Shown in pieces: positions 1 through 64,000 of a stretch of DNA of 64,000 nucleotides. The position numbers and the translations under genes are program-made. The first letter of the stretch is position 1, and each line of letters opens with the position of its first letter. This DNA comes from Prochlorococcus marinus str. MIT 0919 (GTDB lineage Bacteria; Cyanobacteriota; Cyanobacteriia; PCC-6307; Cyanobiaceae): assembly GCF_027359375.1 (NCBI RefSeq), contig NZ_CP114779.1, positions 434,001 to 498,000 on the forward strand, in the 5' to 3' direction. The notes beneath the pieces were generated by a model, which was not told the DNA's origin, did not search any database, and saw nothing but the letters and a program-made list of their open reading frames with translations.

Positions 1-626
1 GAACTGGGCTTGGCATCGCAAGAGGAGTAATAACTGAAGGAGGTTTTATATCTCTTCCTAGTGAAGGTGGTCATAAAGAATTTGCTGCCAGAACAAATGA
101 AGAGTGGGATTTAACTAATTGGATTAAAGAATACCTTTCTTTAGAAAGGGTTTCCCTTGAAAGAATTGTAAGTGGCAAAGGGCTTGGGTATATAGCAATT
201 TGGAGATTATTAAAATCTGATGGAAAGGGACACCCTTTGAGAAAATTCACCATAGATCCCTCTAAAGATGAACTTGAAAAGTTACCACAACTAGTAAGTT
301 CTTATGCGCAAAAAGGTGACAAATTAATGCTACAAGCTCTACATATTTGGCTAAGTGCTTATGGCTCAGCAGTTGGAGATCTTGCATTGAATGAACTTTG
401 CACAGGTGGCCTATGGATAGCGGGAGGACCAGCTTCAAAAAATATAGATGGAATAACTTCTGCAACTTTTAAGTCAGCCATGACAAACAAGGGACGCTTT
501 TCGGAGTTTATTAAAGAGCTACCTATATTTATTTTGACAGATCCCGAGATAGGTCTATTTAGTGCAGCGTGCAAAGCTCATTTAATAGCCAGCTCGAGTG
601 TCAAAATAAATTCAAATAAAAAATAA
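1..626 (+). CDS. glk: Glucokinase, C-terminal part (5' end outside window)
   Basis: The reading frame is open from base 3 and ends at 626, so only the C-terminal ~207 residues are present. It begins TGLGIARGVI, followed by LPSEGGHKEFAAR. These match the bacterial glucokinase (ROK-unrelated, E. coli Glk-like) region around the glucose-binding E-G-G-H segment. The tail (LWIAGGPASKNID, then a segment ending FILTDPEIGLFSAA) is the usual C-terminal glucokinase end. The enzyme phosphorylates glucose with ATP, feeding glycolysis and glycogen turnover in the cytosol. It lies 4 bp ahead of thrB on the same strand and is probably co-transcribed with it. The truncation is a window edge, not a gene defect. 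Confidence 0.9.
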   Translation, partial: TGLGIARGVITEGGFISLPSEGGHKEFAARTNEEWDLTNWIKEYLSLERVSLERIVSGKGLGYIAIWRLLKSDGKGHPLRKFTIDPSKDELEKLPQLVSSYAQKGDKLMLQALHIWLSAYGSAVGDLALNELCTGGLWIAGGPASKNIDGITSATFKSAMTNKGRFSEFIKELPIFILTDPEIGLFSAACKAHLIASSSVKINSNKK

Positions 627-630
627 AAAA

Positions 631-1566
631 ATGGTTCAGCCGGTCATAGGCAAAAAAGTATTTGTTGAAGTTCCATCTACAACGGCAAATCTTGGACCAG
701 GGTTTGACTGTCTTGGGGCGGCTTTAGATCTAAAAAATATTTTTTCGATCCAACGGATTGACGGTGATTGTGAAAGATTTGAATTAATTATGGAAAGTAC
801 AGAAGGTAATCATTTGCGAGGAGGTCCTGAGAACCTCTTTTACAAAGCTGCTCAAAGAGTATGGCAGGCTGCTGAAGTTGAGCCTTTTGCATTAGAAGCA
901 CGTGTAAAGCTTGCTGTACCTCCTGCAAGAGGCCTTGGAAGTAGTGCCACTGCAATTGTTGCAGGCCTAGTCGGGGCAAATGCACTGATTGATTGCCCCT
1001 TGAGCAAAGAAAAGCTTCTTGAACTTGCAATAGATATAGAAGGTCATCCAGACAATGTAGTGCCATCTTTATTAGGAGGACTATGTTTTACGGCCAAAGG
1101 AGCCTCTGATCAATGGAGAATAGTTAGATGCGAATGGGATAGTTCAATTAAGGTTGTTGTTGCGATACCTTCATTGAGACTTAGTACCAGTGAAGCTCGA
1201 AGGGTAATGCCCAAGGATGTCCCAATAAGTGATGCTGTTACAAATTTAGGATCTCTTACTCTTCTACTAAATGGATTGAGAACCGGCAAAGGAGATTTAA
1301 TAGCTGAAGGTATGCATGACAGACTGCATGAACCATACAGATGGAAGTTAATAAAAGGAGGTCTGGCAGTAAGAGAGGCGGCTATTAATTCAGGAGCTCT
1401 TGGCTGCGCAATAAGTGGAGCAGGTCCAAGCATTCTCGCCTTATACAAAGATGATCTAGGCAAACGCATTAGTCATGCGATGGTAAAAGCATGGGAAGTC
1501 GAAGGAGTTGCTAGCAGAGCGCCTCTTTTAAGTCTTCAAACCTCAGGCAGCAGCTGGTATAAATAA
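631..1566 (+). CDS. thrB: Homoserine kinase
   Basis: This 311-residue GHMP-family kinase converts homoserine to O-phosphohomoserine in threonine synthesis. The N-terminus has VPSTTANLGPGFDCLG. The ATP-binding glycine-rich loop PPARGLGSSATAIVAG lies near residues 96-111. A C-terminal ISGAGPSILAL motif is typical of the family. Length is normal for bacterial ThrB. The ATG at 631 follows the glk stop by 4 bp, which suggests a short operon. Nothing is missing from the motifs. Confidence 0.95.
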   Translation: MVQPVIGKKVFVEVPSTTANLGPGFDCLGAALDLKNIFSIQRIDGDCERFELIMESTEGNHLRGGPENLFYKAAQRVWQAAEVEPFALEARVKLAVPPARGLGSSATAIVAGLVGANALIDCPLSKEKLLELAIDIEGHPDNVVPSLLGGLCFTAKGASDQWRIVRCEWDSSIKVVVAIPSLRLSTSEARRVMPKDVPISDAVTNLGSLTLLLNGLRTGKGDLIAEGMHDRLHEPYRWKLIKGGLAVREAAINSGALGCAISGAGPSILALYKDDLGKRISHAMVKAWEVEGVASRAPLLSLQTSGSSWYK

Positions 1567-1636
1567 ATCTAATAAGTAGTTATACTCATACAAAGGCACA
1601 AAGGCTGATAAGTTAGGTGTCATAATCCTTTAATCT

Positions 1637-3202
1637 ATGGGCGCCAAAATGGGCATAATTGCTGCGTCCCAAACCCAATACCCTTTGCTCTCAGCAATAG
1701 TTCTTGTTCCTGCAATAGGAGCTCTCATATTGCAAATCTTCCAGGAAGATAAAAATAAGAATATTAGTATTCATAGAAATTTGGCAATAGCCTTTTTAGC
1801 AACTGACTTCTTGCTCATAATTTATGCTTTTCTCTTTTCATTTGACAACAAGTCAAGTGATCTTCAATTGGTTGAAAGGATTAGCTGGCTTCCTTCTATA
1901 GGGCTCGAGTGGTCGCTTGGCACAGATGGTCTATCAGCTCCTCTTGTGGTGTTAAGTGGTTTAATAACACTCCTTGCAGCATTAGCAAGCTGGAACATAA
2001 CAAATAAGCCAAAGCTCTATTTCTCTTTACTGCTAATACAAGCTTCTGCCCAATCATTAGTATTCCTATCACAAGATTTTCTCCTATTTTTCCTAGCTTG
2101 GGAGCTAGAACTTGTACCTGTTTATCTCTTAATAGCTATATGGGGCGGAAAAAAAAGACTATATGCCGCAACTAAATTCATACTTTATACAGCTCTAGCC
2201 TCACTTTTAATTTTAATAAGTGGGCTTGCACTTGCACTGTCAGGTTCTGACTTCACCTTGAACATGACAGAGTTAACCTTAAGACAGCCTTCAGGAACTT
2301 TTGCTTTACTTTGTTACCTTGGATTTTTGATAGGTTTCGGTGTAAAACTTCCCATTTTCCCTTTACATACTTGGCTCCCAGATGCTCACGGTGAGGCAAA
2401 CGCCCCAGTATCCATGCTTCTTGCAGGAATACTTTTAAAAATGGGTGGATATGCCTTGCTTAGGTTTAATGTACAGATGTTCCCAGAAACTCATTTGAGA
2501 TTTGCGCCTGCATTAATAATAATTGGGATAGTAAATGTAATTTATGGTGCACTTAATGCATTTGCACAAGATAATGTAAAACGAAGAATTGCTTGTAGTT
2601 CAGTAAGTCATATGGGATTTGTTTTGTTAGGTATTGGTGCTGTAAATGCTCTAGGTCTTAGTGGGGCTATGCTGCAAATGATTAGCCATGGTCTTATTGC
2701 CGCTTCAATGTTTTTTATAACGGGTTCTTTCTACGAAAGGACAAATACTCTTTCTATACCAAATATGGGTGGTGTAGCAAAAGTACTTCCTATAACATTT
2801 GCATTATTTCTAATCAGTTCTTTAGCATCACTTGCTCTGCCAGGTATGAGTGGTTTCGTTAGTGAAATAACAGTTTTTTTAGGCATTACAAGCCAAGAAG
2901 GTTTTACATCTGTTTTTAGATCAATAACAATTTTATTTGCCGCAATCGGTCTCGTATTAACTCCAATATACCTTTTATCTATGTGCAGAAGAGTGTTTTT
3001 TGGGCCAAGGATACCAGCTTTGGCAACGATTACAGAAATGAATTCGAGAGAGTTATCAATAGGTCTTAGCCTTTTAGTTCCAACTTTAATAATTGGTTTC
3101 TGGCCTAAGGTTGCTACCAACTTATTTGAAAACTCTACAAATGCACTAGCAAATGCATTGGAGCCACAAACCTTATTATCAATAAGTCAAGTAATTAATT
3201 GA
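1637..3202 (+). CDS. ndhD: NAD(P)H-quinone oxidoreductase chain 4 (NDH-1 subunit D)
   Basis: This 521-residue polytopic membrane protein of the NuoM/NdhD family is a proton-pumping antiporter-like subunit of thylakoid NDH-1, acting in cyclic electron flow and respiration. Visible family features are the conserved [17 protein letters not shown] segment with its key glutamate, the [15 protein letters not shown] segment, and about 14 hydrophobic spans. Start codons are possible at 1637 and 1649; the first is used here. The gene follows thrB after about 70 bp and precedes prlC by 6 bp, so ndhD and prlC may share a transcript. Cyanobacteria carry several NdhD paralogs, and I cannot tell which NDH-1 complex this one serves. 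Confidence 0.93.
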
Positions 3203-3208
3203 CCTCAA

Positions 3209-5332
3209 ATGAATAAAAAAGATTTAAAAGCAGCCATTCTAGTTGGCGAGGGAATACCAAATTATGAAGAAATCACTCCCGGGCAAATAAAAGCTAATCT
3301 TCCAAATCTATTAAAAAAACTTTCTTACGATTTTAAATTGCAAGAACAAAAAATTCATACGGCTATTAAAACTAAAACCAACGAACAAGAAATTCTGAAT
3401 TGGGAAAATACAATGATACCTCTCTACAAAATAGGTGAATCTCTTCGATGGAGTTGGGGTGCTGTTGGACATCTAAATGGTGTATGTAATTCGGAAGAGA
3501 TGCGAGAAGTATTTGCCAGTATACAGCCAGATATTGTACGTTTCTCTAATCAAATTGGACAAAGCCAAATAATATATGAAGCGTTAATTATACTTAAGTC
3601 AGAAAGGCATCAAAAACTTGATGATATTCAAAAACGTATCTTAGATATTGAATTGACGAAGATGAGTCAAAGGGGTGTAGGATTAGAGAATTCAAAGAAA
3701 AATGAGTTCAATTCCAATAGTGAAAGGCTAGCAGAATTATCAACTTTATTTAGCAATAATGTACTTGACTCTACAAAAGAATGGACTCTATTAATTGAGA
3801 GCCCTACTGAGATGGATGGAATACCACTTAGGACTCGAAAGGCACTTTCAGAAGCGGCAAAAAACTCTCTCCCAAATTTATCAAATCACTCAATTACCTC
3901 AGAACAAGGCCCCTGGCTAATTAGTTTAGATATGCCAACATATATATCTATAATCACATATGCAAACAACAGATCTTTACGGGAGAGGGTATTTAAGGCA
4001 TACGTCAGTAGAGCCAGTAATGGAGATAAAAATAATAAAGAAATAATTGAAGAAATCCTTACCCTGAGAACTAGCCAAGCAAAACTTCTTGGTTATGAAA
4101 CATGGGCCGAAGTTAGTCTCGCAAATAAAATGGCAACCGATGTAAATGAAGTAGAGGTATTACTAGAAGAATTGCGAGCTGCAGCGATTAAATCAGCAAA
4201 AAAGGAACTTAAAGAACTTACTGCTATCGCATCAAAAGAAACACATCAAGACACTTACATTATTAAGCCTTGGGATATTAACTATTGGTCAGAAAAACTA
4301 AAAAAAGAAAAATTTAATTTGGACTCAGAATATTTAAGGCCATGGTTTCCCCTTCCTCAAGTACTAAATGGCCTTTTTAAACTCAGCAATCGACTTTTTG
4401 ACATCACAATCAAACCTGCTAATGGAAACTTCCCTAAATGGCATAAAGATGTTGATCTATTTGACGTATATAATTCCGACAATTCAAAAATAGCTTCCTT
4501 CTATCTTGATCCATATTCCAGACCTCAAAGCAAACGAGGAGGAGCATGGATGGATGAATGTCTAACGAGAGACGTATTAACTAATGAATCCATAACTTTA
4601 CCAATTGCCTATTTAATATGCAACCAAACACCACCAACAGTAGACACGCCTAGTCTTATGAGCTTTGAAGAAGTGGAGACGCTTTTTCATGAATTTGGTC
4701 ATGGGCTACAGCATATGCTTACAACCGTTGAAGAGCCACAAGCTGCAGGTATTAACAATGTCGAATGGGATGCAGTTGAATTACCAAGTCAATTTATGGA
4801 AAATTGGTGTTTAGAGGCCAAAACAATTAAAGATATTGCTAAGCACTGGCAAACAGGAGAGGAATTACCAGAAGAAGAAATAAAGAAATTGAGATTAAAC
4901 AAAACTTTCAATGCAGGCTTATCGACTTTACGGCAAATACATTTTGCCTTGACCGATATAAGGCTACATAGTCAATGGAATAAAGACCTTAATATAACCC
5001 CTGACAACTTTAGGAGGGAGATTGCAAAGACGACAACTGTATGTAGGCCTATCCCCGAAGATAATTTTCTATGCGCCTTTAGTCATATATTTGCTGGAGG
5101 ATATGCAGCAGGTTACTATTCTTACAAATGGGCGGAAGTGCTTAGCTCAGACGCTTTTTCAGCTTTTGAAGAAGTGGGAATAGATCATGAAGATGAAATC
5201 AAAGCTAAAGGCAAAAAATTCCGTGAAACGGTCTTAAGTCTTGGTGGGAGCCTACACCCATCTGAAGTATTCAGGCTATTCAGAGGTAGGTCAGCTAATA
5301 CCAAGGCCTTAATTAGACACACTGGGCTTTAA
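3209..5332 (+). CDS. prlC: Oligopeptidase A-type M3 metallopeptidase
   Basis: This is a 707-residue soluble zinc peptidase of family M3 that degrades short cytosolic peptides. The zinc-binding HEFGH motif sits near residues 494-498 in LFHEFGHGLQHML, and the third-ligand region (NVEWDAVELPSQFMENW) follows at the expected distance. Near the C-terminus FAGGYAAGYYSYKWAEVL matches the substrate-binding Gly/Tyr loop of the family. Length is slightly above that of E. coli OpdA (about 680). The 3' end overlaps the converging lipase gene by 4 bp. Confidence 0.92.
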   Translation: MNKKDLKAAILVGEGIPNYEEITPGQIKANLPNLLKKLSYDFKLQEQKIHTAIKTKTNEQEILNWENTMIPLYKIGESLRWSWGAVGHLNGVCNSEEMREVFASIQPDIVRFSNQIGQSQIIYEALIILKSERHQKLDDIQKRILDIELTKMSQRGVGLENSKKNEFNSNSERLAELSTLFSNNVLDSTKEWTLLIESPTEMDGIPLRTRKALSEAAKNSLPNLSNHSITSEQGPWLISLDMPTYISIITYANNRSLRERVFKAYVSRASNGDKNNKEIIEEILTLRTSQAKLLGYETWAEVSLANKMATDVNEVEVLLEELRAAAIKSAKKELKELTAIASKETHQDTYIIKPWDINYWSEKLKKEKFNLDSEYLRPWFPLPQVLNGLFKLSNRLFDITIKPANGNFPKWHKDVDLFDVYNSDNSKIASFYLDPYSRPQSKRGGAWMDECLTRDVLTNESITLPIAYLICNQTPPTVDTPSLMSFEEVETLFHEFGHGLQHMLTTVEEPQAAGINNVEWDAVELPSQFMENWCLEAKTIKDIAKHWQTGEELPEEEIKKLRLNKTFNAGLSTLRQIHFALTDIRLHSQWNKDLNITPDNFRREIAKTTTVCRPIPEDNFLCAFSHIFAGGYAAGYYSYKWAEVLSSDAFSAFEEVGIDHEDEIKAKGKKFRETVLSLGGSLHPSEVFRLFRGRSANTKALIRHTGL

Positions 5333-5931
5333 TTCGTGTTAAAGATTTCTTTTACCAAAGAATCAACTCCAGTGGAACGAGCAATTAATGCCTTATGAGA
5401 AAGAACTGGAACAGATTTAGTTTCTCCACAGGGAAGGGTGGCTCGCCAACCCGGAAAAACCATTAAGTCAATGCCGCAAAAATAACTAATACATTCAACA
5501 TTATCTAAAGCATGTGAACTCTTATCAAGAGAAATGATTAATTGACTACCTAGTTTCATATCTGCAATACCCGGGAAGATAAAAGAAGGAACAAGTTGTG
5601 CAGTAAGAGTCCCATTCTGTGGTGAGCCAACACTTATAAAGCGACTGGTCCTATTAGCACCACCTAATTCTTGCAACCAAGTCCTTCCAATCAGTCCACC
5701 CATTGAGAAACCAAGAATGTCTATAGAGACGTTATTAGCAAAACGTCTACAAATTAAAGATTCAAAATCTGTAGCCAATTCAAAAATAGATCTTCTACCA
5801 AATTGATGGGGCAAATGCGGTGCATAAATCATTCGGTGAGGTACATCTAAACAATGTATTAAACGATCAAAAATTGAAGGTGTATCCCATAACCCATGTA
5901 TTAGAACCAAAGGCCTTTTTAAAAAGCGCAT
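5329..5931 (-). CDS. Alpha/beta hydrolase, lipase-like
   Basis: This is a short (200-residue) alpha/beta hydrolase. It starts with PLVLIHGLWDTPS, the oxyanion-hole HG segment, and has the nucleophile elbow GFSMGG, giving a Ser nucleophile. A final histidine (PVLSHKAL) could complete the triad. It resembles small bacterial triacylglycerol-lipase/PGAP1-like esterases; the substrate cannot be told. The ATG start lies 13 bp inside the upstream folB stop, so it is translationally coupled to folB and proA. Its 3' end overlaps prlC on the opposite strand. Confidence 0.8.
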   Translation of the reverse strand: MRFLKRPLVLIHGLWDTPSIFDRLIHCLDVPHRMIYAPHLPHQFGRRSIFELATDFESLICRRFANNVSIDILGFSMGGLIGRTWLQELGGANRTSRFISVGSPQNGTLTAQLVPSFIFPGIADMKLGSQLIISLDKSSHALDNVECISYFCGIDLMVFPGWRATLPCGETKSVPVLSHKALIARSTGVDSLVKEIFNTN

Positions 5932-6317
5932 TTTTCATCAGATTGAAAATTTCTTGTTCTATAAACAGACACCTTCCCAGAAAAGCCACTTATAGGTGGG
6001 CTACATTTTGTGAGACAGACTTTAACTGGCACCAAACCATACAAGCTTTCTAAGTAATTTAAAATTGCCTCACTAAATTTCTCAATAGTGTTGCATTCAA
6101 TGGTAAAGGAAAGCTCCTGCAATCCCTTTATTGCAATACTATAATCTGCAGTTGAAGAGACATCATCATCTAACAAGACATTCTCTAAATCTATCCAAAC
6201 ACAAAAATCTAGGGAGAAGTATTGTCCTAAAGTACGTTCTTTCTCTAAAGCACCTACATGCGCCCAAAGATTCAAACCCTGAACGTTTATACATCCTGAA
6301 TTGCTAAGACTATTCAC
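5919..6317 (-). CDS. folB: Dihydroneopterin aldolase
   Basis: This 132-residue protein of the FolB/T-fold family cleaves 7,8-dihydroneopterin to 6-hydroxymethyl-dihydropterin in folate synthesis. The start segment [19 protein letters not shown] aligns with the FolB N-terminal strand containing the substrate-site glutamate. The [16 protein letters not shown] segment matches the conserved D-Y motif. It starts with GTG at 6317, overlapping the proA stop as GTGA. It therefore follows proA in a coupled cluster and overlaps the lipase gene. The pathway has no obvious relation to its neighbours. Confidence 0.9.
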
Positions 6318-7630
6318 AATTGAAGGTCCCTATGAATAAATTCTTTACTACCAGACGCAAAGTCACCAGCAATATGTCCATCGCCTCTTAAGTAGTAGCG
6401 ATAAGTAACAAGCCCTTCTAAACCAACAGGCCCTCGCGGAGGAAGTGTCTGTGTACTAATACCTACCTCGGCCCCAAAACCATAACGAAAACCATCTGCA
6501 AAGCGTGTAGAACAATTATGATATACACCTGAACTATCAACTGAATGAAGGAACTTATCAGCGGCATTTTTATCTTCTGCAACGATTGATTCGGTATGAC
6601 GTGATCCATAACGATTTATATGTTGAATTGCATCATCAATAGTCTCAACAACTTTTATTGAAAGAACTAAATCTAGATACTCTGTTGACCAATCACTTCT
6701 ATGTGCTTCTTCCAAAACACCAAAAGAACAAGCCATTTTATCCCCTAAAAGCTTTACTTCTGATTTATTGAAGGCAGGTATAGCTTCTGCAAGAAACGAA
6801 GGTGCTATGTCTTTATGAACTAATAATGTTTCAATAGTATTGCATGCCGCAGGGTATTGACATTTACTATCAACGGCAATCTTCAATGCCTTGGTCAAAT
6901 CTGCTGAGGAATCGACATATAAGTGACAAATACCATCTGCATGACCTAGTACTGGGATTCTTGTATTGTCTTGAATAAATTTAACTAATTCATTACTTCC
7001 ACGTGGAATAATCAAATCAACTAATCCTTCCATTCGAAGTAGTGCCATACTTTCCTCACGAGTAGTAAGTAAGCATATAGATTTTGAGCTAACAGAGGAG
7101 TTATTTAACCCATACTGAATAGCAGTCATAATTGCCTGGTTTGTACGTTTCGCTTCACTACCTCCCTTAAGGATCGCCGAATTACCAGACCGAATGGCTA
7201 GCGAAGCTATCTGAATCATCGCATCAGGTCTAGCTTCAAAAATAACCCCAAGGACACCCAAAGGCACAGTACGCCTTTCAAGACATAGGTCTTTATAAAG
7301 TTCGCGTTTTAGCTGACATATACCAACGGGATCAGGCAGGAGTGATACTTTCCTAACGCCTTCTATAGCTGCTTCTAACTTCCTGTCGGTGAGCTTTAAC
7401 CTTGACAACAGGGACTGACTTAGACCAGCCTCTAAAGAACTTTTTACGTCTTGCTGATTGGCATCAATGATTTCTTTGGCCTTGTCTCTTAAGGAATCTG
7501 CAATCGCTTTTAAGGCTTCTTGCCTTGTAGTATTCCCACTCTGTCCCAAAGAGATCGAAGCCTTTCTTGTTGAAAGAGCTAATTCGAGGAGCTCGTCAGA
7601 CGGTTCAGGTACCTTATGAGAATCATTCAT
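6314..7630 (-). CDS. proA: Gamma-glutamyl phosphate reductase
   Basis: This 438-residue enzyme of the aldehyde dehydrogenase superfamily performs the second step of proline synthesis, NADPH reduction of gamma-glutamyl phosphate to the semialdehyde. The catalytic cysteine is in [13 protein letters not shown] near residue 260. [19 protein letters not shown] and the C-terminal [19 protein letters not shown] are ProA signatures. Length is normal. It heads the proA-folB-lipase cluster on the minus strand, with an upstream gene-free stretch that should carry the promoter. Confidence 0.95.
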
Positions 7631-7952
7631 TAATTTGTAGAAGGTTTACTAAGTTATCACCTATCAAAGATACAATTAAATCGTACATCGGTATAAAGCC
7701 AAATTAACACTACAAAACGAAATTTAGCTCTTGTTATCAGCATCCATTTAAATACGTAGTAAATGCTTTTCAAAGTTCAGACAACTATATAATCCAATTC
7801 GAGATAGACATTCTCCCAGGGGAATCTCAAGATAAGCTTTACCTATTCACAAATTCAGCTCGATGTTTGATTATATTTACGTTATAAGTTATTGCCAACT
7901 ATATTTTGATAACTACTTCTATGTATAAAGTTAAGAATATTATTTTGATCAC
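7631..7952. other. 322-bp gene-free gap between proA and tamB
   Basis: This is the longest stretch in the window without a gene. It lies between the 3' end of tamB and the 5' end of proA, both on the minus strand. I see no open frame of useful length, no tRNA and no strong U-tract terminator. It should hold the proA promoter and the tamB transcript end. The only structure I noticed is an imperfect stem-loop at 7801-7828 (GAGA pairing with TCTC, with an inner TTCTC/GGGAA stem), which could be a transcript end or a small RNA element. Confidence 0.4.
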
Positions 7953-10900
7953 TTAATACCTTAAATATATTTGGAATTCACTTTGCCAATTACCATCATT
8001 GTCTACTGAACCAAGGACTCCTAAGCTTGGGTTAAATTGATATTTGATAGTTCCTTGAGGAGGGACATCTTCACGAGAGGGGGTTGCCTGAATAGAAAAA
8101 TTAATTCTTTCGCTTATATCAATGCCTACCTCAGTAACCCAGGCCTTCTGAAAGGAATCATGATCAGCATATTCTGCTTGACCTTTATCACCTTCACTTG
8201 AAACGTCTGGGCCTCGTACATAGGCTGGGTAAACAGACAATTGCAATTTTTCACTAAAACCACCGCTTATGTTCCCAAGCACTGGAGAGACAAAGGATCT
8301 ATTGAAAAGGTTTGCTAGTACTTGTGTTTCATCTCCACTCAACAGCATTGTTAAAGAATTTCCACCTATAAGGTCAAGCAATTGATTTCTTGGAAGAGGT
8401 GGTTGACTACGAATTTCAAAATTCTCAGCCATACGATCTGCACGACCAGCAACAATTAGCTCAACTTTGATAAATCGAGAGCCTCCTATTCCACCAAAGC
8501 CAGAGCCATTTAAGGCCAATTCATCATCAGAAGGCAAAGTATTCTGATCTCGAACTTTATCCGGGACACGAGTAGTCATTTTTAAATCCACATATGGTGT
8601 TAATCCATTAGAGGGTGTAAAAACAGCAACATTCTGCTCGTTTCGTTTAAGAGAGAAACTCGTAGTGAATAAATTAACCAAGCCATTAGTTAGTTTAACA
8701 ACTCCAGTGACTGCAAGCTTTTTAAACTTCTCTTGCCCTTCCTCCCAGTCTTCATTTACTAAACATTTCAAGGTCTTGTTCCTTAAAAGCATCCCTTGAG
8801 GATTTAAGGGACCGCATAAGCTCAAAAGACCATCAACATTGAATGTTGCTATCGGCTGCGAGACTAATCGGAGGCCGGGTCCTAAATACAACTTTAAAGA
8901 ATCAAAACTTATTTTAGAGAATACTTGTGGCAGGGTATATGACAATGCATTAGTCGTGTAAGAGGATTTGTCATCTTGAATAAAAAGAACAAGAGGCTTA
9001 TCTCGTTTCCATTGCTGTTCAGGCAGGTTCTGTCTTGAAGTTGCTTGTGTATTGCCATTATTATTAATACGATTACTAGGAGAGGTGAGACTGCGTTTAG
9101 TTGAAATTGCTCCATTACTTATAAACGTTTCTCCAGCAATTATCGGCTTAGCCAAAGATCCTCTAAGTGTCAGTTTTGTTGAAAGACTAAATGTAGATGT
9201 ATTGGCACTAAAATCAACATTTTGTAGATTAAGTTGAAGAGGCTCTTTTTCCTTCTTTTCTTGTTCAAAAAAAGCGATGCCGCCATAACTACTAAGTTTG
9301 CCTCTTTTCCCAATATCAGCACTTAGCTGTTGCACTTCAAGCCTATTAAAGTCAAAGAAAATTTCACTATTAAGATTGCGAAGCTCTTTGTCTCCTATAG
9401 ATAAATCACCATTCTTTATGACAAAGTAACCATTTGCAATTGGTTCCTTTAATGTACCTCTTATAAATAACCATAGGTCGGCCGTACCATTGATCCACTT
9501 AGTATTTTCATCTGTAAAACCACTTAAGAAAGTTAGTCCATCACCACGACTCTTAACTCTCAAATCAAAAGGCAAATAGTTATTTAAAGGTACTGTACCT
9601 AAAATAGTTACTGGTTCTAGAGAGGATTGACTTTTAAGCGAGAGGTCAAGTTCCATCAAAGATGAAAGAATAGAGACTTTCCCCTTTTCAAGTGAAAATG
9701 GTTGTTTAGATATTTGTGCTTCATTTAATACAAGTTCAGCCGTAACTTCAGGAGATCCATTTTTTATCCTGTACCTTCCATTAACACCAAACATACCTGT
9801 CAATGAAGCAGGTGTTTGGATGAATAATGACAACAAGGAAAAGGGAATATTTACTAATGAAAATTCACCTAAATCTTCATTTAATGGGCCAGAAAAGGTC
9901 GCAGTAAATGGCTTAATTTCTGTGACATTAAGATCCTCACCCCTAATCCAGATTTTACCGGAGGATTTGATGTCTAAGTTTAAATTCTTAAGATTCTCAC
10001 CCTGAACCTCTACAAATGCATTTAAATTACCATCTAAAATTTGAGGGTTGATAATAGTATTCTTAGCCTTTAATTTCTTGGCCTTGTCCTCGGAGATGCG
10101 TGCATTAACCCATTTGATCAATTGACTATCCAGAGCCCACGAAGGCGAAGCAATTACAAGTCCTTTTAGATCTTTCGCACTCCCAGTTGCCAATGCATGT
10201 TCGACATCAATGCTAGAGAGCTTTATAGCATTCTCAACCAACCAGGCAGGGCTAAGGTTGGACGCACTTGCTTTAGCCCAAATTTTCTCACCAATGCGAC
10301 CATCACTGATAATATCAATCGTACCTTGACCTATATCTGGAAGGAAGCTTCCGGTTAAAGAATAATTTTTTTCGGAATATTTGCCAGCAATTGCAAGCTC
10401 TCGAAAGCCAATACCTCTTAAGGCGTTATATACAATTTCACCCTCAACAAATAAAGGATCGAACTTGATACTCCCTTGACCATTTAATGCACCATAAACA
10501 CGTTGAAAATTCTTTTTCAGCGGTGTTGAGACCTCAATCCGATCTAGCCTAAAATCCTTTGCATTCCATACATATTCATCTTCATTCTTTTTAAGTATAA
10601 GTGGGCCATAATTTTCACCCGCTCGTCTGGTAAGAGAAAGTCTATTTAGTGTAAAAAATGAATTAAATTGAACAGAAAGTCTCCCAGGGATAGGGGCACC
10701 ATCAGTATCTAGCGTTATCAATGTATTTTTATCTATAATTCCAGTCAACTTGCCTATCCATTTTTCATTCATACGTACAACGCCTAATTGAGGGTTGTCT
10801 ACTACAATTGCGATGTCTGAACTTAAGGAGTTAAAGCGGCCACTAACAGTGCCATCTAATGAGAGCTTGCCATCTAGTGGGATCCCTAGAGATGGTTCAA

Positions 10901-11993
10901 AATTAGACAATTTAAAAGAATCAAGACTTATTTTGGCGATCATTTGACCTATATCTAAAGAATTTTTTGATAAGAGAAGTGGAATATTTGCATTTACCTT
11001 AAGAACAGATTGATCTATCTTTTTAAGACTTGCAAGGGTGTCTATATTAATTTGATAATTAGGTAATTTCTTTAGAGGTAAGGTTGCTTTAATTGAGCCT
11101 TCTAAAGGACCATAGTCCCACTCGGATGAAGATAAGTTTATAACATCATTACGACAGCCAATAGATGTACTTTTAGAAGTGAAATTATAACCGTTGAGGT
11201 CATTGTAAAGATTTAGGTCTTTTAAGGTCAGGCGTCCATTGCAATTGAGACTCCCATTTTGAGCAGCAAAGTAAATACCTCCATTTAATATCCCTTTAGC
11301 TATATGTTTTCGACGTTTCAAAAAGACATCTTGTAAAACTCCAAGTTTTAAATTTTTTGCACGAGTTTTTGCCTGAAAGTTCAAGTCACTAAAATGCCCA
11401 CTTCCGTCAAAGACCAATAATCCATTGTCACCAAAGTCAAATCGTGAATTAGTTGAAATATGTTTGTTTTTAAAATCCAGGTGAAAATCACCCTTAATAG
11501 CGAGTTCAGCCTCTTTTGAGCCAATGGAGACACGAGCCGGATCTTCAAAACGAATCTTTAAATCGAAATTTGGAATATTCGTAAGATCTTCTTCTCCAAA
11601 AACCCAATAAGATTTATTTTTTTTAGACCTCAAATTAATCTTTGCCTGACTAGGTGTCAATATCGCGACTGGCCTCCTGGAATTTAAGCTTGCTAATGGT
11701 GCTAACTGTATTTTCAAGCTGGAGAAACTTATATTTGAATTATCGTGTGAACCTCTCCGTAAACTTGTTGGACCAATCGCAATTCCCCAAGAACGAAGAC
11801 CTTTATAAGGTCCTATTTTTAAAGGATGCCCTAGTTGAGCAGATAATTCCTTCTCTAAAATTGGTGTATTACGATCAACATAATTTTTCAGGGCTCTATT
11901 AGTCGCAACATAAAAAAACGAGCCACCACAAACTACCAATCCCCCAAGGAGAAGCAATCGTTTAAATTTTAATAACCTAGGTTTCACTCCCAT
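7953..11993 (-). CDS. tamB: TamB/DUF490-domain envelope protein
   Basis: This very large (1346-residue) protein has one N-terminal membrane anchor (LLLLGGLVVCGGSFFYVA) and then a long beta-rich repetitive body typical of AsmA/TamB proteins. The C-terminal ~300 residues have the DUF490 signature: LPRNQLLDLIGGNSLTML, then FSEKLQLSVYPAYV, and an ending resembling an outer-membrane-type strand (GNWQSEFQIYLRY). TamB proteins bridge the inner and outer envelope and are linked to lipid transport or outer-membrane protein assembly. Cyanobacterial members are thought to play the equivalent role. It is read divergently from ycf51 with a very small gap. Confidence 0.85.
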   Translation of the reverse strand: MGVKPRLLKFKRLLLLGGLVVCGGSFFYVATNRALKNYVDRNTPILEKELSAQLGHPLKIGPYKGLRSWGIAIGPTSLRRGSHDNSNISFSSLKIQLAPLASLNSRRPVAILTPSQAKINLRSKKNKSYWVFGEEDLTNIPNFDLKIRFEDPARVSIGSKEAELAIKGDFHLDFKNKHISTNSRFDFGDNGLLVFDGSGHFSDLNFQAKTRAKNLKLGVLQDVFLKRRKHIAKGILNGGIYFAAQNGSLNCNGRLTLKDLNLYNDLNGYNFTSKSTSIGCRNDVINLSSSEWDYGPLEGSIKATLPLKKLPNYQINIDTLASLKKIDQSVLKVNANIPLLLSKNSLDIGQMIAKISLDSFKLSNFEPSLGIPLDGKLSLDGTVSGRFNSLSSDIAIVVDNPQLGVVRMNEKWIGKLTGIIDKNTLITLDTDGAPIPGRLSVQFNSFFTLNRLSLTRRAGENYGPLILKKNEDEYVWNAKDFRLDRIEVSTPLKKNFQRVYGALNGQGSIKFDPLFVEGEIVYNALRGIGFRELAIAGKYSEKNYSLTGSFLPDIGQGTIDIISDGRIGEKIWAKASASNLSPAWLVENAIKLSSIDVEHALATGSAKDLKGLVIASPSWALDSQLIKWVNARISEDKAKKLKAKNTIINPQILDGNLNAFVEVQGENLKNLNLDIKSSGKIWIRGEDLNVTEIKPFTATFSGPLNEDLGEFSLVNIPFSLLSLFIQTPASLTGMFGVNGRYRIKNGSPEVTAELVLNEAQISKQPFSLEKGKVSILSSLMELDLSLKSQSSLEPVTILGTVPLNNYLPFDLRVKSRGDGLTFLSGFTDENTKWINGTADLWLFIRGTLKEPIANGYFVIKNGDLSIGDKELRNLNSEIFFDFNRLEVQQLSADIGKRGKLSSYGGIAFFEQEKKEKEPLQLNLQNVDFSANTSTFSLSTKLTLRGSLAKPIIAGETFISNGAISTKRSLTSPSNRINNNGNTQATSRQNLPEQQWKRDKPLVLFIQDDKSSYTTNALSYTLPQVFSKISFDSLKLYLGPGLRLVSQPIATFNVDGLLSLCGPLNPQGMLLRNKTLKCLVNEDWEEGQEKFKKLAVTGVVKLTNGLVNLFTTSFSLKRNEQNVAVFTPSNGLTPYVDLKMTTRVPDKVRDQNTLPSDDELALNGSGFGGIGGSRFIKVELIVAGRADRMAENFEIRSQPPLPRNQLLDLIGGNSLTMLLSGDETQVLANLFNRSFVSPVLGNISGGFSEKLQLSVYPAYVRGPDVSSEGDKGQAEYADHDSFQKAWVTEVGIDISERINFSIQATPSREDVPPQGTIKYQFNPSLGVLGSVDNDGNWQSEFQIYLRY

Positions 11994-12057
11994 GGAGTAA
12001 TGGATGCCTTTGAGGGGCAGACGAACTATAAGGAGTGAATGTATTGTTAACCAGGTT

Positions 12058-12624
12058 ATGTCAACTTCTCAGCTCCTACAACAAGCAACCGAATTATTGG
12101 CATGGTCAGGATTAGGTCTTGCTGCCATAACAATAATTTCATTCCTTATAGGTTGGAATTTCAAATTCAGGCTTGTAGGAGCAACTGTATTTACGCTTTT
12201 ATTATCAGGAAGTTGCTGGGCATTCTCAGAAAGTTACACCCCTCCAACAGTTGTAGAAGGTGCTATTTACACTCCAATCGTTTATGACAATGGCTATGAT
12301 CTTGTTGTAGCCCAAGCTTCTGAGGATTTTCCTAATGAGTCAACTCAGGTATCCTTGGAACAAATAGCTGGGAATTTGAAAGGTGGTGGAAGGAATGGTG
12401 CAAATGTACATGTAAGAATTAGGAAAATAGAATCTTTAGAACCAGGTATTAGTAAACCAGTAATTCTAGGAGAAGTTATTAGAGATATAAGAAATCAAAC
12501 AACAGTAACTGTTGACACAAGCACTTATAGTAAAAATAGTCTTGATTTTAGTAAAAGTGATAGCACAAGAGAGAATCTATTATTGGAAAATAATAACGAC
12601 GATGATATAAATGTTTTTGAATAG
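12058..12624 (+). CDS. ycf51: Ycf51-family membrane protein (DUF2518)
   Basis: This 188-residue protein has two hydrophobic segments near the N-terminus (LGLAAITIISFLIGW and LVGATVFTLLLSGSCW) and then a soluble domain containing AIYTPIVYDNGYDLVVA and PVILGEVIRD. This pattern matches the cyanobacterial and plastid Ycf51 family as I recall it; its function is unknown. An in-frame ATG at 12004 would add 18 charged residues. The ATG at 12058 (MSTSQLLQQ) is preferred because it opens directly into the conserved region and leaves room for a promoter between it and tamB. The Ser/Asn-rich C-terminal tail is probably disordered. Confidence 0.75.
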   Translation: MSTSQLLQQATELLAWSGLGLAAITIISFLIGWNFKFRLVGATVFTLLLSGSCWAFSESYTPPTVVEGAIYTPIVYDNGYDLVVAQASEDFPNESTQVSLEQIAGNLKGGGRNGANVHVRIRKIESLEPGISKPVILGEVIRDIRNQTTVTVDTSTYSKNSLDFSKSDSTRENLLLENNNDDDINVFE

Positions 12625-13003
12625 AATTCCTAAAAACTTTCGCAGGGAAAAAGAAAAACTTGGCTTAAAAAAAATAAATAGCTGGGAGGGTATCAAACAA
12701 TTAAGTGATGATGAGATTTTGAATCTTGTGAGAGATGAATACTGTTCGAGCAGAAATCTAAGACGCCTACGATGCATAGCTTTATTAGTTTGCGAGTTGA
12801 AGCTTTCTGAAAACGAAGCTGCACTCTTGATGCATTCAGGAATAGCATCCATAAAAGCTTTGCTAAACCTGACACCACAAGAATTATTTTTAAAAACAGG
12901 TCGCTTTGAGCGGCTAATCAAAACAGGTCGAGAACCTGTGATTTCGCTTAAAAGAGCAAGCGAATTAATACGCAAAGCTAAAATTAGGCAGAATATCAAG
13001 TGA
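12611..13003 (+). CDS. DUF4332-like helix-hairpin-helix protein
   Basis: This 130-residue basic protein overlaps the end of ycf51 by 14 bp, suggesting coupling. Its second half (LKLSENEAALLMHSGIAS followed by LNLTPQELFLKTGRFERL) has the repeating small-helix pattern of DUF4332 and related helix-hairpin-helix domains. These domains often bind nucleic acid or mediate protein contacts. No catalytic motif is visible. The name rests on pattern recognition rather than a search. Confidence 0.6.
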   Translation: MFLNRIPKNFRREKEKLGLKKINSWEGIKQLSDDEILNLVRDEYCSSRNLRRLRCIALLVCELKLSENEAALLMHSGIASIKALLNLTPQELFLKTGRFERLIKTGREPVISLKRASELIRKAKIRQNIK

Positions 13004-13049
13004 CCTAATGCTTTCTCATTTAGCCTATTGTCAGGTCTGAAATATAAAC

Positions 13050-13337
13050 ATGCAAATAAAAAGTGCTATGAAAAGCTATGCCGCACTAATCATCCTTGCA
13101 ACTTTTTTTAGCACTTATAAAGCTTTTGCAAAACCAAGTCTTTTAGAAAATGTTAAAAATAATCCTTCAGAGGCACTCTCAATGTGCAAGAGATTTCGCA
13201 GTCTCAATTCAGAGGGTATTTCAATAGGTTCGAAAGAGGCGATAAAAGAAATTAGCCTTACAAAAAACTTGTCTGAAACTGATGCCGAAATTCTTTCTAT
13301 ATACGTAATAGGAATTCACTGCCCTGATGTTAAGTGA
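13050..13337 (+). CDS. Small secreted protein of unknown function
   Basis: This is a 95-residue protein with an N-terminal signal peptide: basic start, hydrophobic AALIILATFFSTY, and likely cleavage after KAFA. The mature part contains two cysteines, one in SMCKRFRSL and one in the C-terminal GIHCPDVK, which could form a disulfide outside the cytoplasm. The family is not recognised; it looks like the small exported proteins common in marine picocyanobacteria. Its stop overlaps the GTG start of the next gene (GTGA). Confidence 0.65.
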   Translation: MQIKSAMKSYAALIILATFFSTYKAFAKPSLLENVKNNPSEALSMCKRFRSLNSEGISIGSKEAIKEISLTKNLSETDAEILSIYVIGIHCPDVK

Positions 13338-14929
13338 CAAGGTTTGCCATTGTGGATCAAATAAATAGCAGGGTAGAAGAACTTTTAATCAGTGAAAACG
13401 ACAAGCTCGTTTCAAGAATATGGCTCCCAAAAGGACAAGGTCCATGGCCTGCACTACTCATGAGGCAGCCATATGGAAAAGAAATTGCATCGACAATTAC
13501 ATATGCCCATCCTACTTGGTTTGCTAGTCATGGATATTTAGTAATAATCCAAGATGTAAGAGGCCAAGGAGATTCAACAGGTTCCTTCTCTGGTTTTGCT
13601 CAGGAAGCTTCAGACACAACTAAAACCCTTAAATGGGTAAGATCATTACCTGAATGCAACGGTAAAATTGGAACATATGGATTCTCTTATCAAGGGTTTA
13701 CGCAATTAGTAGCTGAGAAAGGGACGCCTCCTCCAGATTGCATGGCTCCTGCCATGACAGGATTAAATGAAAAAATTCATTGGAGTTGTGAAGGAGGAGC
13801 TTATTTGTGGCATCTAGGATTGGCATGGGGATTACAATTAGCTGCTCAAAAATTAAAAAGGGAAAACAATGAATTTGGATGGAACCAGATTAGAGAAAGC
13901 TTGGCAAACCATTCCTATCTGTCTAAAGGTCCTGAGCTTCTAGAAACTTATGACCCTAAGGGGATGGCATACAAATGGTTCAAAGCCTCCAAAAATAAGC
14001 AGGGAGAATGGTTAGTTCATATTCCTTTAAAACAATGGTTACAAAGTCCAATGTTGATAATTGGAGGGTGGTGGGACCCACATTTAAATGGAATACTTGA
14101 TATCTATAAACAATCCCTTGAAGTAGGTGGAATACCAGAACTACATATCGGTCCTGCAACACATTTAAAATGGTGGAATGGTGTCCAAGAACTACACTTA
14201 AATTTTTTCAATAAGCACCTCAAGACATCAAATAAAGAATTAAGCCCTAAACCTTTGAAGAAGATTTGGAATATAACAAGTAAACAATGGTTTATTAACG
14301 AGAATATTAAAAGTTCAGTAATTAATTTTAGTCTTAAAAGTACAGGGAATGCTTCTTCTAATATTAATGATGGGTTACTAATTACCAATAAAGAAAGCAA
14401 TGGTTTACAAGTTATTGTTTATGATCCTTGGCGTCCTACTCCTGGGATTGGTGGGCATCTAAGTCCGGAGCCAGGCTTAGTTAATAGAATCGAAATTGAT
14501 CAAAGGAATGATGTAGCCACCTTCACAACAAATCCTTGTAAAAACGCATTTGATATAGAAGGCATCCCTAAACTTAAGATCTTTGCTCATACAGATAGAG
14601 AAAGCTTTGATTTATGCGTTGCTTTATCGATAGTGAATGAAAGTCAAACAAGAGTTGATCAGCTCTCAACAGGCACACTACGTATACAAGATCTTGAAGC
14701 AAATATTTCTAGTTTAAAGGAAATATCGATGCAGCCACTATTTGCTTCTATTTCAAAAGGCTGTCGACTTCGCTTATCGATAGCAGGTGGATGCTGGCCA
14801 GCAATAGGAGTAAACCCTGGTCTTTCAATGGAAGATGCAGGCTCTCCCTCAATCCATTCATTGATAACGACAATTTTCTTAGACCTTAAGCAAGCCAAGC
14901 TTGAAATCTGTCCACATCTGTCCAAATAA
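13334..14929 (+). CDS. CocE/NonD-type S15 family hydrolase
   Basis: This 531-residue protein belongs to the X-Pro dipeptidyl-peptidase S15/CocE family. The N-terminal alpha/beta hydrolase domain contains DVRGQGDSTGSF and the nucleophile elbow GTYGFSYQGFTQ with its catalytic Ser. A charge-relay aspartate is likely in GGWWDPHLNG, and a histidine in GPATHLKWW. The C-terminal jelly-roll domain, typical of the family, follows from about residue 330. The family hydrolyses acyl esters or N-terminal dipeptides; the substrate cannot be read from sequence. It starts with GTG, coupled to the small secreted protein upstream. Confidence 0.82.
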   Translation: MTRFAIVDQINSRVEELLISENDKLVSRIWLPKGQGPWPALLMRQPYGKEIASTITYAHPTWFASHGYLVIIQDVRGQGDSTGSFSGFAQEASDTTKTLKWVRSLPECNGKIGTYGFSYQGFTQLVAEKGTPPPDCMAPAMTGLNEKIHWSCEGGAYLWHLGLAWGLQLAAQKLKRENNEFGWNQIRESLANHSYLSKGPELLETYDPKGMAYKWFKASKNKQGEWLVHIPLKQWLQSPMLIIGGWWDPHLNGILDIYKQSLEVGGIPELHIGPATHLKWWNGVQELHLNFFNKHLKTSNKELSPKPLKKIWNITSKQWFINENIKSSVINFSLKSTGNASSNINDGLLITNKESNGLQVIVYDPWRPTPGIGGHLSPEPGLVNRIEIDQRNDVATFTTNPCKNAFDIEGIPKLKIFAHTDRESFDLCVALSIVNESQTRVDQLSTGTLRIQDLEANISSLKEISMQPLFASISKGCRLRLSIAGGCWPAIGVNPGLSMEDAGSPSIHSLITTIFLDLKQAKLEICPHLSK

Positions 14930-14984
14930 TCAAACAAGATTGCACCTAATCAGATAAGCTCCTGTTCCACATTGCCCTTGAATC

Positions 14985-17264
14985 ATGACCACCAGTTTTG
15001 TTGTTGACTGGATGTCTGATGAAGGTCAAAAGCTTGCTGACTGCAGACATGACAGTCCATTTAGTGTTTTAGGTGTTCATAAATTTGAAACCAAATGGAT
15101 TGTTAGAGCTTGGATGCCAGAAGCAGATAACGTTAAGGTTGTAATTGAGAATTCTGAAATTGTCCTATCAAATCCAAATCATCCATGGATATTCGAAACC
15201 TTACTAGATAAAAACCCTGGGAATAATTACCAATTTAAAGTCTTCAGAGGTGGTATCGAGCATAAACAATATGACCCGTGGTCATTTAGAGAAGAATGGA
15301 TGGGAGAAATTGACAGACATCTTTTCGCTGAAGGTAACCATCATCACATTTGGAAGAAGATGGGTGCACACCTCTGCGATAGGGAAGGGATCAAAGGGGT
15401 AATGTTTTGTTTATGGGCGCCTAATGCTAGAAGTATTTCTGTAATCAGCGAAATAAATTCCTGGGATGGTCGCCAACATCCCATGCAAAAAAGACTTGGA
15501 GGGATTTGGGAATTATTTATACCTGATGTAAAAGAGAAGACTTTATATAAATACGAAATACGTACTGAAGAGGGACATTGCTATGAGAAGGCAGACCCAT
15601 ATGGCTTTGAGCATGAAGTAAGGCCTGCACAAAGTTCAGTTGTCGCAAAGATTGATTCTTTCAAATGGACAGACAAAGAATGGATATCAAAAAGAGATGA
15701 AAACAACCCTTTAGACAAGCCTATATCTGTATATGAAATGCACCTAGGGAGTTGGATGCATGCACAAGCAGATAGACCATTCATAGAAGGAAATGGGCAA
15801 GAAAGAAAACCAGTTCCTGCAGCTGATCTAAAACCAGGGACCAGACTTCTTACATATCCTGAATTAACCGAAAAAGTTATTCCTTATGTAAAAGAAAGAG
15901 GTTTTACTCATATTGAACTAATGCCAATTTCCGAACATCCTTTTGATGGATCCTGGGGATATCAAGTTACTGGATGGTATGCGCCAACAAGTAGATATGG
16001 AAGCCCAGACGAATTTAGATATTTTGTAGATAAATGTCATTCAGAAGGGATTGGCGTAATTCTTGATTGGGTCCCAGGTCACTTCCCAAAGGATGGGCAT
16101 GGTCTTGCATTCTTCGATGGATCACACCTTTATGAACATTCAGACCCAAGGATAGGTGAACATAAAGAATGGGGGACTTTGATATTTAACTACAGTAGGA
16201 ATGAAGTAAGGAATTTCTTAGTAGCTAATTTAGTTTTTTGGTTTGAACAGTTTCATATAGATGGTATTCGTGTTGATGCTGTAGCTTCAATGCTTTATAG
16301 AGATTATCTAAGACCAGAAGGAGAATGGATCCCTAATGATGATGGTGGCAATGAAAATGTCGAAGCAGTGAAATTCCTTCAACAAGCAAACCATGTTCTC
16401 TTTGAACACTTTCCTGGAGCCCTATCTATTGCTGAAGAATCAACTACATGGCCAGGAGTAACTAAGCCGACTGATTCAGGTGGGCTAGGTTTTAATCTCA
16501 AGTGGAATATGGGATGGATGCATGACATGCTCGATTACTTTGAAATCGATCCATGGTTTAGGCAATTCCATCAAAACAACGTAACTTTTTCAATTTGTTA
16601 TAACTACACAGAAAATTTCATGCTTGCTCTAAGCCATGACGAAGTAGTGCATGGTAAAAGCCACTTACTTCATAAAATGCCAGGTGATGATTGGAGAAAA
16701 TATGCAAATACTCGAGCATTGCTTGCTTACATGTGGACACATCCTGGGAAGAAAACAATATTTATGGGGATGGAATTTGGCCAAAGGCAAGAATGGAATG
16801 TTTGGGATGATCTTCAATGGGAGCTTCTAGAGTATCAACCCCATAAAGGTATTCAAAGATTAATTGATGACTTAAATAGACTTTACAAATCAACACCCGC
16901 CTTATGGAGGGAGGACTTTAACGAATATGGATTCCAATGGATAGATTGCAAAGATAATAAGAATTCGGTAATTAGCTTTATGAGAAGAGAGAGTAAGAAT
17001 GGGGAATGGTTAATTGTTGTAGCTAATTTCACTCCAGAGACTCACCAAAACTACAGAGTGGGCGTTCCTATTGAAGGCTATTACAAAGAAATATTTAACA
17101 CTGACTCAGATAAATATGGTGGATCTAATACGGGCAACTTAGGAGGCAAGTTTTCTGAAAAATGCAACATACATGATTATGCACATGCAATTGACCTTGC
17201 TCTACCAGCTTTAAGTGTTCTCATTCTTAAGCATGATCCAAAGGAAACCACATCTCTTAAGTAA
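14985..17264 (+). CDS. glgB: 1,4-alpha-glucan branching enzyme
   Basis: This 759-residue GH13 enzyme makes alpha-1,6 branches in glycogen. Two N-terminal carbohydrate-binding (CBM48-like) regions precede the catalytic barrel. Catalytic motifs are visible: [15 protein letters not shown] with the nucleophile Asp near residue 430, [12 protein letters not shown] with the acid/base Glu near 484, and [10 protein letters not shown] near 550 with the third Asp. Full length matches cyanobacterial GlgB. It is followed by hemE after about 140 bp. Together with glk and malQ it shows glycogen metabolism. Confidence 0.96.
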
Positions 17265-17403
17265 TCTATGGATATAGGAAGCTGCTTTACTAAAAAAAAG
17301 CATGAGAAATCCAAAAAGGTGTGACGAAGAACGTCTTAAAAGTCTTTTAAAGCACTTTTAGAGGTCTATCTCAAGTAAGTTTTTCCATTGACATGAAGGA
17401 CGC

Positions 17404-18459
17404 ATGACCGACTCACTACCATTATTACTTCGGGCCGCCCGAGGAGAATCTGTAAACAGGCCACCTGTTTGGATGATGCGTCAAGCTGGAAGATATATGA
17501 AAGTTTATAGAGACCTCAGGGATCGACATCCAAGTTTTAGAGAACGTTCAGAGAACCCAGATCTTTCTTACGAAATATCAATGCAACCATTTCGGGAATT
17601 TAAACCTGATGGTGTAATTCTTTTCTCAGATATACTTACCCCTCTACCTGGGATGGGAATTGATTTTGATATCGTCGAAAGCAAAGGGCCTTTAATACAA
17701 GATCCAATTAGAAATCTTCAACAAGTAAATTCTTTAAAGCAATTAAACCCTGATCAAAGCCTTTCTTTCGTTGGTGAAGTTCTTGGACGCTTAAGAGAAA
17801 GTGTTGGCAATCAAGCCGCTGTACTAGGTTTTGTTGGTGCTCCATGGACTCTTGCAGCATATGTTGTTGAAGGGAAAAGCAGCAAGAACTATGCAGTTAT
17901 AAAATCGATGGCATTTCAAGAGCCAGAATTACTGCACAAATTGCTAGACCATTTTGCAGAATCGATCGCAATCTATTTGAGGTATCAAATTAATTCTGGA
18001 GCTCAAGTGGTACAAATGTTTGATTCCTGGGCTGGACAATTAAGCCCTATAGATTATGAGAAATTTGCTGCACCTTATCAAAAGAAGGTAATTGATCTAG
18101 TAAAAGAAACACATCCAGAGACCCCCATGATTTTGTACATTTCAGGAAGTGCGGGTGTCTTAGAAAGAATGGCTAGTACCGGTATTGATTTTATATCTTT
18201 GGACTGGACAGTTGATATGGCGGAAGGTTGTTCTCGACTTCCTAAAAATATAGGAATACAAGGAAATATTGACCCAGGATTACTTTTTGGGACGCCAGAA
18301 GCAATCAGAGCAAGGATTGTAGATACTGTTTTAAAAGCCAAAGGAAGGAAACACATTCTTAATCTTGGTCATGGAATACTTCCTGGGACACCTGAAGAAA
18401 ATGCAAGAGTATTCTTTGAGGCTGGTAAAAATGTAAACGATTTAATAGGACAAATGTGA
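17404..18459 (+). CDS. hemE: Uroporphyrinogen decarboxylase
   Basis: This 351-residue enzyme decarboxylates uroporphyrinogen III to coproporphyrinogen III on the heme and chlorophyll path. The signature [14 protein letters not shown] is at the N-terminus with its substrate-binding arginines. [16 protein letters not shown] and the active-site aspartate region ([10 protein letters not shown]) are present, and GNIDPGLL and [14 protein letters not shown] complete the family pattern. Length is standard. Its stop overlaps the next gene's GTG start by 4 bp, so the epimerase is translationally coupled. Confidence 0.96.
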
Positions 18460-19454
18460 AAGAGACTAAAATTCTAATAACTGGGGCAACTGGCTGCGTA
18501 GGTCAATACACATCTAACTGGCTTTTAAAAAATACCCAAGCAGATTTATATTTATTACTTAGGGACCCTCGCAAATTAACTTCTGTTGATCAAAATGAAG
18601 ATCGAGTAAATCTTTTAATTAGTGACTTAAGAGAAATAGAAGTTTTTCGCGAGGAATTATCTGAAATAACGCATGTGATCCATACAGCAACTGCTTGGGG
18701 TGATCCAGTTAGAGCAAATGAAGTCAATTTAATTGCCGTCAAGAAAATGCTTTCTCTTCTGAATCCATTAAAGATAGAAAGAATTATCTATTTTTCCACT
18801 GCAAGCATTCTCAATAATTCTCTCAAACCTTTACCTGAAGCATTGGCCTATGGTACAGAATACATCCAAACCAAGGCCAAATGCTTGGAAGAACTTGAGA
18901 ATCATAAGCTTTCCAAAAAAACAATCGCTATTTTTCCTACTCTTGTTTTTGGTGGGAGGTGCGATGGAAAGGGAATTTATCCAAGAAGTTATTTAACTGA
19001 GGGAATAAATGAAGCCGCTTCTTGGCTTTGGCTTGCTAGATGGTTCAAAGCCTACTCTAGGTTTCATTTCATTCATGCAGCTGACATAGCATTCATATGC
19101 GGACAGCTTTGTACAAAGAACAAATTGCCAACTCTAGAAAGCTCCTCAAAAGAAATACCTAAGCTTGTTCTAGGTCAGCCCGCCATATCAATTGATCAGG
19201 CAATAGAGACACTCCTACATTGGAGAGGTTTAAGAAAGACACCTAGTCTCCCCCTTTGGGGATGGTTAATAAGAGCATTAATAATAATTCTTCCAATAAA
19301 AATCAGCAGTTGGGACAGATTTAGCATTAAGCAAAGGCATTTTGTACACAAACCAGTAACGAACCCAGAAAGCTTTGGGGGGAAAAGTTTTGCCAAAACC
19401 CTCAAAGAAATATTATTTAAATCTGGCTTGCCAAGAAAGACAAAAATTCTATAA
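18456..19454 (+). CDS. NAD-dependent epimerase/dehydratase family protein
   Basis: This 332-residue extended short-chain dehydrogenase has the Rossmann loop [19 protein letters not shown] at the start and a likely catalytic Tyr-x3-Lys in [14 protein letters not shown]. It probably uses NAD(P)H; the substrate is unknown. The C-terminal third is divergent and has a hydrophobic stretch ([13 protein letters not shown]) suggesting membrane association. It is coupled to hemE by a 4-bp overlap (GTG start) and sits just before petE. This placement is the order I recall from Prochlorococcus. Confidence 0.78.
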
Positions 19455-19463
19455 AGCGGTTAC

Positions 19464-19469
19464 TATACT
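19464..19469 (+). promoter_or_regulatory. Candidate -10 element of petE
   Basis: The hexamer TATACT lies 21 bases before the petE ATG, within the 35-bp gap after the epimerase. It resembles a sigma-70 -10 box and would give a short 5' leader. No convincing -35 element is seen. A separate promoter is expected because plastocyanin is needed in large amounts. The assignment is inference. Confidence 0.3.
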
Positions 19470-19489
19470 AGAAGAAAAATTAAGTTCAC

Positions 19490-19849
19490 ATGTTATCTAT
19501 CCTTCGTTCAATAGTCACAGCAAGCTTTGCATTGCTTCTAGTTCTTTCTTTTGGGATTAGTTCTGCACAAGCCAAAACTGTAGAAGTGAAGCTTGGTACT
19601 GATGCCGGAATGCTTGCTTTCGAGCCAAGCACAGTAACAATTAGCACTGGTGACACTGTTAAATTCGTAAACAATAAACTCGCCCCTCACAATGCAGTAT
19701 TTGAAGGGCATGAAGAACTAAGTCATCCAGATCTAGCCTTTGCTCCTGGTGAGTCTTGGGAAGAAACATTCTCAGCAGCTGGTACCTATGACTATTATTG
19801 TGAGCCTCATAGAGGTGCTGGAATGGTAGGAAAGGTAGTTGTTAATTAA
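19490..19849 (+). CDS. petE: Plastocyanin
   Basis: This 119-residue precursor of the soluble lumenal copper protein carries electrons from cytochrome b6f to photosystem I. The signal peptide covers residues 1-28 with the cleavage motif AQA. All four type-1 copper ligands are visible: His67 (APHNAVF) and Cys104, His107 and Met112 ([10 protein letters not shown]). Length is normal. It is a single gene between an epimerase and a clear terminator, so it is probably transcribed alone. The coding frame is intact. Confidence 0.97.
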
Positions 19850-19870
19850 TTAATTTTGTTTTATTAGCAA

Positions 19871-19906
19871 AAAGGCAGTAGCCCTATAAGGGCTATTGCC
19901 TTTTTT
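19871..19906 (+). terminator. Rho-independent terminator of petE
   Basis: A 15-base stem (AAAGGCAGTAGCCCT pairing with AGGGCTATTGCCTTT, with one G-T wobble and a 3-base loop ATA) is followed by a run of T residues from 19897 onward. It lies 22 bases after the petE stop. This is the clearest intrinsic terminator in the window. Confidence 0.88.
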
Positions 19907-19967
19907 ATTGGCAAGTTGATATTTTTAAAGGATTATATAAGATAAAATTAATTAAGACTTGAGCCCC

Positions 19968-20189
19968 ATGTCTAAAGAAGAGTTATCTGATTTTATTTAT
20001 GCATCAAGACGAAATTTGTCCTTGAGAACAAAATTAATGGGATGCAGAGATAAAGAAGGATTATTAACCTTGGCTTCTAAATATGGATTCAAAATTAACT
20101 ACAACGATCTTAGAGAAGATTTAACAAGCGAGAGAATTAATGAATGGCATTTGCAAAGCAAAATTAAACCCTTAAAAAATTCGTTCTAA
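19968..20189 (+). CDS. Nif11-like small protein
   Basis: This is a 73-residue protein starting at the ATG at 19968 (MSKEELSDFIYASRR); a TTG three codons earlier is less likely. The pattern of an N-terminal acidic helix, then LSLRTKL, then DKEGLLTLASKYGF followed by a hydrophilic tail, matches the Nif11 domain (leader-like family often near peptide-modifying enzymes). There is no Gly-Gly cleavage site, only one cysteine, and no synthetase nearby, so a lanthipeptide precursor is unlikely. Marine picocyanobacteria carry many such stand-alone proteins; the function is unknown. Confidence 0.65.
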   Translation: MSKEELSDFIYASRRNLSLRTKLMGCRDKEGLLTLASKYGFKINYNDLREDLTSERINEWHLQSKIKPLKNSF

Positions 20190-20310
20190 AACAAATCCTA
20201 CAAAGTAAAAACCGAACCTCTTAATGATTACCGATCTATTTTAATTCGGTAAACCCACTTAAAGATTTAAATGCTTGAACATAATAACGAGAGAATTAAA
20301 TAAAATATTG

Positions 20311-22902
20311 ATGACTCCCAAACAAGAACAATTTACTGAAAATGCTTGGAGTGCTATTTTAAAAGCCCAAGAAATTGCTCAAGAAAATTACCAACAATAT
20401 ATTGAAACAGAGCATTTACTTCTATCACTCATAACAGAAAACGATCTTACAAAGAGGATTCTACAAAAAACCAACGTATCAACAGAAATTATCACTGTTA
20501 CTACAAGTCAATATTTAGATAAACAACCTAAATTAAGATTGAAGGCAGAATCTATATTTATAGGTGAAAATTTAAACAAGGCATTAGACAGAGCTGATCA
20601 GGAGAAAGCTACTCTAAATGATAGCTATATATCTGTTGAGCATTTATTAATAGCACTATGCACAGACAAAAGATGCTGTGAAAAGATATTCAGCAGAGTA
20701 AATCTAAATAAGAAGGTCCTTTATTCCATAATAATGGAGATAAGAGGTAATCAAAAAGTGACAGACAAACATGCAGAAGACAACTATCAAGCCTTAGAGA
20801 AATATGGCAGAAATCTTACCAATGAAGCCTTAGCAGGCAAAGTTGACCCAGTGATTGGAAGAGATGAAGAAATTCGCCGTACTATTCAGATCCTTAGCAG
20901 AAGAACAAAAAATAACCCAGTATTAATTGGCGAGCCAGGCGTAGGGAAAACAGCAATAGTTGAGGGTCTAGCCCAAAGAATAGTGAATGGTGACGTCCCA
21001 TCAGTACTGAACAAACGACAATTAATTGCTCTTGATATGGGAGCACTGATAGCAGGTGCAAAATACAGAGGAGAATTCGAAGAAAGACTTAAAGCTGTTC
21101 TAAAAGAGGTAACTTCCTCGGAAGGGAAGATAGTTCTATTTATTGATGAAATACATACTGTCGTTGGCGCTGGAGCAGCAGGAGGTTCAATGGATGCAAG
21201 TAATTTATTAAAACCAATGTTGGCAAGAGGTGAACTGAGATGTATTGGTGCAACAACTATTAATGAGCATCGAATTCATATTGAGAAGGACCAAGCACTA
21301 GAGAGGAGATTTCAACAAGTTCTTATAAGTCAACCATCAGTAGAAGACACTATATCAATACTTAGGGGACTCAAGGAAAGGTATGAAGTTCATCATGGAG
21401 TAAGAATATCGGACAATGCTTTAGTCGCTGCAGCGTCCTTAAGTAATAGATATATAGCTGAAAGATTTTTACCAGATAAAGCTATAGACCTTATAGATGA
21501 AGCAGCGGCAAAATTAAAAATGGAAATAACATCTAAGCCTGAGGAAGTAGATGAAATTGATAGAAAAATACTGCAATTACAGATGGAGAAACTATCTTTA
21601 ACAAGAGAGTCAGATTCTATAAGCAAAGAGAGGCTTTCCATTATTGAGATTGAATTAGAAGTTTTAATTTCGAAGCAATATTTATTAAATAAACAATGGG
21701 AAAAAGAAAAAAGCTCAATAAGTGAACTCTCTTTAATAAAAGAAGAAATAGAAAAAGTACAATTACTTATTGAACAAGCAAAAAGAGATTATGATTTAAA
21801 CAAAGCTGCAGAGCTAGAATTTGGGACTTTAGTTAAATTACAGAATGAACTCAGATTAAAAGAAGATCAAATTAAAAATGAAATAAAATCTAGTAACAAA
21901 TCACTCCTTAGAGAGCAAGTGACAGAAGATGATATATCAGAGGTAATTTCTAAGTGGACCTCAATACCAATATCAAAGCTTACAAAATCTGATGTAGAAA
22001 AAGTACTTGGGTTAAATAATAAGTTAAGCAGTAAAGTTATTGGACAAGGGAATGCAATTAAATCTATCTCTAATGCAATTCTTAGATCCAAAACAGGCTT
22101 AAGTGATCCAAACAAGCCAATTGCAAGTTTCTTATTTCTAGGTCCAACTGGAGTGGGGAAAACAGAACTTACTAAATCATTAGCATACGAATTGTTTGAT
22201 AGTTATAAGGCAATAATTAGAATAGATATGTCAGAGTACATGGAGAAACATTCCATCAGTCGGCTAATAGGTGCTCCTCCTGGATATGTAGGTTATGAAG
22301 CAGGTGGGCAACTTTCAGAATCAGTAAGAAGGCGTCCTTATTCAGTATTGTTATTTGATGAAATAGAAAAAGCTCATCCAGAAATATTTAATTTAATGCT
22401 ACAAATACTTGATGAGGGTAGAGTTACTGACAATCAAGGAAAGACAATAAATTTCACCAATACAATAATTATCATGACAAGCAATATTGGAAGTCAATCA
22501 ATCATTGAGTTGTCAAATGATGTATCTAAACAGAAGGAAATTGATATATTGATAAAAAAGGAATTAAATAAAGTATTCAGGCCTGAGTTTCTTAACAGGA
22601 TTGATGAGTCGATAATCTTTAATAGTCTGAATAAAGATGATATAGAAAAGATTGTAGAAATCCAACTTGAAAGGATTAGCGAAAGACTTAAAGGTAAGGG
22701 GCTTGAGCTAAATATTAGCACTGAAGCAATTAAATGGATTTGCTCAAAGGGATACGATCCAGTTTACGGGGCAAGACCTTTGAAAAGGACTATTCAAAAT
22801 GAACTGGAAAATCTTATCGCAAAGGCATTAATTCAAGATCTCTACAAAAACAAAAAAAATGTAAATGTAATTGTGCAAAATAATCAAATTTGTCTTAATT
22901 GA
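20311..22902 (+). CDS. clpB: ClpB-type AAA+ disaggregase
   Basis: This 863-residue Hsp100 chaperone of the ClpB type resolubilises aggregated protein together with DnaK. Two Clp N-repeats come first. The first AAA+ module follows (Walker [10 protein letters not shown] near residue 207), then a full-length coiled middle domain (about 390-520), then the second AAA+ module (Walker [10 protein letters not shown] near 612). The C-terminal [15 protein letters not shown] is typical. A TTG at 20275 would extend the start, but the ATG at 20311 ([13 protein letters not shown]) matches the family start. Cyanobacteria usually have two ClpB proteins; the AT-rich, lysine-rich sequence suggests the more divergent, ClpB2-like copy. 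Confidence 0.9.
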
Positions 22903-22926
22903 TAATTTGTTGGTATTTATATTCTT

Positions 22927-23688
22927 CTAGCCAGGCAGGCTATCAAGGCTAAATCTGTAACCTTGTTGTCTAACAGTAGTGATACCTCCTCCATCTCCTA
23001 AACCAGCCTGCTCTAATTTTCTTCTAAGCGTAAGGACTTGAGTATCTACAGATCGAGGTCCTCCACTAAATGGTGGCCAGGCCATTCTTAGAAGTTCATG
23101 CCTGCTTCTTACCATTCCAGGTGGCATAAGCAAAGCACAAAGAAGAGCAAATTCTCTAGGACTTAATTCAACTGGTTTCTCTCTTAGAGTTACTTGCCTC
23201 AAAAGAAGATGAACTTCTAGCGGGCCAACAGTCACTCGTTCTTGAAGTCCAACTCTCCCTCTCTTTAAAAGAGTCCTACATCGCGCTGCAAGCTCCTCAA
23301 GACCAAACGGCTTCCGAAGAACATCATCTGCACCATCATCTAAAAGCCCTACTAGAGACTCCACACCTGCTCTTGCTGTTAAAACTATTACAGGGCAACC
23401 AAGTTGTTGAGCAAGGTTCAAAGCTGAACTCTTGTCAAGCAATTCAGCACTTACAAGAAGATCAGGGGACTGATCTCTGCATAAATCTATTGCGTCTTCC
23501 GTTGAGCCAACCGCTGCTGCAAGATGACCATCCTGCCTAAGCCTTTGGACCAAAACCGTTCGCAAAGTTGGGTGAGGCTCTACTACCAATACCTTCGAAG
23601 GGCTTTCAGAGGTTGGTTGAATAGCAAAACTACTAGTTAAAGACTGAGCGCTTTGCTCATCCGAAAGTAGGTCTGAAGTTGTTGTCAC
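22927..23688 (-). CDS. OmpR-type response regulator with degenerate receiver
   Basis: This protein of 253 residues (from the GTG at 23688) has an N-terminal receiver domain (VLVVEPHPTLRTVLVQRLR to VLRKPFGLEELAARCRTLL) and a C-terminal winged-helix DNA-binding domain (LSPREFALLCALL, then SVDTQVLTLRRKLE, then TVRQQGYRFS). The phosphoacceptor Asp is replaced by Ala in PDLLVSAELL. The N-terminal acidic pair is reduced to a single Glu. The Thr (VLTAR) and Lys (RKPFG) are kept. It is probably phosphorylation-independent. A TTG/ATG extension to 23760 would leave only 3 bp to the divergent gene, so the GTG start is preferred. It converges with clpB. Confidence 0.8.
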   Translation of the reverse strand: MTTTSDLLSDEQSAQSLTSSFAIQPTSESPSKVLVVEPHPTLRTVLVQRLRQDGHLAAAVGSTEDAIDLCRDQSPDLLVSAELLDKSSALNLAQQLGCPVIVLTARAGVESLVGLLDDGADDVLRKPFGLEELAARCRTLLKRGRVGLQERVTVGPLEVHLLLRQVTLREKPVELSPREFALLCALLMPPGMVRSRHELLRMAWPPFSGGPRSVDTQVLTLRRKLEQAGLGDGGGITTVRQQGYRFSLDSLPG

Positions 23689-23763
23689 AGGCCAGAACAA
23701 AGCTCCTTTAAAATAACCAATTAATAGGCTAGATGAGAAAAAACCTAGCCTTAATAGCAAAAA

Positions 23764-24036
23764 ATGACATCACAAACATTCGAAGACCCAGAAGCTATTA
23801 AGCATTTCCAAGCAATATGCGATGCATGCCAAGAACTGATCAGCAGATACCATAGCCCATCAGAACTCAAGCTTTATGCAGATGGATACATAGATGCATT
23901 AAGAAAAACAAAACGACTAAATTCTAAAGACCAAGAAAAGCTTGAAAAACTCGTAAATAGATGGATTTTGGATCCTTCTAGCTTTGTTGGTCCAGATGGA
24001 GATATAAACAACCTTTATTTTTTAAAAAGGGATTAA
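23764..24036 (+). CDS. Small conserved cyanobacterial protein (DUF6761-like)
   Basis: This is a 90-residue soluble protein, mostly helical, containing SELKLYADGYIDALRK and a DPSSF segment near the C-terminus. From memory the pattern fits a small family found across cyanobacteria (DUF6761) with no known function. It starts with ATG, read divergently from the response regulator, and its stop is 4 bp from the converging glutaredoxin gene. No motif suggests an enzyme. Confidence 0.6.
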   Translation: MTSQTFEDPEAIKHFQAICDACQELISRYHSPSELKLYADGYIDALRKTKRLNSKDQEKLEKLVNRWILDPSSFVGPDGDINNLYFLKRD

Positions 24037-24040
24037 AAGC

Positions 24041-24364
24041 CTAAGAAGCCAAAGCAATTTCTAACTTCTCCTTAAGTTCTCCAGAGTTATACATCTCAAT
24101 TAAGATGTCAGAACCACCGATAAATTCGCCCTTTACGTATACCTGAGGGATTGTAGGCCAATTGGAATATTCTTTAATACCTTCTCTTATGTCCGCATCC
24201 GATAAAACGTCAAAAGTCTCAAAAGAGATTCCTAATGAGTTCAGGATTTGCACAACATTATTAGAAAACCCACATTGAGGCATCAATTTATTGCCTTTCA
24301 TAAAGACAAAAATTGGATTGGACTGGATTAAAGACTCAATTTGAGTACGTGTATTTAAATCCAT
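24041..24364 (-). CDS. grxD: Monothiol glutaredoxin (Grx4 type)
   Basis: This 107-residue protein has the monothiol active site CGFS at residues 31-34. It also has the glutathione-binding WPTIPQVYVKGEFIGG segment and the GSD motif. CGFS glutaredoxins bind a [2Fe-2S] cluster with glutathione and deliver or store it, typically in partnership with BolA proteins. The adjacent upstream gene is a BolA homolog 2 bp away on the same strand, so the two almost certainly form an operon. Confidence 0.95.
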   Translation of the reverse strand: MDLNTRTQIESLIQSNPIFVFMKGNKLMPQCGFSNNVVQILNSLGISFETFDVLSDADIREGIKEYSNWPTIPQVYVKGEFIGGSDILIEMYNSGELKEKLEIALAS

Positions 24365-24366
24365 TT

Positions 24367-24606
24367 TTAATTTTGCTTAGGGACAGATGTATTTAGAGCT
24401 AAAGCGTGAATCGCTTCAGAAGCAAGCTCATTCTTAAGAGCTGCATAGATTAATTGATGCTGTTTGATTCGTGAAAGACCAATGAAAGATGGTGAAACTA
24501 CATTTACTTGTAGGTGGTCACCACCTCCGCTTAAATCCTCAACAGTTACTTTTGCATCAGGTAGAACCTTTTTAATTGATTCAATAACTTGATTGGAATG
24601 TACCAT
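24367..24606 (-). CDS. BolA family protein
   Basis: This is a 79-residue BolA-fold protein. The conserved core is visible in [24 protein letters not shown] followed by [13 protein letters not shown]. The histidine in HALAL is the usual Fe-S ligand with a monothiol glutaredoxin. It sits 2 bp upstream of grxD, a gene pairing found in many bacteria. Its role is probably Fe-S or iron homeostasis as a Grx4 partner. Confidence 0.92.
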
Positions 24607-24620
24607 TTATAAAATTTTAT

Positions 24621-25154
24621 TTAGTAAACATTTTTTCTTCCACCAGCATACGGAATATTCACAAATCCCAATTCAACCAAAGCTTGATATGCCTGTTGAC
24701 CTTCAGCTTTTGCTGGTGTCATTACTCGGACCACTTCAACTAGAAGAGGAACAGCAACTTCTGGCTGGTTTTTCTTCCGAAATAGGTTGGCCAGCCTAAG
24801 GTTACTTTTTGCGAGCATTCCAAGTACTTTCCGACCATTTGAATCCATTTCACGGGGAATTCGGGCATCCATTCCTTTAAAGGCACTTCCAATATCCCTA
24901 TAAAAACTAAGTAATTGCTTGGAAACATCCCGAGCTTTATCAAATTCAACTCTTGCTTTGTCTAGATCACCTTTTAAAAATAAGTCATCACCTTTGTCCA
25001 AAAAAGTTTGAACAGTATCTAGATTCAAGCCTGATCGTTCAGTAGAAAGAACTTTGTAATTTTCAGGAGAAGATGTTTCAGCGAATGCAGAAATATCAGA
25101 GAAAAGCAAACCTGCAAAAATGGCACATGCTGCTAAAGGATGACGACAACTCAT
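24621..25154 (-). CDS. Secreted TPR-like protein
   Basis: This protein of about 177 residues starts at ATG 25154 (MSCRHPLAACAIFAGLLF), a signal peptide with likely cleavage after SAFA. A TTG two codons upstream is possible but less likely. The mature part is helical, with two tetratricopeptide-like stretches (FLKGDLDKARVEFDKARD and FRKKNQPEVAVPLLVEVV). It is probably exported to the periplasm or thylakoid lumen, where TPR proteins often aid assembly. The function is not known. It is followed by bolA and grxD on the same strand. Confidence 0.7.
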   Translation of the reverse strand: MSCRHPLAACAIFAGLLFSDISAFAETSSPENYKVLSTERSGLNLDTVQTFLDKGDDLFLKGDLDKARVEFDKARDVSKQLLSFYRDIGSAFKGMDARIPREMDSNGRKVLGMLAKSNLRLANLFRKKNQPEVAVPLLVEVVRVMTPAKAEGQQAYQALVELGFVNIPYAGGRKNVY

Positions 25155-25189
25155 ATACAAAAGAGATTTAAGATGACTTTAGACTTTTA

Positions 25190-25870
25190 CTAAATACGTC
25201 CCACAATTCTAAGGGCAGCTTGTTCAGCTGCATGCATCCTTTGAGATAGCGTGACGTTAAATTCGTGAGCTGCTTCCTTTCCTAATTTAGAGATTCCTAT
25301 AGGTTCTTGGAAACTAATCGCAGCCGTTCCAAAAGGTTTAGGAATAACTTCACTATAAGCAAGGCCTATTGGCAAAACTTGCACGTCAACACCTCTCTTA
25401 GAAGCGAGCTGTGAAAGACGCACTAAACCTTGCTCCAATTTCAAAGGTTCACCTGTTCGATTAATTCGACCTTCTGGGAAAACAACCAATTGCTCCCCTG
25501 CCATCATTAAATCAACTGAATACCTCAAAGAAATAAGTGATGGTCTTAGTTGGTCTACTGGATAACACCCCAATCGATTTAAAAACCAGCCCTGCAAACC
25601 CTTCATTTCTGAAAGAGTAACCATAAACCTACAATCTCTATTAGAAACCCTCCTTCCAGCTGCCATAGTCAACATAAGAGCATCCCATCGAGAACGATGA
25701 GTTGGAGCTAAAACCAAAGGTCCATTTAATGGCAAATATTGTTTTCCTAAGACAATTGTTCTACTAAAGAAAGTCTTTAGGGCTAGATCTTGAGTTGCAA
25801 GCATTGCAAGTTTGCTCCAGAGGGGATCTACCCCAAGGCATAAATGTTGTTCGCGATTAACCTGGCTCAA
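25190..25870 (-). CDS. plsC: 1-acyl-sn-glycerol-3-phosphate acyltransferase family
   Basis: This 226-residue acyltransferase has motif I, H-x4-D, in THRSRWDALML and motif III, FPEGRINRTGEP. These are the catalytic and glycerol-phosphate binding motifs of the PlsC family, which acylates lysophosphatidate at position 2 in membrane lipid synthesis. The GVDPLWSKLAM segment before the first motif is consistent with a TTG start at 25870; an ATG at codon 23 is the alternative. No transmembrane span is obvious. It is read divergently from pdxJ. Confidence 0.85.
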   Translation of the reverse strand: MSQVNREQHLCLGVDPLWSKLAMLATQDLALKTFFSRTIVLGKQYLPLNGPLVLAPTHRSRWDALMLTMAAGRRVSNRDCRFMVTLSEMKGLQGWFLNRLGCYPVDQLRPSLISLRYSVDLMMAGEQLVVFPEGRINRTGEPLKLEQGLVRLSQLASKRGVDVQVLPIGLAYSEVIPKPFGTAAISFQEPIGISKLGKEAAHEFNVTLSQRMHAAEQAALRIVGRI

Positions 25871-26019
25871 GAAGGATAAAATGCTAAAAAGCTTTTTTGA
25901 GAAGTAGAGTCTGGAAATATTTCCCTACTAAAGATATTGGGCAGTTAAAGCAGCGGCTAAACAATTTAATTAAATGTGTGCAAGTCAGTTAATAAACTGT
26001 TAGATGAGTGATTTTTTTT

Positions 26020-26760
26020 ATGGCAAGTCTTGGAGTAAACATTGATCACATTGCAAACGTGCGACAGGCACGCCTAGCAAATGAGCCCGATCCAGTACAA
26101 ATGGCATTTCTTGCTGAACTTGGAGGTGCGGATGGAATTACAGTTCACCTTCGAGAAGACAGAAGACATATTCAAGATGAAGACGTCAGTCTTTTAAGAA
26201 AAACTATTCATACAAAGTTGAATTTAGAAATGGCTGCGACAGATGAAATGGTTGCAATAGCTATTAAAACAAAACCTAATATGGTTACTCTTGTACCTGA
26301 AAGAAGAGAAGAAATAACCACAGAGGGGGGGCTAGATGTTTTTAAAAATACAAAACTATTAAAACCAAAAGTTGATCGAATTCAATCCGAAGGTATAGAA
26401 GTCAGCCTTTTTATTGATCCACTAGAGAGTCAAATCGAAGCTTCGAAAGAAATTGGAGCGGGATGGATTGAAATACACACAGGCTGCTATGCGAATGCAA
26501 AGCGGGAGGAGGAAACAAAGCAATTAGCCAAAATCCAAGAGAGTGTTGCACGCGCTAAATCTTTTGGTTTGCATGTAAATGCTGGGCATGGTCTTACCTA
26601 TCAAAATGTTGAACCAATAGCCTCTATCCATGGAATAGAAGAACTAAATATCGGACATACGATAGTTGCTAGAGCATTGGCAGTCGGACTTAAAGACGCT
26701 GTTAGAGAAATGAAAGAACTTGTAAAAAACCCTCGCCAAGACAATTTATTTATAAAATAG
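26020..26760 (+). CDS. pdxJ: Pyridoxine 5'-phosphate synthase
   Basis: This 246-residue TIM-barrel enzyme condenses 1-deoxyxylulose-5-phosphate with 3-amino-acetone phosphate to give pyridoxine 5'-phosphate. The start [15 protein letters not shown] is the family signature, with [26 protein letters not shown] and [12 protein letters not shown] following. The ATG at 26020 (MASLGVNID) is preferred over a GTG four codons upstream. It indicates de novo vitamin B6 synthesis by the DXP-dependent route. Confidence 0.96.
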
Positions 26761-26766
26761 TTGAAT

Positions 26767-26850
26767 AGAGATGTTTTTATAGGCACAAAGTTTCAGAATT
26801 AGTAAAATGACTAAAAGACAATTTAAAATTACGATCTTCAAAACATCTCT
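26767..26850. repeat. Perfect 11-bp inverted repeat spaced 62 bp
   Basis: AGAGATGTTTT (26767-26777) and its exact complement AAAACATCTCT (26840-26850) bracket 62 bases in the 116-bp gap between pdxJ and recC. As RNA it could close a stem around a long loop. It is not followed by a T run and does not fold as a tRNA. It could be a small RNA, a leader structure of recC, or chance in AT-rich DNA. Confidence 0.55.
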
Positions 26851-26876
26851 GTAACACTTTCTACTATTCAGGAACC

Positions 26877-29800
26877 TTGTTAACAATCTATAGGAGCAAT
26901 AGAGCTGAGTGGTTGGCGGAGGTGTTGGCAGAGCAACTACGACTAACTCCTCCAGATTTATTTGAAGAAGTAGATGTAATTGTTAATACTTGGCCAACTG
27001 GTAGATGGCTTAGCGAACAAGTTGCTTCAGTTAATGGCATAAATGCCTTGGTTAATTTCCCCTTCCCTGGTACATATTTAAGAAAACTAGCTCATGATTT
27101 TCTAGGCTCAGAATTTACAAGAAAAGATAATCCTTGGAGTGCAGAGCAACTTACCTGGAGAATTATCGAATCATTACCTGAGCTACTTAAAAAAAATCAA
27201 GCCGCTGTTTTACTCAATTGGCTAGATAATTATAGTGATCAAGACCTAAGTATTACTGCAGAAAAGTGGCAATTGGCTAAATCAATTAGTGAAGCCTTTG
27301 ATGATTATCTTTTGTACAGACCTGAATTAATAGGGAATTGGTGTAGAACTAATAAAGCATCTAAAGATATAAGTAAATCTCTACCTGCAGATAGTCAATG
27401 GCAACCTCTTTTATTCAAATTAGTTAAAGAAAAAATTATAAAAGAACCTTTTTGTATGCAGGTTAATGAGATTATCAACAAGTTAAAACTTGGCGAAAAG
27501 TCTAAGAAGGATCTCCCAGCACAGTTTTATATTTTTGGAGTGAACAGCTTGGCTCCTCTTCAAATAGAACTTATCCAAGCATTGTCATCAACAATAAACA
27601 TAGAAATTTTTCTTTTAACACCTTGTCAAGATTTATGGACTCGCTGCAAAGAAAAAAGAGAAAAGATTGAACATAATTCTTACACTAAAATTAATAAATT
27701 TTGGTTACTAGGCAAACCAAGACTTGAGGCAAATTTAGGCCGCATGGGATCTGAATTTGAACAACTACTAGAAGGTAGTGGAGAATATCAGCTGGGGGAA
27801 TGGCAAGAACGAAACCTCTTTGCAATGCCAGCAAGTATTTCAGAAAACGAAAGTAAGTTGCCAACATTACTAGAACAACTTCAACAAAAATTAGTAAATA
27901 AAGATTCAACAATTCAGCTAAGGAAAGAAGACGATGATAATTCCATTAGCTTTATTGAGTGCCCTGGGCAAAAGAGACAAGTTCAAGTAATCCGAGACCA
28001 AATCATTCAATTATTTGCATTAAATAAAAGTCTCCAACCAAAAGACATCTTAATCATGACACCTCATGTTGAAAGATTTGCCCCTTTAATTCCATCAGTC
28101 TTTAATGACAAGTCAGCAACAGGGGTAACTCTTCCATGGACAATAACGGATAGAAGTCAACAAAACGAAATAGGATTAATTCACTATTTAAATCAACTTT
28201 TAGATATAGCATGTGGAAAATTAACCGCAAGTAATCTAGATCAACTACTCACGCATGAAGTAATTAAAAATCGGTATAAATTGAATACAAAAGAAATTAA
28301 TAACATCACCTTTTGCTTACAAGAGGCAGGTTTTAGATGGGGTTTAGATGACATAGATAAAAACGGTGATGAAGCAAATAGTTTGACATGGTGTCTAGAA
28401 AGATGGCTCATGGGAGCTATATTTCCAAACGAATCAGAAGTTGTGCTAGGTGGATTAGCTCCATTTTCAAAAGGTATAAGTAATGAAGATCTATACAAGT
28501 GGTGGGAAGTACTTTCAAAAATAAGCAACCAAATAAAACTTCTAAGGAATAGTAAGAGATGTCATGAGTGGGTAAAACTCCTTAAAGAAATCGTTAATGA
28601 GCTTTCTGATCATGGAGATAACTGGTCTTGGGAATATCAGAATTTTTACGAAAAAATTGATGAATGGCTCAAAAATGTAGGAGATTTCGAATTCAATATT
28701 GAGACAGAAGTTATTGCGGACATTCTTAAAAGTCTTATATTTACTGAAACTGGTCGTTTTGGACATAGGTCAGGGAAAATTACGATTAGTGCGCTGGAAC
28801 CGATGAGGGCTATCCCTCACAAAGTAATTGTTCTAATGGGTTTAGATGAGGGAATATTCCCTCGACAAAATTATCGTCCTGGGTTTAACCTTCTAGAACA
28901 AAAAAGGTTATTAGGCGATCCTAAAAGTACAGATAAAGATCGATATGTTCTCATAGAAGCTTTAATGTCAGCAAGGCATAATTTGTTAATTACATGGAAT
29001 AGTAGAGATGAAAAGACAGGTGAACTTCTTCCACCTTCAAATCCAGTACAACAATGGTTGGAATATCTTGAAGGGGAACTTGGCGAAACAAAATCCAAAG
29101 AGATCCTGAAAAATCCTGACCCAAATCCACTCGATAAAAGGAATTTTATTTCCCAAGGGAATTTCCCTCCTTTTAGTTGCGACAAAAGAAATCTGCAGGC
29201 TCGAAAAGAAATTGACAAAATAACCAAAGTCAATTCTGTAGCTCTTGCGTTTCCACTCAAATGGAATTCTCATAAAGCCTCTGAGAATATAACCTTAACT
29301 CATGAGCAACTATTATCATGGCTTACAAGGCCTCAAGCAACCTGGCTAAAGCAATATGGAATTTACCCAAGAGAATTAGAGGCACCTATACAAGACCAAG
29401 ACCCATTAAGCCTTTCAGAATTGACAAGGTATAAACTTTTAAATGAGAATTTTAGAGACTTAATCAAGAATAGTATGAGTGACAAATTACAATTAAGTGG
29501 TAAGGAATTAAAAATAGATTGGGTGGGCAAGTACAAAGGTCAAGGAATTCTACCTCCAAAATCTGCTGCATTAATTGAAGAAGAACTATTAAATAGTCGG
29601 TGGCAAAATCTGTTATGCACGATCTCAAGACTTGGCGAGTTGAATAAAAAACAAATATGCTATAGAAATGAGGTAAAGGAATATCTAATAGCAGGTGAAA
29701 AATCAATTCTTATAGAGGTTGGCAGGTTGAAAGCTAAAAATATAATAGAAGGATGGTTAAATCACCTAAAATTATGTTCAAGCATTAAAAAGCCTACTAA

Positions 29801-30191
29801 AACGATAATAATTGCTAAAAGTATATCTAAATTAAAAAATAATAACTATCAAATATCTATTGAATTTGCCCCAATCCCAAGTAACAAAGCTAATGATTTT
29901 CTTATTGAACTAGAGAAAAATGCATACAATGGCTTATCAGAATGCTGGCCAGTTCCTCCAAATAGTGGCTGGGAGCTTGCCCTAGCAAGACATAAAAATT
30001 CAGATCAAGCAGATGTCATTTTCAAAAGGAATTGGGAGGGAGCTTACAATTTTAAAGGTGAGCGTAATGCACCTGAGATGCAAGTTTGCTTTGGATATGA
30101 TTCAGAAGCAGAGACTTTTTTAAAAAATAAATCATTTAATCAATGTTTAAAAATTCTATATAGACCATTATTGGAAAATCTTCTTTATTAG
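26877..30191 (+). CDS. recC: Exodeoxyribonuclease V gamma subunit
   Basis: This 1104-residue RecC homolog uses a TTG start (LTIYRSNRAEWLAEVLAEQL) that gives the typical family beginning. WPTGRWLSEQVA, VNFPFPGTYLRKLA and FIFGVNSLAPLQIELI are RecC-like. ALEPMRAIPHKVIVLMGLDE corresponds to the inactivated helicase motifs, and FPRQNYRPGFNLL follows. RecC recognises Chi-like sites and holds RecB and RecD together on double-strand ends. Length is close to E. coli RecC (1122). The recB and recD genes follow, with one gene between recC and recB. Confidence 0.9.
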   Translation: MLTIYRSNRAEWLAEVLAEQLRLTPPDLFEEVDVIVNTWPTGRWLSEQVASVNGINALVNFPFPGTYLRKLAHDFLGSEFTRKDNPWSAEQLTWRIIESLPELLKKNQAAVLLNWLDNYSDQDLSITAEKWQLAKSISEAFDDYLLYRPELIGNWCRTNKASKDISKSLPADSQWQPLLFKLVKEKIIKEPFCMQVNEIINKLKLGEKSKKDLPAQFYIFGVNSLAPLQIELIQALSSTINIEIFLLTPCQDLWTRCKEKREKIEHNSYTKINKFWLLGKPRLEANLGRMGSEFEQLLEGSGEYQLGEWQERNLFAMPASISENESKLPTLLEQLQQKLVNKDSTIQLRKEDDDNSISFIECPGQKRQVQVIRDQIIQLFALNKSLQPKDILIMTPHVERFAPLIPSVFNDKSATGVTLPWTITDRSQQNEIGLIHYLNQLLDIACGKLTASNLDQLLTHEVIKNRYKLNTKEINNITFCLQEAGFRWGLDDIDKNGDEANSLTWCLERWLMGAIFPNESEVVLGGLAPFSKGISNEDLYKWWEVLSKISNQIKLLRNSKRCHEWVKLLKEIVNELSDHGDNWSWEYQNFYEKIDEWLKNVGDFEFNIETEVIADILKSLIFTETGRFGHRSGKITISALEPMRAIPHKVIVLMGLDEGIFPRQNYRPGFNLLEQKRLLGDPKSTDKDRYVLIEALMSARHNLLITWNSRDEKTGELLPPSNPVQQWLEYLEGELGETKSKEILKNPDPNPLDKRNFISQGNFPPFSCDKRNLQARKEIDKITKVNSVALAFPLKWNSHKASENITLTHEQLLSWLTRPQATWLKQYGIYPRELEAPIQDQDPLSLSELTRYKLLNENFRDLIKNSMSDKLQLSGKELKIDWVGKYKGQGILPPKSAALIEEELLNSRWQNLLCTISRLGELNKKQICYRNEVKEYLIAGEKSILIEVGRLKAKNIIEGWLNHLKLCSSIKKPTKTIIIAKSISKLKNNNYQISIEFAPIPSNKANDFLIELEKNAYNGLSECWPVPPNSGWELALARHKNSDQADVIFKRNWEGAYNFKGERNAPEMQVCFGYDSEAETFLKNKSFNQCLKILYRPLLENLLY

Positions 30192-30213
30192 ATAACTTAT
30201 TTATCAATTGCAA

Positions 30214-30780
30214 ATGAAAAACAAACGTATATTATTCTCATACAAATTATTAGCATCGACTTTATCTGAGATGGGTTTCAGTTGGAAAGGATTGAGAAAC
30301 AACAAAAATGGAGAATGGTGGTTAATAGCACAAATAACTGTTATATCTGCACATTTGGCAGATAGTTGGCCTTATGATCTAAATAATGAATTGTATAGTT
30401 GGTTGGTTGTAATAAGAGTCTTTGGTAAGTTGTTGGTATTATTTGGCACTATCCTTGCCTTAGGTTCTGTATTAAGGCTAGGCAAGAATCTTTCTCCATT
30501 ACCAGAACCAAAGAGAAATGCAAAACTAGTTATGAATGGGATTTATAGTATTTGTAGGCATCCACTTTATATGTCAATGATCTTAATTTCTATTGGGTTA
30601 AATCTAATAAAATTAAGTCTTTTACATTTAATATTATTAATTAGCCTATGTTTTATTTTGACTGGCAAAGCTATCAAAGAAGAGCATAGGCTTAAGGGAC
30701 GGTATCCAGAGTACTCAAATTACATGAAAGAAACGCCAGCTATTTTTGATAACATACCCTTCTTTGATTGGAGGGATTAG
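30214..30780 (+). CDS. Isoprenylcysteine/phospholipid methyltransferase-like membrane protein
   Basis: This 188-residue integral membrane protein starts at the ATG at 30214 (a TTG two codons earlier is less likely). About four hydrophobic spans are seen. The C-terminal signature ICRHPLYMSMILISIGL followed by EEHRLKGRYPEYSNYMKETP matches ICMT/PEMT-type methyltransferases. These bind S-adenosylmethionine through the R-H-P and E-E motifs. The substrate is unknown. It lies 22 bp after recC and about 60 bp before recB, inside an otherwise standard recBCD cluster, probably co-transcribed. Confidence 0.78.
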   Translation: MKNKRILFSYKLLASTLSEMGFSWKGLRNNKNGEWWLIAQITVISAHLADSWPYDLNNELYSWLVVIRVFGKLLVLFGTILALGSVLRLGKNLSPLPEPKRNAKLVMNGIYSICRHPLYMSMILISIGLNLIKLSLLHLILLISLCFILTGKAIKEEHRLKGRYPEYSNYMKETPAIFDNIPFFDWRD

Positions 30781-30840
30781 AAACTTGAATCTTATATCGA
30801 AGAAAGATAAAAGTAAAAAGAATAGATTCCCTTCGTAATC

Positions 30841-33800
30841 TTGGAATTCAACCCTAACACCTATCCATTAACTCCAGGCCTACGTCTACTAGAAGCAAGT
30901 GCAGGTACTGGCAAAACCTTTTCTATAGCTCACCTTGTCTTAAGGCTATTAACTGAGGGGGAGCATTCAATAGATAATATCTTAGTAGTTAGCTTTACCA
31001 AGGCGACAGCTGCAGAAATAAAGTCACGTATATCGAACAGAATAATTTCAGCTCTTCATGGACTTGAGTCTATACAGGCCGGAGATATTCCATCTAAAAG
31101 CGATGAGGTCCTTCGAGAATGGTTGGGAAAGTGCTCTCAAAATTCTGACAAATGTATGTATTGGGCAAACCTCTTATTAGAGGCTTTAGCTAACATTGAG
31201 CAATCAGATATTACGACCATTCACGGGTTCTGTAGGCGTACATTGCAAAGGGAGGCCATTGATAACGGTAATGCTATTGAGTTAAAGGCTTTAACAGATG
31301 AAGAAAACAAACAATTAATAATTGAAATAGTCTGCGATTATTGGGAAGAGCATGTATTGTCACTTGAGCCTAAACATCTTCAGGGAATTGAAGAAGCTGG
31401 CATAAGCATAAAGAGTTTAGCGAAAAATCTAATGGATATCGACCAAGATCAAAGTCTAGCGTTTGTAGTCGATGACCCCAAGGTTGATATATCAAAATCT
31501 CTAAAAACTCAATTCCAGGAAAGTTTTCATGCTTGCTGGCAAAATTTTGTATGTAATTGGAAGAAGGATGGAATGGCATTAGAAAAAAGCCTCCAAGAAG
31601 TAGCCAAATCATATAGAGGAGAAGGAGTTAAAGACACGAGACCATATACGCCAAACCCTAGAAAAAATAGATGTAATGAGATTAATGAATGGATACTGAG
31701 TTTCTATAAAACAAAAGAAGATGACGTAAATAATAATGAGATTTTCTACAAAGACATACGTGCTCAAAAATTAATAAAGGATTACTACCATCCACAGAAT
31801 CTATATGAATTAGAAAAAAAACTAAGTAATAGTAATTCATTTACGCCATCTACACTTCAAGAGTCAATTGCAGACTTATGGGAAAAACCTGCAGAAATTG
31901 TTTGGAACCATTCTTTAAGTTATACATTTGAAAAGTTAAAGAGTATTAGGCATAAAAGACAAGTTATTAGCTATGGTGAACAGTTAAAGCTCCTAGACCC
32001 AGAGTCTCAAGATCATAAAAGTAAAAACAAATCGATTCTTAGTAAATTACGTATTAAATACAAAGTTATCTTAATTGATGAATTCCAAGATACAGATGCT
32101 ATCCAATGGAGGATTTTTAGAGAAGCCTTTGCTAAAAGCTCTGAGCATCTCTTATTAATGGTAGGAGACCCTAAACAAGCAATTTATAAATTTAGAGGGG
32201 GTGATTTAAAAACATATTTACGAGCAAAGGAAGAAGTTGATAGAGTAGATTCTTTGACAACAAATTACAGAGCAACACCAGAGCTAATGGATTGCCTGAA
32301 TAATTTCATGAAGAATGGTCTGAAATATTCGAAATTAATTGTTCCAGAGTTGATATCAAAAAGAAGTAAATCTAAAGTCGAAGAATATAAAAAACATTGC
32401 CCCATAGAGATATTATCAATTGAACACGGTGATAAGAAAATGGCGAATAATAGTAGCTATATACCTACTAAAGCGGATGTTGAATTAAAGATACCAAATA
32501 TAGTGACTAACAAAACTCTTGAACTTATAACAAATACAGAACATCTAGTTTGTCCCAATGATATATGTATACTAGTTAGTCGTCATAAGCAAGCAGAAGA
32601 AATAAGGGATTCACTCTCTAAAGCAAATATTCCAAGCCGCCTAATAAATCAAGGCGATATTTTCGAAACTGAAGGGGGGAAAAACCTACAATTGTTCTTA
32701 GATTGTTTATCTACCCCTAGCCATATAGACCGGTTAAAACTTCTAACCTGTTCAAAACTAATGAGATGGGATGCTAAGAAATTAGCTGAAGCTAGCAATG
32801 CTGGAGAATTTGACGAATTGGTTCTTAAATTTATTAATTTATCAGAAAATTTTAAGCATACTGGCATTACTGGTTCTTTATCGAGTTTTCTAGAGAGCAG
32901 TGATATAGCTAACATTGCAGAAAGAGGTAGATTATTAGGGGATCTTTATCAGTGTGCTCATCTTGTTCAAGAAGCTGTTCATTCGCAAGGGCTTGACATA
33001 ACCGGAGCTGCAAGATGGCTAAAGCATCAACGAATAAAAGGATCAGATCTAACATCTGAAGAACGTCGACCCAACAGCGACATTGCTGAGGAAGCTATTA
33101 ATGTATTAACCGTTCATCGTAGTAAAGGTCTACAATATAAGGTAGTGATATGTCCGTATCTATGGGAAAGCCCTTCAAAACCCAAAGGGCCACTTTGGAG
33201 GACAGATGAAAAAAACAAATGGGTATTCTCCTTCAAGTCAGGATTAGACTCTCATCAAAAAATATATGAGAAAGCAGTTGAAGATTCCATTGAAGAAGCG
33301 GAAAGATTGGCTTATGTAGCTTTAACCCGTGCAGAATGCAAATTAATTATTTTTTGGAGTATAGCAACTAACCAAACTGATAATCCTTTAAAATTCTTTC
33401 TTTTTGGACCTGAAGCTAATAAATCAAAAATTGAAGACTTGACCACAGAGAATATACAAACAACATTCAGATTACACAATTTAAAATTTAATGTTCGCCC
33501 TGTAAGATCACAAGAAATTAGTGGTAAATGGTCTCCTTCTTATGAAAATCACAACTTAAGCTTAGGTCCAAGACCTAAGCGTAGCTTGGATCAAACATGG
33601 GGGAGACATAGCTATTCATCTTGGGTATCAACGATAGAAAAAGAAGGTGGTCGAAAAGACTACCCTAAAGAAAATGAGGAGGGGAGAGATAGAGATCAGC
33701 AAGAAGGCAACATCAAAGGTTCATTTCAAGACAAGGCATTTCCAATTGAGCTAATGAAAAATAAAACCAATAGTTGGTCGAAACAAGGTCCTTTACAACA

Positions 33801-34617
33801 TTTTCCACGTGGCCCCATAGCAGGGGAATGTCTACACAGAATATTAGAACGAATAGACTATACAGCTTCAGTAAAAAATGAACATTCTGTCAATATTATA
33901 AAAGAAGAACTCAGTAGAAGCAGAATAGATTTATCTAAAATAGAGATTGTTCAGGAAGGACTTGAAAGAGTTCTGAGCACCTCTCTGGGAGGTCCTTTAG
34001 GAGATATAAAGTTTAGAGATTTAAATACGGAGCGAAGAGTAAATGAACTTTCATTTGACATTTGCTTGTCAAGTGAAAACAAACCTATTTTATCTAGTGA
34101 ACTAGTAAAGGTAATGACACGCAATCAGGGTGAGAGATATGGTATTGACTACATTAATTCACTAAAGGAGTTAAACATCTGTAGCAGTGGCTTCTTAACA
34201 GGTTCTATTGATCTAATTTTCAACGATAAAGATGACATCAGTAATAGTCGTTGGTGGTTAGCAGATTGGAAAAGCAACTGGCTAGGTGATTTTACGGAGC
34301 AAGGTGAACTTTCTTCTTGTGGGTCATTTCATTACAGTATTAATTCAATGGAGAAGGAGATGGTTCTGCATCACTATCCACTTCAGGCAAATTTATACCT
34401 TGTAGCTTTGCATAGATTCTTAAAGTGGAGATTACCCAACTACTCACCACAAAAGCACCTTGGCGGTTATATCTACGTATTCCTAAGAGGCATTCCTAGT
34501 GATTATGAGCTGAGCATGAGATCTAACAAGGGAAATATTCCTGGTTTGATAATCGAAGAAGCCAAGTTTAAGAATATTATTGAACTTGACCAGCTTCTGC
34601 TAGGAAAAGCCATATGA
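30841..34617 (+). CDS. recB: Exodeoxyribonuclease V beta subunit
   Basis: This 1258-residue RecB homolog is an SF1 helicase with a C-terminal nuclease. Walker A AGTGKT is at residues 21-26, followed by further UvrD-like motifs (VILIDEFQDTDAIQWRIF, MVGDPKQAIYKFRGGD, VLTVHRSKGLQYKVV, YVALTRAE). The nuclease site has Asp-x(n)-Asp-x-Lys in GSIDLIFNDKDD and LADWKSNWLGD near 1122-1144, so it looks catalytically intact. The TTG start gives LEFNPNTYPLTPG. The stop overlaps the recD ATG by 4 bp. Confidence 0.93.
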   Translation: MEFNPNTYPLTPGLRLLEASAGTGKTFSIAHLVLRLLTEGEHSIDNILVVSFTKATAAEIKSRISNRIISALHGLESIQAGDIPSKSDEVLREWLGKCSQNSDKCMYWANLLLEALANIEQSDITTIHGFCRRTLQREAIDNGNAIELKALTDEENKQLIIEIVCDYWEEHVLSLEPKHLQGIEEAGISIKSLAKNLMDIDQDQSLAFVVDDPKVDISKSLKTQFQESFHACWQNFVCNWKKDGMALEKSLQEVAKSYRGEGVKDTRPYTPNPRKNRCNEINEWILSFYKTKEDDVNNNEIFYKDIRAQKLIKDYYHPQNLYELEKKLSNSNSFTPSTLQESIADLWEKPAEIVWNHSLSYTFEKLKSIRHKRQVISYGEQLKLLDPESQDHKSKNKSILSKLRIKYKVILIDEFQDTDAIQWRIFREAFAKSSEHLLLMVGDPKQAIYKFRGGDLKTYLRAKEEVDRVDSLTTNYRATPELMDCLNNFMKNGLKYSKLIVPELISKRSKSKVEEYKKHCPIEILSIEHGDKKMANNSSYIPTKADVELKIPNIVTNKTLELITNTEHLVCPNDICILVSRHKQAEEIRDSLSKANIPSRLINQGDIFETEGGKNLQLFLDCLSTPSHIDRLKLLTCSKLMRWDAKKLAEASNAGEFDELVLKFINLSENFKHTGITGSLSSFLESSDIANIAERGRLLGDLYQCAHLVQEAVHSQGLDITGAARWLKHQRIKGSDLTSEERRPNSDIAEEAINVLTVHRSKGLQYKVVICPYLWESPSKPKGPLWRTDEKNKWVFSFKSGLDSHQKIYEKAVEDSIEEAERLAYVALTRAECKLIIFWSIATNQTDNPLKFFLFGPEANKSKIEDLTTENIQTTFRLHNLKFNVRPVRSQEISGKWSPSYENHNLSLGPRPKRSLDQTWGRHSYSSWVSTIEKEGGRKDYPKENEEGRDRDQQEGNIKGSFQDKAFPIELMKNKTNSWSKQGPLQHFPRGPIAGECLHRILERIDYTASVKNEHSVNIIKEELSRSRIDLSKIEIVQEGLERVLSTSLGGPLGDIKFRDLNTERRVNELSFDICLSSENKPILSSELVKVMTRNQGERYGIDYINSLKELNICSSGFLTGSIDLIFNDKDDISNSRWWLADWKSNWLGDFTEQGELSSCGSFHYSINSMEKEMVLHHYPLQANLYLVALHRFLKWRLPNYSPQKHLGGYIYVFLRGIPSDYELSMRSNKGNIPGLIIEEAKFKNIIELDQLLLGKAI

Positions 34618-36329
34618 GAGAAGAAAAACAAACTCAAAATTTAAGAAGTTTTAGTAATGCAATTACTAAAACTTTAGCCAAAAGAATGCCCACAAATTCA
34701 TCCCTGATACATCTAGAGGATGTTATTTATGTCCTTGTAGAAGCGATAAATCGAGGAGATATTTATACAAAATTGAACCAAGATAGAGAATTACTATATA
34801 AAGGGAAGGGATGGCCAAATGAACATTTAAAACACTTATTAAATAGTGGTTGGATAAAAGAGGGTATTGGTCCGATTGTTTATAAGGATAATCGTATAAG
34901 TTGGTATAGATGGGATTACGAAATGAAATCTATAATTAAAGATTTAATTTATAGGAATAAAACCATAAGGAATATTAGTGAAATTGAGAGCACTGCGCAT
35001 ACCTTAAAATCAAGAGTTGAGATTAAATCTGCACAAGATAAAGCAATTAATTCTGTAATTACTCAAAATCTTGTTCTTCTAAGTGGTGGACCAGGGACTG
35101 GCAAAACAACAACAATAATAAAAATGCTGGCCAAGTGTATATCAATAAACCCTAATGCGAGGATAAGTTTAGCAGCTCCAACCGGCAAGGCATCAAGAAG
35201 AATTGAAGGAGCGTTGTTTAAATATATGGAAAATAATGATTATGAACATAAAGAGAGTCTCGATAATATAAATTGTCAAACATTACACAGATTGCTAGAA
35301 GCGCAAGAAACAAAATTTGGTAGGAATAAAAATAGACTCCTTGAACTAGATGTATTAGTAATAGATGAAATGTCAATGGTTGATATATATTTAATGAAAG
35401 GCTTATTAGATGCTCTTCCCCAAAAGTGTCAATTAATATTAGTAGGAGACCCTTATCAACTCCCATCGATAGGCTGTGGTGCTATCTGGAAAGAAATACA
35501 ATCTGATCAAATAATTAAAGAATTTAAAGTTGCAGCAGTAAATCTTAATAAAGTTTATCGAAACAGAGGCGCTATTGCCTCTCTAGCTGAGGTACTACGT
35601 AATAACGAGTTATCTAGTTTTTGGAAAGAAATCCAAAAGTTACCGGAACAATCAAATGTTTGTATAAGCTTCCATAACAAGAGATTAATTCCAGAATTTT
35701 TAATCCAAAAAGTGACAACTTACCAACAAAGCTTAAAGAGCTTAGCTTCTCTTATAAGCAAAGAATTATACAATATGTCGAAACAAAGGTCTCCTTCCAA
35801 TGAGAGAAGTGAAAGTTATTTATTAGACCAGCTTTCATCTATTCTGGATGAATTTGTAGTTTTATGCCCAAGGAGATTAGGTCCTTGGGGAGTAAGGGAA
35901 TTAAACAAAGCCATTCTAGGTAGATGCCTAGAAAGAGGTGTCATGCATTGGCCTGAAGGGACTCCTGTCATCTGTGGAGAAAATCAGCCTGAATTAGGAC
36001 TCTCCAATGGTGATGTAGGCTTAATAGTTGGTTCAGATAGTTCAAAAAGTCTACTATTTGTAGTTGATATAGGACAAAAAGGAAAATCCCATAATATAAT
36101 TCACCCAGCAAGGCTCAGGAAAGTTGACCCAGCATTTGCCTTGACAATTCATAAATCTCAGGGCAGTGAGGCAAAAGAAGTTGTATTACTTTGGCCGGAT
36201 GATTGGCAGTCCTCAATTCATTCAATTACGAATAACAAAAACACAAATTATGAAAAAAGTCTTATTTACACAGGAATTACAAGAGCTAGAGAGAGCCTAA
36301 CTCTTGTTCTCGACCAAAAAAATTCATAA
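34614..36329 (+). CDS. recD: Exodeoxyribonuclease V alpha subunit
   Basis: This 571-residue SF1B 5'-3' helicase has Walker A GGPGTGKTTT near residues 158-167, Walker B VLVIDEMSMVD, and the late motifs ALTIHKSQGSEAKEVVLLWP and YTGITRARESL. The N-terminal domain is short, as is usual for RecD. It overlaps recB by ATGA, giving translational coupling and subunit balance. With RecB and RecC it makes the heterotrimer that processes double-strand breaks for RecA loading. Confidence 0.93.
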   Translation: MREEKQTQNLRSFSNAITKTLAKRMPTNSSLIHLEDVIYVLVEAINRGDIYTKLNQDRELLYKGKGWPNEHLKHLLNSGWIKEGIGPIVYKDNRISWYRWDYEMKSIIKDLIYRNKTIRNISEIESTAHTLKSRVEIKSAQDKAINSVITQNLVLLSGGPGTGKTTTIIKMLAKCISINPNARISLAAPTGKASRRIEGALFKYMENNDYEHKESLDNINCQTLHRLLEAQETKFGRNKNRLLELDVLVIDEMSMVDIYLMKGLLDALPQKCQLILVGDPYQLPSIGCGAIWKEIQSDQIIKEFKVAAVNLNKVYRNRGAIASLAEVLRNNELSSFWKEIQKLPEQSNVCISFHNKRLIPEFLIQKVTTYQQSLKSLASLISKELYNMSKQRSPSNERSESYLLDQLSSILDEFVVLCPRRLGPWGVRELNKAILGRCLERGVMHWPEGTPVICGENQPELGLSNGDVGLIVGSDSSKSLLFVVDIGQKGKSHNIIHPARLRKVDPAFALTIHKSQGSEAKEVVLLWPDDWQSSIHSITNNKNTNYEKSLIYTGITRARESLTLVLDQKNS

Positions 36330-36482
36330 GATACTGGTCCATGTATTCAATTTAATATCATGCAATGTTAGATTATATAAAACAAAACCTTTTAAAAGAG
36401 GCGCGTCAACAAAGTACGGTTATATACCGATTGGAGGTTGCCTGCCTAATTTCAAGGGATCATCAGGGACAACCAAAATTAC

Positions 36483-38300
36483 ATGTCACGCAAATCAACT
36501 GAGATAGATATACCAAGTTCTAACAAAACATTGGTTACTAAAAAAGATATCTTGAAAGAAAAAAAAATCACAAATGATGAGGCTTCAAAGGTTTCACCCA
36601 AAGAAGGTCTTTCAAGCAAACAAGAGAATCCTTTACAAGGTTTTAATAGCTTTGGCTTTAGCGACAATCTAGTAGAAACAATTTCAAAAAAAGGTTACCT
36701 AGAACCTACTCCTATTCAAAAGGCAGCGTTCCCAGAATTGATGCTTGGTCGTGATCTGCTAGGACAAGCACAAACTGGTACTGGTAAAACTGCCGCATTT
36801 GCTTTGCCAATTCTTGAAAGGATTAAAACGCAGAAAGGTCCTCCTCAAGTTTTAGTTTTAACACCGACACGTGAATTAGCTATGCAAGTTGCTGATTCAT
36901 TTCGCGCGTATGCAGAAGGGAATCCTGATATCAAAATTTTAGCGATATATGGTGGGTCCGATTTTCGTTCACAAATAAATTCCTTAAGAAGAGGAGTTCA
37001 AATTGTAGTAGGTACACCTGGTCGAGTAATGGACCATATGCGACAAGGAACTTTTGTACAAAATCAATTGGAATGTTTAGTTCTTGATGAGGCAGATGAA
37101 ATGTTGAGAATGGGCTTTATTGATGATATTGAATGGATTCTTGAACAATTACCGCAAGAGAGGCAAATGGTCTTCTTTTCTGCGACTATGCCTTCAGAAA
37201 TAAGACGTCTGTCAAAAAGATATCTACAAAACCCAGCTGAAATTACAATTAAAGCGAAGAAACAAGAAGCTAAGTTAATTAGACAAAGGTATATCTTAAT
37301 ACAGAATAGCTATAAAGTAGAAGCATTAAAAAGGGTTCTAGAAACGACTGTTGACGCAGGTGTAATTATTTTTGCTAGGACCAAAGCAATAACTCTTAGA
37401 GTTGCAGAAAGCCTCGAAGCTCTTAATCATAACGTGGCAGTTCTTAATGGTGATGTTCCTCAAAATTTAAGAGAAAGGACTGTAGAAAGGCTACGCCAAG
37501 GAGGTGTGGATATACTTGTAGCAACAGACGTGGCTGCCAGAGGTTTGGATGTAGAGAGAATTGGTCTTGTAATTAACTTTGATATGCCCTTTGATGCTGA
37601 GGCTTATGTTCACCGTATTGGGAGGACTGGTCGAGCAGGTAGGAATGGCGAAGCCATCCTCTTTGTAAGCCCAAGGGAACGTTCATTTATAAACAATCTA
37701 GAGCGAGCTGTAGGACAAAGTATAGAGAAAATGGAAGTGCCAAAAAATGAAGAGATTAATAAACATCGAATCAATAAGATAAAACTAAAACTATGCAAAT
37801 CTTCCTCTAACCCAAGAAAGTCAGCTGAAGAAAGAGAGATTTTAGAAAAGCTAATAGATCAATTAATGGAGGAAATGGAGGCTAGTGCAAAAGATATTGC
37901 ATTAGGTGCTTTAAACCTTGCAATAGGGGAAGCACCTTTATACACAAGTGAAGATGAATCATGGATTAATCAGACATTTAGCAATCGTAGGTACAATGAA
38001 AGAAGAGATGATAGAAGCAACAGAAGTAGACGTAGAAATAATCTTGACTCTGCTTTGACAGAGAAGGACAAGGAGAGGTATAGACTTGAAGTCGGATATA
38101 GAGACAAAGTTAAACCAGGCAATATCGTAGGTGCTATAGCAAATGAAACGGGTCTAAAAGGTAATAGAATAGGGCGTATTCAAATATTTGATAATTATAG
38201 TCTTGTTGATCTGCCTAAAGGGATGCCAGAAGAAATTTTTAAAAATCTTAAATCTGTAAAGGTTATGAATAGGGAACTAAAAATAAATTTGCATAGTTAA
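36483..38300 (+). CDS. deaD: DEAD-box ATP-dependent RNA helicase
   Basis: This 605-residue DEAD-box helicase has AQTGTGKT near residues 95-102, DEAD at about 202-205, SAT near 234 and HRIGRTGRAGR near 377. A highly charged linker follows. The C-terminal ~90 residues (IVGAIANETGLKGNRIGRIQ and VDLPKGMPEEIF) form a DbpA/CsdA-type RNA-binding domain. Such helicases unwind mRNA or assist ribosome assembly, notably in the cold. The N-terminal ~45 residues are charged and of low complexity. A ~150-bp leader precedes it after recD. Confidence 0.93.
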   Translation: MSRKSTEIDIPSSNKTLVTKKDILKEKKITNDEASKVSPKEGLSSKQENPLQGFNSFGFSDNLVETISKKGYLEPTPIQKAAFPELMLGRDLLGQAQTGTGKTAAFALPILERIKTQKGPPQVLVLTPTRELAMQVADSFRAYAEGNPDIKILAIYGGSDFRSQINSLRRGVQIVVGTPGRVMDHMRQGTFVQNQLECLVLDEADEMLRMGFIDDIEWILEQLPQERQMVFFSATMPSEIRRLSKRYLQNPAEITIKAKKQEAKLIRQRYILIQNSYKVEALKRVLETTVDAGVIIFARTKAITLRVAESLEALNHNVAVLNGDVPQNLRERTVERLRQGGVDILVATDVAARGLDVERIGLVINFDMPFDAEAYVHRIGRTGRAGRNGEAILFVSPRERSFINNLERAVGQSIEKMEVPKNEEINKHRINKIKLKLCKSSSNPRKSAEEREILEKLIDQLMEEMEASAKDIALGALNLAIGEAPLYTSEDESWINQTFSNRRYNERRDDRSNRSRRRNNLDSALTEKDKERYRLEVGYRDKVKPGNIVGAIANETGLKGNRIGRIQIFDNYSLVDLPKGMPEEIFKNLKSVKVMNRELKINLHS

Positions 38301-38317
38301 TTTATATTCAAATAACT

Positions 38318-38617
38318 ATGTATATAAATCTCTTGAAATTCTCTTTATATCTGATAATCTCTTCACTTGCTGTGGCATTTATGCCTAATCAAGTTAAAAG
38401 TGATGAGCTAAATAATTTGATCACAAAAATATGCTTAGAAAACTTTAATTCTGAAGCTCAAAAGAATCACAAGAAAGTTAATAAAGAAATGGGTCGCTTT
38501 ACATGCCAATGCTTTGTAGATAAAATTGCAGCGGGATTGTCATTACAAGATGCTCAAGAATTTTGCAGAAAGAAAGCAATTAGCCAGTTTAACCAAACAT
38601 CAAAAAATTCCATTTAA
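38318..38617 (+). CDS. Small secreted cysteine-containing protein
   Basis: This 99-residue protein has a signal peptide (hydrophobic LLKFSLYLIISSLAVAFM, likely cleaved before residue 29). The mature part has four cysteines, in KICLENF, TCQCFVDK and EFCRKKA, which could form two disulfides after export. No family is recognised. It sits 17 bp after deaD and 15 bp before the ABC exporter on the same strand, so it may be in a transcript with them. The helical C-x-C pattern recalls other small exported picocyanobacterial proteins. Confidence 0.6.
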   Translation: MYINLLKFSLYLIISSLAVAFMPNQVKSDELNNLITKICLENFNSEAQKNHKKVNKEMGRFTCQCFVDKIAAGLSLQDAQEFCRKKAISQFNQTSKNSI

Positions 38618-38632
38618 AGCACTCAAGAATAT

Positions 38633-40411
38633 ATGAATCCTACTTTTAAACGACATTTATTCACATTAACAAGACTTCTAGAAAGTCAACCTAAACAAAA
38701 AAAATTAATAATGTCGGCTGTTTCATGTTCAGTCTTAAATAAAATCTTTGATCTAGCACCACCTGTTTTAATAGGTATATCTGTTGACGTAATTATTCGT
38801 GAAGAGTCATCTTGGATAGCAAGTCTAGGATACAAATCGGTTCCTTCCCAGTTAACTATTCTAGCTATAGTTTCATTTCTAATATGGTCTGCGGAATCAT
38901 TTTTTGAATATATGTATGGGCTTCTGTGGAGAAATTTAGCTCAAACAACACAACATAATCTCCGTGTTAAAGCTTACAGCCATCTTCAAAATCTTGAGAT
39001 GTCATTCTTTGAAAACGACAATACTGGGCGGTTAATGACGATACTTAACGACGATATAAACCAATTAGAAAGATTTTTAGATCATGGGGCAAACCAGATT
39101 TTGCAGTTAATAGTAACGGTATTGCTAGTTGGCGGGGCTATGGCATTTTTAGCACCTGGTGTTGCTATTTTCTCATTTATACCTATTCCTGTAATACTAT
39201 TAGGATCGATAAGTTTTCAAAAAAGACTTGCTCCTAAATATAAAGATGTAAGAAATAAAGCGGGTGACTTGGCAGCTCGATTGAGCAATAATTTAGGTGG
39301 CATGTTAACAATTAAGAGCTTTGCAACAGAATCATGGGAACTAGAAAGGGTTACCCGTGATAGCAATTTATACCAACAAAGTAATAGAAAGGCGATAAAA
39401 TTCTCTGCGGCATTCATACCATTAATTAGATTTGCAATTCTATTTGCATTCCTTGCAATACTTATAGCAGGTGGATATCAGGCATGGGAAGGAAAAATCG
39501 CTATTGGGACATACAGCTTCCTTGTATTTATTACACAAAGACTCCTTTGGCCATTAACAACTTTAGGTAATATTTTAGATGATTACCAGCGCTCTATGGC
39601 CTCAACTAATAGGGTTCTAGATCTCATTGATACGCCTATAGCCATATCTAGTGGCCTGAAAAGACTTAAAGTACAATCTATAAAAGGTGAGATTGAGTTT
39701 AAAAATGTTAATTTTAACTATCAGAATAGAAAACCAATTCTAAAAGATTTCAATTTAAGTATTCCTGCCGGTAGTACTATTGGAATTGTAGGATCAACAG
39801 GTTCTGGTAAAAGTACTTTAGTAAAGTTAATTTTAAGGCTTTATGAATTAAATCAAGGTGATATATTTATAGATGGAATTGCTGTAAATCAAGTCAATTT
39901 ATTAGATCTCAGAAAATCTATCGCATTGGTAAGTCAAGAAGTTTATTTATTTCATGGGACAGTTGAAGAAAATATTGCCTATGGTAACAAACATGCAAAC
40001 TTTGACGAAATAAACAAGGCTTCTGAGTTGTCAGGGGCATTTGAATTCATAGAGCAATTACCCCAAGGCTATAAAACAATCGTCGGAGAAAGAGGGCAAA
40101 GGTTATCTGGTGGTCAGCGGCAAAGAATTGCCTTGGCAAGGGCTATACTCAAAAATGCTCCAATACTTATTTTAGATGAAGCAACAGCTTCGGTAGACAA
40201 TGAAACTGAGGCAGCAATTCAAAGGTCTCTAAATCAAATAACCTCAAACAGAACAACCTTAGTTATCGCGCATAGGCTAAGCACAGTTAAAAATGCAGAT
40301 GAAATTATTGTTCTTGAGCAAGGAAACATAATAGAAAGAGGAAACCATCAAGCATTGTTAGACCAAAAAGGTATTTATTTCGATCTTTGGAAAGTACAAG
40401 CAGGGTATTGA
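38633..40411 (+). CDS. MsbA-like ABC exporter, fused permease and ATPase
   Basis: This 592-residue half-transporter has an N-terminal domain with about six membrane spans (to residue ~330) and a C-terminal nucleotide-binding domain. Walker A GSTGSGKST is near residue 388, the signature LSGGQRQR near 491, and Walker B ILILDEATASVD and the H-loop AHRLS follow. It probably works as a homodimer exporting lipid or a hydrophobic substrate; the substrate is not known. It is followed by a perfect stem-loop. Confidence 0.88.
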   Translation: MNPTFKRHLFTLTRLLESQPKQKKLIMSAVSCSVLNKIFDLAPPVLIGISVDVIIREESSWIASLGYKSVPSQLTILAIVSFLIWSAESFFEYMYGLLWRNLAQTTQHNLRVKAYSHLQNLEMSFFENDNTGRLMTILNDDINQLERFLDHGANQILQLIVTVLLVGGAMAFLAPGVAIFSFIPIPVILLGSISFQKRLAPKYKDVRNKAGDLAARLSNNLGGMLTIKSFATESWELERVTRDSNLYQQSNRKAIKFSAAFIPLIRFAILFAFLAILIAGGYQAWEGKIAIGTYSFLVFITQRLLWPLTTLGNILDDYQRSMASTNRVLDLIDTPIAISSGLKRLKVQSIKGEIEFKNVNFNYQNRKPILKDFNLSIPAGSTIGIVGSTGSGKSTLVKLILRLYELNQGDIFIDGIAVNQVNLLDLRKSIALVSQEVYLFHGTVEENIAYGNKHANFDEINKASELSGAFEFIEQLPQGYKTIVGERGQRLSGGQRQRIALARAILKNAPILILDEATASVDNETEAAIQRSLNQITSNRTTLVIAHRLSTVKNADEIIVLEQGNIIERGNHQALLDQKGIYFDLWKVQAGY

Positions 40412-40418
40412 TGGTTTA

Positions 40419-40443
40419 TTAAGAGCATTAAAAATGCTCTTAA
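40419..40443. terminator. Bidirectional stem-loop between converging genes
   Basis: A perfect 11-bp stem, TTAAGAGCATT pairing with AATGCTCTTAA around the loop AAA, fills the 42-bp gap between the ABC exporter (+) and the CyanoP gene (-). There is no long T run on either side. It is probably a terminator-like structure or a 3'-end stabiliser shared by both transcripts. Confidence 0.6.
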
Positions 40444-40453
40444 ATATTTGTTC

Positions 40454-41014
40454 TTAGGAACTATAAAAATTAAATGACGTTATCACACGTTCAAATATAC
40501 CTTTAACCTTTGGCCAGCGAGTCTCATTTGTACTGGCTGCCAATGTAAATAATGCTCCACGGTTTACAACTACTGTGGCAAGCTCATGTCGGTCTCGATC
40601 AGGAAGATGGATAGTGTATTCAAGATCATAAAATATATGGTTTCTCTCCTCTCTCCTTGAAGCCTGAAGCAAATCTGCTTGTCTCCCAGATCCATCAGAA
40701 GCAAAAACTTCTTCAATTAAACTCTCTCCAATTTGTATAGGGCCTCCAATACTATCCAAATCCAGTCCATTCTCAATATCAGAAACGACTAAACTAAGAG
40801 TTTCATCACTATTAATCACATCATGAAAAACAACCTCTGGTCCGCCAGTTACTGATATACGGGTCCAGCCAGTTGGATAAAAGAATCCATAGGTTCCATC
40901 TGAGCTCTGAAATGCTTCTAATCCAGCTGTTGAGGATGAGTTACAAGCACATAAGACACTTATCAGAAGTAAAGAGCATAAAAATTGTTTGAAAGACTTG
41001 AGAAATTTAGGCAT
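40454..41014 (-). CDS. psbP: PsbP-like lipoprotein (CyanoP)
   Basis: This 186-residue PsbP-domain protein has a lipoprotein signal peptide (LLLISVLCACNSSS, lipobox with the modified Cys near residue 23-25). It is therefore anchored at the lumenal face of the thylakoid. The mature start (SSDGTYGFFYPTGWTRISV) and LVVSDIENGLDLDSIG match the PsbP fold. In cyanobacteria CyanoP assists photosystem II assembly. It shares a 43-bp region with the divergent recR. Confidence 0.87.
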   Translation of the reverse strand: MPKFLKSFKQFLCSLLLISVLCACNSSSTAGLEAFQSSDGTYGFFYPTGWTRISVTGGPEVVFHDVINSDETLSLVVSDIENGLDLDSIGGPIQIGESLIEEVFASDGSGRQADLLQASRREERNHIFYDLEYTIHLPDRDRHELATVVVNRGALFTLAASTNETRWPKVKGIFERVITSFNFYSS

Positions 41015-41057
41015 TGATCATTCTAGTTAGCGTATATTCTGCCTTTAGCTTGAGCTA

Positions 41058-41732
41058 ATGAACAGAGAATGTTTTTTTACATTCTACTTTTGTTATCAAA
41101 GACTGCTTAAATTTAAGTTATCTGCAAAAAAACCCCTGAACGGATTTACCAGACCTCTTGCTCGTTTAATTGATCAATTTGAGCAATTACCTGGAATAGG
41201 GCCAAGGACAGCCCAACGGCTAGCTCTATTTATTCTCAGACAACCTGAAGAAAAAATCATTTCTTTTGCAAATACTCTTTTAAATGCTCGAAAGCAAGTA
41301 GGGCAATGCCATAAATGCTTTCATCTAACAGCTGAGATGGAGTGTGAAATCTGTATAAACACAACTAGAGATAAAACAATGATTTGCGTAGTAGCTGACT
41401 CTAGGGATTTACTCGCTCTAGAGAGAACTAGAGAATATAAAGGTCTTTATCATGTTTTAGGAGGACTCATCTCACCAATGGATGGTATTGGCCCAGAGTT
41501 GTTAAACATCACTTCTCTAGTAAAAAGAATTACAGATGATGGTATCTCAGAAGTAATACTCGCACTTACTCCAAGTGTGGAAGGAGATACAACCAGTCTT
41601 TATCTAGCCAAGCTTTTAAAAGCGTTTGTCAAGGTTACAAGAATTGCATATGGCCTACCAGTGGGAAGTGAGCTGGAATATGCAGATGAAGTTACACTAG
41701 CAAGAGCTCTTGAGGGACGAAGAGATGTCTAA
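41058..41732 (+). CDS. recR: Recombination mediator protein RecR
   Basis: This RecFOR-pathway protein contains the helix-hairpin-helix [17 protein letters not shown], the zinc finger [16 protein letters not shown], and a Toprim domain ([19 protein letters not shown]). It loads RecA at gaps together with RecO. The ORF gives 224 residues, about 25 more than usual, because the ATG at 41058 adds an unusual N-terminal extension before [12 protein letters not shown]. No ATG, GTG or TTG lies between them, so this start is kept with doubt. It overlaps lipA by 8 bp. Confidence 0.88.
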
Positions 41733-42669
41733 AACAGTTTCTAACAATATGACTAAACAAAGTAGACATACTAAATACAGTAAGGCTTTACCAGAAGAAC
41801 GCTTGCCTGAGTGGATCAAGCCCTCAATAGGCAAAGCATCTCAACTGGAGCGTGTTCAAAAATTAGTCAAGGAAAACAGGTTGCATACCATTTGTGAAGA
41901 GGGGAGGTGTCCTAATCGAAGCGAATGTTATAGCTCTGGAACAGCAACTTTTTTGCTTGGAGGGTCAATATGTACAAGAAGTTGTGCATTTTGCCAAGTG
42001 GAGAAAGGACAGTCGCCAAGAATCTTTGATGATGATGAACCAAAACGTGTTGCGAAAGCAATAAAGGAGTTAAATCTCAATTATGTCGTATTAACATCCG
42101 TCGCAAGAGATGACCTCCCAGATCATGGTGCAAGTATCTTTACTCAAACAATTAAGGAAATCAGAAAACTAATTCCAAGAATAAATATCGAAGTTCTTAC
42201 ACCAGATTTCTGGGGAGGAGCCAGAGATGAGAGTGAAGCAATACAACTACAACTACATAGATTGTCAATTGTTCTGAAAGCTCAGCCTATTTGCTTTAAC
42301 CATAATCTTGAGACTGTAGAGCGTCTTCAGAAGGAAGTTCGTAGAGGTGCAACATATAGGAGGTCATTATCGTTATTACAAGCTTCAAGTACGTTAGCCC
42401 CTCATATACCTACAAAATCAGGGATTATGTTAGGGCTTGGTGAAAATCATGATGAAATTATTCAAACTTTTCATGACTTGAGAGCTGTCAACTGCCAACG
42501 GATAACCATAGGTCAATACCTAAGGCCCTCTCTTGCACATATACCTGTTAAGAAGTATTGGCACCCAGTTGAATTTGAAGAGCTTGCAAAAATTGCATAT
42601 ACCTTAGGTTTTAAGAAGGTAAATAGCGGACCTTTAGTTAGAAGTAGTTATCATGCTGAGAAAAACTAA
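41725..42669 (+). CDS. lipA: Lipoyl synthase
   Basis: This 314-residue radical-SAM enzyme inserts sulfur into octanoyl groups of lipoylated enzymes. The auxiliary cluster motif has Cys57, Cys62 and Cys68 ([12 protein letters not shown]). The radical-SAM CxxxCxxC is at 83, 87 and 90 (CTRSCAFC). The C-terminal RSSYHAE supplies the conserved Ser ligand. The ATG at 41725 gives a normal start; a TTG at 41710 would add five residues. It is translationally coupled to recR. Cyanobacteria often have two LipA proteins; the subtype is not decided here. Confidence 0.93.
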
Positions 42670-42679
42670 AGCAAAAATC

Positions 42680-43183
42680 TTAATTGAGTTCCCAAAGTTT
42701 ACGACTATATTTGTAGACTTCTGAGCAATCTGCAGTCATTAAGCTTCCTGAACCGCCCCAAATCAACCTCAAAGGCAAGTCAAAAGGCGCTGAGCCAACA
42801 CTCCTAACAATTTGGAATCCACGCCTTTGAAAGTATCTAATTAATTTATGATGTTGAAAGTTTTCATCATAAATTGCTAATAGGCGAGCTTTCCTACAAA
42901 CTGTTTCTTCCAAAGCCCATGCCATAGTGGCAGCCCAAATTAAATGCCCAATTCCCTTAGGGGCATTTTTTCTAACTATCATAGTGTCAAGCTGTAATCC
43001 ATTAACACCGTTGTAAGCCCAGCCTTTCATCTCTCCAAGGATTTGAACCTTTTCAGTTGTTAAGAACCTCGCTACAGAAAGTTTGAAAGCCCAAAAATTT
43101 ATTGGTCTTCTGACTTGAATTCTTAGCAAAAAGCCTTTATTAAAAGCTTGCTTCTCTAACTCAGCTAAACCATCAATAGTCAT
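42680..43183 (-). CDS. Conserved cyanobacterial protein, possible GNAT fold
   Basis: This 167-residue protein starts at the ATG at 43183, overlapping the stop of the upstream gene as ATGA. A TTG four codons upstream is possible. VNGLQLDTMIVRKNAPKGIG followed by LIWAATMAWALEE, ARLLAIYDE and RYFQRRGFQIV has the strand/helix order and terminal R-x-G-F motif of GNAT acetyltransferases. The acetyl-CoA loop is degenerate (NAPKGIGHLIWA). The fold assignment is inference and no substrate can be given. It is the last gene of the lysA-trhO minus-strand cluster. Confidence 0.5.
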   Translation of the reverse strand: MTIDGLAELEKQAFNKGFLLRIQVRRPINFWAFKLSVARFLTTEKVQILGEMKGWAYNGVNGLQLDTMIVRKNAPKGIGHLIWAATMAWALEETVCRKARLLAIYDENFQHHKLIRYFQRRGFQIVRSVGSAPFDLPLRLIWGGSGSLMTADCSEVYKYSRKLWELN

Positions 43184-44145
43184 GCACTTGGCCAAATTGT
43201 GTTACCAGGTAGACGTTTAGAGAGCTTATCTATATGTTTTTGTCGTTCTGCAAATCTAGCCCTGTCATCATCAGTAAAACTATCTTTACAATTAAGACAT
43301 TGAACTCCTGGCATATAAATGGGATTATCGCAATCAGTCGGTGACAACGGCATTCCACATGCATAACACAATTTATAAACGCCAGGGTTCAGATGATGGT
43401 TTAATGAAACTCTTTGGTCAAAAACAAAACATTCTCCTTTCCAGCGACTATCACTTTGTGGGACTTCCTCAAGATAACGTAGAATACCGCCTCTTAAATG
43501 ATGAACTTCAGTAAAACCTCTCTTATTTAAAAAAGAAGTAGCCTTCTCACATCTTATTCCTCCAGTACAAAACATTGCTATTCTTTTGGCTGAGTTCTCT
43601 TCAAGTAAAGAATTTAAATTATTATCGACCCATTCTGGAAAATCTCTAAATTTATCTGTGTGAGGGTTAACTGCTCCCTCAAAAGTACCAACTCCAATTT
43701 CATATTCATTGCGAGTATCTATCAAGATAGTCTCAGGATCATCCACAAATTCATTCCATTGCGATGGCTCTACATATGTACCAACAGTTTCATTAGGGCT
43801 AACTTCCGGGATGCCCATAGTAACTATTTCATTTTTCCTTCGGGATTTAAACCGGCGAAATGCTTGCTTATCAGACCAACTAAACTTAATTTGCAAAGGA
43901 TTTTTCAATCCAATAGAGTGCAGTTTACCGAGCAATATTCCAACTGCTTCCTCTGATCCACATATAGTTCCATTAATACCTTCTAAACCAACTAGGACAG
44001 TTCCTCTAATCTGATGTTGATCAGCAATGTTAGACAATTCAAGAGGCAATAACTCAGCAATATCAGGGTCAACTTCGGAAAAACAATAGAAGGCTGCTAC
44101 CTGCAATTGAACATTAACTCCTTTTGACGAATTATTATGGATCAT
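43180..44145 (-). CDS. trhO: Rhodanese-domain tRNA uridine hydroxylase (TrhO/YceA type)
   Basis: This 321-residue protein has an N-terminal domain ([17 protein letters not shown] and [17 protein letters not shown]) and a central rhodanese domain with the active-site loop [10 protein letters not shown] (Cys193). A C-terminal cysteine-rich region ([13 protein letters not shown] followed by GVQCLNC) may bind zinc. This layout is that of TrhO/YceA, which with oxygen makes 5-hydroxyuridine at tRNA position 34. It overlaps bioB at its 5' end and the GNAT-like gene at its 3' end. Confidence 0.9.
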
Positions 44146-45136
44146 AGAAATTACTATTAAAATTCACCCCTGCTTTCGAAAGCAACTGTTTGTCGGCTTC
44201 AACAGCAGGGTTAGTTGTTGTAAGAAGGCTATCTCCATAAAAAATCGAGTCAGCACCTGAAAGGAAGCAAAGTATCTGTGCTTCATTAGTCAGCTGCTCG
44301 CGTCCGGCACTAAGGCGTATTCGCGATTGGGGCAAAAGGATTCGTGCCGTTGCAACCATTCTCACCATTTCTATTGGGTCGATTGGAGGTAGATCTTCTA
44401 AAGGAGTACCTTCTACAGCTACTAATGCATTTATTGGGACACTTTCAGGATGAGGACTCATATTAGCTAACACTTTTAAAAGAGAAGCTCTATCTTCAAT
44501 AGACTCACCAAGGCCAATAATGCCTCCTGTACAAAGAGTTATTCCTGCTGAACGAACTCTTTCAAGGGTTTCTAATCTTTCTTGGAAGGTACGAGTTGAA
44601 ATAATCTCATTATAATTTTCTGGACTTGTATCAAGATTATGGTTGTAAGCCGTCAAGCCTGCTTCAGCCAACCTAGAAGCTTGTTGGTCAGTCAACATTC
44701 CTGCTGTGACACATGCCTCCATACCTAAATCTTTTACCCCTCGAACCATTTCAAGCATTGATTCAAACGCTTTACCATCACGAATCTCTCTCCAAGCCCA
44801 ACCCATACAGAATCTGTCTGCACCTGAGTCCCTAGCAGCTCTGGCCTGCTGAAGCACTTGACTTACTTCTAAGTCAGAAAAACTGGTTACATCACTACTG
44901 TTATGAATAGATTGCGAACAATATGAACAATCTTCTTCACAACCACCTGTCTTGACACTCAAGAGAGAAGCAAGTTGAACGTTATAACCTGGATTGGCAT
45001 TCCTATGAACAGTCTGAGCATCCCAAAGAAGATCTACCAAAGGCTTTTCTAATAGAGCTTGTATTTCTAGAATGGTCCAATCATGCCTAGGGTCACAAAA
45101 GGTAGACGACGTTTGTTTGGTATTTATCAAAGTCAT
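44135..45136 (-). CDS. bioB: Biotin synthase
   Basis: This 333-residue radical-SAM enzyme converts dethiobiotin to biotin. The CxxxCxxC motif is in [13 protein letters not shown] (Cys66, Cys70, Cys73). Further family motifs ([31 protein letters not shown]) include the [2Fe-2S] ligand residues. The ATG at 45136 (MTLINTKQ) is preferred over a TTG five codons upstream that overlaps the uppS stop. It lies in the tight minus-strand cluster uppS-bioB-trhO. Confidence 0.95.
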
Positions 45137-45147
45137 AGATTCAAATT

Positions 45148-45948
45148 TCAATTAGTAGAAGTATCAGATCCAATTTGCTCTAGCCCACCGAATCGCCTAC
45201 GTCGAGATTGATAGTCTAGTAATGCTTTTAGTAGAGAGTCCTGATTAAAGTCTGGCCACAAAATATCAGTTACATGAATTTCTGCATACGCCAGTTGCCA
45301 AAGCAAAAAATTACTTATCCGCCTTTCTCCGCTGGTTCGAATAAGAAGATCTGGATCAACATCATTTGCTGTTGATAATTCTGCAGCAAAAACATTCTCA
45401 TCAATTGAAGAAGGTTCTAAATCTCCCTCTACAGATCTTTGGGCAAGTCTTTGGGCAACTTTTACCAATTCTCTTCTACCTCCATAATTTGTACAAACAT
45501 TGAAATGTATCCCCGTATTACCTGAGGTAAGAGCTGTTGCCTCTGAAATCAAATCTTGAAGTTTTTCTGGCAATTGGTCCAAATCACCTAGGAACCTGAT
45601 TCTCACTTCTTGCAAGATCAAAGCTTCGAGTTCTCTCTTAAGGACGCGTTGAAACAAAGCCATTAGAAAACTGACTTCTTCGCCAGGTCTTGACCAATTT
45701 TCTGTTGAGAAGGCATAAACAGTAAGTGCTCTTACACCCCAGTCCCTGCACAAGCGTAAAGTTGTTTTCAATGCATCAACACCAGCCATATGGCCCATTG
45801 CTCTTGTTAAACCTCTTGCCTTTGCCCATCTACCATTACCATCCATTATCACAGCGATATGCTCTGGAATCCTCAATGGATCTAATTCCTCAGGCAAAGG
45901 CGAATGAAAAAACTTTTTATCTGAAGTAATTGAAGAAGATTTCGTCAT
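45148..45948 (-). CDS. uppS: Isoprenyl transferase (undecaprenyl diphosphate synthase)
   Basis: This 266-residue cis-prenyltransferase makes the C55 carrier lipid for peptidoglycan. The catalytic Asp36 is in [41 protein letters not shown] and the C-terminal [20 protein letters not shown] match the family. It starts with ATG overlapping the upstream cyclase stop (ATGA), so it is coupled to the c-di-AMP cyclase gene. Confidence 0.95.
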
Positions 45949-46853
45949 TTCAAATTCTCCTTAACTGAAGTCGATGGAGAAATACCATTCTTTGTATTAG
46001 AAAGTTTTCCATCAACATTAGGAGCCTCTGATTCAGAGAGATTTGAATTAACAGATGAGACCTTAGTCAACACTTTACCCGCTGGAGGACTCAAGAACTC
46101 TTTTAGAAGATCTAACAATCTACTGCTAGTAATAGGCCTTTCAAGACGACCCTGATTTGCTAAAGACAAAGTCCCTGTTTCCTCTGAAACAACTACACAA
46201 ATACATCTATCAAATCGCTCCGTAATGCCAAGAGCTGCAAGATGTCTTGTTCCATAACGACTGATAGTTTGTCTTGAAAGAGGCAAAATAACTCCAGCAG
46301 AAATGATTCTATTTCCTTTAACTAAAACGGCCCCATCATGGAGTGGAGTATCAGCAGCAAAAAGATTTAATAAAAGCTCTGTTGATACTTGAGCATCAAT
46401 AGGGACGCCAGGGTAAAGAAAATCTTCTGGTCGCAAATCACTACCCATATCCAAGACAATAAGTGCTCCTCTTCTATTTTGTGAAAGTCTGCCTGCTGCT
46501 TCTGTTAAAAAAGAAACCGTATTAGTACTAGCTTGAAACTCCTTTTGTGGATTTCCCAATAAAACAGCGAGACGGCCTGTTCCAAGCAGTTCCATAAGAC
46601 GACGCAACTCACCCTGCCATAAAATTGCCAAAGACAAGGAACATACCAACACCAAGCCATCAAAAAGCTTTGAAGTTATTGGGAGGTTTGCGAAACGATT
46701 GACAAACCAAGCAATTGATACAAGGAATAAATATCCTCTTAACAGCCAAAGAGTTCGGGGCTCATTAACTCTTGAAAAAAGTAAAATTCCAAGCGCTGAA
46801 GCAAACAATATGTCTAGCAGGAAGCGCAAATTTATTAGCCAGCCAAAATTCAC
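45945..46853 (-). CDS. cdaA: Membrane-anchored diadenylate cyclase (CdaA type)
   Basis: This 302-residue c-di-AMP synthase has three N-terminal hydrophobic spans and a DAC domain. The catalytic Asp-Gly-Ala is at residues 173-175 ([15 protein letters not shown]). The motif normally read as Arg-His-Arg is Arg-His-Leu at 203-205 ([13 protein letters not shown]). The C-terminal ~60 residues are low-complexity and probably disordered. It uses a GTG start. It lies between lysA (28 bp) and uppS (overlap); no CdaR/YbbR gene is adjacent. c-di-AMP typically controls potassium and osmotic balance. Confidence 0.86.
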
Positions 46854-46881
46854 CCCTTTAACCCAGTTTCTATAAATTTAC

Positions 46882-48249
46882 CTACCCTTTTGCAATAAAG
46901 CGATGAGGAAGCACGTCATATCGCAATAGATCTTCAGGCAATTCTCTTAATTGAATCAACTCAGACATGCCATCTGCAACTAAAACTGAAGCTGGCCTTG
47001 GAATACGATTGTAATTTGAACTCATTGAGAGGTTGTATGCACCTGTAGCAAAAACACCCAAAATATCCCCAGTCGAAGTAGCAGGGAGGGAAATTTCTTT
47101 TAAAAGAACATCCCCAGATTCACAATGCTTTCCAGCAATAGTTACTACTTCTTTAGCCACTGCGAAGGGCCTATCAACCAAGCAAGCTGTGTAAACAGAT
47201 TCGTAAGTTATTGGCCTGGGATTGTCACTCATCCCACCATCAATGGAAATATAAGTTTTCCCCCCTGGAATATCCTTGCGAGAACCAATTTGATAAAGAG
47301 TTAGCCCTGACGCTGCGATAAGAGATCTTCCTGGCTCGCATAAAAGTCTTGGCAAAACTAAATTTCTGGCTTCACATGCAGTAACAACAGCCCTAGAGAC
47401 TGCTTTTACCCAGCTTTGAATTGAAGGGGGGTCATCAGAAGATATATATTTCACACCTAAACCACCTCCAACATTTAAGTCTTTTATAGGGAGACCCAGA
47501 TTTCTACCAGTTTGCAAAACATCTGCCATGACTTCAGACAAATCCTTATGAGGTTTTAATTCAAATATCTGACTACCAATATGCGCATGAAGACCAATTA
47601 AGTTTATATATTCATTCTTCTTCAACTGCGTAAATACCTCTTCCAATTGCTCAGGGTCGAACCCAAATTTACTATCAAGATGTCCTGTTCTTATATATTC
47701 ATGAGTATGGCACTCTATACCAGGAGTAAATCGAATCATTACAGTAGCAGAAAGCTTAAAAGAATTTATTAATTTACATAAAAGGTCAATATCATGTTGA
47801 TTATCAATTATAATAATAGCTTTACTTTGATAGGCTAAAAGCAATTCTTTCTCCGATTTATTATTGCCATGCAATACAATTTTCTCTCCTGGGATTCCAC
47901 TTTTTAAAGCCGTTATTAGCTCTCCTTCAGAAACAACGTCGATCCCCAAACCTTCCGATCTAATGATATTACTAATTGCCAAAGAACTATTTGCTTTTGA
48001 GGCGTATAGAACAAGCGATTCTGCAGGGTAAAACTCCTTCAAAGCCTCTCTATATGACTTGCATGATTGCCTAAGTGTTTTCTCATCCAATACATACAGA
48101 GGTGTTCCATATTTCTTAGCAAGCTCGCTAAGCAAGCATCCTCCCACCATTAATCTTTTATGCTTGTCAAACTTTGTAGTTAATGGAGATATGTTCCTAT
48201 TAGGACTAACTTGATCATGATCAAGCTCGAAAGGTATTGACTCAAGCAT
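46882..48249 (-). CDS. lysA: Diaminopimelate decarboxylase
   Basis: This 455-residue PLP enzyme makes lysine from meso-diaminopimelate. The PLP lysine is in LVLYASKANSSLAISN, with the glycine loop LNVGGGLGVKY and the CESGD and FATGAYNLSMSSNYN segments typical of LysA. The N-terminal ~40 residues are a short extension before the family start. It heads the minus-strand cluster running to position 42680. Its ATG shares a CATG with the divergent acetyltransferase frame. Confidence 0.95.
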   Translation of the reverse strand: MLESIPFELDHDQVSPNRNISPLTTKFDKHKRLMVGGCLLSELAKKYGTPLYVLDEKTLRQSCKSYREALKEFYPAESLVLYASKANSSLAISNIIRSEGLGIDVVSEGELITALKSGIPGEKIVLHGNNKSEKELLLAYQSKAIIIIDNQHDIDLLCKLINSFKLSATVMIRFTPGIECHTHEYIRTGHLDSKFGFDPEQLEEVFTQLKKNEYINLIGLHAHIGSQIFELKPHKDLSEVMADVLQTGRNLGLPIKDLNVGGGLGVKYISSDDPPSIQSWVKAVSRAVVTACEARNLVLPRLLCEPGRSLIAASGLTLYQIGSRKDIPGGKTYISIDGGMSDNPRPITYESVYTACLVDRPFAVAKEVVTIAGKHCESGDVLLKEISLPATSTGDILGVFATGAYNLSMSSNYNRIPRPASVLVADGMSELIQLRELPEDLLRYDVLPHRFIAKG

Positions 48250-48790
48250 GATTAAAGAATTGAAGATTCACGATGTACATTTAAAGATCCCACCAATTAC
48301 TAAATTTAATCAGTTGGACAAGGGAAAAATCTGCAAACGCAAATTATCTCCAAAGAGACGAATTGTTGAACTAGGTTTAAAAGACTTGGATCATTGTCTT
48401 CATCTAAACAAAGTTGCTCTTAACGGACTTTGGACAAAGCCTCAATGGGCAACAGAACTCAAGAGCTCATCAAGACTTTGCTTTGGGATATTTGAAGAGA
48501 AAAATATTTTAGCCCTTTCTAGTGGATGGATAATTACCAATAATATAGACATCACTGCAATAGCAGTAGATCCTTGCCGTAGGAGAGAAGGACTTGGTCG
48601 ATCAATTCTTACAAAATTAATCAAAGAATCAATTTTATTAAATGTAGAAAAAGCTAATTTAGAAGTTAGCGAGGCAAACCTTGCTGCCAGAAAGTTCTAC
48701 AATTCAATGGGATTTATAGAAACAGGTTATAGAAAGAACTACTTCAAAGATGGCTCTGGTGCATACATCCTTTCTCTTTATATAAGCTAA
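48248..48790 (+). CDS. rimI: RimI-like GNAT acetyltransferase
   Basis: This 180-residue protein has a C-terminal GNAT core from residue ~38: ITAIAVDPCRRREGLGRSILTKL carries the acetyl-CoA loop (R-R-x-G-L-G), and ARKFYNSMGFIETGYRKNY ends it. This is the RimI layout, acetylating protein N-termini (ribosomal protein S18 in E. coli). The ATG used here sits in the same CATG as the lysA start, leaving no promoter space. The true start may be further in, for example the TTG at 48314. The N-terminal ~37 residues are therefore doubtful. Confidence 0.78.
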   Translation: MIKELKIHDVHLKIPPITKFNQLDKGKICKRKLSPKRRIVELGLKDLDHCLHLNKVALNGLWTKPQWATELKSSSRLCFGIFEEKNILALSSGWIITNNIDITAIAVDPCRRREGLGRSILTKLIKESILLNVEKANLEVSEANLAARKFYNSMGFIETGYRKNYFKDGSGAYILSLYIS

Positions 48791-48983
48791 TGCGACAAAA
48801 CTATAAAAGAAAGAAAATGCTTTACAGCCTTAAAACTCACCCTGGTCCATTTAGTAATTAATCACAGTATCAAGTAAAGTTAGCCATATAAAGATGGTGA
48901 TTACGGTATCCCGAAGCCAATCTAAGAACACATTCTTTTCTTAATCCTGATAAGTTGGGAATACATACAAACTGGCCTAGCCA

Positions 48984-51551
48984 ATGTTCGAGAGGTTTAC
49001 CGAAAAGGCCATCAAGGTGATAATGCTGGCCCAAGAGGAAGCAAGACGCCTTGGCCACAATTTTGTTGGTACTGAGCAAATCCTCCTAGGGCTTATAGGA
49101 GAAGGCACAGGAGTGGCTGCAAAAGTATTAAAATCCATGGGCGTGAATCTTAAGGATTCGAGAGTTGAAGTCGAAAAGATAATCGGAAGAGGTTCCGGTT
49201 TTGTTGCCGTTGAGATACCTTTCACTCCTCGAGCAAAAAGAGTACTAGAACTATCTTTAGAAGAAGCCCGACAACTTGGACATAACTACATAGGGACAGA
49301 ACATCTTCTACTAGGTCTCATAAGAGAAGGGGAGGGAGTAGCTGCAAGAGTATTGGAAAATCTTGGGGTGGATCTTACAAAAGTTAGGACACAAGTCATA
49401 AGAATGCTTGGAGAGACTGCCGAAGTGGCTGCAGGTGGTGGTGGTGGTGGTGGAAAAAGTAATTTAAAAACTGCGACGTTAGATGAATTTGGGACAAATT
49501 TAACCAAGTTGGCAAGCGAATCCAAGCTAGATCCAGTTGTAGGCCGACACGATGAAATAGATAGAGTTATACAAATACTTGGAAGAAGAACTAAAAACAA
49601 TCCTGTCTTGATTGGAGAGCCAGGTGTAGGCAAAACTGCTATAGCCGAGGGCTTAGCCCAGAGGATTCAACAAGGTGATATACCTGATATTTTGGAGGAA
49701 AAAAGAGTTTTAACGTTAGATATCGGTCTTCTAGTCGCAGGCACAAAATATAGAGGTGAATTCGAAGAAAGGCTTAAAAAAATAATGGAAGAAATTAAAT
49801 CAGCAGGGAATGTAATTCTTGTAATAGATGAGGTTCACACTCTTATTGGAGCAGGAGCAGCAGAAGGTGCAATAGATGCTGCAAACATTCTGAAACCTGC
49901 CTTAGCTAGAGGGGAGCTTCAGTGTATAGGGGCAACAACTCTGGATGAGTATAGAAAGCACATTGAAAGAGATGCTGCTTTGGAAAGAAGATTTCAACCT
50001 GTGATGATTGGAGAGCCTTCTATTGAAGACACTATAGAAATTCTTAGAGGGCTAAGAGAAAGGTATGAACAACACCACAGACTCAAAATCACTGATCAAG
50101 CATTAGAAGCCGCAGCAAATCTTGGAGATAGGTATATTTCCGATAGATTTCTGCCTGACAAAGCTATTGATCTTATAGACGAAGCAGGCAGTAGAGTTAG
50201 GCTCTTAAATTCGAAATTACCTCCAGAAGCAAAAGAAGTTGACAGGGAATTACGTGTTGTGCAGAAAGAGAAAGAAGAAGCAGTGAGAGATCAGAATTTC
50301 ACAGAAGCCGGTGAGCTAAGAGAAAAAGAAGTAGAGCTTCGTAATCAAATAAGAGCCATATTGGATAGCACTAAGAGGGATTTAGAAGAGGATATTAATA
50401 AAGCAAAAACAACTGAAAAGAATAAAGAAGATAATAACGATAAAAAATTGAATGCTCAAAAAGATATAAGTAAATCTCCCATGGTAAATGAAGAGGATAT
50501 TGCCCACATTGTTGCTTCTTGGACAGGAGTGCCTGTTCAAAAACTAACAGAAAGTGAATCAGTAAAACTATTAAATATGGAAGATACCCTTCATCAAAGA
50601 TTAATCGGCCAAGATGAAGCTGTCAGAGCAGTGTCCAAGGCAATTCGTAGGGCAAGAGTTGGTTTAAAAAATCCGAATAGACCAATTGCAAGTTTTATTT
50701 TTTCCGGTCCGACCGGTGTAGGCAAGACCGAGCTAACAAAGGCATTAGCTGCATACTTCTTTGGAAGTGAAGAAGCAATGATAAGACTTGATATGTCAGA
50801 GTTCATGGAAAGGCATACTGTAAGCAAACTAATTGGATCACCTCCAGGGTATGTTGGTTTTAATGAAGGTGGTCAACTAACAGAGGCAGTAAGGAGAAGG
50901 CCTTATACAGTTGTTCTTTTTGATGAAATAGAAAAATCACACCCAGATGTTTTCAACCTACTTCTTCAATTGCTAGAAGAAGGCCGACTTACAGATTCAA
51001 AAGGAAGAACGGTTGATTTTAAAAATACACTCATCATAATGACATCAAACATAGGTTCAAAAGTTATAGAGAAAGGAGGCGGGGGGCTTGGTTTTGAATT
51101 TTCTGGTGAGAGTGTAGAAGATAGTCAATATAATAGAATTAAATCACTAGTTAATGAAGAGCTTAAGCAATACTTTAGACCAGAATTCCTAAACAGGCTT
51201 GATGAAATAATTGTATTCCGTCAACTATCTCGAGAAGAGGTAAAAGACATAGCCGAGATTATGCTAAAAGAAGTATTTGAAAGAATAAAAGAAAAAGGAA
51301 TAATGTTAACTGTTTCTGAGAAATTCAAAGAAAGGCTGGTTGAAGAAGGCTATAACCCATCATATGGCGCACGTCCACTAAGAAGAGCTGTAATGAGACT
51401 CCTAGAGGACAGCTTAGCTGAAGAAGTTTTATCAGGTAGAATAAAAGATGGTGACAAAGCAGAAGTAGATATAGATGATAATAAAAAAGTTGTTGTAAAG
51501 CATATCGATAAAGATCAAAGCAATTTAGAACTTGCAGGAGCAAGTATATAA
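48984..51551 (+). CDS. clpC: ClpC, AAA+ partner of the Clp protease
   Basis: This 855-residue Hsp100 unfoldase feeds substrates to the ClpP/R protease. It has two N-terminal Clp repeats, then a (Gly)7 linker, Walker A1 GEPGVGKTA near residue 212, a short middle region with a UVR-like helix ([19 protein letters not shown]), and Walker A2 GPTGVGKTE near 576. The C-terminal half of the middle region is lysine-rich and variable. It is essential in cyanobacteria. It starts with ATG ([12 protein letters not shown]) after a 190-bp leader. Confidence 0.96.
49434..49454. repeat. GGT trinucleotide run inside clpC
   Basis: (GGT)6GGA encodes seven consecutive glycines in the linker between the ClpC N-domain and its first AAA+ module. 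It is a simple-sequence tract in coding DNA that could vary in copy number between strains without breaking frame. Confidence 0.8.
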
Positions 51552-51620
51552 ATTTATTTATGCTATCTCTATCATGCATATAAGTAACAAAAGAAAGGCA
51601 ATCAGGCAGGGTTAACTAAA

Positions 51621-51640
51621 AAAAATAAATATTTATTTTT
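51621..51640. repeat. Perfect 20-bp A/T palindrome after clpC
   Basis: AAAAATAAAT followed by its exact complement ATTTATTTTT lies 70 bp after the clpC stop and 40 bp before the hydrolase start. It could form an A/U stem ending a transcript or serve as a promoter-region element. In AT-rich DNA chance is possible. Confidence 0.45.
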
Positions 51641-51680
51641 CTCTATTTGACTGTTTATTAAAAATTTAAATCTATTGAAT

Positions 51681-52565
51681 ATGAATGAGTTTTTAGAAGT
51701 GCCTAACAATCGAAGCTACTTAAACGAAGTGAAATCTTTACTTTTAGATCCTTTAGCAAAGGAATTAGCGGCCAAAGTAGAATGGGTGGAATTAAAGAAT
51801 ATATCCTTAGAGAGCGAAGAGCCTTATCCAGTAGTAATAACGGGCAAGGGTTCGCCTGTTTTGCTTATCCATGGATTTGATAGTTGCTTTCTTGAATACC
51901 GGAGATTAGTACCCTATCTTGAAAATTCACACCAATTAATAATCCCTGATCTTTATGGCTTTGGCTTTAGTCCTCGTCCTAAAAATAGTGAATTTGATAA
52001 GAAGAAAATTATATTTCATTTAAATCAAGTGATCGAAAATATAACTTCCAAATCACAAATAGGAATTATTGGAGCATCAATGGGAGGAGGTATAGCAATG
52101 GAATTGGCAAGGCAAAAGCATTCCAAAATAAACCGACTCATGTTGTTGTCACCAGCTGGTCTCACAGGAAATCCTAAGCCAATACCAAAACCTTTCGATC
52201 GATTAGGAGTATGTATTCTAAGAAATAAATACGTTAGGAAGCAATTGTGCATGAAGGCTTTTGCCGATCCAAAAAAAAGCGTGGGGGAAGCAGAAGAACA
52301 AATTGCTTCTATACATATAAAAGCTTCAGGTTGGGCAAGGTCTCTCTCTGCATTCGCACGGTCAGGGGGTATAGCCAATTGTGGAAGTCCACTCCCAAAA
52401 CAACCTATTAGTATTTTATGGGGGAAAGAGGATAGAATCCTTGGAAGAAAAGAAAAAGAAGCAGTTAAAAAATTAATCAACTGTCAACATGAGGAAATTA
52501 AAAACTGTGGCCATTTACCTCATTTAGATGCACCTCAATATGTTGCAAAAACATGGCTGAATTAA
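51681..52565 (+). CDS. Alpha/beta hydrolase
   Basis: This 294-residue alpha/beta hydrolase has the oxyanion segment PVLLIHGFDSC, the nucleophile elbow GASMGGG with its Ser, an aspartate region ISILWGKEDRILG and the terminal histidine CGHLPHLDAPQ. The catalytic triad is complete. It resembles the cyanobacterial esterase/haloperoxidase-like hydrolases of unknown substrate. The ATG at 51681 is preferred to the TTG two codons earlier. It is followed after 31 bp by a DUF2993 protein. Confidence 0.83.
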   Translation: MNEFLEVPNNRSYLNEVKSLLLDPLAKELAAKVEWVELKNISLESEEPYPVVITGKGSPVLLIHGFDSCFLEYRRLVPYLENSHQLIIPDLYGFGFSPRPKNSEFDKKKIIFHLNQVIENITSKSQIGIIGASMGGGIAMELARQKHSKINRLMLLSPAGLTGNPKPIPKPFDRLGVCILRNKYVRKQLCMKAFADPKKSVGEAEEQIASIHIKASGWARSLSAFARSGGIANCGSPLPKQPISILWGKEDRILGRKEKEAVKKLINCQHEEIKNCGHLPHLDAPQYVAKTWLN

Positions 52566-52596
52566 TTCCTATTCACAAAATAAAAAATCATAAAAC

Positions 52597-53202
52597 ATGA
52601 AATCTCTCATAGAGGCTGGTCTTAAGTATTGGGTGATAAAACAATGCATCTCAATAGGCAAAATAAATTTAAAAATAAATAGCTCTACTTTGAGCATATT
52701 GAAAGGGGCTATACCTATGGTTTCATTAGAAGCTAGCTCTATTAACTTTAGGAATATAATAATTGATAAAATTTTTATAAATGCAAAAAATATAAAATTA
52801 AAATTTATCATCAGGAAAGGAAAGCCTAGTGTAGAGCTATTAGAAAATTTCTTTCTGAAATTTACAATATCATTCACAAGTGATCAGATAAATAATATTT
52901 GCCTAAGTGAAGACTGGAAATCTTTGGGTGATTTTTTTACTACAGAATTTTTCCTCGACTCTACCTTTAAAAAAATAGAAATAGATGATAATTTGTTTAA
53001 AGTCAAAGTATTAAGTAATGAAAGCAATCAAATGATTGAAAAGCTTCTGAAAATTGATATTAAATCTGGGAAATTAAATTTCACTGATATAGATAGCAAC
53101 AAAAATTCAATCCTACCTATTGATAAATCAATAAAAGTAAATATATTTAATTTCAATCAAAAAACCCTAACACTAGGTTGCACATCTGAAGTAACGATCT
53201 AG
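52597..53202 (+). CDS. DUF2993 family protein
   Basis: This 201-residue protein resembles the LmeA/DUF2993 family: an N-terminal segment (MKSLIEAGLKYWVI), then a repeated strand pattern (GAIPMVSLEASSINFRNIII, then KNIKLKFIIRKG). Family members bind phospholipid and belong to the tubular lipid-binding fold; in cyanobacteria the function is unknown. It is AT- and Lys/Ile/Asn-rich. It converges with cdsA 16 bp away. The assignment rests on pattern. Confidence 0.55.
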   Translation: MKSLIEAGLKYWVIKQCISIGKINLKINSSTLSILKGAIPMVSLEASSINFRNIIIDKIFINAKNIKLKFIIRKGKPSVELLENFFLKFTISFTSDQINNICLSEDWKSLGDFFTTEFFLDSTFKKIEIDDNLFKVKVLSNESNQMIEKLLKIDIKSGKLNFTDIDSNKNSILPIDKSIKVNIFNFNQKTLTLGCTSEVTI

Positions 53203-53217
53203 AAGAAAATATCCTTT

Positions 53218-54102
53218 TCAAGTAATAACTGAAGTAATAAATATAAATACATGGTAAACAATGGCTGGAGTAAAGAGATAACTATCAATCCTATCTAATA
53301 TTCCACCATGACCAGGGAGAACATCTCCTGAGTCTTTCAATCCAGCATCTCTTTTCATCATCGATTCAGTTAAATCTCCTACCAAAGCAAAGAAAGCAAC
53401 CAGAATGCCTAGCAAAGCTCCAGCCAGCAAGCCTAAACGCCATTGAAAAATCAGACCTGACATAGCACCTACTGTAATAGCTGAAAACAACCCACCAATT
53501 GCACCCTCGATAGTCTTAGAAGGAGAAATTGGGGAAAGCCTATGCTTCCCAAAACTCCTGCCGAAGAAATAAGATCCAATATCACATGCAACAATCATCA
53601 AACATGTTGAAAGAGTTATAGCCATTCCTATGCTCATAAATGTAGAGGTATGGGCTATTAACGGTGAAAGATCTGTCGTCAAGCCATAATCAACAAGGTT
53701 TCTTAATTTAATCCAATAGCTTGGCAGGAACCCAAGATAAAAAAGTCCAAATATCGATGCAGCAATGTCTGCAATGGAACCAGTCTTTGGTTGCAAAAGC
53801 AACCAGCCACATATAGCAGCACCACTAAGTGGTAAAACACCTGCAGACGCAATCCCCGGGAGTCCTTTAGCTATACCTAAGTGAGTTGAAATAAGGAGTA
53901 ATTGACAGGCTAAAAGAGTAGTTTTAGTTGCTGGTCGAATACCAGTAAATTCGGCCATTCTAAAAAATTCAAGTAAAGCAAGATGTACTATTACGCATAA
54001 AGAAAAAGTAAACCACCAACCTCCAAGCAAAACTATTAACAATCCAAACATACCTATAACAAATCCACTCACAATTCTTTTACTTGAGAGACCAGAATGC
54101 AT
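53218..54102 (-). CDS. cdsA: Phosphatidate cytidylyltransferase
   Basis: This 294-residue integral membrane enzyme makes CDP-diacylglycerol, the precursor of phosphatidylglycerol. About seven to eight spans are visible. The C-terminal signature (SPSKTIEGAIGG, VGDLTESMMKRDAG and GDVLPGHGGILDRIDS) holds the metal-binding aspartates. Its ATG overlaps the upstream decarboxylase stop by one base, so the two are co-transcribed. Confidence 0.94.
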   Translation of the reverse strand: MHSGLSSKRIVSGFVIGMFGLLIVLLGGWWFTFSLCVIVHLALLEFFRMAEFTGIRPATKTTLLACQLLLISTHLGIAKGLPGIASAGVLPLSGAAICGWLLLQPKTGSIADIAASIFGLFYLGFLPSYWIKLRNLVDYGLTTDLSPLIAHTSTFMSIGMAITLSTCLMIVACDIGSYFFGRSFGKHRLSPISPSKTIEGAIGGLFSAITVGAMSGLIFQWRLGLLAGALLGILVAFFALVGDLTESMMKRDAGLKDSGDVLPGHGGILDRIDSYLFTPAIVYHVFIFITSVIT

Positions 54103-55499
54103 TAGGAAACAACTCTCACTTGTAGAGGTATCTGATTAGGCCAAAATTTATGCTGTCCTAGCATCCAATTAATACGTTGTTGGTCTAACAACTCACCAGG
54201 AATGAGAACTGGTATACCTGGAGGATAAGGGCAAACCAAATCAGCCGAAACCAGGCCTTCAGCTTCATTTAACATAACTAAATTAGAATTTGAATTATAA
54301 GCCAAAGAACATGACATGGAAGGGTGGGACAACAAAGGAAAATTAGGTCCTGGGAAAGGAGGATAAGTTTTAGGTGAAGTGTTATCTAAAAGAAGTTTAT
54401 ACCAGCATTTTTTCATTGCATGAGCCAAACCTTTAAGGGGGTTGAACCCTAAGCAAAAAGTAAGGGTCCCAGGCTCAGGGAGTTCGCCAATAATTCCGTG
54501 TTTAATAAACCATTTATCTGCATCAAACCCACAAATCCCATGATAAGAACTATGCAGAACCAAACGAAGAGGGTCATCATTCTTTAGCAATGGCAGCCCT
54601 AAATTTTTAAGTCTTAAAAAAACATCTCTAGCATCATCAATCTGAGAGCTTAAATTCCTTTTTCCAGATCTACTAGTTAGCTCCTTAAGTGCCAATTCAC
54701 AAGAAGCCAATAATAATGAACTAGGACTAGTGGTTTGAAGGAGGCCTAAACATCTTGATATCACAGACGGATCAACCAATTGACCTTGCGACCAAAGAAC
54801 TGCTGTTTGCACAATTCCTTGAGCTGATTTATGAAGTGAGTTAACAACAAGATCTGCGCCAGCTTTAAGTGCGGATACTGGAAGGCCTTTATCTATGTCA
54901 CTAGCAAAATATGTGCCATGGGCCTCATCAACTAAGACTTTTAAGCCTTGCTTATGAAGGCGTTTTATAAGAATAGAAAGCTCTGAAGAGTAGCCATGAT
55001 ACGTTGGATTAATTAATACCGCAGCTGTTATATCTAATTTACAAGAGGAAGTTAGTTTTAGTACTTTGTTTAGCCAATCTATATCAGGGGGGTAAGCATG
55101 ACCTCGGTCTGATAAATAAGGTATATCAAATAATACAGGAACTATATCTCCCAAAACACATGCTTGTATAAGACTCCTGTGAGCATTGCGTGGCATCAAG
55201 ATAGCTTCTCCTGGTTTAGCAATTGCCAAAAGAGAAGCTTGAAGCAACCCTGTCGCACCATTAACTCCATACCAACAATGATCCGCTCCAAAAACCTTTG
55301 CGGATTCATCCTGACTAACAGCAATAGCACCTATAGAGCAAAGAGGACCTCCAATATCGAGTAATTCAGGTAAATCCCAGATCCCTGGGCGTTTTCGCAA
55401 AAGTCTCCTTAAATCAGTAGGCAATGCGAAACCTCTCCCATGTGCAGGTAAGAAGAGATTTTTGCCTCTTTTATATGTGAGGAGATCTGATATCTTCAT
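54102..55499 (-). CDS. Orn/Lys/Arg decarboxylase, class III PLP fold
   Basis: This 465-residue PLP decarboxylase has the AAT-like fold: NGATGLLQAS near residue 80, DEAHGTYF with the cofactor Asp191 and His194, and the Schiff-base lysine Lys224 in NSLHKSAQG. It is much shorter than E. coli LdcC/SpeC (about 700) because the wing domain is absent. This shorter form, resembling B. subtilis SpeA/YaaO, occurs in cyanobacteria. Whether it acts on arginine, lysine or ornithine cannot be read from the sequence. Confidence 0.86.
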   Translation of the reverse strand: MKISDLLTYKRGKNLFLPAHGRGFALPTDLRRLLRKRPGIWDLPELLDIGGPLCSIGAIAVSQDESAKVFGADHCWYGVNGATGLLQASLLAIAKPGEAILMPRNAHRSLIQACVLGDIVPVLFDIPYLSDRGHAYPPDIDWLNKVLKLTSSCKLDITAAVLINPTYHGYSSELSILIKRLHKQGLKVLVDEAHGTYFASDIDKGLPVSALKAGADLVVNSLHKSAQGIVQTAVLWSQGQLVDPSVISRCLGLLQTTSPSSLLLASCELALKELTSRSGKRNLSSQIDDARDVFLRLKNLGLPLLKNDDPLRLVLHSSYHGICGFDADKWFIKHGIIGELPEPGTLTFCLGFNPLKGLAHAMKKCWYKLLLDNTSPKTYPPFPGPNFPLLSHPSMSCSLAYNSNSNLVMLNEAEGLVSADLVCPYPPGIPVLIPGELLDQQRINWMLGQHKFWPNQIPLQVRVVS

Positions 55500-55599
55500 A
55501 GGCCCATAGTGGTGCTACTTTTAACTGTGTACCAAACAAAGGTTTACTACATTAAAATCTCCGAAGAAATTTCTCCAATTAATAAAGAATCTAAATTAA

Positions 55600-57246
55600 A
55601 TGCGTTATAACCCTAAACGAGATTTTGCATGGTTGATAGTCCAACCATGGATATGGATACCAAGGCTCTTACAAATAATTGGCTCAATAACTATTTTTAT
55701 AATTAGTTTCTTAATACATAGTGGAAGTAAAGATTTAAAAAAGCAGAAACAACTAGCAAAAGACCTCTTAAAAAGACTTACAAATCTAGGTCCATGTTTT
55801 ATAAAAGTTGGCCAAGCCCTTTCTACAAGGCCAGATTTAATAAGCAAAGACTGGCTAGAAGAACTAACAAAACTTCAGGACGACTTGCCAGCTTTCGAGC
55901 ACGCAAAAGCAATTCAAATAATTGAAAAAGAACTTGGGAATAATATAAACAATCTTTTTAAAATATTTCCAAGCGAACCAATTGCATCAGCAAGTCTTGG
56001 TGTTGTTTATAAAGCACAATTAAAAAATAATACTTATGTAGCTGTTAAAGTACAAAGGCCAGGCTTAAGCTATATCATTAGAAGAGATATAGTTATAATA
56101 AAATTACTAAGTTTTTTTGTTGGTCCATTATTACCCTTAAACCTGGGATTTAGTTTAAGTGAAATAATAGATGAATTTGGCATAAGCTTGTTTGAGGAAA
56201 TTGACTATGGAAAGGAAGCAGATAACGCTGAAAGGTTTGCATTACTATTCTCTAAAAATCCATCAATACGTATACCTATGGTTGAACGTATGTATTCCTC
56301 AGATATTATAATTACAACAAGTTGGATAGAAGGTATAAAACTAAAAGATAGAAGTTACTTAAAAGAAAACGAGATAGACCCCACAGCCATAATAAAAACT
56401 GCTGTAACGAGTGGTATACAGCAGTTACTCGAATTTGGTTATTTTCATGCAGATCCCCATCCTGGGAATATGTTTGCACTAAAGTCAAAATCTGGCGCGT
56501 CAGGTCTTCTTGCTTATATAGATTTCGGAATGATGGATTCAATTTCCGAAACAGATAGAATAACTCTAACTGGAGCCATCGTTCATCTCATAAATAAAGA
56601 TTTCCTCTCCCTTTCGAAAGATTTTCAGAAACTAGGTTTTCTTAGCCTAAATCAAAATCTAGAAAATATAGTCCCTGTTCTAAGGGAAGTTTTAGGTAGT
56701 GTTATAACTAAAGAAGTTAATTCTTTTAACCTTAAAAGCATAACTGACAAATTCTCAGAATTAATGTTTGAATACCCCTTTAGAGTGCCTGCTCGTTTTG
56801 CGTTAATTATTAGAGCTGTAGTAAGTCAAGAAGGTCTTGCTCTAAAGCTTGACCCAAGCTTTAAAATTCTAAGATTTGCTTATCCCTACATAGCAAAAAG
56901 ACTATTAATTGATCAGAATGAGGAAATGCTAGGAATCCTAATGGATGTGATTTTTGATAATGAGGATAATATACGTGTAGATAGACTTGAAGGCTTACTT
57001 GAAGTGTTGACTGAAGATACAAGAAATCCAGGATTAGAGTTACTTCCTGTAGCAAGAGATAGCCTCAAATTGCTTATAAGTGCAAAAGGCTCAAAAATAA
57101 GGAGAAAGTTTCTTCTTTCTATTATTAAAGATGATAAACTTAATACTTCAGACGTAAAAAATCTTCTGAAGTTAGTTCATAACAAATTCAACCTATCCTC
57201 TTTATTTAAAGGTATAATTAAGGAGTCTAATGCAATTACTATTTGA
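55600..57246 (+). CDS. ABC1/UbiB-family atypical kinase
   Basis: This 548-residue ABC1/AarF/UbiB protein has the family-specific KxGQ motif FIKVGQALSTRPDLI, the A-rich loop and ATP lysine (SASLGVVYKAQL, VAVKVQRPG), the catalytic HADPHPGNM and the metal-binding YIDFGMMD. Two hydrophobic stretches near the N-terminus (IIGSITIFIISFLI) suggest membrane association. Plastid and cyanobacterial members regulate quinone or prenyl-lipid metabolism. Confidence 0.9.
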   Translation: MRYNPKRDFAWLIVQPWIWIPRLLQIIGSITIFIISFLIHSGSKDLKKQKQLAKDLLKRLTNLGPCFIKVGQALSTRPDLISKDWLEELTKLQDDLPAFEHAKAIQIIEKELGNNINNLFKIFPSEPIASASLGVVYKAQLKNNTYVAVKVQRPGLSYIIRRDIVIIKLLSFFVGPLLPLNLGFSLSEIIDEFGISLFEEIDYGKEADNAERFALLFSKNPSIRIPMVERMYSSDIIITTSWIEGIKLKDRSYLKENEIDPTAIIKTAVTSGIQQLLEFGYFHADPHPGNMFALKSKSGASGLLAYIDFGMMDSISETDRITLTGAIVHLINKDFLSLSKDFQKLGFLSLNQNLENIVPVLREVLGSVITKEVNSFNLKSITDKFSELMFEYPFRVPARFALIIRAVVSQEGLALKLDPSFKILRFAYPYIAKRLLIDQNEEMLGILMDVIFDNEDNIRVDRLEGLLEVLTEDTRNPGLELLPVARDSLKLLISAKGSKIRRKFLLSIIKDDKLNTSDVKNLLKLVHNKFNLSSLFKGIIKESNAITI

Positions 57247-57312
57247 ATTATAATAGTAGAATTATCATGATATATAAGTTTTACATAATTAACTTATAAA
57301 ATAATGTAACCT

Positions 57313-58019
57313 ATGACTGAAAAACGTATTAAAAAAATAATCGCCGAGTCTGGCTTTTGTTCTAGGCGAGAGGCCGAGAAGTTTATAAGACAAAATAAAG
57401 TTTTAGTAAATGGAAAGATAGCAAAGCTAGGCAATAAAGCCAACCAAAATATAGATACCATAATCGTAGATAATTTTTCTATTCCTAAAAGTATTCCTCG
57501 AAAAGTATTTTTAATAAATAAACCTAAAGGGGTAATATGTAGCTGTAAAGACCCTCATGGAAGGAAGACTATAATAAACTTACTTCCAAGAGACCTAAGG
57601 GAGTGAATGTATCCTATAGGGAGGTTAGATTATCAAAGTAAAGGTGCTATTTTAATTACAAATGACGGCGAATTGACTCTTAGATTAACACACCCTAGGT
57701 ATAGTCATACTAAAACTTATCATGCATGGGTAAAAGGAATACCATGTAATGAAACAATCAAAAGTTGGGCTGAGGGTGTAATTCTTGAAAGCAAAAGAAC
57801 TCGAACAGCATGTCTAAAGGTTGTCAAAACTATGAAGCACAAACACTTCTTAAAATCGAATTAAAGGAAGGACGAAATAGGCAAATCCGCAAAGTAGCAG
57901 AGTTACTAGGGCATCCTGTAATAGACCTTCAGCGCATATCTATAGGAGAGATAAAGATAGAAGGCCTAAAGGAAGGATTTTGGCGAGAACTTACAAAAAA
58001 TGAAATATCACATCTGTAA
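57313..58019 (+). pseudogene. rluB: RluB/RsuA-type pseudouridine synthase, broken by stop and frameshift
   Basis: Three reading frames together encode one S4-domain pseudouridine synthase. Residues 1-97 (57313-57606) hold the S4 domain (RIKKIIAESGFCSRREAEKF) and the start of the catalytic domain (FLINKPKGVICSC). An in-frame TGA at 57604-57606 falls where the family has Gly (before MYPIGRLD). The catalytic Asp (GRLDYQSKGA) lies in the next piece from 57607. A second break, loss of one base in the A run at 57826-57829, shifts to the frame reading LLKIELKEGRNRQIRKVAELLGHP. Adding one A there restores the family sequence. It is either a recent pseudogene or two sequence errors. Confidence 0.88.
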
Positions 58020-58103
58020 AAAGTAAATTATATTTATGTTATGCTTTGCTTGAAATTTTAAACTCTCACAAAAAAGTTACAAGACTATGGAGCAATAAGA
58101 GAT

Positions 58104-58535
58104 ATGGAAAGCAACAAACAAAGGCTTTACGAATTGGGTAATATCATAAAAGAGAAGAGGGAGTCCTTAGGCTTTCCTAGGAGTGAACTTGCTGTTAAAA
58201 CTAAGGTTTCGGTAACAATAATACAAGCTTTAGAAAATGGTTGGTTTTCCCAACTGCCTAAAACAAAGTATCTGCCAAAGATGATTATTAGGCTAGGCAA
58301 AGAGCTTGGTATTGAAACTAGTGTATTAAATGATCTTCTAGCAGATGAAATAAGTAATTCCAAAGAAAAAAACATGCCTTTTTTTACACCTTCTAGCATA
58401 GATATATTTACAACATGGCAAGGAAGTTTGTTTTATCTTATTGCTATTCTAATCAGTTTTTTATTAATAAATAAATACCACACTTATCTTTCGGAGAATC
58501 AAGCACATACAAATATTCCCATAATATTAGAGTAG
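58104..58535 (+). CDS. RodZ-like helix-turn-helix membrane protein
   Basis: This 143-residue protein has an N-terminal helix-turn-helix of the HTH_25/RodZ type (LGNIIKEKRESLGFPRSELA, then VSVTIIQALENGWFSQLP). One transmembrane span follows (LFYLIAILISFLLIN). Only about 20 residues follow the membrane, so the periplasmic domain of RodZ is missing. RodZ links MreB to the envelope in rod-shaped cells; a role in coccoid Prochlorococcus is unclear. It converges with malQ 7 bp away. Confidence 0.7.
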   Translation: MESNKQRLYELGNIIKEKRESLGFPRSELAVKTKVSVTIIQALENGWFSQLPKTKYLPKMIIRLGKELGIETSVLNDLLADEISNSKEKNMPFFTPSSIDIFTTWQGSLFYLIAILISFLLINKYHTYLSENQAHTNIPIILE

Positions 58536-58541
58536 GTTGTA

Positions 58542-60086
58542 TTAATTCAATAAAGAATATACATTCTCAAATTGACGATCACAATTTCTACCTAAATCGC
58601 CATAATCTTTAAGTGCAGTAAAAAGCTCTTCATCAAATTTATTTAATCTCCATTTCCAATTACCTGAGATAGTTCCTGGTATGTTAAAGCGTGCCTTATC
58701 ATCTAATGATAATAAGTCCTGAATAGGAGCAATAAATAAGCATGCCTTTGTTCTCAATCCAACTTCTATCAATTTCCAGGGAGGAGACGCAATATCTGAT
58801 TGCAAGTAATTAGATACACTGTTTTTAACATCATCCCCGGCACTTGACCACCAACTTAAAGTTGTCGGATTGTCATGTGTTCCGGTATACACAACAGATC
58901 GATATCTATTAATATTCTCAGGCAAGTAAGGGTTCCCTGAGTTGCCGTCAAATGCAAATTGAAGAATTTTCATCCCTGGCAAATCAAAGAAATCACGAAG
59001 CAATTCAACATCCTGCGTAATGATGCCTAGGTCCTCTGCTACTAAAGGAAGTTTGAAATTATTGTCAAGAAAGAGACTCTTTAGCAATTTCAGTCCTGGC
59101 GAAGGAAACCAGTAACCATCTTGAGCAGTATTATGATTGCCAGGGACTGCCCAAAATCCTTTTAAAGCACGAAAGTGATCTATTCGCAATAAGTCAAATT
59201 GAGCCCATTGCCTTAAAACTCTTTTCCTCCACCAATTGAAATGAGTTTTTTTATGCATTTTCCACCTATAAACAGGCGTCCCCCAAAGTTGCCCTGTTTC
59301 AGAGAAATAATCGGGAGGAACTCCACTTTGCTTATATAGACTTCCATCAGAGAGTACTGAAAACAAAGATCTATTAGCCCAAACATCTGCACTATCACGC
59401 GAAACATAGAAAGGCAAATCTCCGAAAAGCAGTACACCAGAATCTTTTGCCAAGGTTTTAATTTTTAACCATTGACGTTCTAAATGCCATTGCAGCAAAA
59501 AGTGTTCTAATAACTTATCTTTGTATTTATGCTTTAGTTTATTTAGTTCTTTTTTATTATGAGAAGCAAAAGATTGGGGCCATTCCCACCATGGAAGTCC
59601 GGAATTCTGACGTTTTAATTCCATAAATAGAGCATGGTCTTCTAACCAAAACTGCTTAGACACCCAATTCTTAAATTCCTTGTGGAGAGATTCTCTTAAA
59701 CTTGTCCATTTTTCTCTTAATGCTTGGCCTAACTTTTCGCTGCGAAGATTAGCCAAGTCGAAATCTACCGAATTACAATATTCCTCTCCTTGGGTAAGTT
59801 CATCAAGAATAGTGGGAGAAAGAAAGCCATCAGCAACAAGGTCTTCTACATCAAGAAACCATGGATTTAAAGCAAAGCTAGATGGTGAACTATATGGTGA
59901 TCCAGTTTGATCAGCAGGTGATAAAGGTAATACCTGCCAAACACTAATGCCATTACTTGCTAATAATTTCAACCATTTTCTTGCTTCCTTGCCAAATCCA
60001 CCGCAAATGTTTGCATTAGGCAAAGCAGAAGGGTGGAGCAATACACCATGAAAACGTGGTTCATAGGGTATAGATGGTTTATCCAT
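58542..60086 (-). CDS. malQ: 4-alpha-glucanotransferase (amylomaltase)
   Basis: This 514-residue GH77 enzyme rearranges short maltodextrins in glycogen and maltose breakdown. WQVLPLSPADQTGSPYSSPS is the family start motif. The nucleophile Asp is in LLRIDHFRALKGFWAVP, the acid/base Glu in PLVAEDLGIIT, and the third Asp in YTGTHDNPTTLSWW. Length is normal for bacterial MalQ. It complements glgB and glk in this window. Confidence 0.95.
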   Translation of the reverse strand: MDKPSIPYEPRFHGVLLHPSALPNANICGGFGKEARKWLKLLASNGISVWQVLPLSPADQTGSPYSSPSSFALNPWFLDVEDLVADGFLSPTILDELTQGEEYCNSVDFDLANLRSEKLGQALREKWTSLRESLHKEFKNWVSKQFWLEDHALFMELKRQNSGLPWWEWPQSFASHNKKELNKLKHKYKDKLLEHFLLQWHLERQWLKIKTLAKDSGVLLFGDLPFYVSRDSADVWANRSLFSVLSDGSLYKQSGVPPDYFSETGQLWGTPVYRWKMHKKTHFNWWRKRVLRQWAQFDLLRIDHFRALKGFWAVPGNHNTAQDGYWFPSPGLKLLKSLFLDNNFKLPLVAEDLGIITQDVELLRDFFDLPGMKILQFAFDGNSGNPYLPENINRYRSVVYTGTHDNPTTLSWWSSAGDDVKNSVSNYLQSDIASPPWKLIEVGLRTKACLFIAPIQDLLSLDDKARFNIPGTISGNWKWRLNKFDEELFTALKDYGDLGRNCDRQFENVYSLLN

Positions 60087-60175
60087 TAGAAAGCAAAGTA
60101 AGAAACAAAACCTTGTTCACTTTTAATTTCATTTAATACCTATAATTATGGACTGAAAAGAGTTAAATTCAAGAA

Positions 60176-60346
60176 ATGCTATCGAAATATCCAGGAAGGT
60201 GCATACATTTCATAGGAGTAGTCTTACTTGGATTTTGGATTACACTCTTAACCTTAAATTTTCTTTCTAACAAGGAAAACAAAATTAACACAAATACATT
60301 GGAAAAACATCATACATTCGATGCATTTAACGTTATAAAAAATTAA
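60176..60346 (+). CDS. 56-residue single-span membrane protein, hypothetical
   Basis: This small open frame (ATG at 60176, TAA at 60344) encodes 56 residues with a basic start, one hydrophobic span (FIGVVLLGFWITLLTLNFL) and a polar tail. It lies in the 334-bp gap between malQ and the next minus-strand gene. The gap has no other gene candidate. The clean transmembrane pattern suggests a real small membrane protein. Conservation is unknown. Confidence 0.45.
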   Translation: MLSKYPGRCIHFIGVVLLGFWITLLTLNFLSNKENKINTNTLEKHHTFDAFNVIKN

Positions 60347-60420
60347 TCCAATAAAGACTTAGTCAGCAATTCTAATGTTCAGGTTATGAGCAGTGATCTT
60401 ATCTTATTTCTTTTGTTGTC

Positions 60421-60954
60421 CTAACTAATTAGTAACATTTTCCTCATTTTTAAAATATATACTATTGATTCAATATCATTAGAAAAAGATAAATTGTGCT
60501 CAATTTCATTATTAGTATTGATGACTTCTGAAGGTATAAACCCACACCAAGGAAGTCCATCAAGTTTTCTTTGATATTGATCCCAATCTCCTCCAAATTG
60601 CAAAAGACCAATTAAGGGGACCGAAAGCTGCCTACATAAAGCCACATATGCATTTGATGCACCCGTCAATTTGCCTGAAGGTAATGGCATTGTAATTAAA
60701 ACCACTGGAAGCTTCCAAGCAGATAAAGCTTCCAACCAACTCCCCTCGGGAAACCCTGAGACCGCAGCATCACCAACGAGCTCAACAATTACAGTTTTAT
60801 TTTGCAAACTTTTAATAACCTTATTTGGTTCCTGATCACAAGAAGCTGTGATTAACTGGCATCCCCAAAACCTTGTCAAAGCAAGTGATCCAGCCTTCAT
60901 AGAAGATTCTGGCAATGGACCGGTTCCTACAAAAAAAGTTGGAGTAGAAATCAT
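60421..60954 (-). CDS. Conserved hypothetical protein
   Basis: This 177-residue soluble protein has a strand-rich start (TPTFFVGTGPLPESSMKAGS) and alternating strand/helix segments (KTVIVELVGDAAVSGFPEG, then LPVVLITMPLPSGKLTGASN). The layout recalls a Rossmann-like or dethiobiotin-synthetase-like fold, but no P-loop is present. I do not recognise the family; I believe relatives occur in marine Synechococcus. It is read divergently from prs. Confidence 0.65.
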   Translation of the reverse strand: MISTPTFFVGTGPLPESSMKAGSLALTRFWGCQLITASCDQEPNKVIKSLQNKTVIVELVGDAAVSGFPEGSWLEALSAWKLPVVLITMPLPSGKLTGASNAYVALCRQLSVPLIGLLQFGGDWDQYQRKLDGLPWCGFIPSEVINTNNEIEHNLSFSNDIESIVYILKMRKMLLIS

Positions 60955-61040
60955 TATCCGAACATATGATTATTAACAAGCTTGGTTAGTTGGACTGTGA
61001 GCATTAGCATCAATAAGAAAGGATATTTTTTGCAGCTACC

Positions 61041-62036
61041 GTGACTAGTTTTCTCACCGCAGCTAGCACTGAACAAGAGAATATTAGCCACGACACTAGA
61101 AGGCTTCGGATAATAAGTGGCACATCAAATCCTGCTTTGTCCAAAGAAATAGCTGCCTATATTGGCATACCTTGCGTGCCACTGGTATCTAAGAGATTTG
61201 CAGATGGAGAGCTTTATATTCAAATACAACAATCAATTAGAGGATGTGATGTATTTCTAATTCAACCAACATGCGCCCCTGTCAATGACAGCCTAATGGA
61301 GTTGATGATTATGGTAGATGCTTGCAAGAGGGCATCAGCCAGTCAGATTACCGCAGTCATACCTTATTACGGATATGCAAGAGCTGATAGGAAAACGGCT
61401 GGTAGGGAGTCAATAACTGCCAAGTTGACGGCAAATTTGCTTGTCAAATCAGGTGTTGACAGAGTTCTTGCTATGGATCTCCATTCAGCTCAAATTCAGG
61501 GATATTTTGATATCCCATGTGACCACATTTATGGCTCACCCGTATTAGTTGACTATTTATCGACTAAAAATCTAAATGAAATAGTTGTTGTATCACCAGA
61601 CGTTGGAGGTGTTGCAAGGGCAAGAGCTTTTGCAAAACAAATGAAAGATTCACCTTTGGCAATAATTGACAAGAGAAGATCAGCTCATAATGTTGCTGAA
61701 AGCCTTACTGTTATAGGAGAAGTTGCAAACAAAACCGCCATTCTTATTGATGACATGATTGATACTGGTGGAACAATATGTGCAGGTGCAGAATTGTTAA
61801 GGGAAGAGGGCGCAAAAAGAGTTATAGCTTGCGCTTCCCATGCAGTTTTTTCACCGCCTGCTTACAGCAGACTGTCTCAGCCAGGCTTATTTGAACAAGT
61901 AATTGTGACTAATAGTATTCCAGTGCTAGATAACAACAAGTTTGAACAATTAAAAGTTTTATCTGTAGCAAATATGCTAGGAGAAGCAATATGGAGAATA
62001 CACGAAGAAAGTTCTGTTAGCTCAATGTTTAGATAA
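61041..62036 (+). CDS. prs: Ribose-phosphate pyrophosphokinase
   Basis: This 331-residue PRPP synthase supplies phosphoribosyl pyrophosphate for nucleotide, histidine and tryptophan synthesis. RIISGTSNPALSKEIAAYIG, the ATP-binding DACKRASASQITAVIPYYGYARAD region, DLHSAQIQGYFD and the PRPP loop ILIDDMIDTGGTI are all intact. It starts with GTG at 61041 and has a short non-conserved N-terminal tail. Confidence 0.96.
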   Translation: MTSFLTAASTEQENISHDTRRLRIISGTSNPALSKEIAAYIGIPCVPLVSKRFADGELYIQIQQSIRGCDVFLIQPTCAPVNDSLMELMIMVDACKRASASQITAVIPYYGYARADRKTAGRESITAKLTANLLVKSGVDRVLAMDLHSAQIQGYFDIPCDHIYGSPVLVDYLSTKNLNEIVVVSPDVGGVARARAFAKQMKDSPLAIIDKRRSAHNVAESLTVIGEVANKTAILIDDMIDTGGTICAGAELLREEGAKRVIACASHAVFSPPAYSRLSQPGLFEQVIVTNSIPVLDNNKFEQLKVLSVANMLGEAIWRIHEESSVSSMFR

Positions 62037-62066
62037 TCTTTAAACCGACTAGTTGATATCTATATA

Positions 62067-62090
62067 AATAAGTTACTTATTCTTTTTCTT
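62067..62090 (+). terminator. Candidate weak terminator of prs
   Basis: A short stem, AATAAG pairing with CTTATT around TTA, is followed by CTTTTTCTTT. It lies 30 bp after the prs stop and overlaps the 3' end of the converging small gene. The stem is AT-rich and weak. Confidence 0.3.
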
Positions 62091-62459
62091 TAACTCTTTA
62101 TCAAGAGTAGACTTGACTTTTTCTTTAACTTCATCAGGTACTTGATCAGGGCAAAAATCCATTGCTGCTATTACTAACTGAAATTCTGCTCCAGTAAATA
62201 ATTGCTCTCTTTCCAATCTTTTCTTGCTAACACTCTTAATTACCCCTCCATGTCTGCCTTCTAAAACTTGCACATATGTTGCTGCTGCAATTCCCACAGC
62301 CTTAGGAAATTCTATACCTGCAGCTCTTGCATTACATATATATGTGCCACCTAACCCCCTATACAAAGAGGTATCTTCTGTGGTTGCAGGTTTTGTTTTA
62401 TTTTTAGCAGCAACTGAGTATGGGGCAAGGCAAAGTAAAGCAAGCAAAAGGAAAAGCAT
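62073..62459 (-). CDS. Small secreted picocyanobacterial protein
   Basis: This 128-residue protein starts at the ATG at 62459 (MLFLLLALLCLAPYSVAA), a textbook signal peptide. A TTG 15 codons earlier is less likely. The mature part has two cysteines (YICNARAAGIEFPKAVG and MDFCPDQVP), which could pair after export. It ends in a lysine-rich tail. The family is not named; similar short exported proteins occur in marine picocyanobacteria. Confidence 0.65.
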   Translation of the reverse strand: MLFLLLALLCLAPYSVAAKNKTKPATTEDTSLYRGLGGTYICNARAAGIEFPKAVGIAAATYVQVLEGRHGGVIKSVSKKRLEREQLFTGAEFQLVIAAMDFCPDQVPDEVKEKVKSTLDKELKKKNK

Positions 62460-62561
62460 TCTGGCTTGGATTAAACTAGGCTTTAGGAAAGTGAGTTTTC
62501 TCAAAAGTGAATAAAACCAATTAAATCCTTATGAATATACTTCATTCCCAGAAATTATCAT

Positions 62562-63137
62562 TTATAAATCATCTTCTATTAACCCAAGTGCATCATGAAT
62601 TCTAATTTCATGGTGATTCTCTACTATTCTTAATTTATCTGAATTCCAGCTATAAATAACTCTAGAACGATAACGATCTTGATCTATTAATCTAGTGTGC
62701 TCTAATACATACCAGCGATCATATTTGGATTCAAAAATCAATTCATGCTCATCTACTTGTCTTATGCTTGAAACACCTGGTGATTCACTTAAGTAGCAAT
62801 TGTTTCTATGAAGTTGATGACCTAAAACAGATACTTCTATAATGCCTTCTTTTGAATAAGAAGGCTTTTTTTTAAAGAAATCAGAATTATCTTCTGTCAT
62901 CCAAGTAAACCTATATCTAAGATCACCCGGAGTTCTCTCAACATATTTTTCAATTTTAATGATCATTTCAACATTTAAGACATCCTCATCATCGAAAAAA
63001 TATTGCCTCCTAGACCTCCATTCTCCCAAGTTTCTTCCAAACCAACGTCTAAGATTATTATCAAAATTAATCCTAAAGTTATCTTCTTGACTGGGCGAAT
63101 CTATGCCTCCCCCTTTTTTTGAGTCAGTTAAAACCAT
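62562..63137 (-). CDS. Conserved protein, possibly lipocalin-like (CpcS/CpeS-related)
   Basis: This 191-residue beta-rich protein contains LGEWRSRRQYFFDDEDVLNVE, YRFTWMTEDNSD and LLGHQL-like and Y-W-V-L strands. The W-x-S-R-R-x-Y start followed by successive strands resembles the CpcS/CpeS lipocalin-fold bilin lyases, but the match is from memory and weak. Prochlorococcus retains a few such genes for its residual phycoerythrin. An unrelated beta-barrel is equally possible. Confidence 0.5.
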   Translation of the reverse strand: MVLTDSKKGGGIDSPSQEDNFRINFDNNLRRWFGRNLGEWRSRRQYFFDDEDVLNVEMIIKIEKYVERTPGDLRYRFTWMTEDNSDFFKKKPSYSKEGIIEVSVLGHQLHRNNCYLSESPGVSSIRQVDEHELIFESKYDRWYVLEHTRLIDQDRYRSRVIYSWNSDKLRIVENHHEIRIHDALGLIEDDL

Positions 63138-63240
63138 TAGAGTGGAAAAATTTTTAATTCATCGATTTCATTTATTTAGCAAATCTTGAAAGTTACTCCT
63201 ATTACCTTAATGTATACATAACAATTGAAAAGGCCTTAGT

Positions 63241-64000
63241 TTGGATGTGGCTACTAAAAAAGAAAGGAGGGATCTAAAACTACTTTTGGTGGCAAACAGG
63301 CAGCATCTTTCTCGCAAAGATATAATTTCACTGGTAAATTTCCTAGAATCTGAAGAATGTGGTTTCAACATTTCCTTACAGTTATCTGATCCTAGTGAGC
63401 AACCAGAACTTTTAGAGCTGCATAGGCTTGTTGCAATCCCAGCATTAATAAAAATAAACCCTCAGCCAAAACAGATTTTTGCAGGAAGTACCATTTTTCA
63501 ACAACTTAAAAACTGGCTGCCAAGGTGGGAGCAAGAGGGACTTATAAGTAGCGTAGATTTAAACCTTAGAAACCCTGAAAATGATAATGGAGGACTAACA
63601 AGAAGAGAATTACTTCTAGAAGACGAACTTCTCGTATTGCGCCAAGAGAATGAGACACTTTCAGCAAGAGTTGAGGCCCAGGAAAGACTATTGAGGATGG
63701 TTGCCCATGAATTAAGAACTCCTTTATCAGCAGCAGTTCTAGCAATGCAAAGTCAAGAACTTGGGCAAATTAACCAAGAGAAATTTCAAGAAGTAGTTAA
63801 AAGGAGACTTGAAGAAATCGAACTATTATCAAAAGATTTACTTGAAGTTGGTAGTACTAGATGGGAAGCATTGTTTAATCCTCAAAAAGCTAATTTAACA
63901 AGTATCACAGCGGAAGTTATTCTTGAGCTAGAGAAGTTTTGGCTAGCAAGGGGTGTAGGAGTTAATACAGATATTCCATCTGACCTACCAAAAGTTTTTG
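63241..64000 (+). CDS. sasA: Circadian sensor histidine kinase SasA (3' end outside window)
   Basis: The first 253 residues are present. An N-terminal KaiB-like thioredoxin domain ([17 protein letters not shown], then [20 protein letters not shown]) binds the KaiC clock protein. A coiled linker and the histidine kinase H-box ([12 protein letters not shown], His156) follow. The layout is specific to SasA, which relays KaiC state to the regulator RpaA. It starts with TTG at 63241, or GTG at 63247. Prochlorococcus keeps kaiBC but lacks kaiA. Truncation is the window edge. Confidence 0.94.

Follow-up and report, generated by a model that had tools for sequence, protein, structure and literature searches.

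A disrupted pseudouridine synthase gene near malQ

The window, i.e. the whole 64,000-nucleotide stretch analysed here (C1:434001–498000 of the genome of Prochlorococcus marinus MIT 0919, hereafter G000), carries on its forward strand a gene of the RsuA/RluB pseudouridine synthase family (57313–58019) that is interrupted by an in-frame TGA (57604–57606, +) and by a one-base frame change near 57826–57829. Frame 1, starting at ATG 57313, encodes the S4 domain and the beginning of the catalytic domain in a first piece of 97 amino acids that ends with the TGA (57313–57606, +). Past the stop the same frame continues as MYPIGRLD in a second piece (57607–57864, +; an ORF of 85 amino acids), which contains the GRLD motif with the catalytic Asp and the tyrosine of the HTKTY motif but is out of frame from about 57826, where an AAAA run (57826–57829, +) marks the site of the frame change. 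The family sequence then resumes in another frame, in a third piece (ORF 57810–58019, +) encoding the C-terminal end. The pieces matched pseudouridine synthase models separately (S4, 2.8e-11; PseudoU_synth_2, 2.7e-11; TIGR00093, 3.4e-22 and 1.5e-15, or 78.9 and 57.3 bits), in agreement with a first-pass annotation of this DNA, which had described one stop and one frameshift in a gene with an otherwise intact S4 domain and catalytic Asp. The glycine that it expected in place of the TGA was near-invariant in 46 intact orthologues.

The gene lies in an order shared with relatives (cdsA – decarboxylase – ABC1 kinase – rluB-like gene – HTH_25 – malQ), and its neighbours in the window are an intact ABC1 kinase-like gene upstream (55600–57246, +) and, downstream, an intact HTH_25 gene (58104–58535, +) and a malQ-like gene (58542–60086, −), which also served as a control for selection. 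The relatives G002 and G012 carry an unbroken copy at the same place between cdsA and malQ. Some genomes of genus g79 have a small membrane-protein-like ORF between the kinase gene and the rluB site (G183, L146:7965–8423; L164–L166), which the window does not have.

The label "rluB-type" given to the gene in the first-pass annotation was right as to the family, while the name RluB proved loose. The intact orthologue of G002 scored 161.2 bits against TIGR00093, the model of the RsuA/RluB/RluE/RluF subfamily (cut-off 109.3), but only 90.3 bits against the E. coli-type RluB model NF007976 of NCBIfam (cut-off 290), and it had better scores to RluF and RluE than to RluB. Family and domain order are those of E. 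coli RluB, the 23S pseudouridine-2605 synthase (PDB 4lab, 4lgt), in which His131, Ser133, Glu135 and Arg138 bind the bulge (PMC3919597). Unlike in the E. coli enzyme, three of these four residues are absent from the native orthologue: with the catalytic Tyr as anchor, the G002 stretch HPKFNHTKSY retains just the His. For brevity, the native gene is called rluB below.

An RluF-type synthase in a tRNA-Pro island

A family search of the genome identified an intact relative of 240 amino acids outside the window (G000:C1:45831–46550). This protein scored 320.6 bits against the RluF equivalog model NF007784 (NCBIfam), just above the cut-off of 318, and its best match among solved structures was E. 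coli RluF (3dh3, 2.5e-81), the 23S pseudouridine-2604 synthase (PDB 3dh3, 2gml), to which it aligned end to end over the S4 and catalytic domains. The alignment placed the catalytic Asp in FPIGRLDK and the conserved Tyr in HEKEY, the GRLD and EKEY motifs being common to both proteins. Unlike E. coli RluF, the gene is cargo of an island, and its nearest relatives outside Prochlorococcus are found in marine Bacteroidota (about 72% identity). At the protein level, rluF copies were 92–95% identical in nine genomes of genus g79, 91% in G117 (genus g17) and 80–92% in the g18 genomes examined. The G000 copy grouped with those of g79, its exact placement being weakly supported, and was 97.5% identical at the nucleotide level to rluF of G183, a genome of a different genus, whereas core proteins of the G000 genus and g79, such as the neighbouring kinase and MalQ, were only about 55–65% identical. 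It follows that rluF was transferred horizontally. A phage origin of the gene was considered and rejected: no relative was found in IMG/VR, and the copies in phages were all below 60% identity and came from other hosts. These RluF-like or related synthases occurred in 57 phage records (gut phages and phages of Listeria, Enterococcus, Acinetobacter and others), some of which may represent host DNA.

The neighbourhood of rluF differed in nearly every genome, and the part common to G000 and several g79 genomes consisted of the gene itself, flanked by about 110–150 bp on the upstream side and about 27 bp on the downstream side. On contig C1 of G000, the 3' end of an intact tRNA-Pro(tgg) gene (63,043–63,117) recurs exactly at 54,852 and 45,362. 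These repeats delimit two inserts in tandem (about 9.5 and 8.2 kb; G000:C1:45362–63117), and rluF is located 469 bp from the last repeat. Near the middle repeat lies an integrase gene (L301:3260–4450) with RHRY..GH..Y motifs, which was recognized by a PHROG integrase profile (3.4e-15) and had no match in Pfam. The tandem inserts (L301:3260–11117, L035:5362–12001) also encode a PD-(D/E)XK nuclease-like protein, a ParA-like ATPase and two TPR-repeat-like proteins. Of the nine g79 carriers, six had a copy of the tRNA-Pro 3' end 161–189 bp before rluF, and three genomes (G132, G335 and G340) showed a further copy in the same orientation 118–121 bp after the gene, giving an att–rluF–att unit of about 1 kb. 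The att-like repeats of g79 matched at 29–39 of 42 positions, compared with a maximum of 21–26 for shuffled sequences. ARAGORN found no tRNA beside rluF; the att fragments are half tRNAs and were detected by repeats and pattern.

Tycheposons are described, at second hand, in PMC10872708 as tRNA-targeting cargo elements of Prochlorococcus with a tyrosine recombinase. Judged by that description, the G000 island, with its tandem arrangement at tRNA-Pro, integration into a tRNA gene flanked by exact 3'-tRNA att repeats and a tyrosine recombinase, resembles these elements, the comparison covering att repeats and recombinase. It differs from the tycheposons so described in that the cargo is an rRNA-modification gene and that some genomes have a compact version, about 1 kb long and bounded by att-like repeats of its own.

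Distribution of rluF and decay of rluB

Among 121 Cyanobiaceae genomes of at least 90% completeness, none of the 13 with rluF had an intact rluB, compared with 107 of the 108 without rluF, in which the gene contains no internal stop. The remaining genome (G077) had neither gene, and this absence may be a gap, since its kinase gene lies at a contig end. A broken rluB suspected in the rluF-free genome G097 was rejected, the TAA being the normal end of the gene. Within genus g79, among the genomes with a match, intact rluB was found in 0/9 with rluF and 19/19 without. Fisher tests overstate the significance of this exclusion because the genomes are related; yet three genera are involved and the lesions are different. 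Both genes were found in five genomes (G000, G335, G183, G340 and G117), and in all five rluB was damaged, each time in a different way.

To grade the damage, 53 near-invariant residues were scored, with 46 intact controls that were each tested against the rest and showed at most 5 changes. In the window gene a single one of the 53 residues was altered besides the stop, compared with 8–12 in the older decayed copies, which bears out the earlier suggestion of a very recent decay. The G183 and G340 genes have open frames with 10 and 8 changed residues, respectively, the catalytic Tyr being among those of G340; rluB of G335 is interrupted by four stops and its catalytic Asp motif is gone, and that of G117 (genus g17) has two stops and many changes. 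Pairwise dN/dS of rluB had a median of 0.158 among rluF-free g79 genomes and rose to 0.29–0.36 (median) when decayed copies were compared with these genomes, reaching 0.89 between G335 and its near relative G152, in which rluB is intact and rluF absent. No relaxed selection was observed on the neighbouring malQ in the same genomes. On the malQ tree, in which several nodes were weak, six changes were required for the six rluF carriers.

In genomes with rluF alone, namely G132, G080, G306 and eight members of g18, the site still held the genes for the kinase, the HTH protein and MalQ, and no remnant of rluB was detectable between them. The window gene is the youngest stage of a series whose end stage is the complete loss of rluB at the same site. 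Three rluF-bearing g79 genomes (G207, G263 and G237; 92–97% complete) had neither the syntenic ABC1 kinase gene nor malQ, as if the entire kinase–rluB–HTH–malQ block were missing; a common assembly gap is possible but would be odd. In G330, rluB is decayed, with several stops and frame changes (G330:C6:19031–19571; L293, L295), and rluF was not found in this 77% complete assembly; this genome is a counterexample unless its rluF is in the missing part.

Proposed displacement of rluB and modification of helix 93

Taken together, it is probable that the native rluB became dispensable once an RluF-type synthase came in on a mobile element integrating at tRNA-Pro. In the proposed sequence of events, rluF would arrive on such an element, the incoming enzyme would fulfil the function of the native one or occupy the same helix, and rluB, having thereby lost its selective value, would decay until it is completely lost from the site. 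Gain of rluF before loss of rluB is the favoured order, because an intact rluF coexists with early-stage damage to rluB, that of G000 being the youngest.

Decay of rluB by general genome streamlining, with the gain of rluF unrelated or a later rescue, is an unlikely alternative. The lineages do have reduced genomes, and G330 combines a decayed rluB with no detected rluF, but that assembly is incomplete, rluB is retained intact in virtually all rluF-free genomes of at least 90% completeness, and the genomes with both genes pair an intact rluF with rluB at various stages of decay, as fits a gain that came first. Sequencing or assembly errors in an intact gene, which the first-pass annotation had also considered, are a poor explanation for G000. 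One point change plus one run-length change is a typical error signature, and nearly all other residues of the window gene are conserved; however, when 224 kb of G000 (window and flanks) were set against a collinear stretch of 240 kb from G002, rluB was the sole gene with a frame change among 182 conserved genes (64,083 codons). A second gene was flagged by a stop (G000:C1:408006–409097, outside the window), which falls at reference residue 44, near the N-terminus, and is probably a difference in start site. That both defects fall in a single gene while the remaining 181 show no clear one makes error unlikely, the more so as G000 is a single contig of 1,716,770 bp scored as 100% complete and rluB is independently broken or decayed in all four other rluF carriers that retain it. 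A split or recoded functional protein, produced by stop-restart at the TGA–ATG and a programmed frameshift, would suit the ATG directly after the TGA and the conservation of the pieces but is hardly credible, as it requires two separate events, a canonical slippery heptamer is absent at GTC AAA ACT (by inspection), and the gene is unbroken in relatives and plainly decayed in the other genomes with both genes. The pseudogene in the window is real and young, derived from a native gene for an RsuA/RluB-family rRNA pseudouridine synthase and in itself an ordinary thing.

Its context is probably wider, in that the mobile rluF would have displaced the native gene repeatedly, the G000 copy being one instance. 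In E. coli, RluB modifies position 2605 and RluF the adjoining U2604, both in the same stem-loop of the peptidyl transferase centre, with slight activity of RluF on U2605 as well (PMC3919597). The sequence of the target helix (E. coli positions 2604 and 2605), GTGAGACAGTTCGGTC, is present and conserved in G000. By analogy with the neighbouring E. coli targets, the gain of rluF may have caused the loss of rluB because the two enzymes would overlap in function on one rRNA helix, rluF being presumably expressed and active in its carriers. The first-pass annotation had proposed that, should the damage be real, the strain lost a 23S pseudouridine; the native gene is indeed broken, but the proposal is incomplete, given the intact acquired RluF-type enzyme in the genome. 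If the mobile rluF made the native gene dispensable, a lost pseudouridine is therefore only half the story.

Each ingredient is already known: the enzyme families, this sort of mobile element, and the displacement of genes, paralogous or non-orthologous, by horizontal transfer. As in known displacements, a native gene would here be replaced by a transferred relative. What sets this case apart is that a single locus shows all stages across several genera and that a likely vehicle has been identified. The combination is apparently unreported; no paper describing the replacement of rluB by rluF was found in the open-licence literature. A trivial-looking broken gene thus becomes a replicated natural experiment: in several lineages, and at all stages, an enzyme of the translation apparatus gives way to a mobile relative. 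Whether adjacent rRNA pseudouridines in the peptidyl transferase centre can stand in for one another could be tested here directly, and the case suggests that tRNA-targeting elements bring in cargo by which core ribosome modification is altered in phototrophs that rank among the most abundant. A broader and more tentative idea, which we put forward with some reserve, is that rRNA modification enzymes move between picocyanobacteria as small att-flanked cassettes whose arrival repeatedly disables the native enzyme. If such cassettes do act in this way, the pattern of pseudouridines in helix 93 of the peptidyl transferase centre would be a horizontally swappable trait, and the modified site would possibly shift from one uridine to its neighbour.
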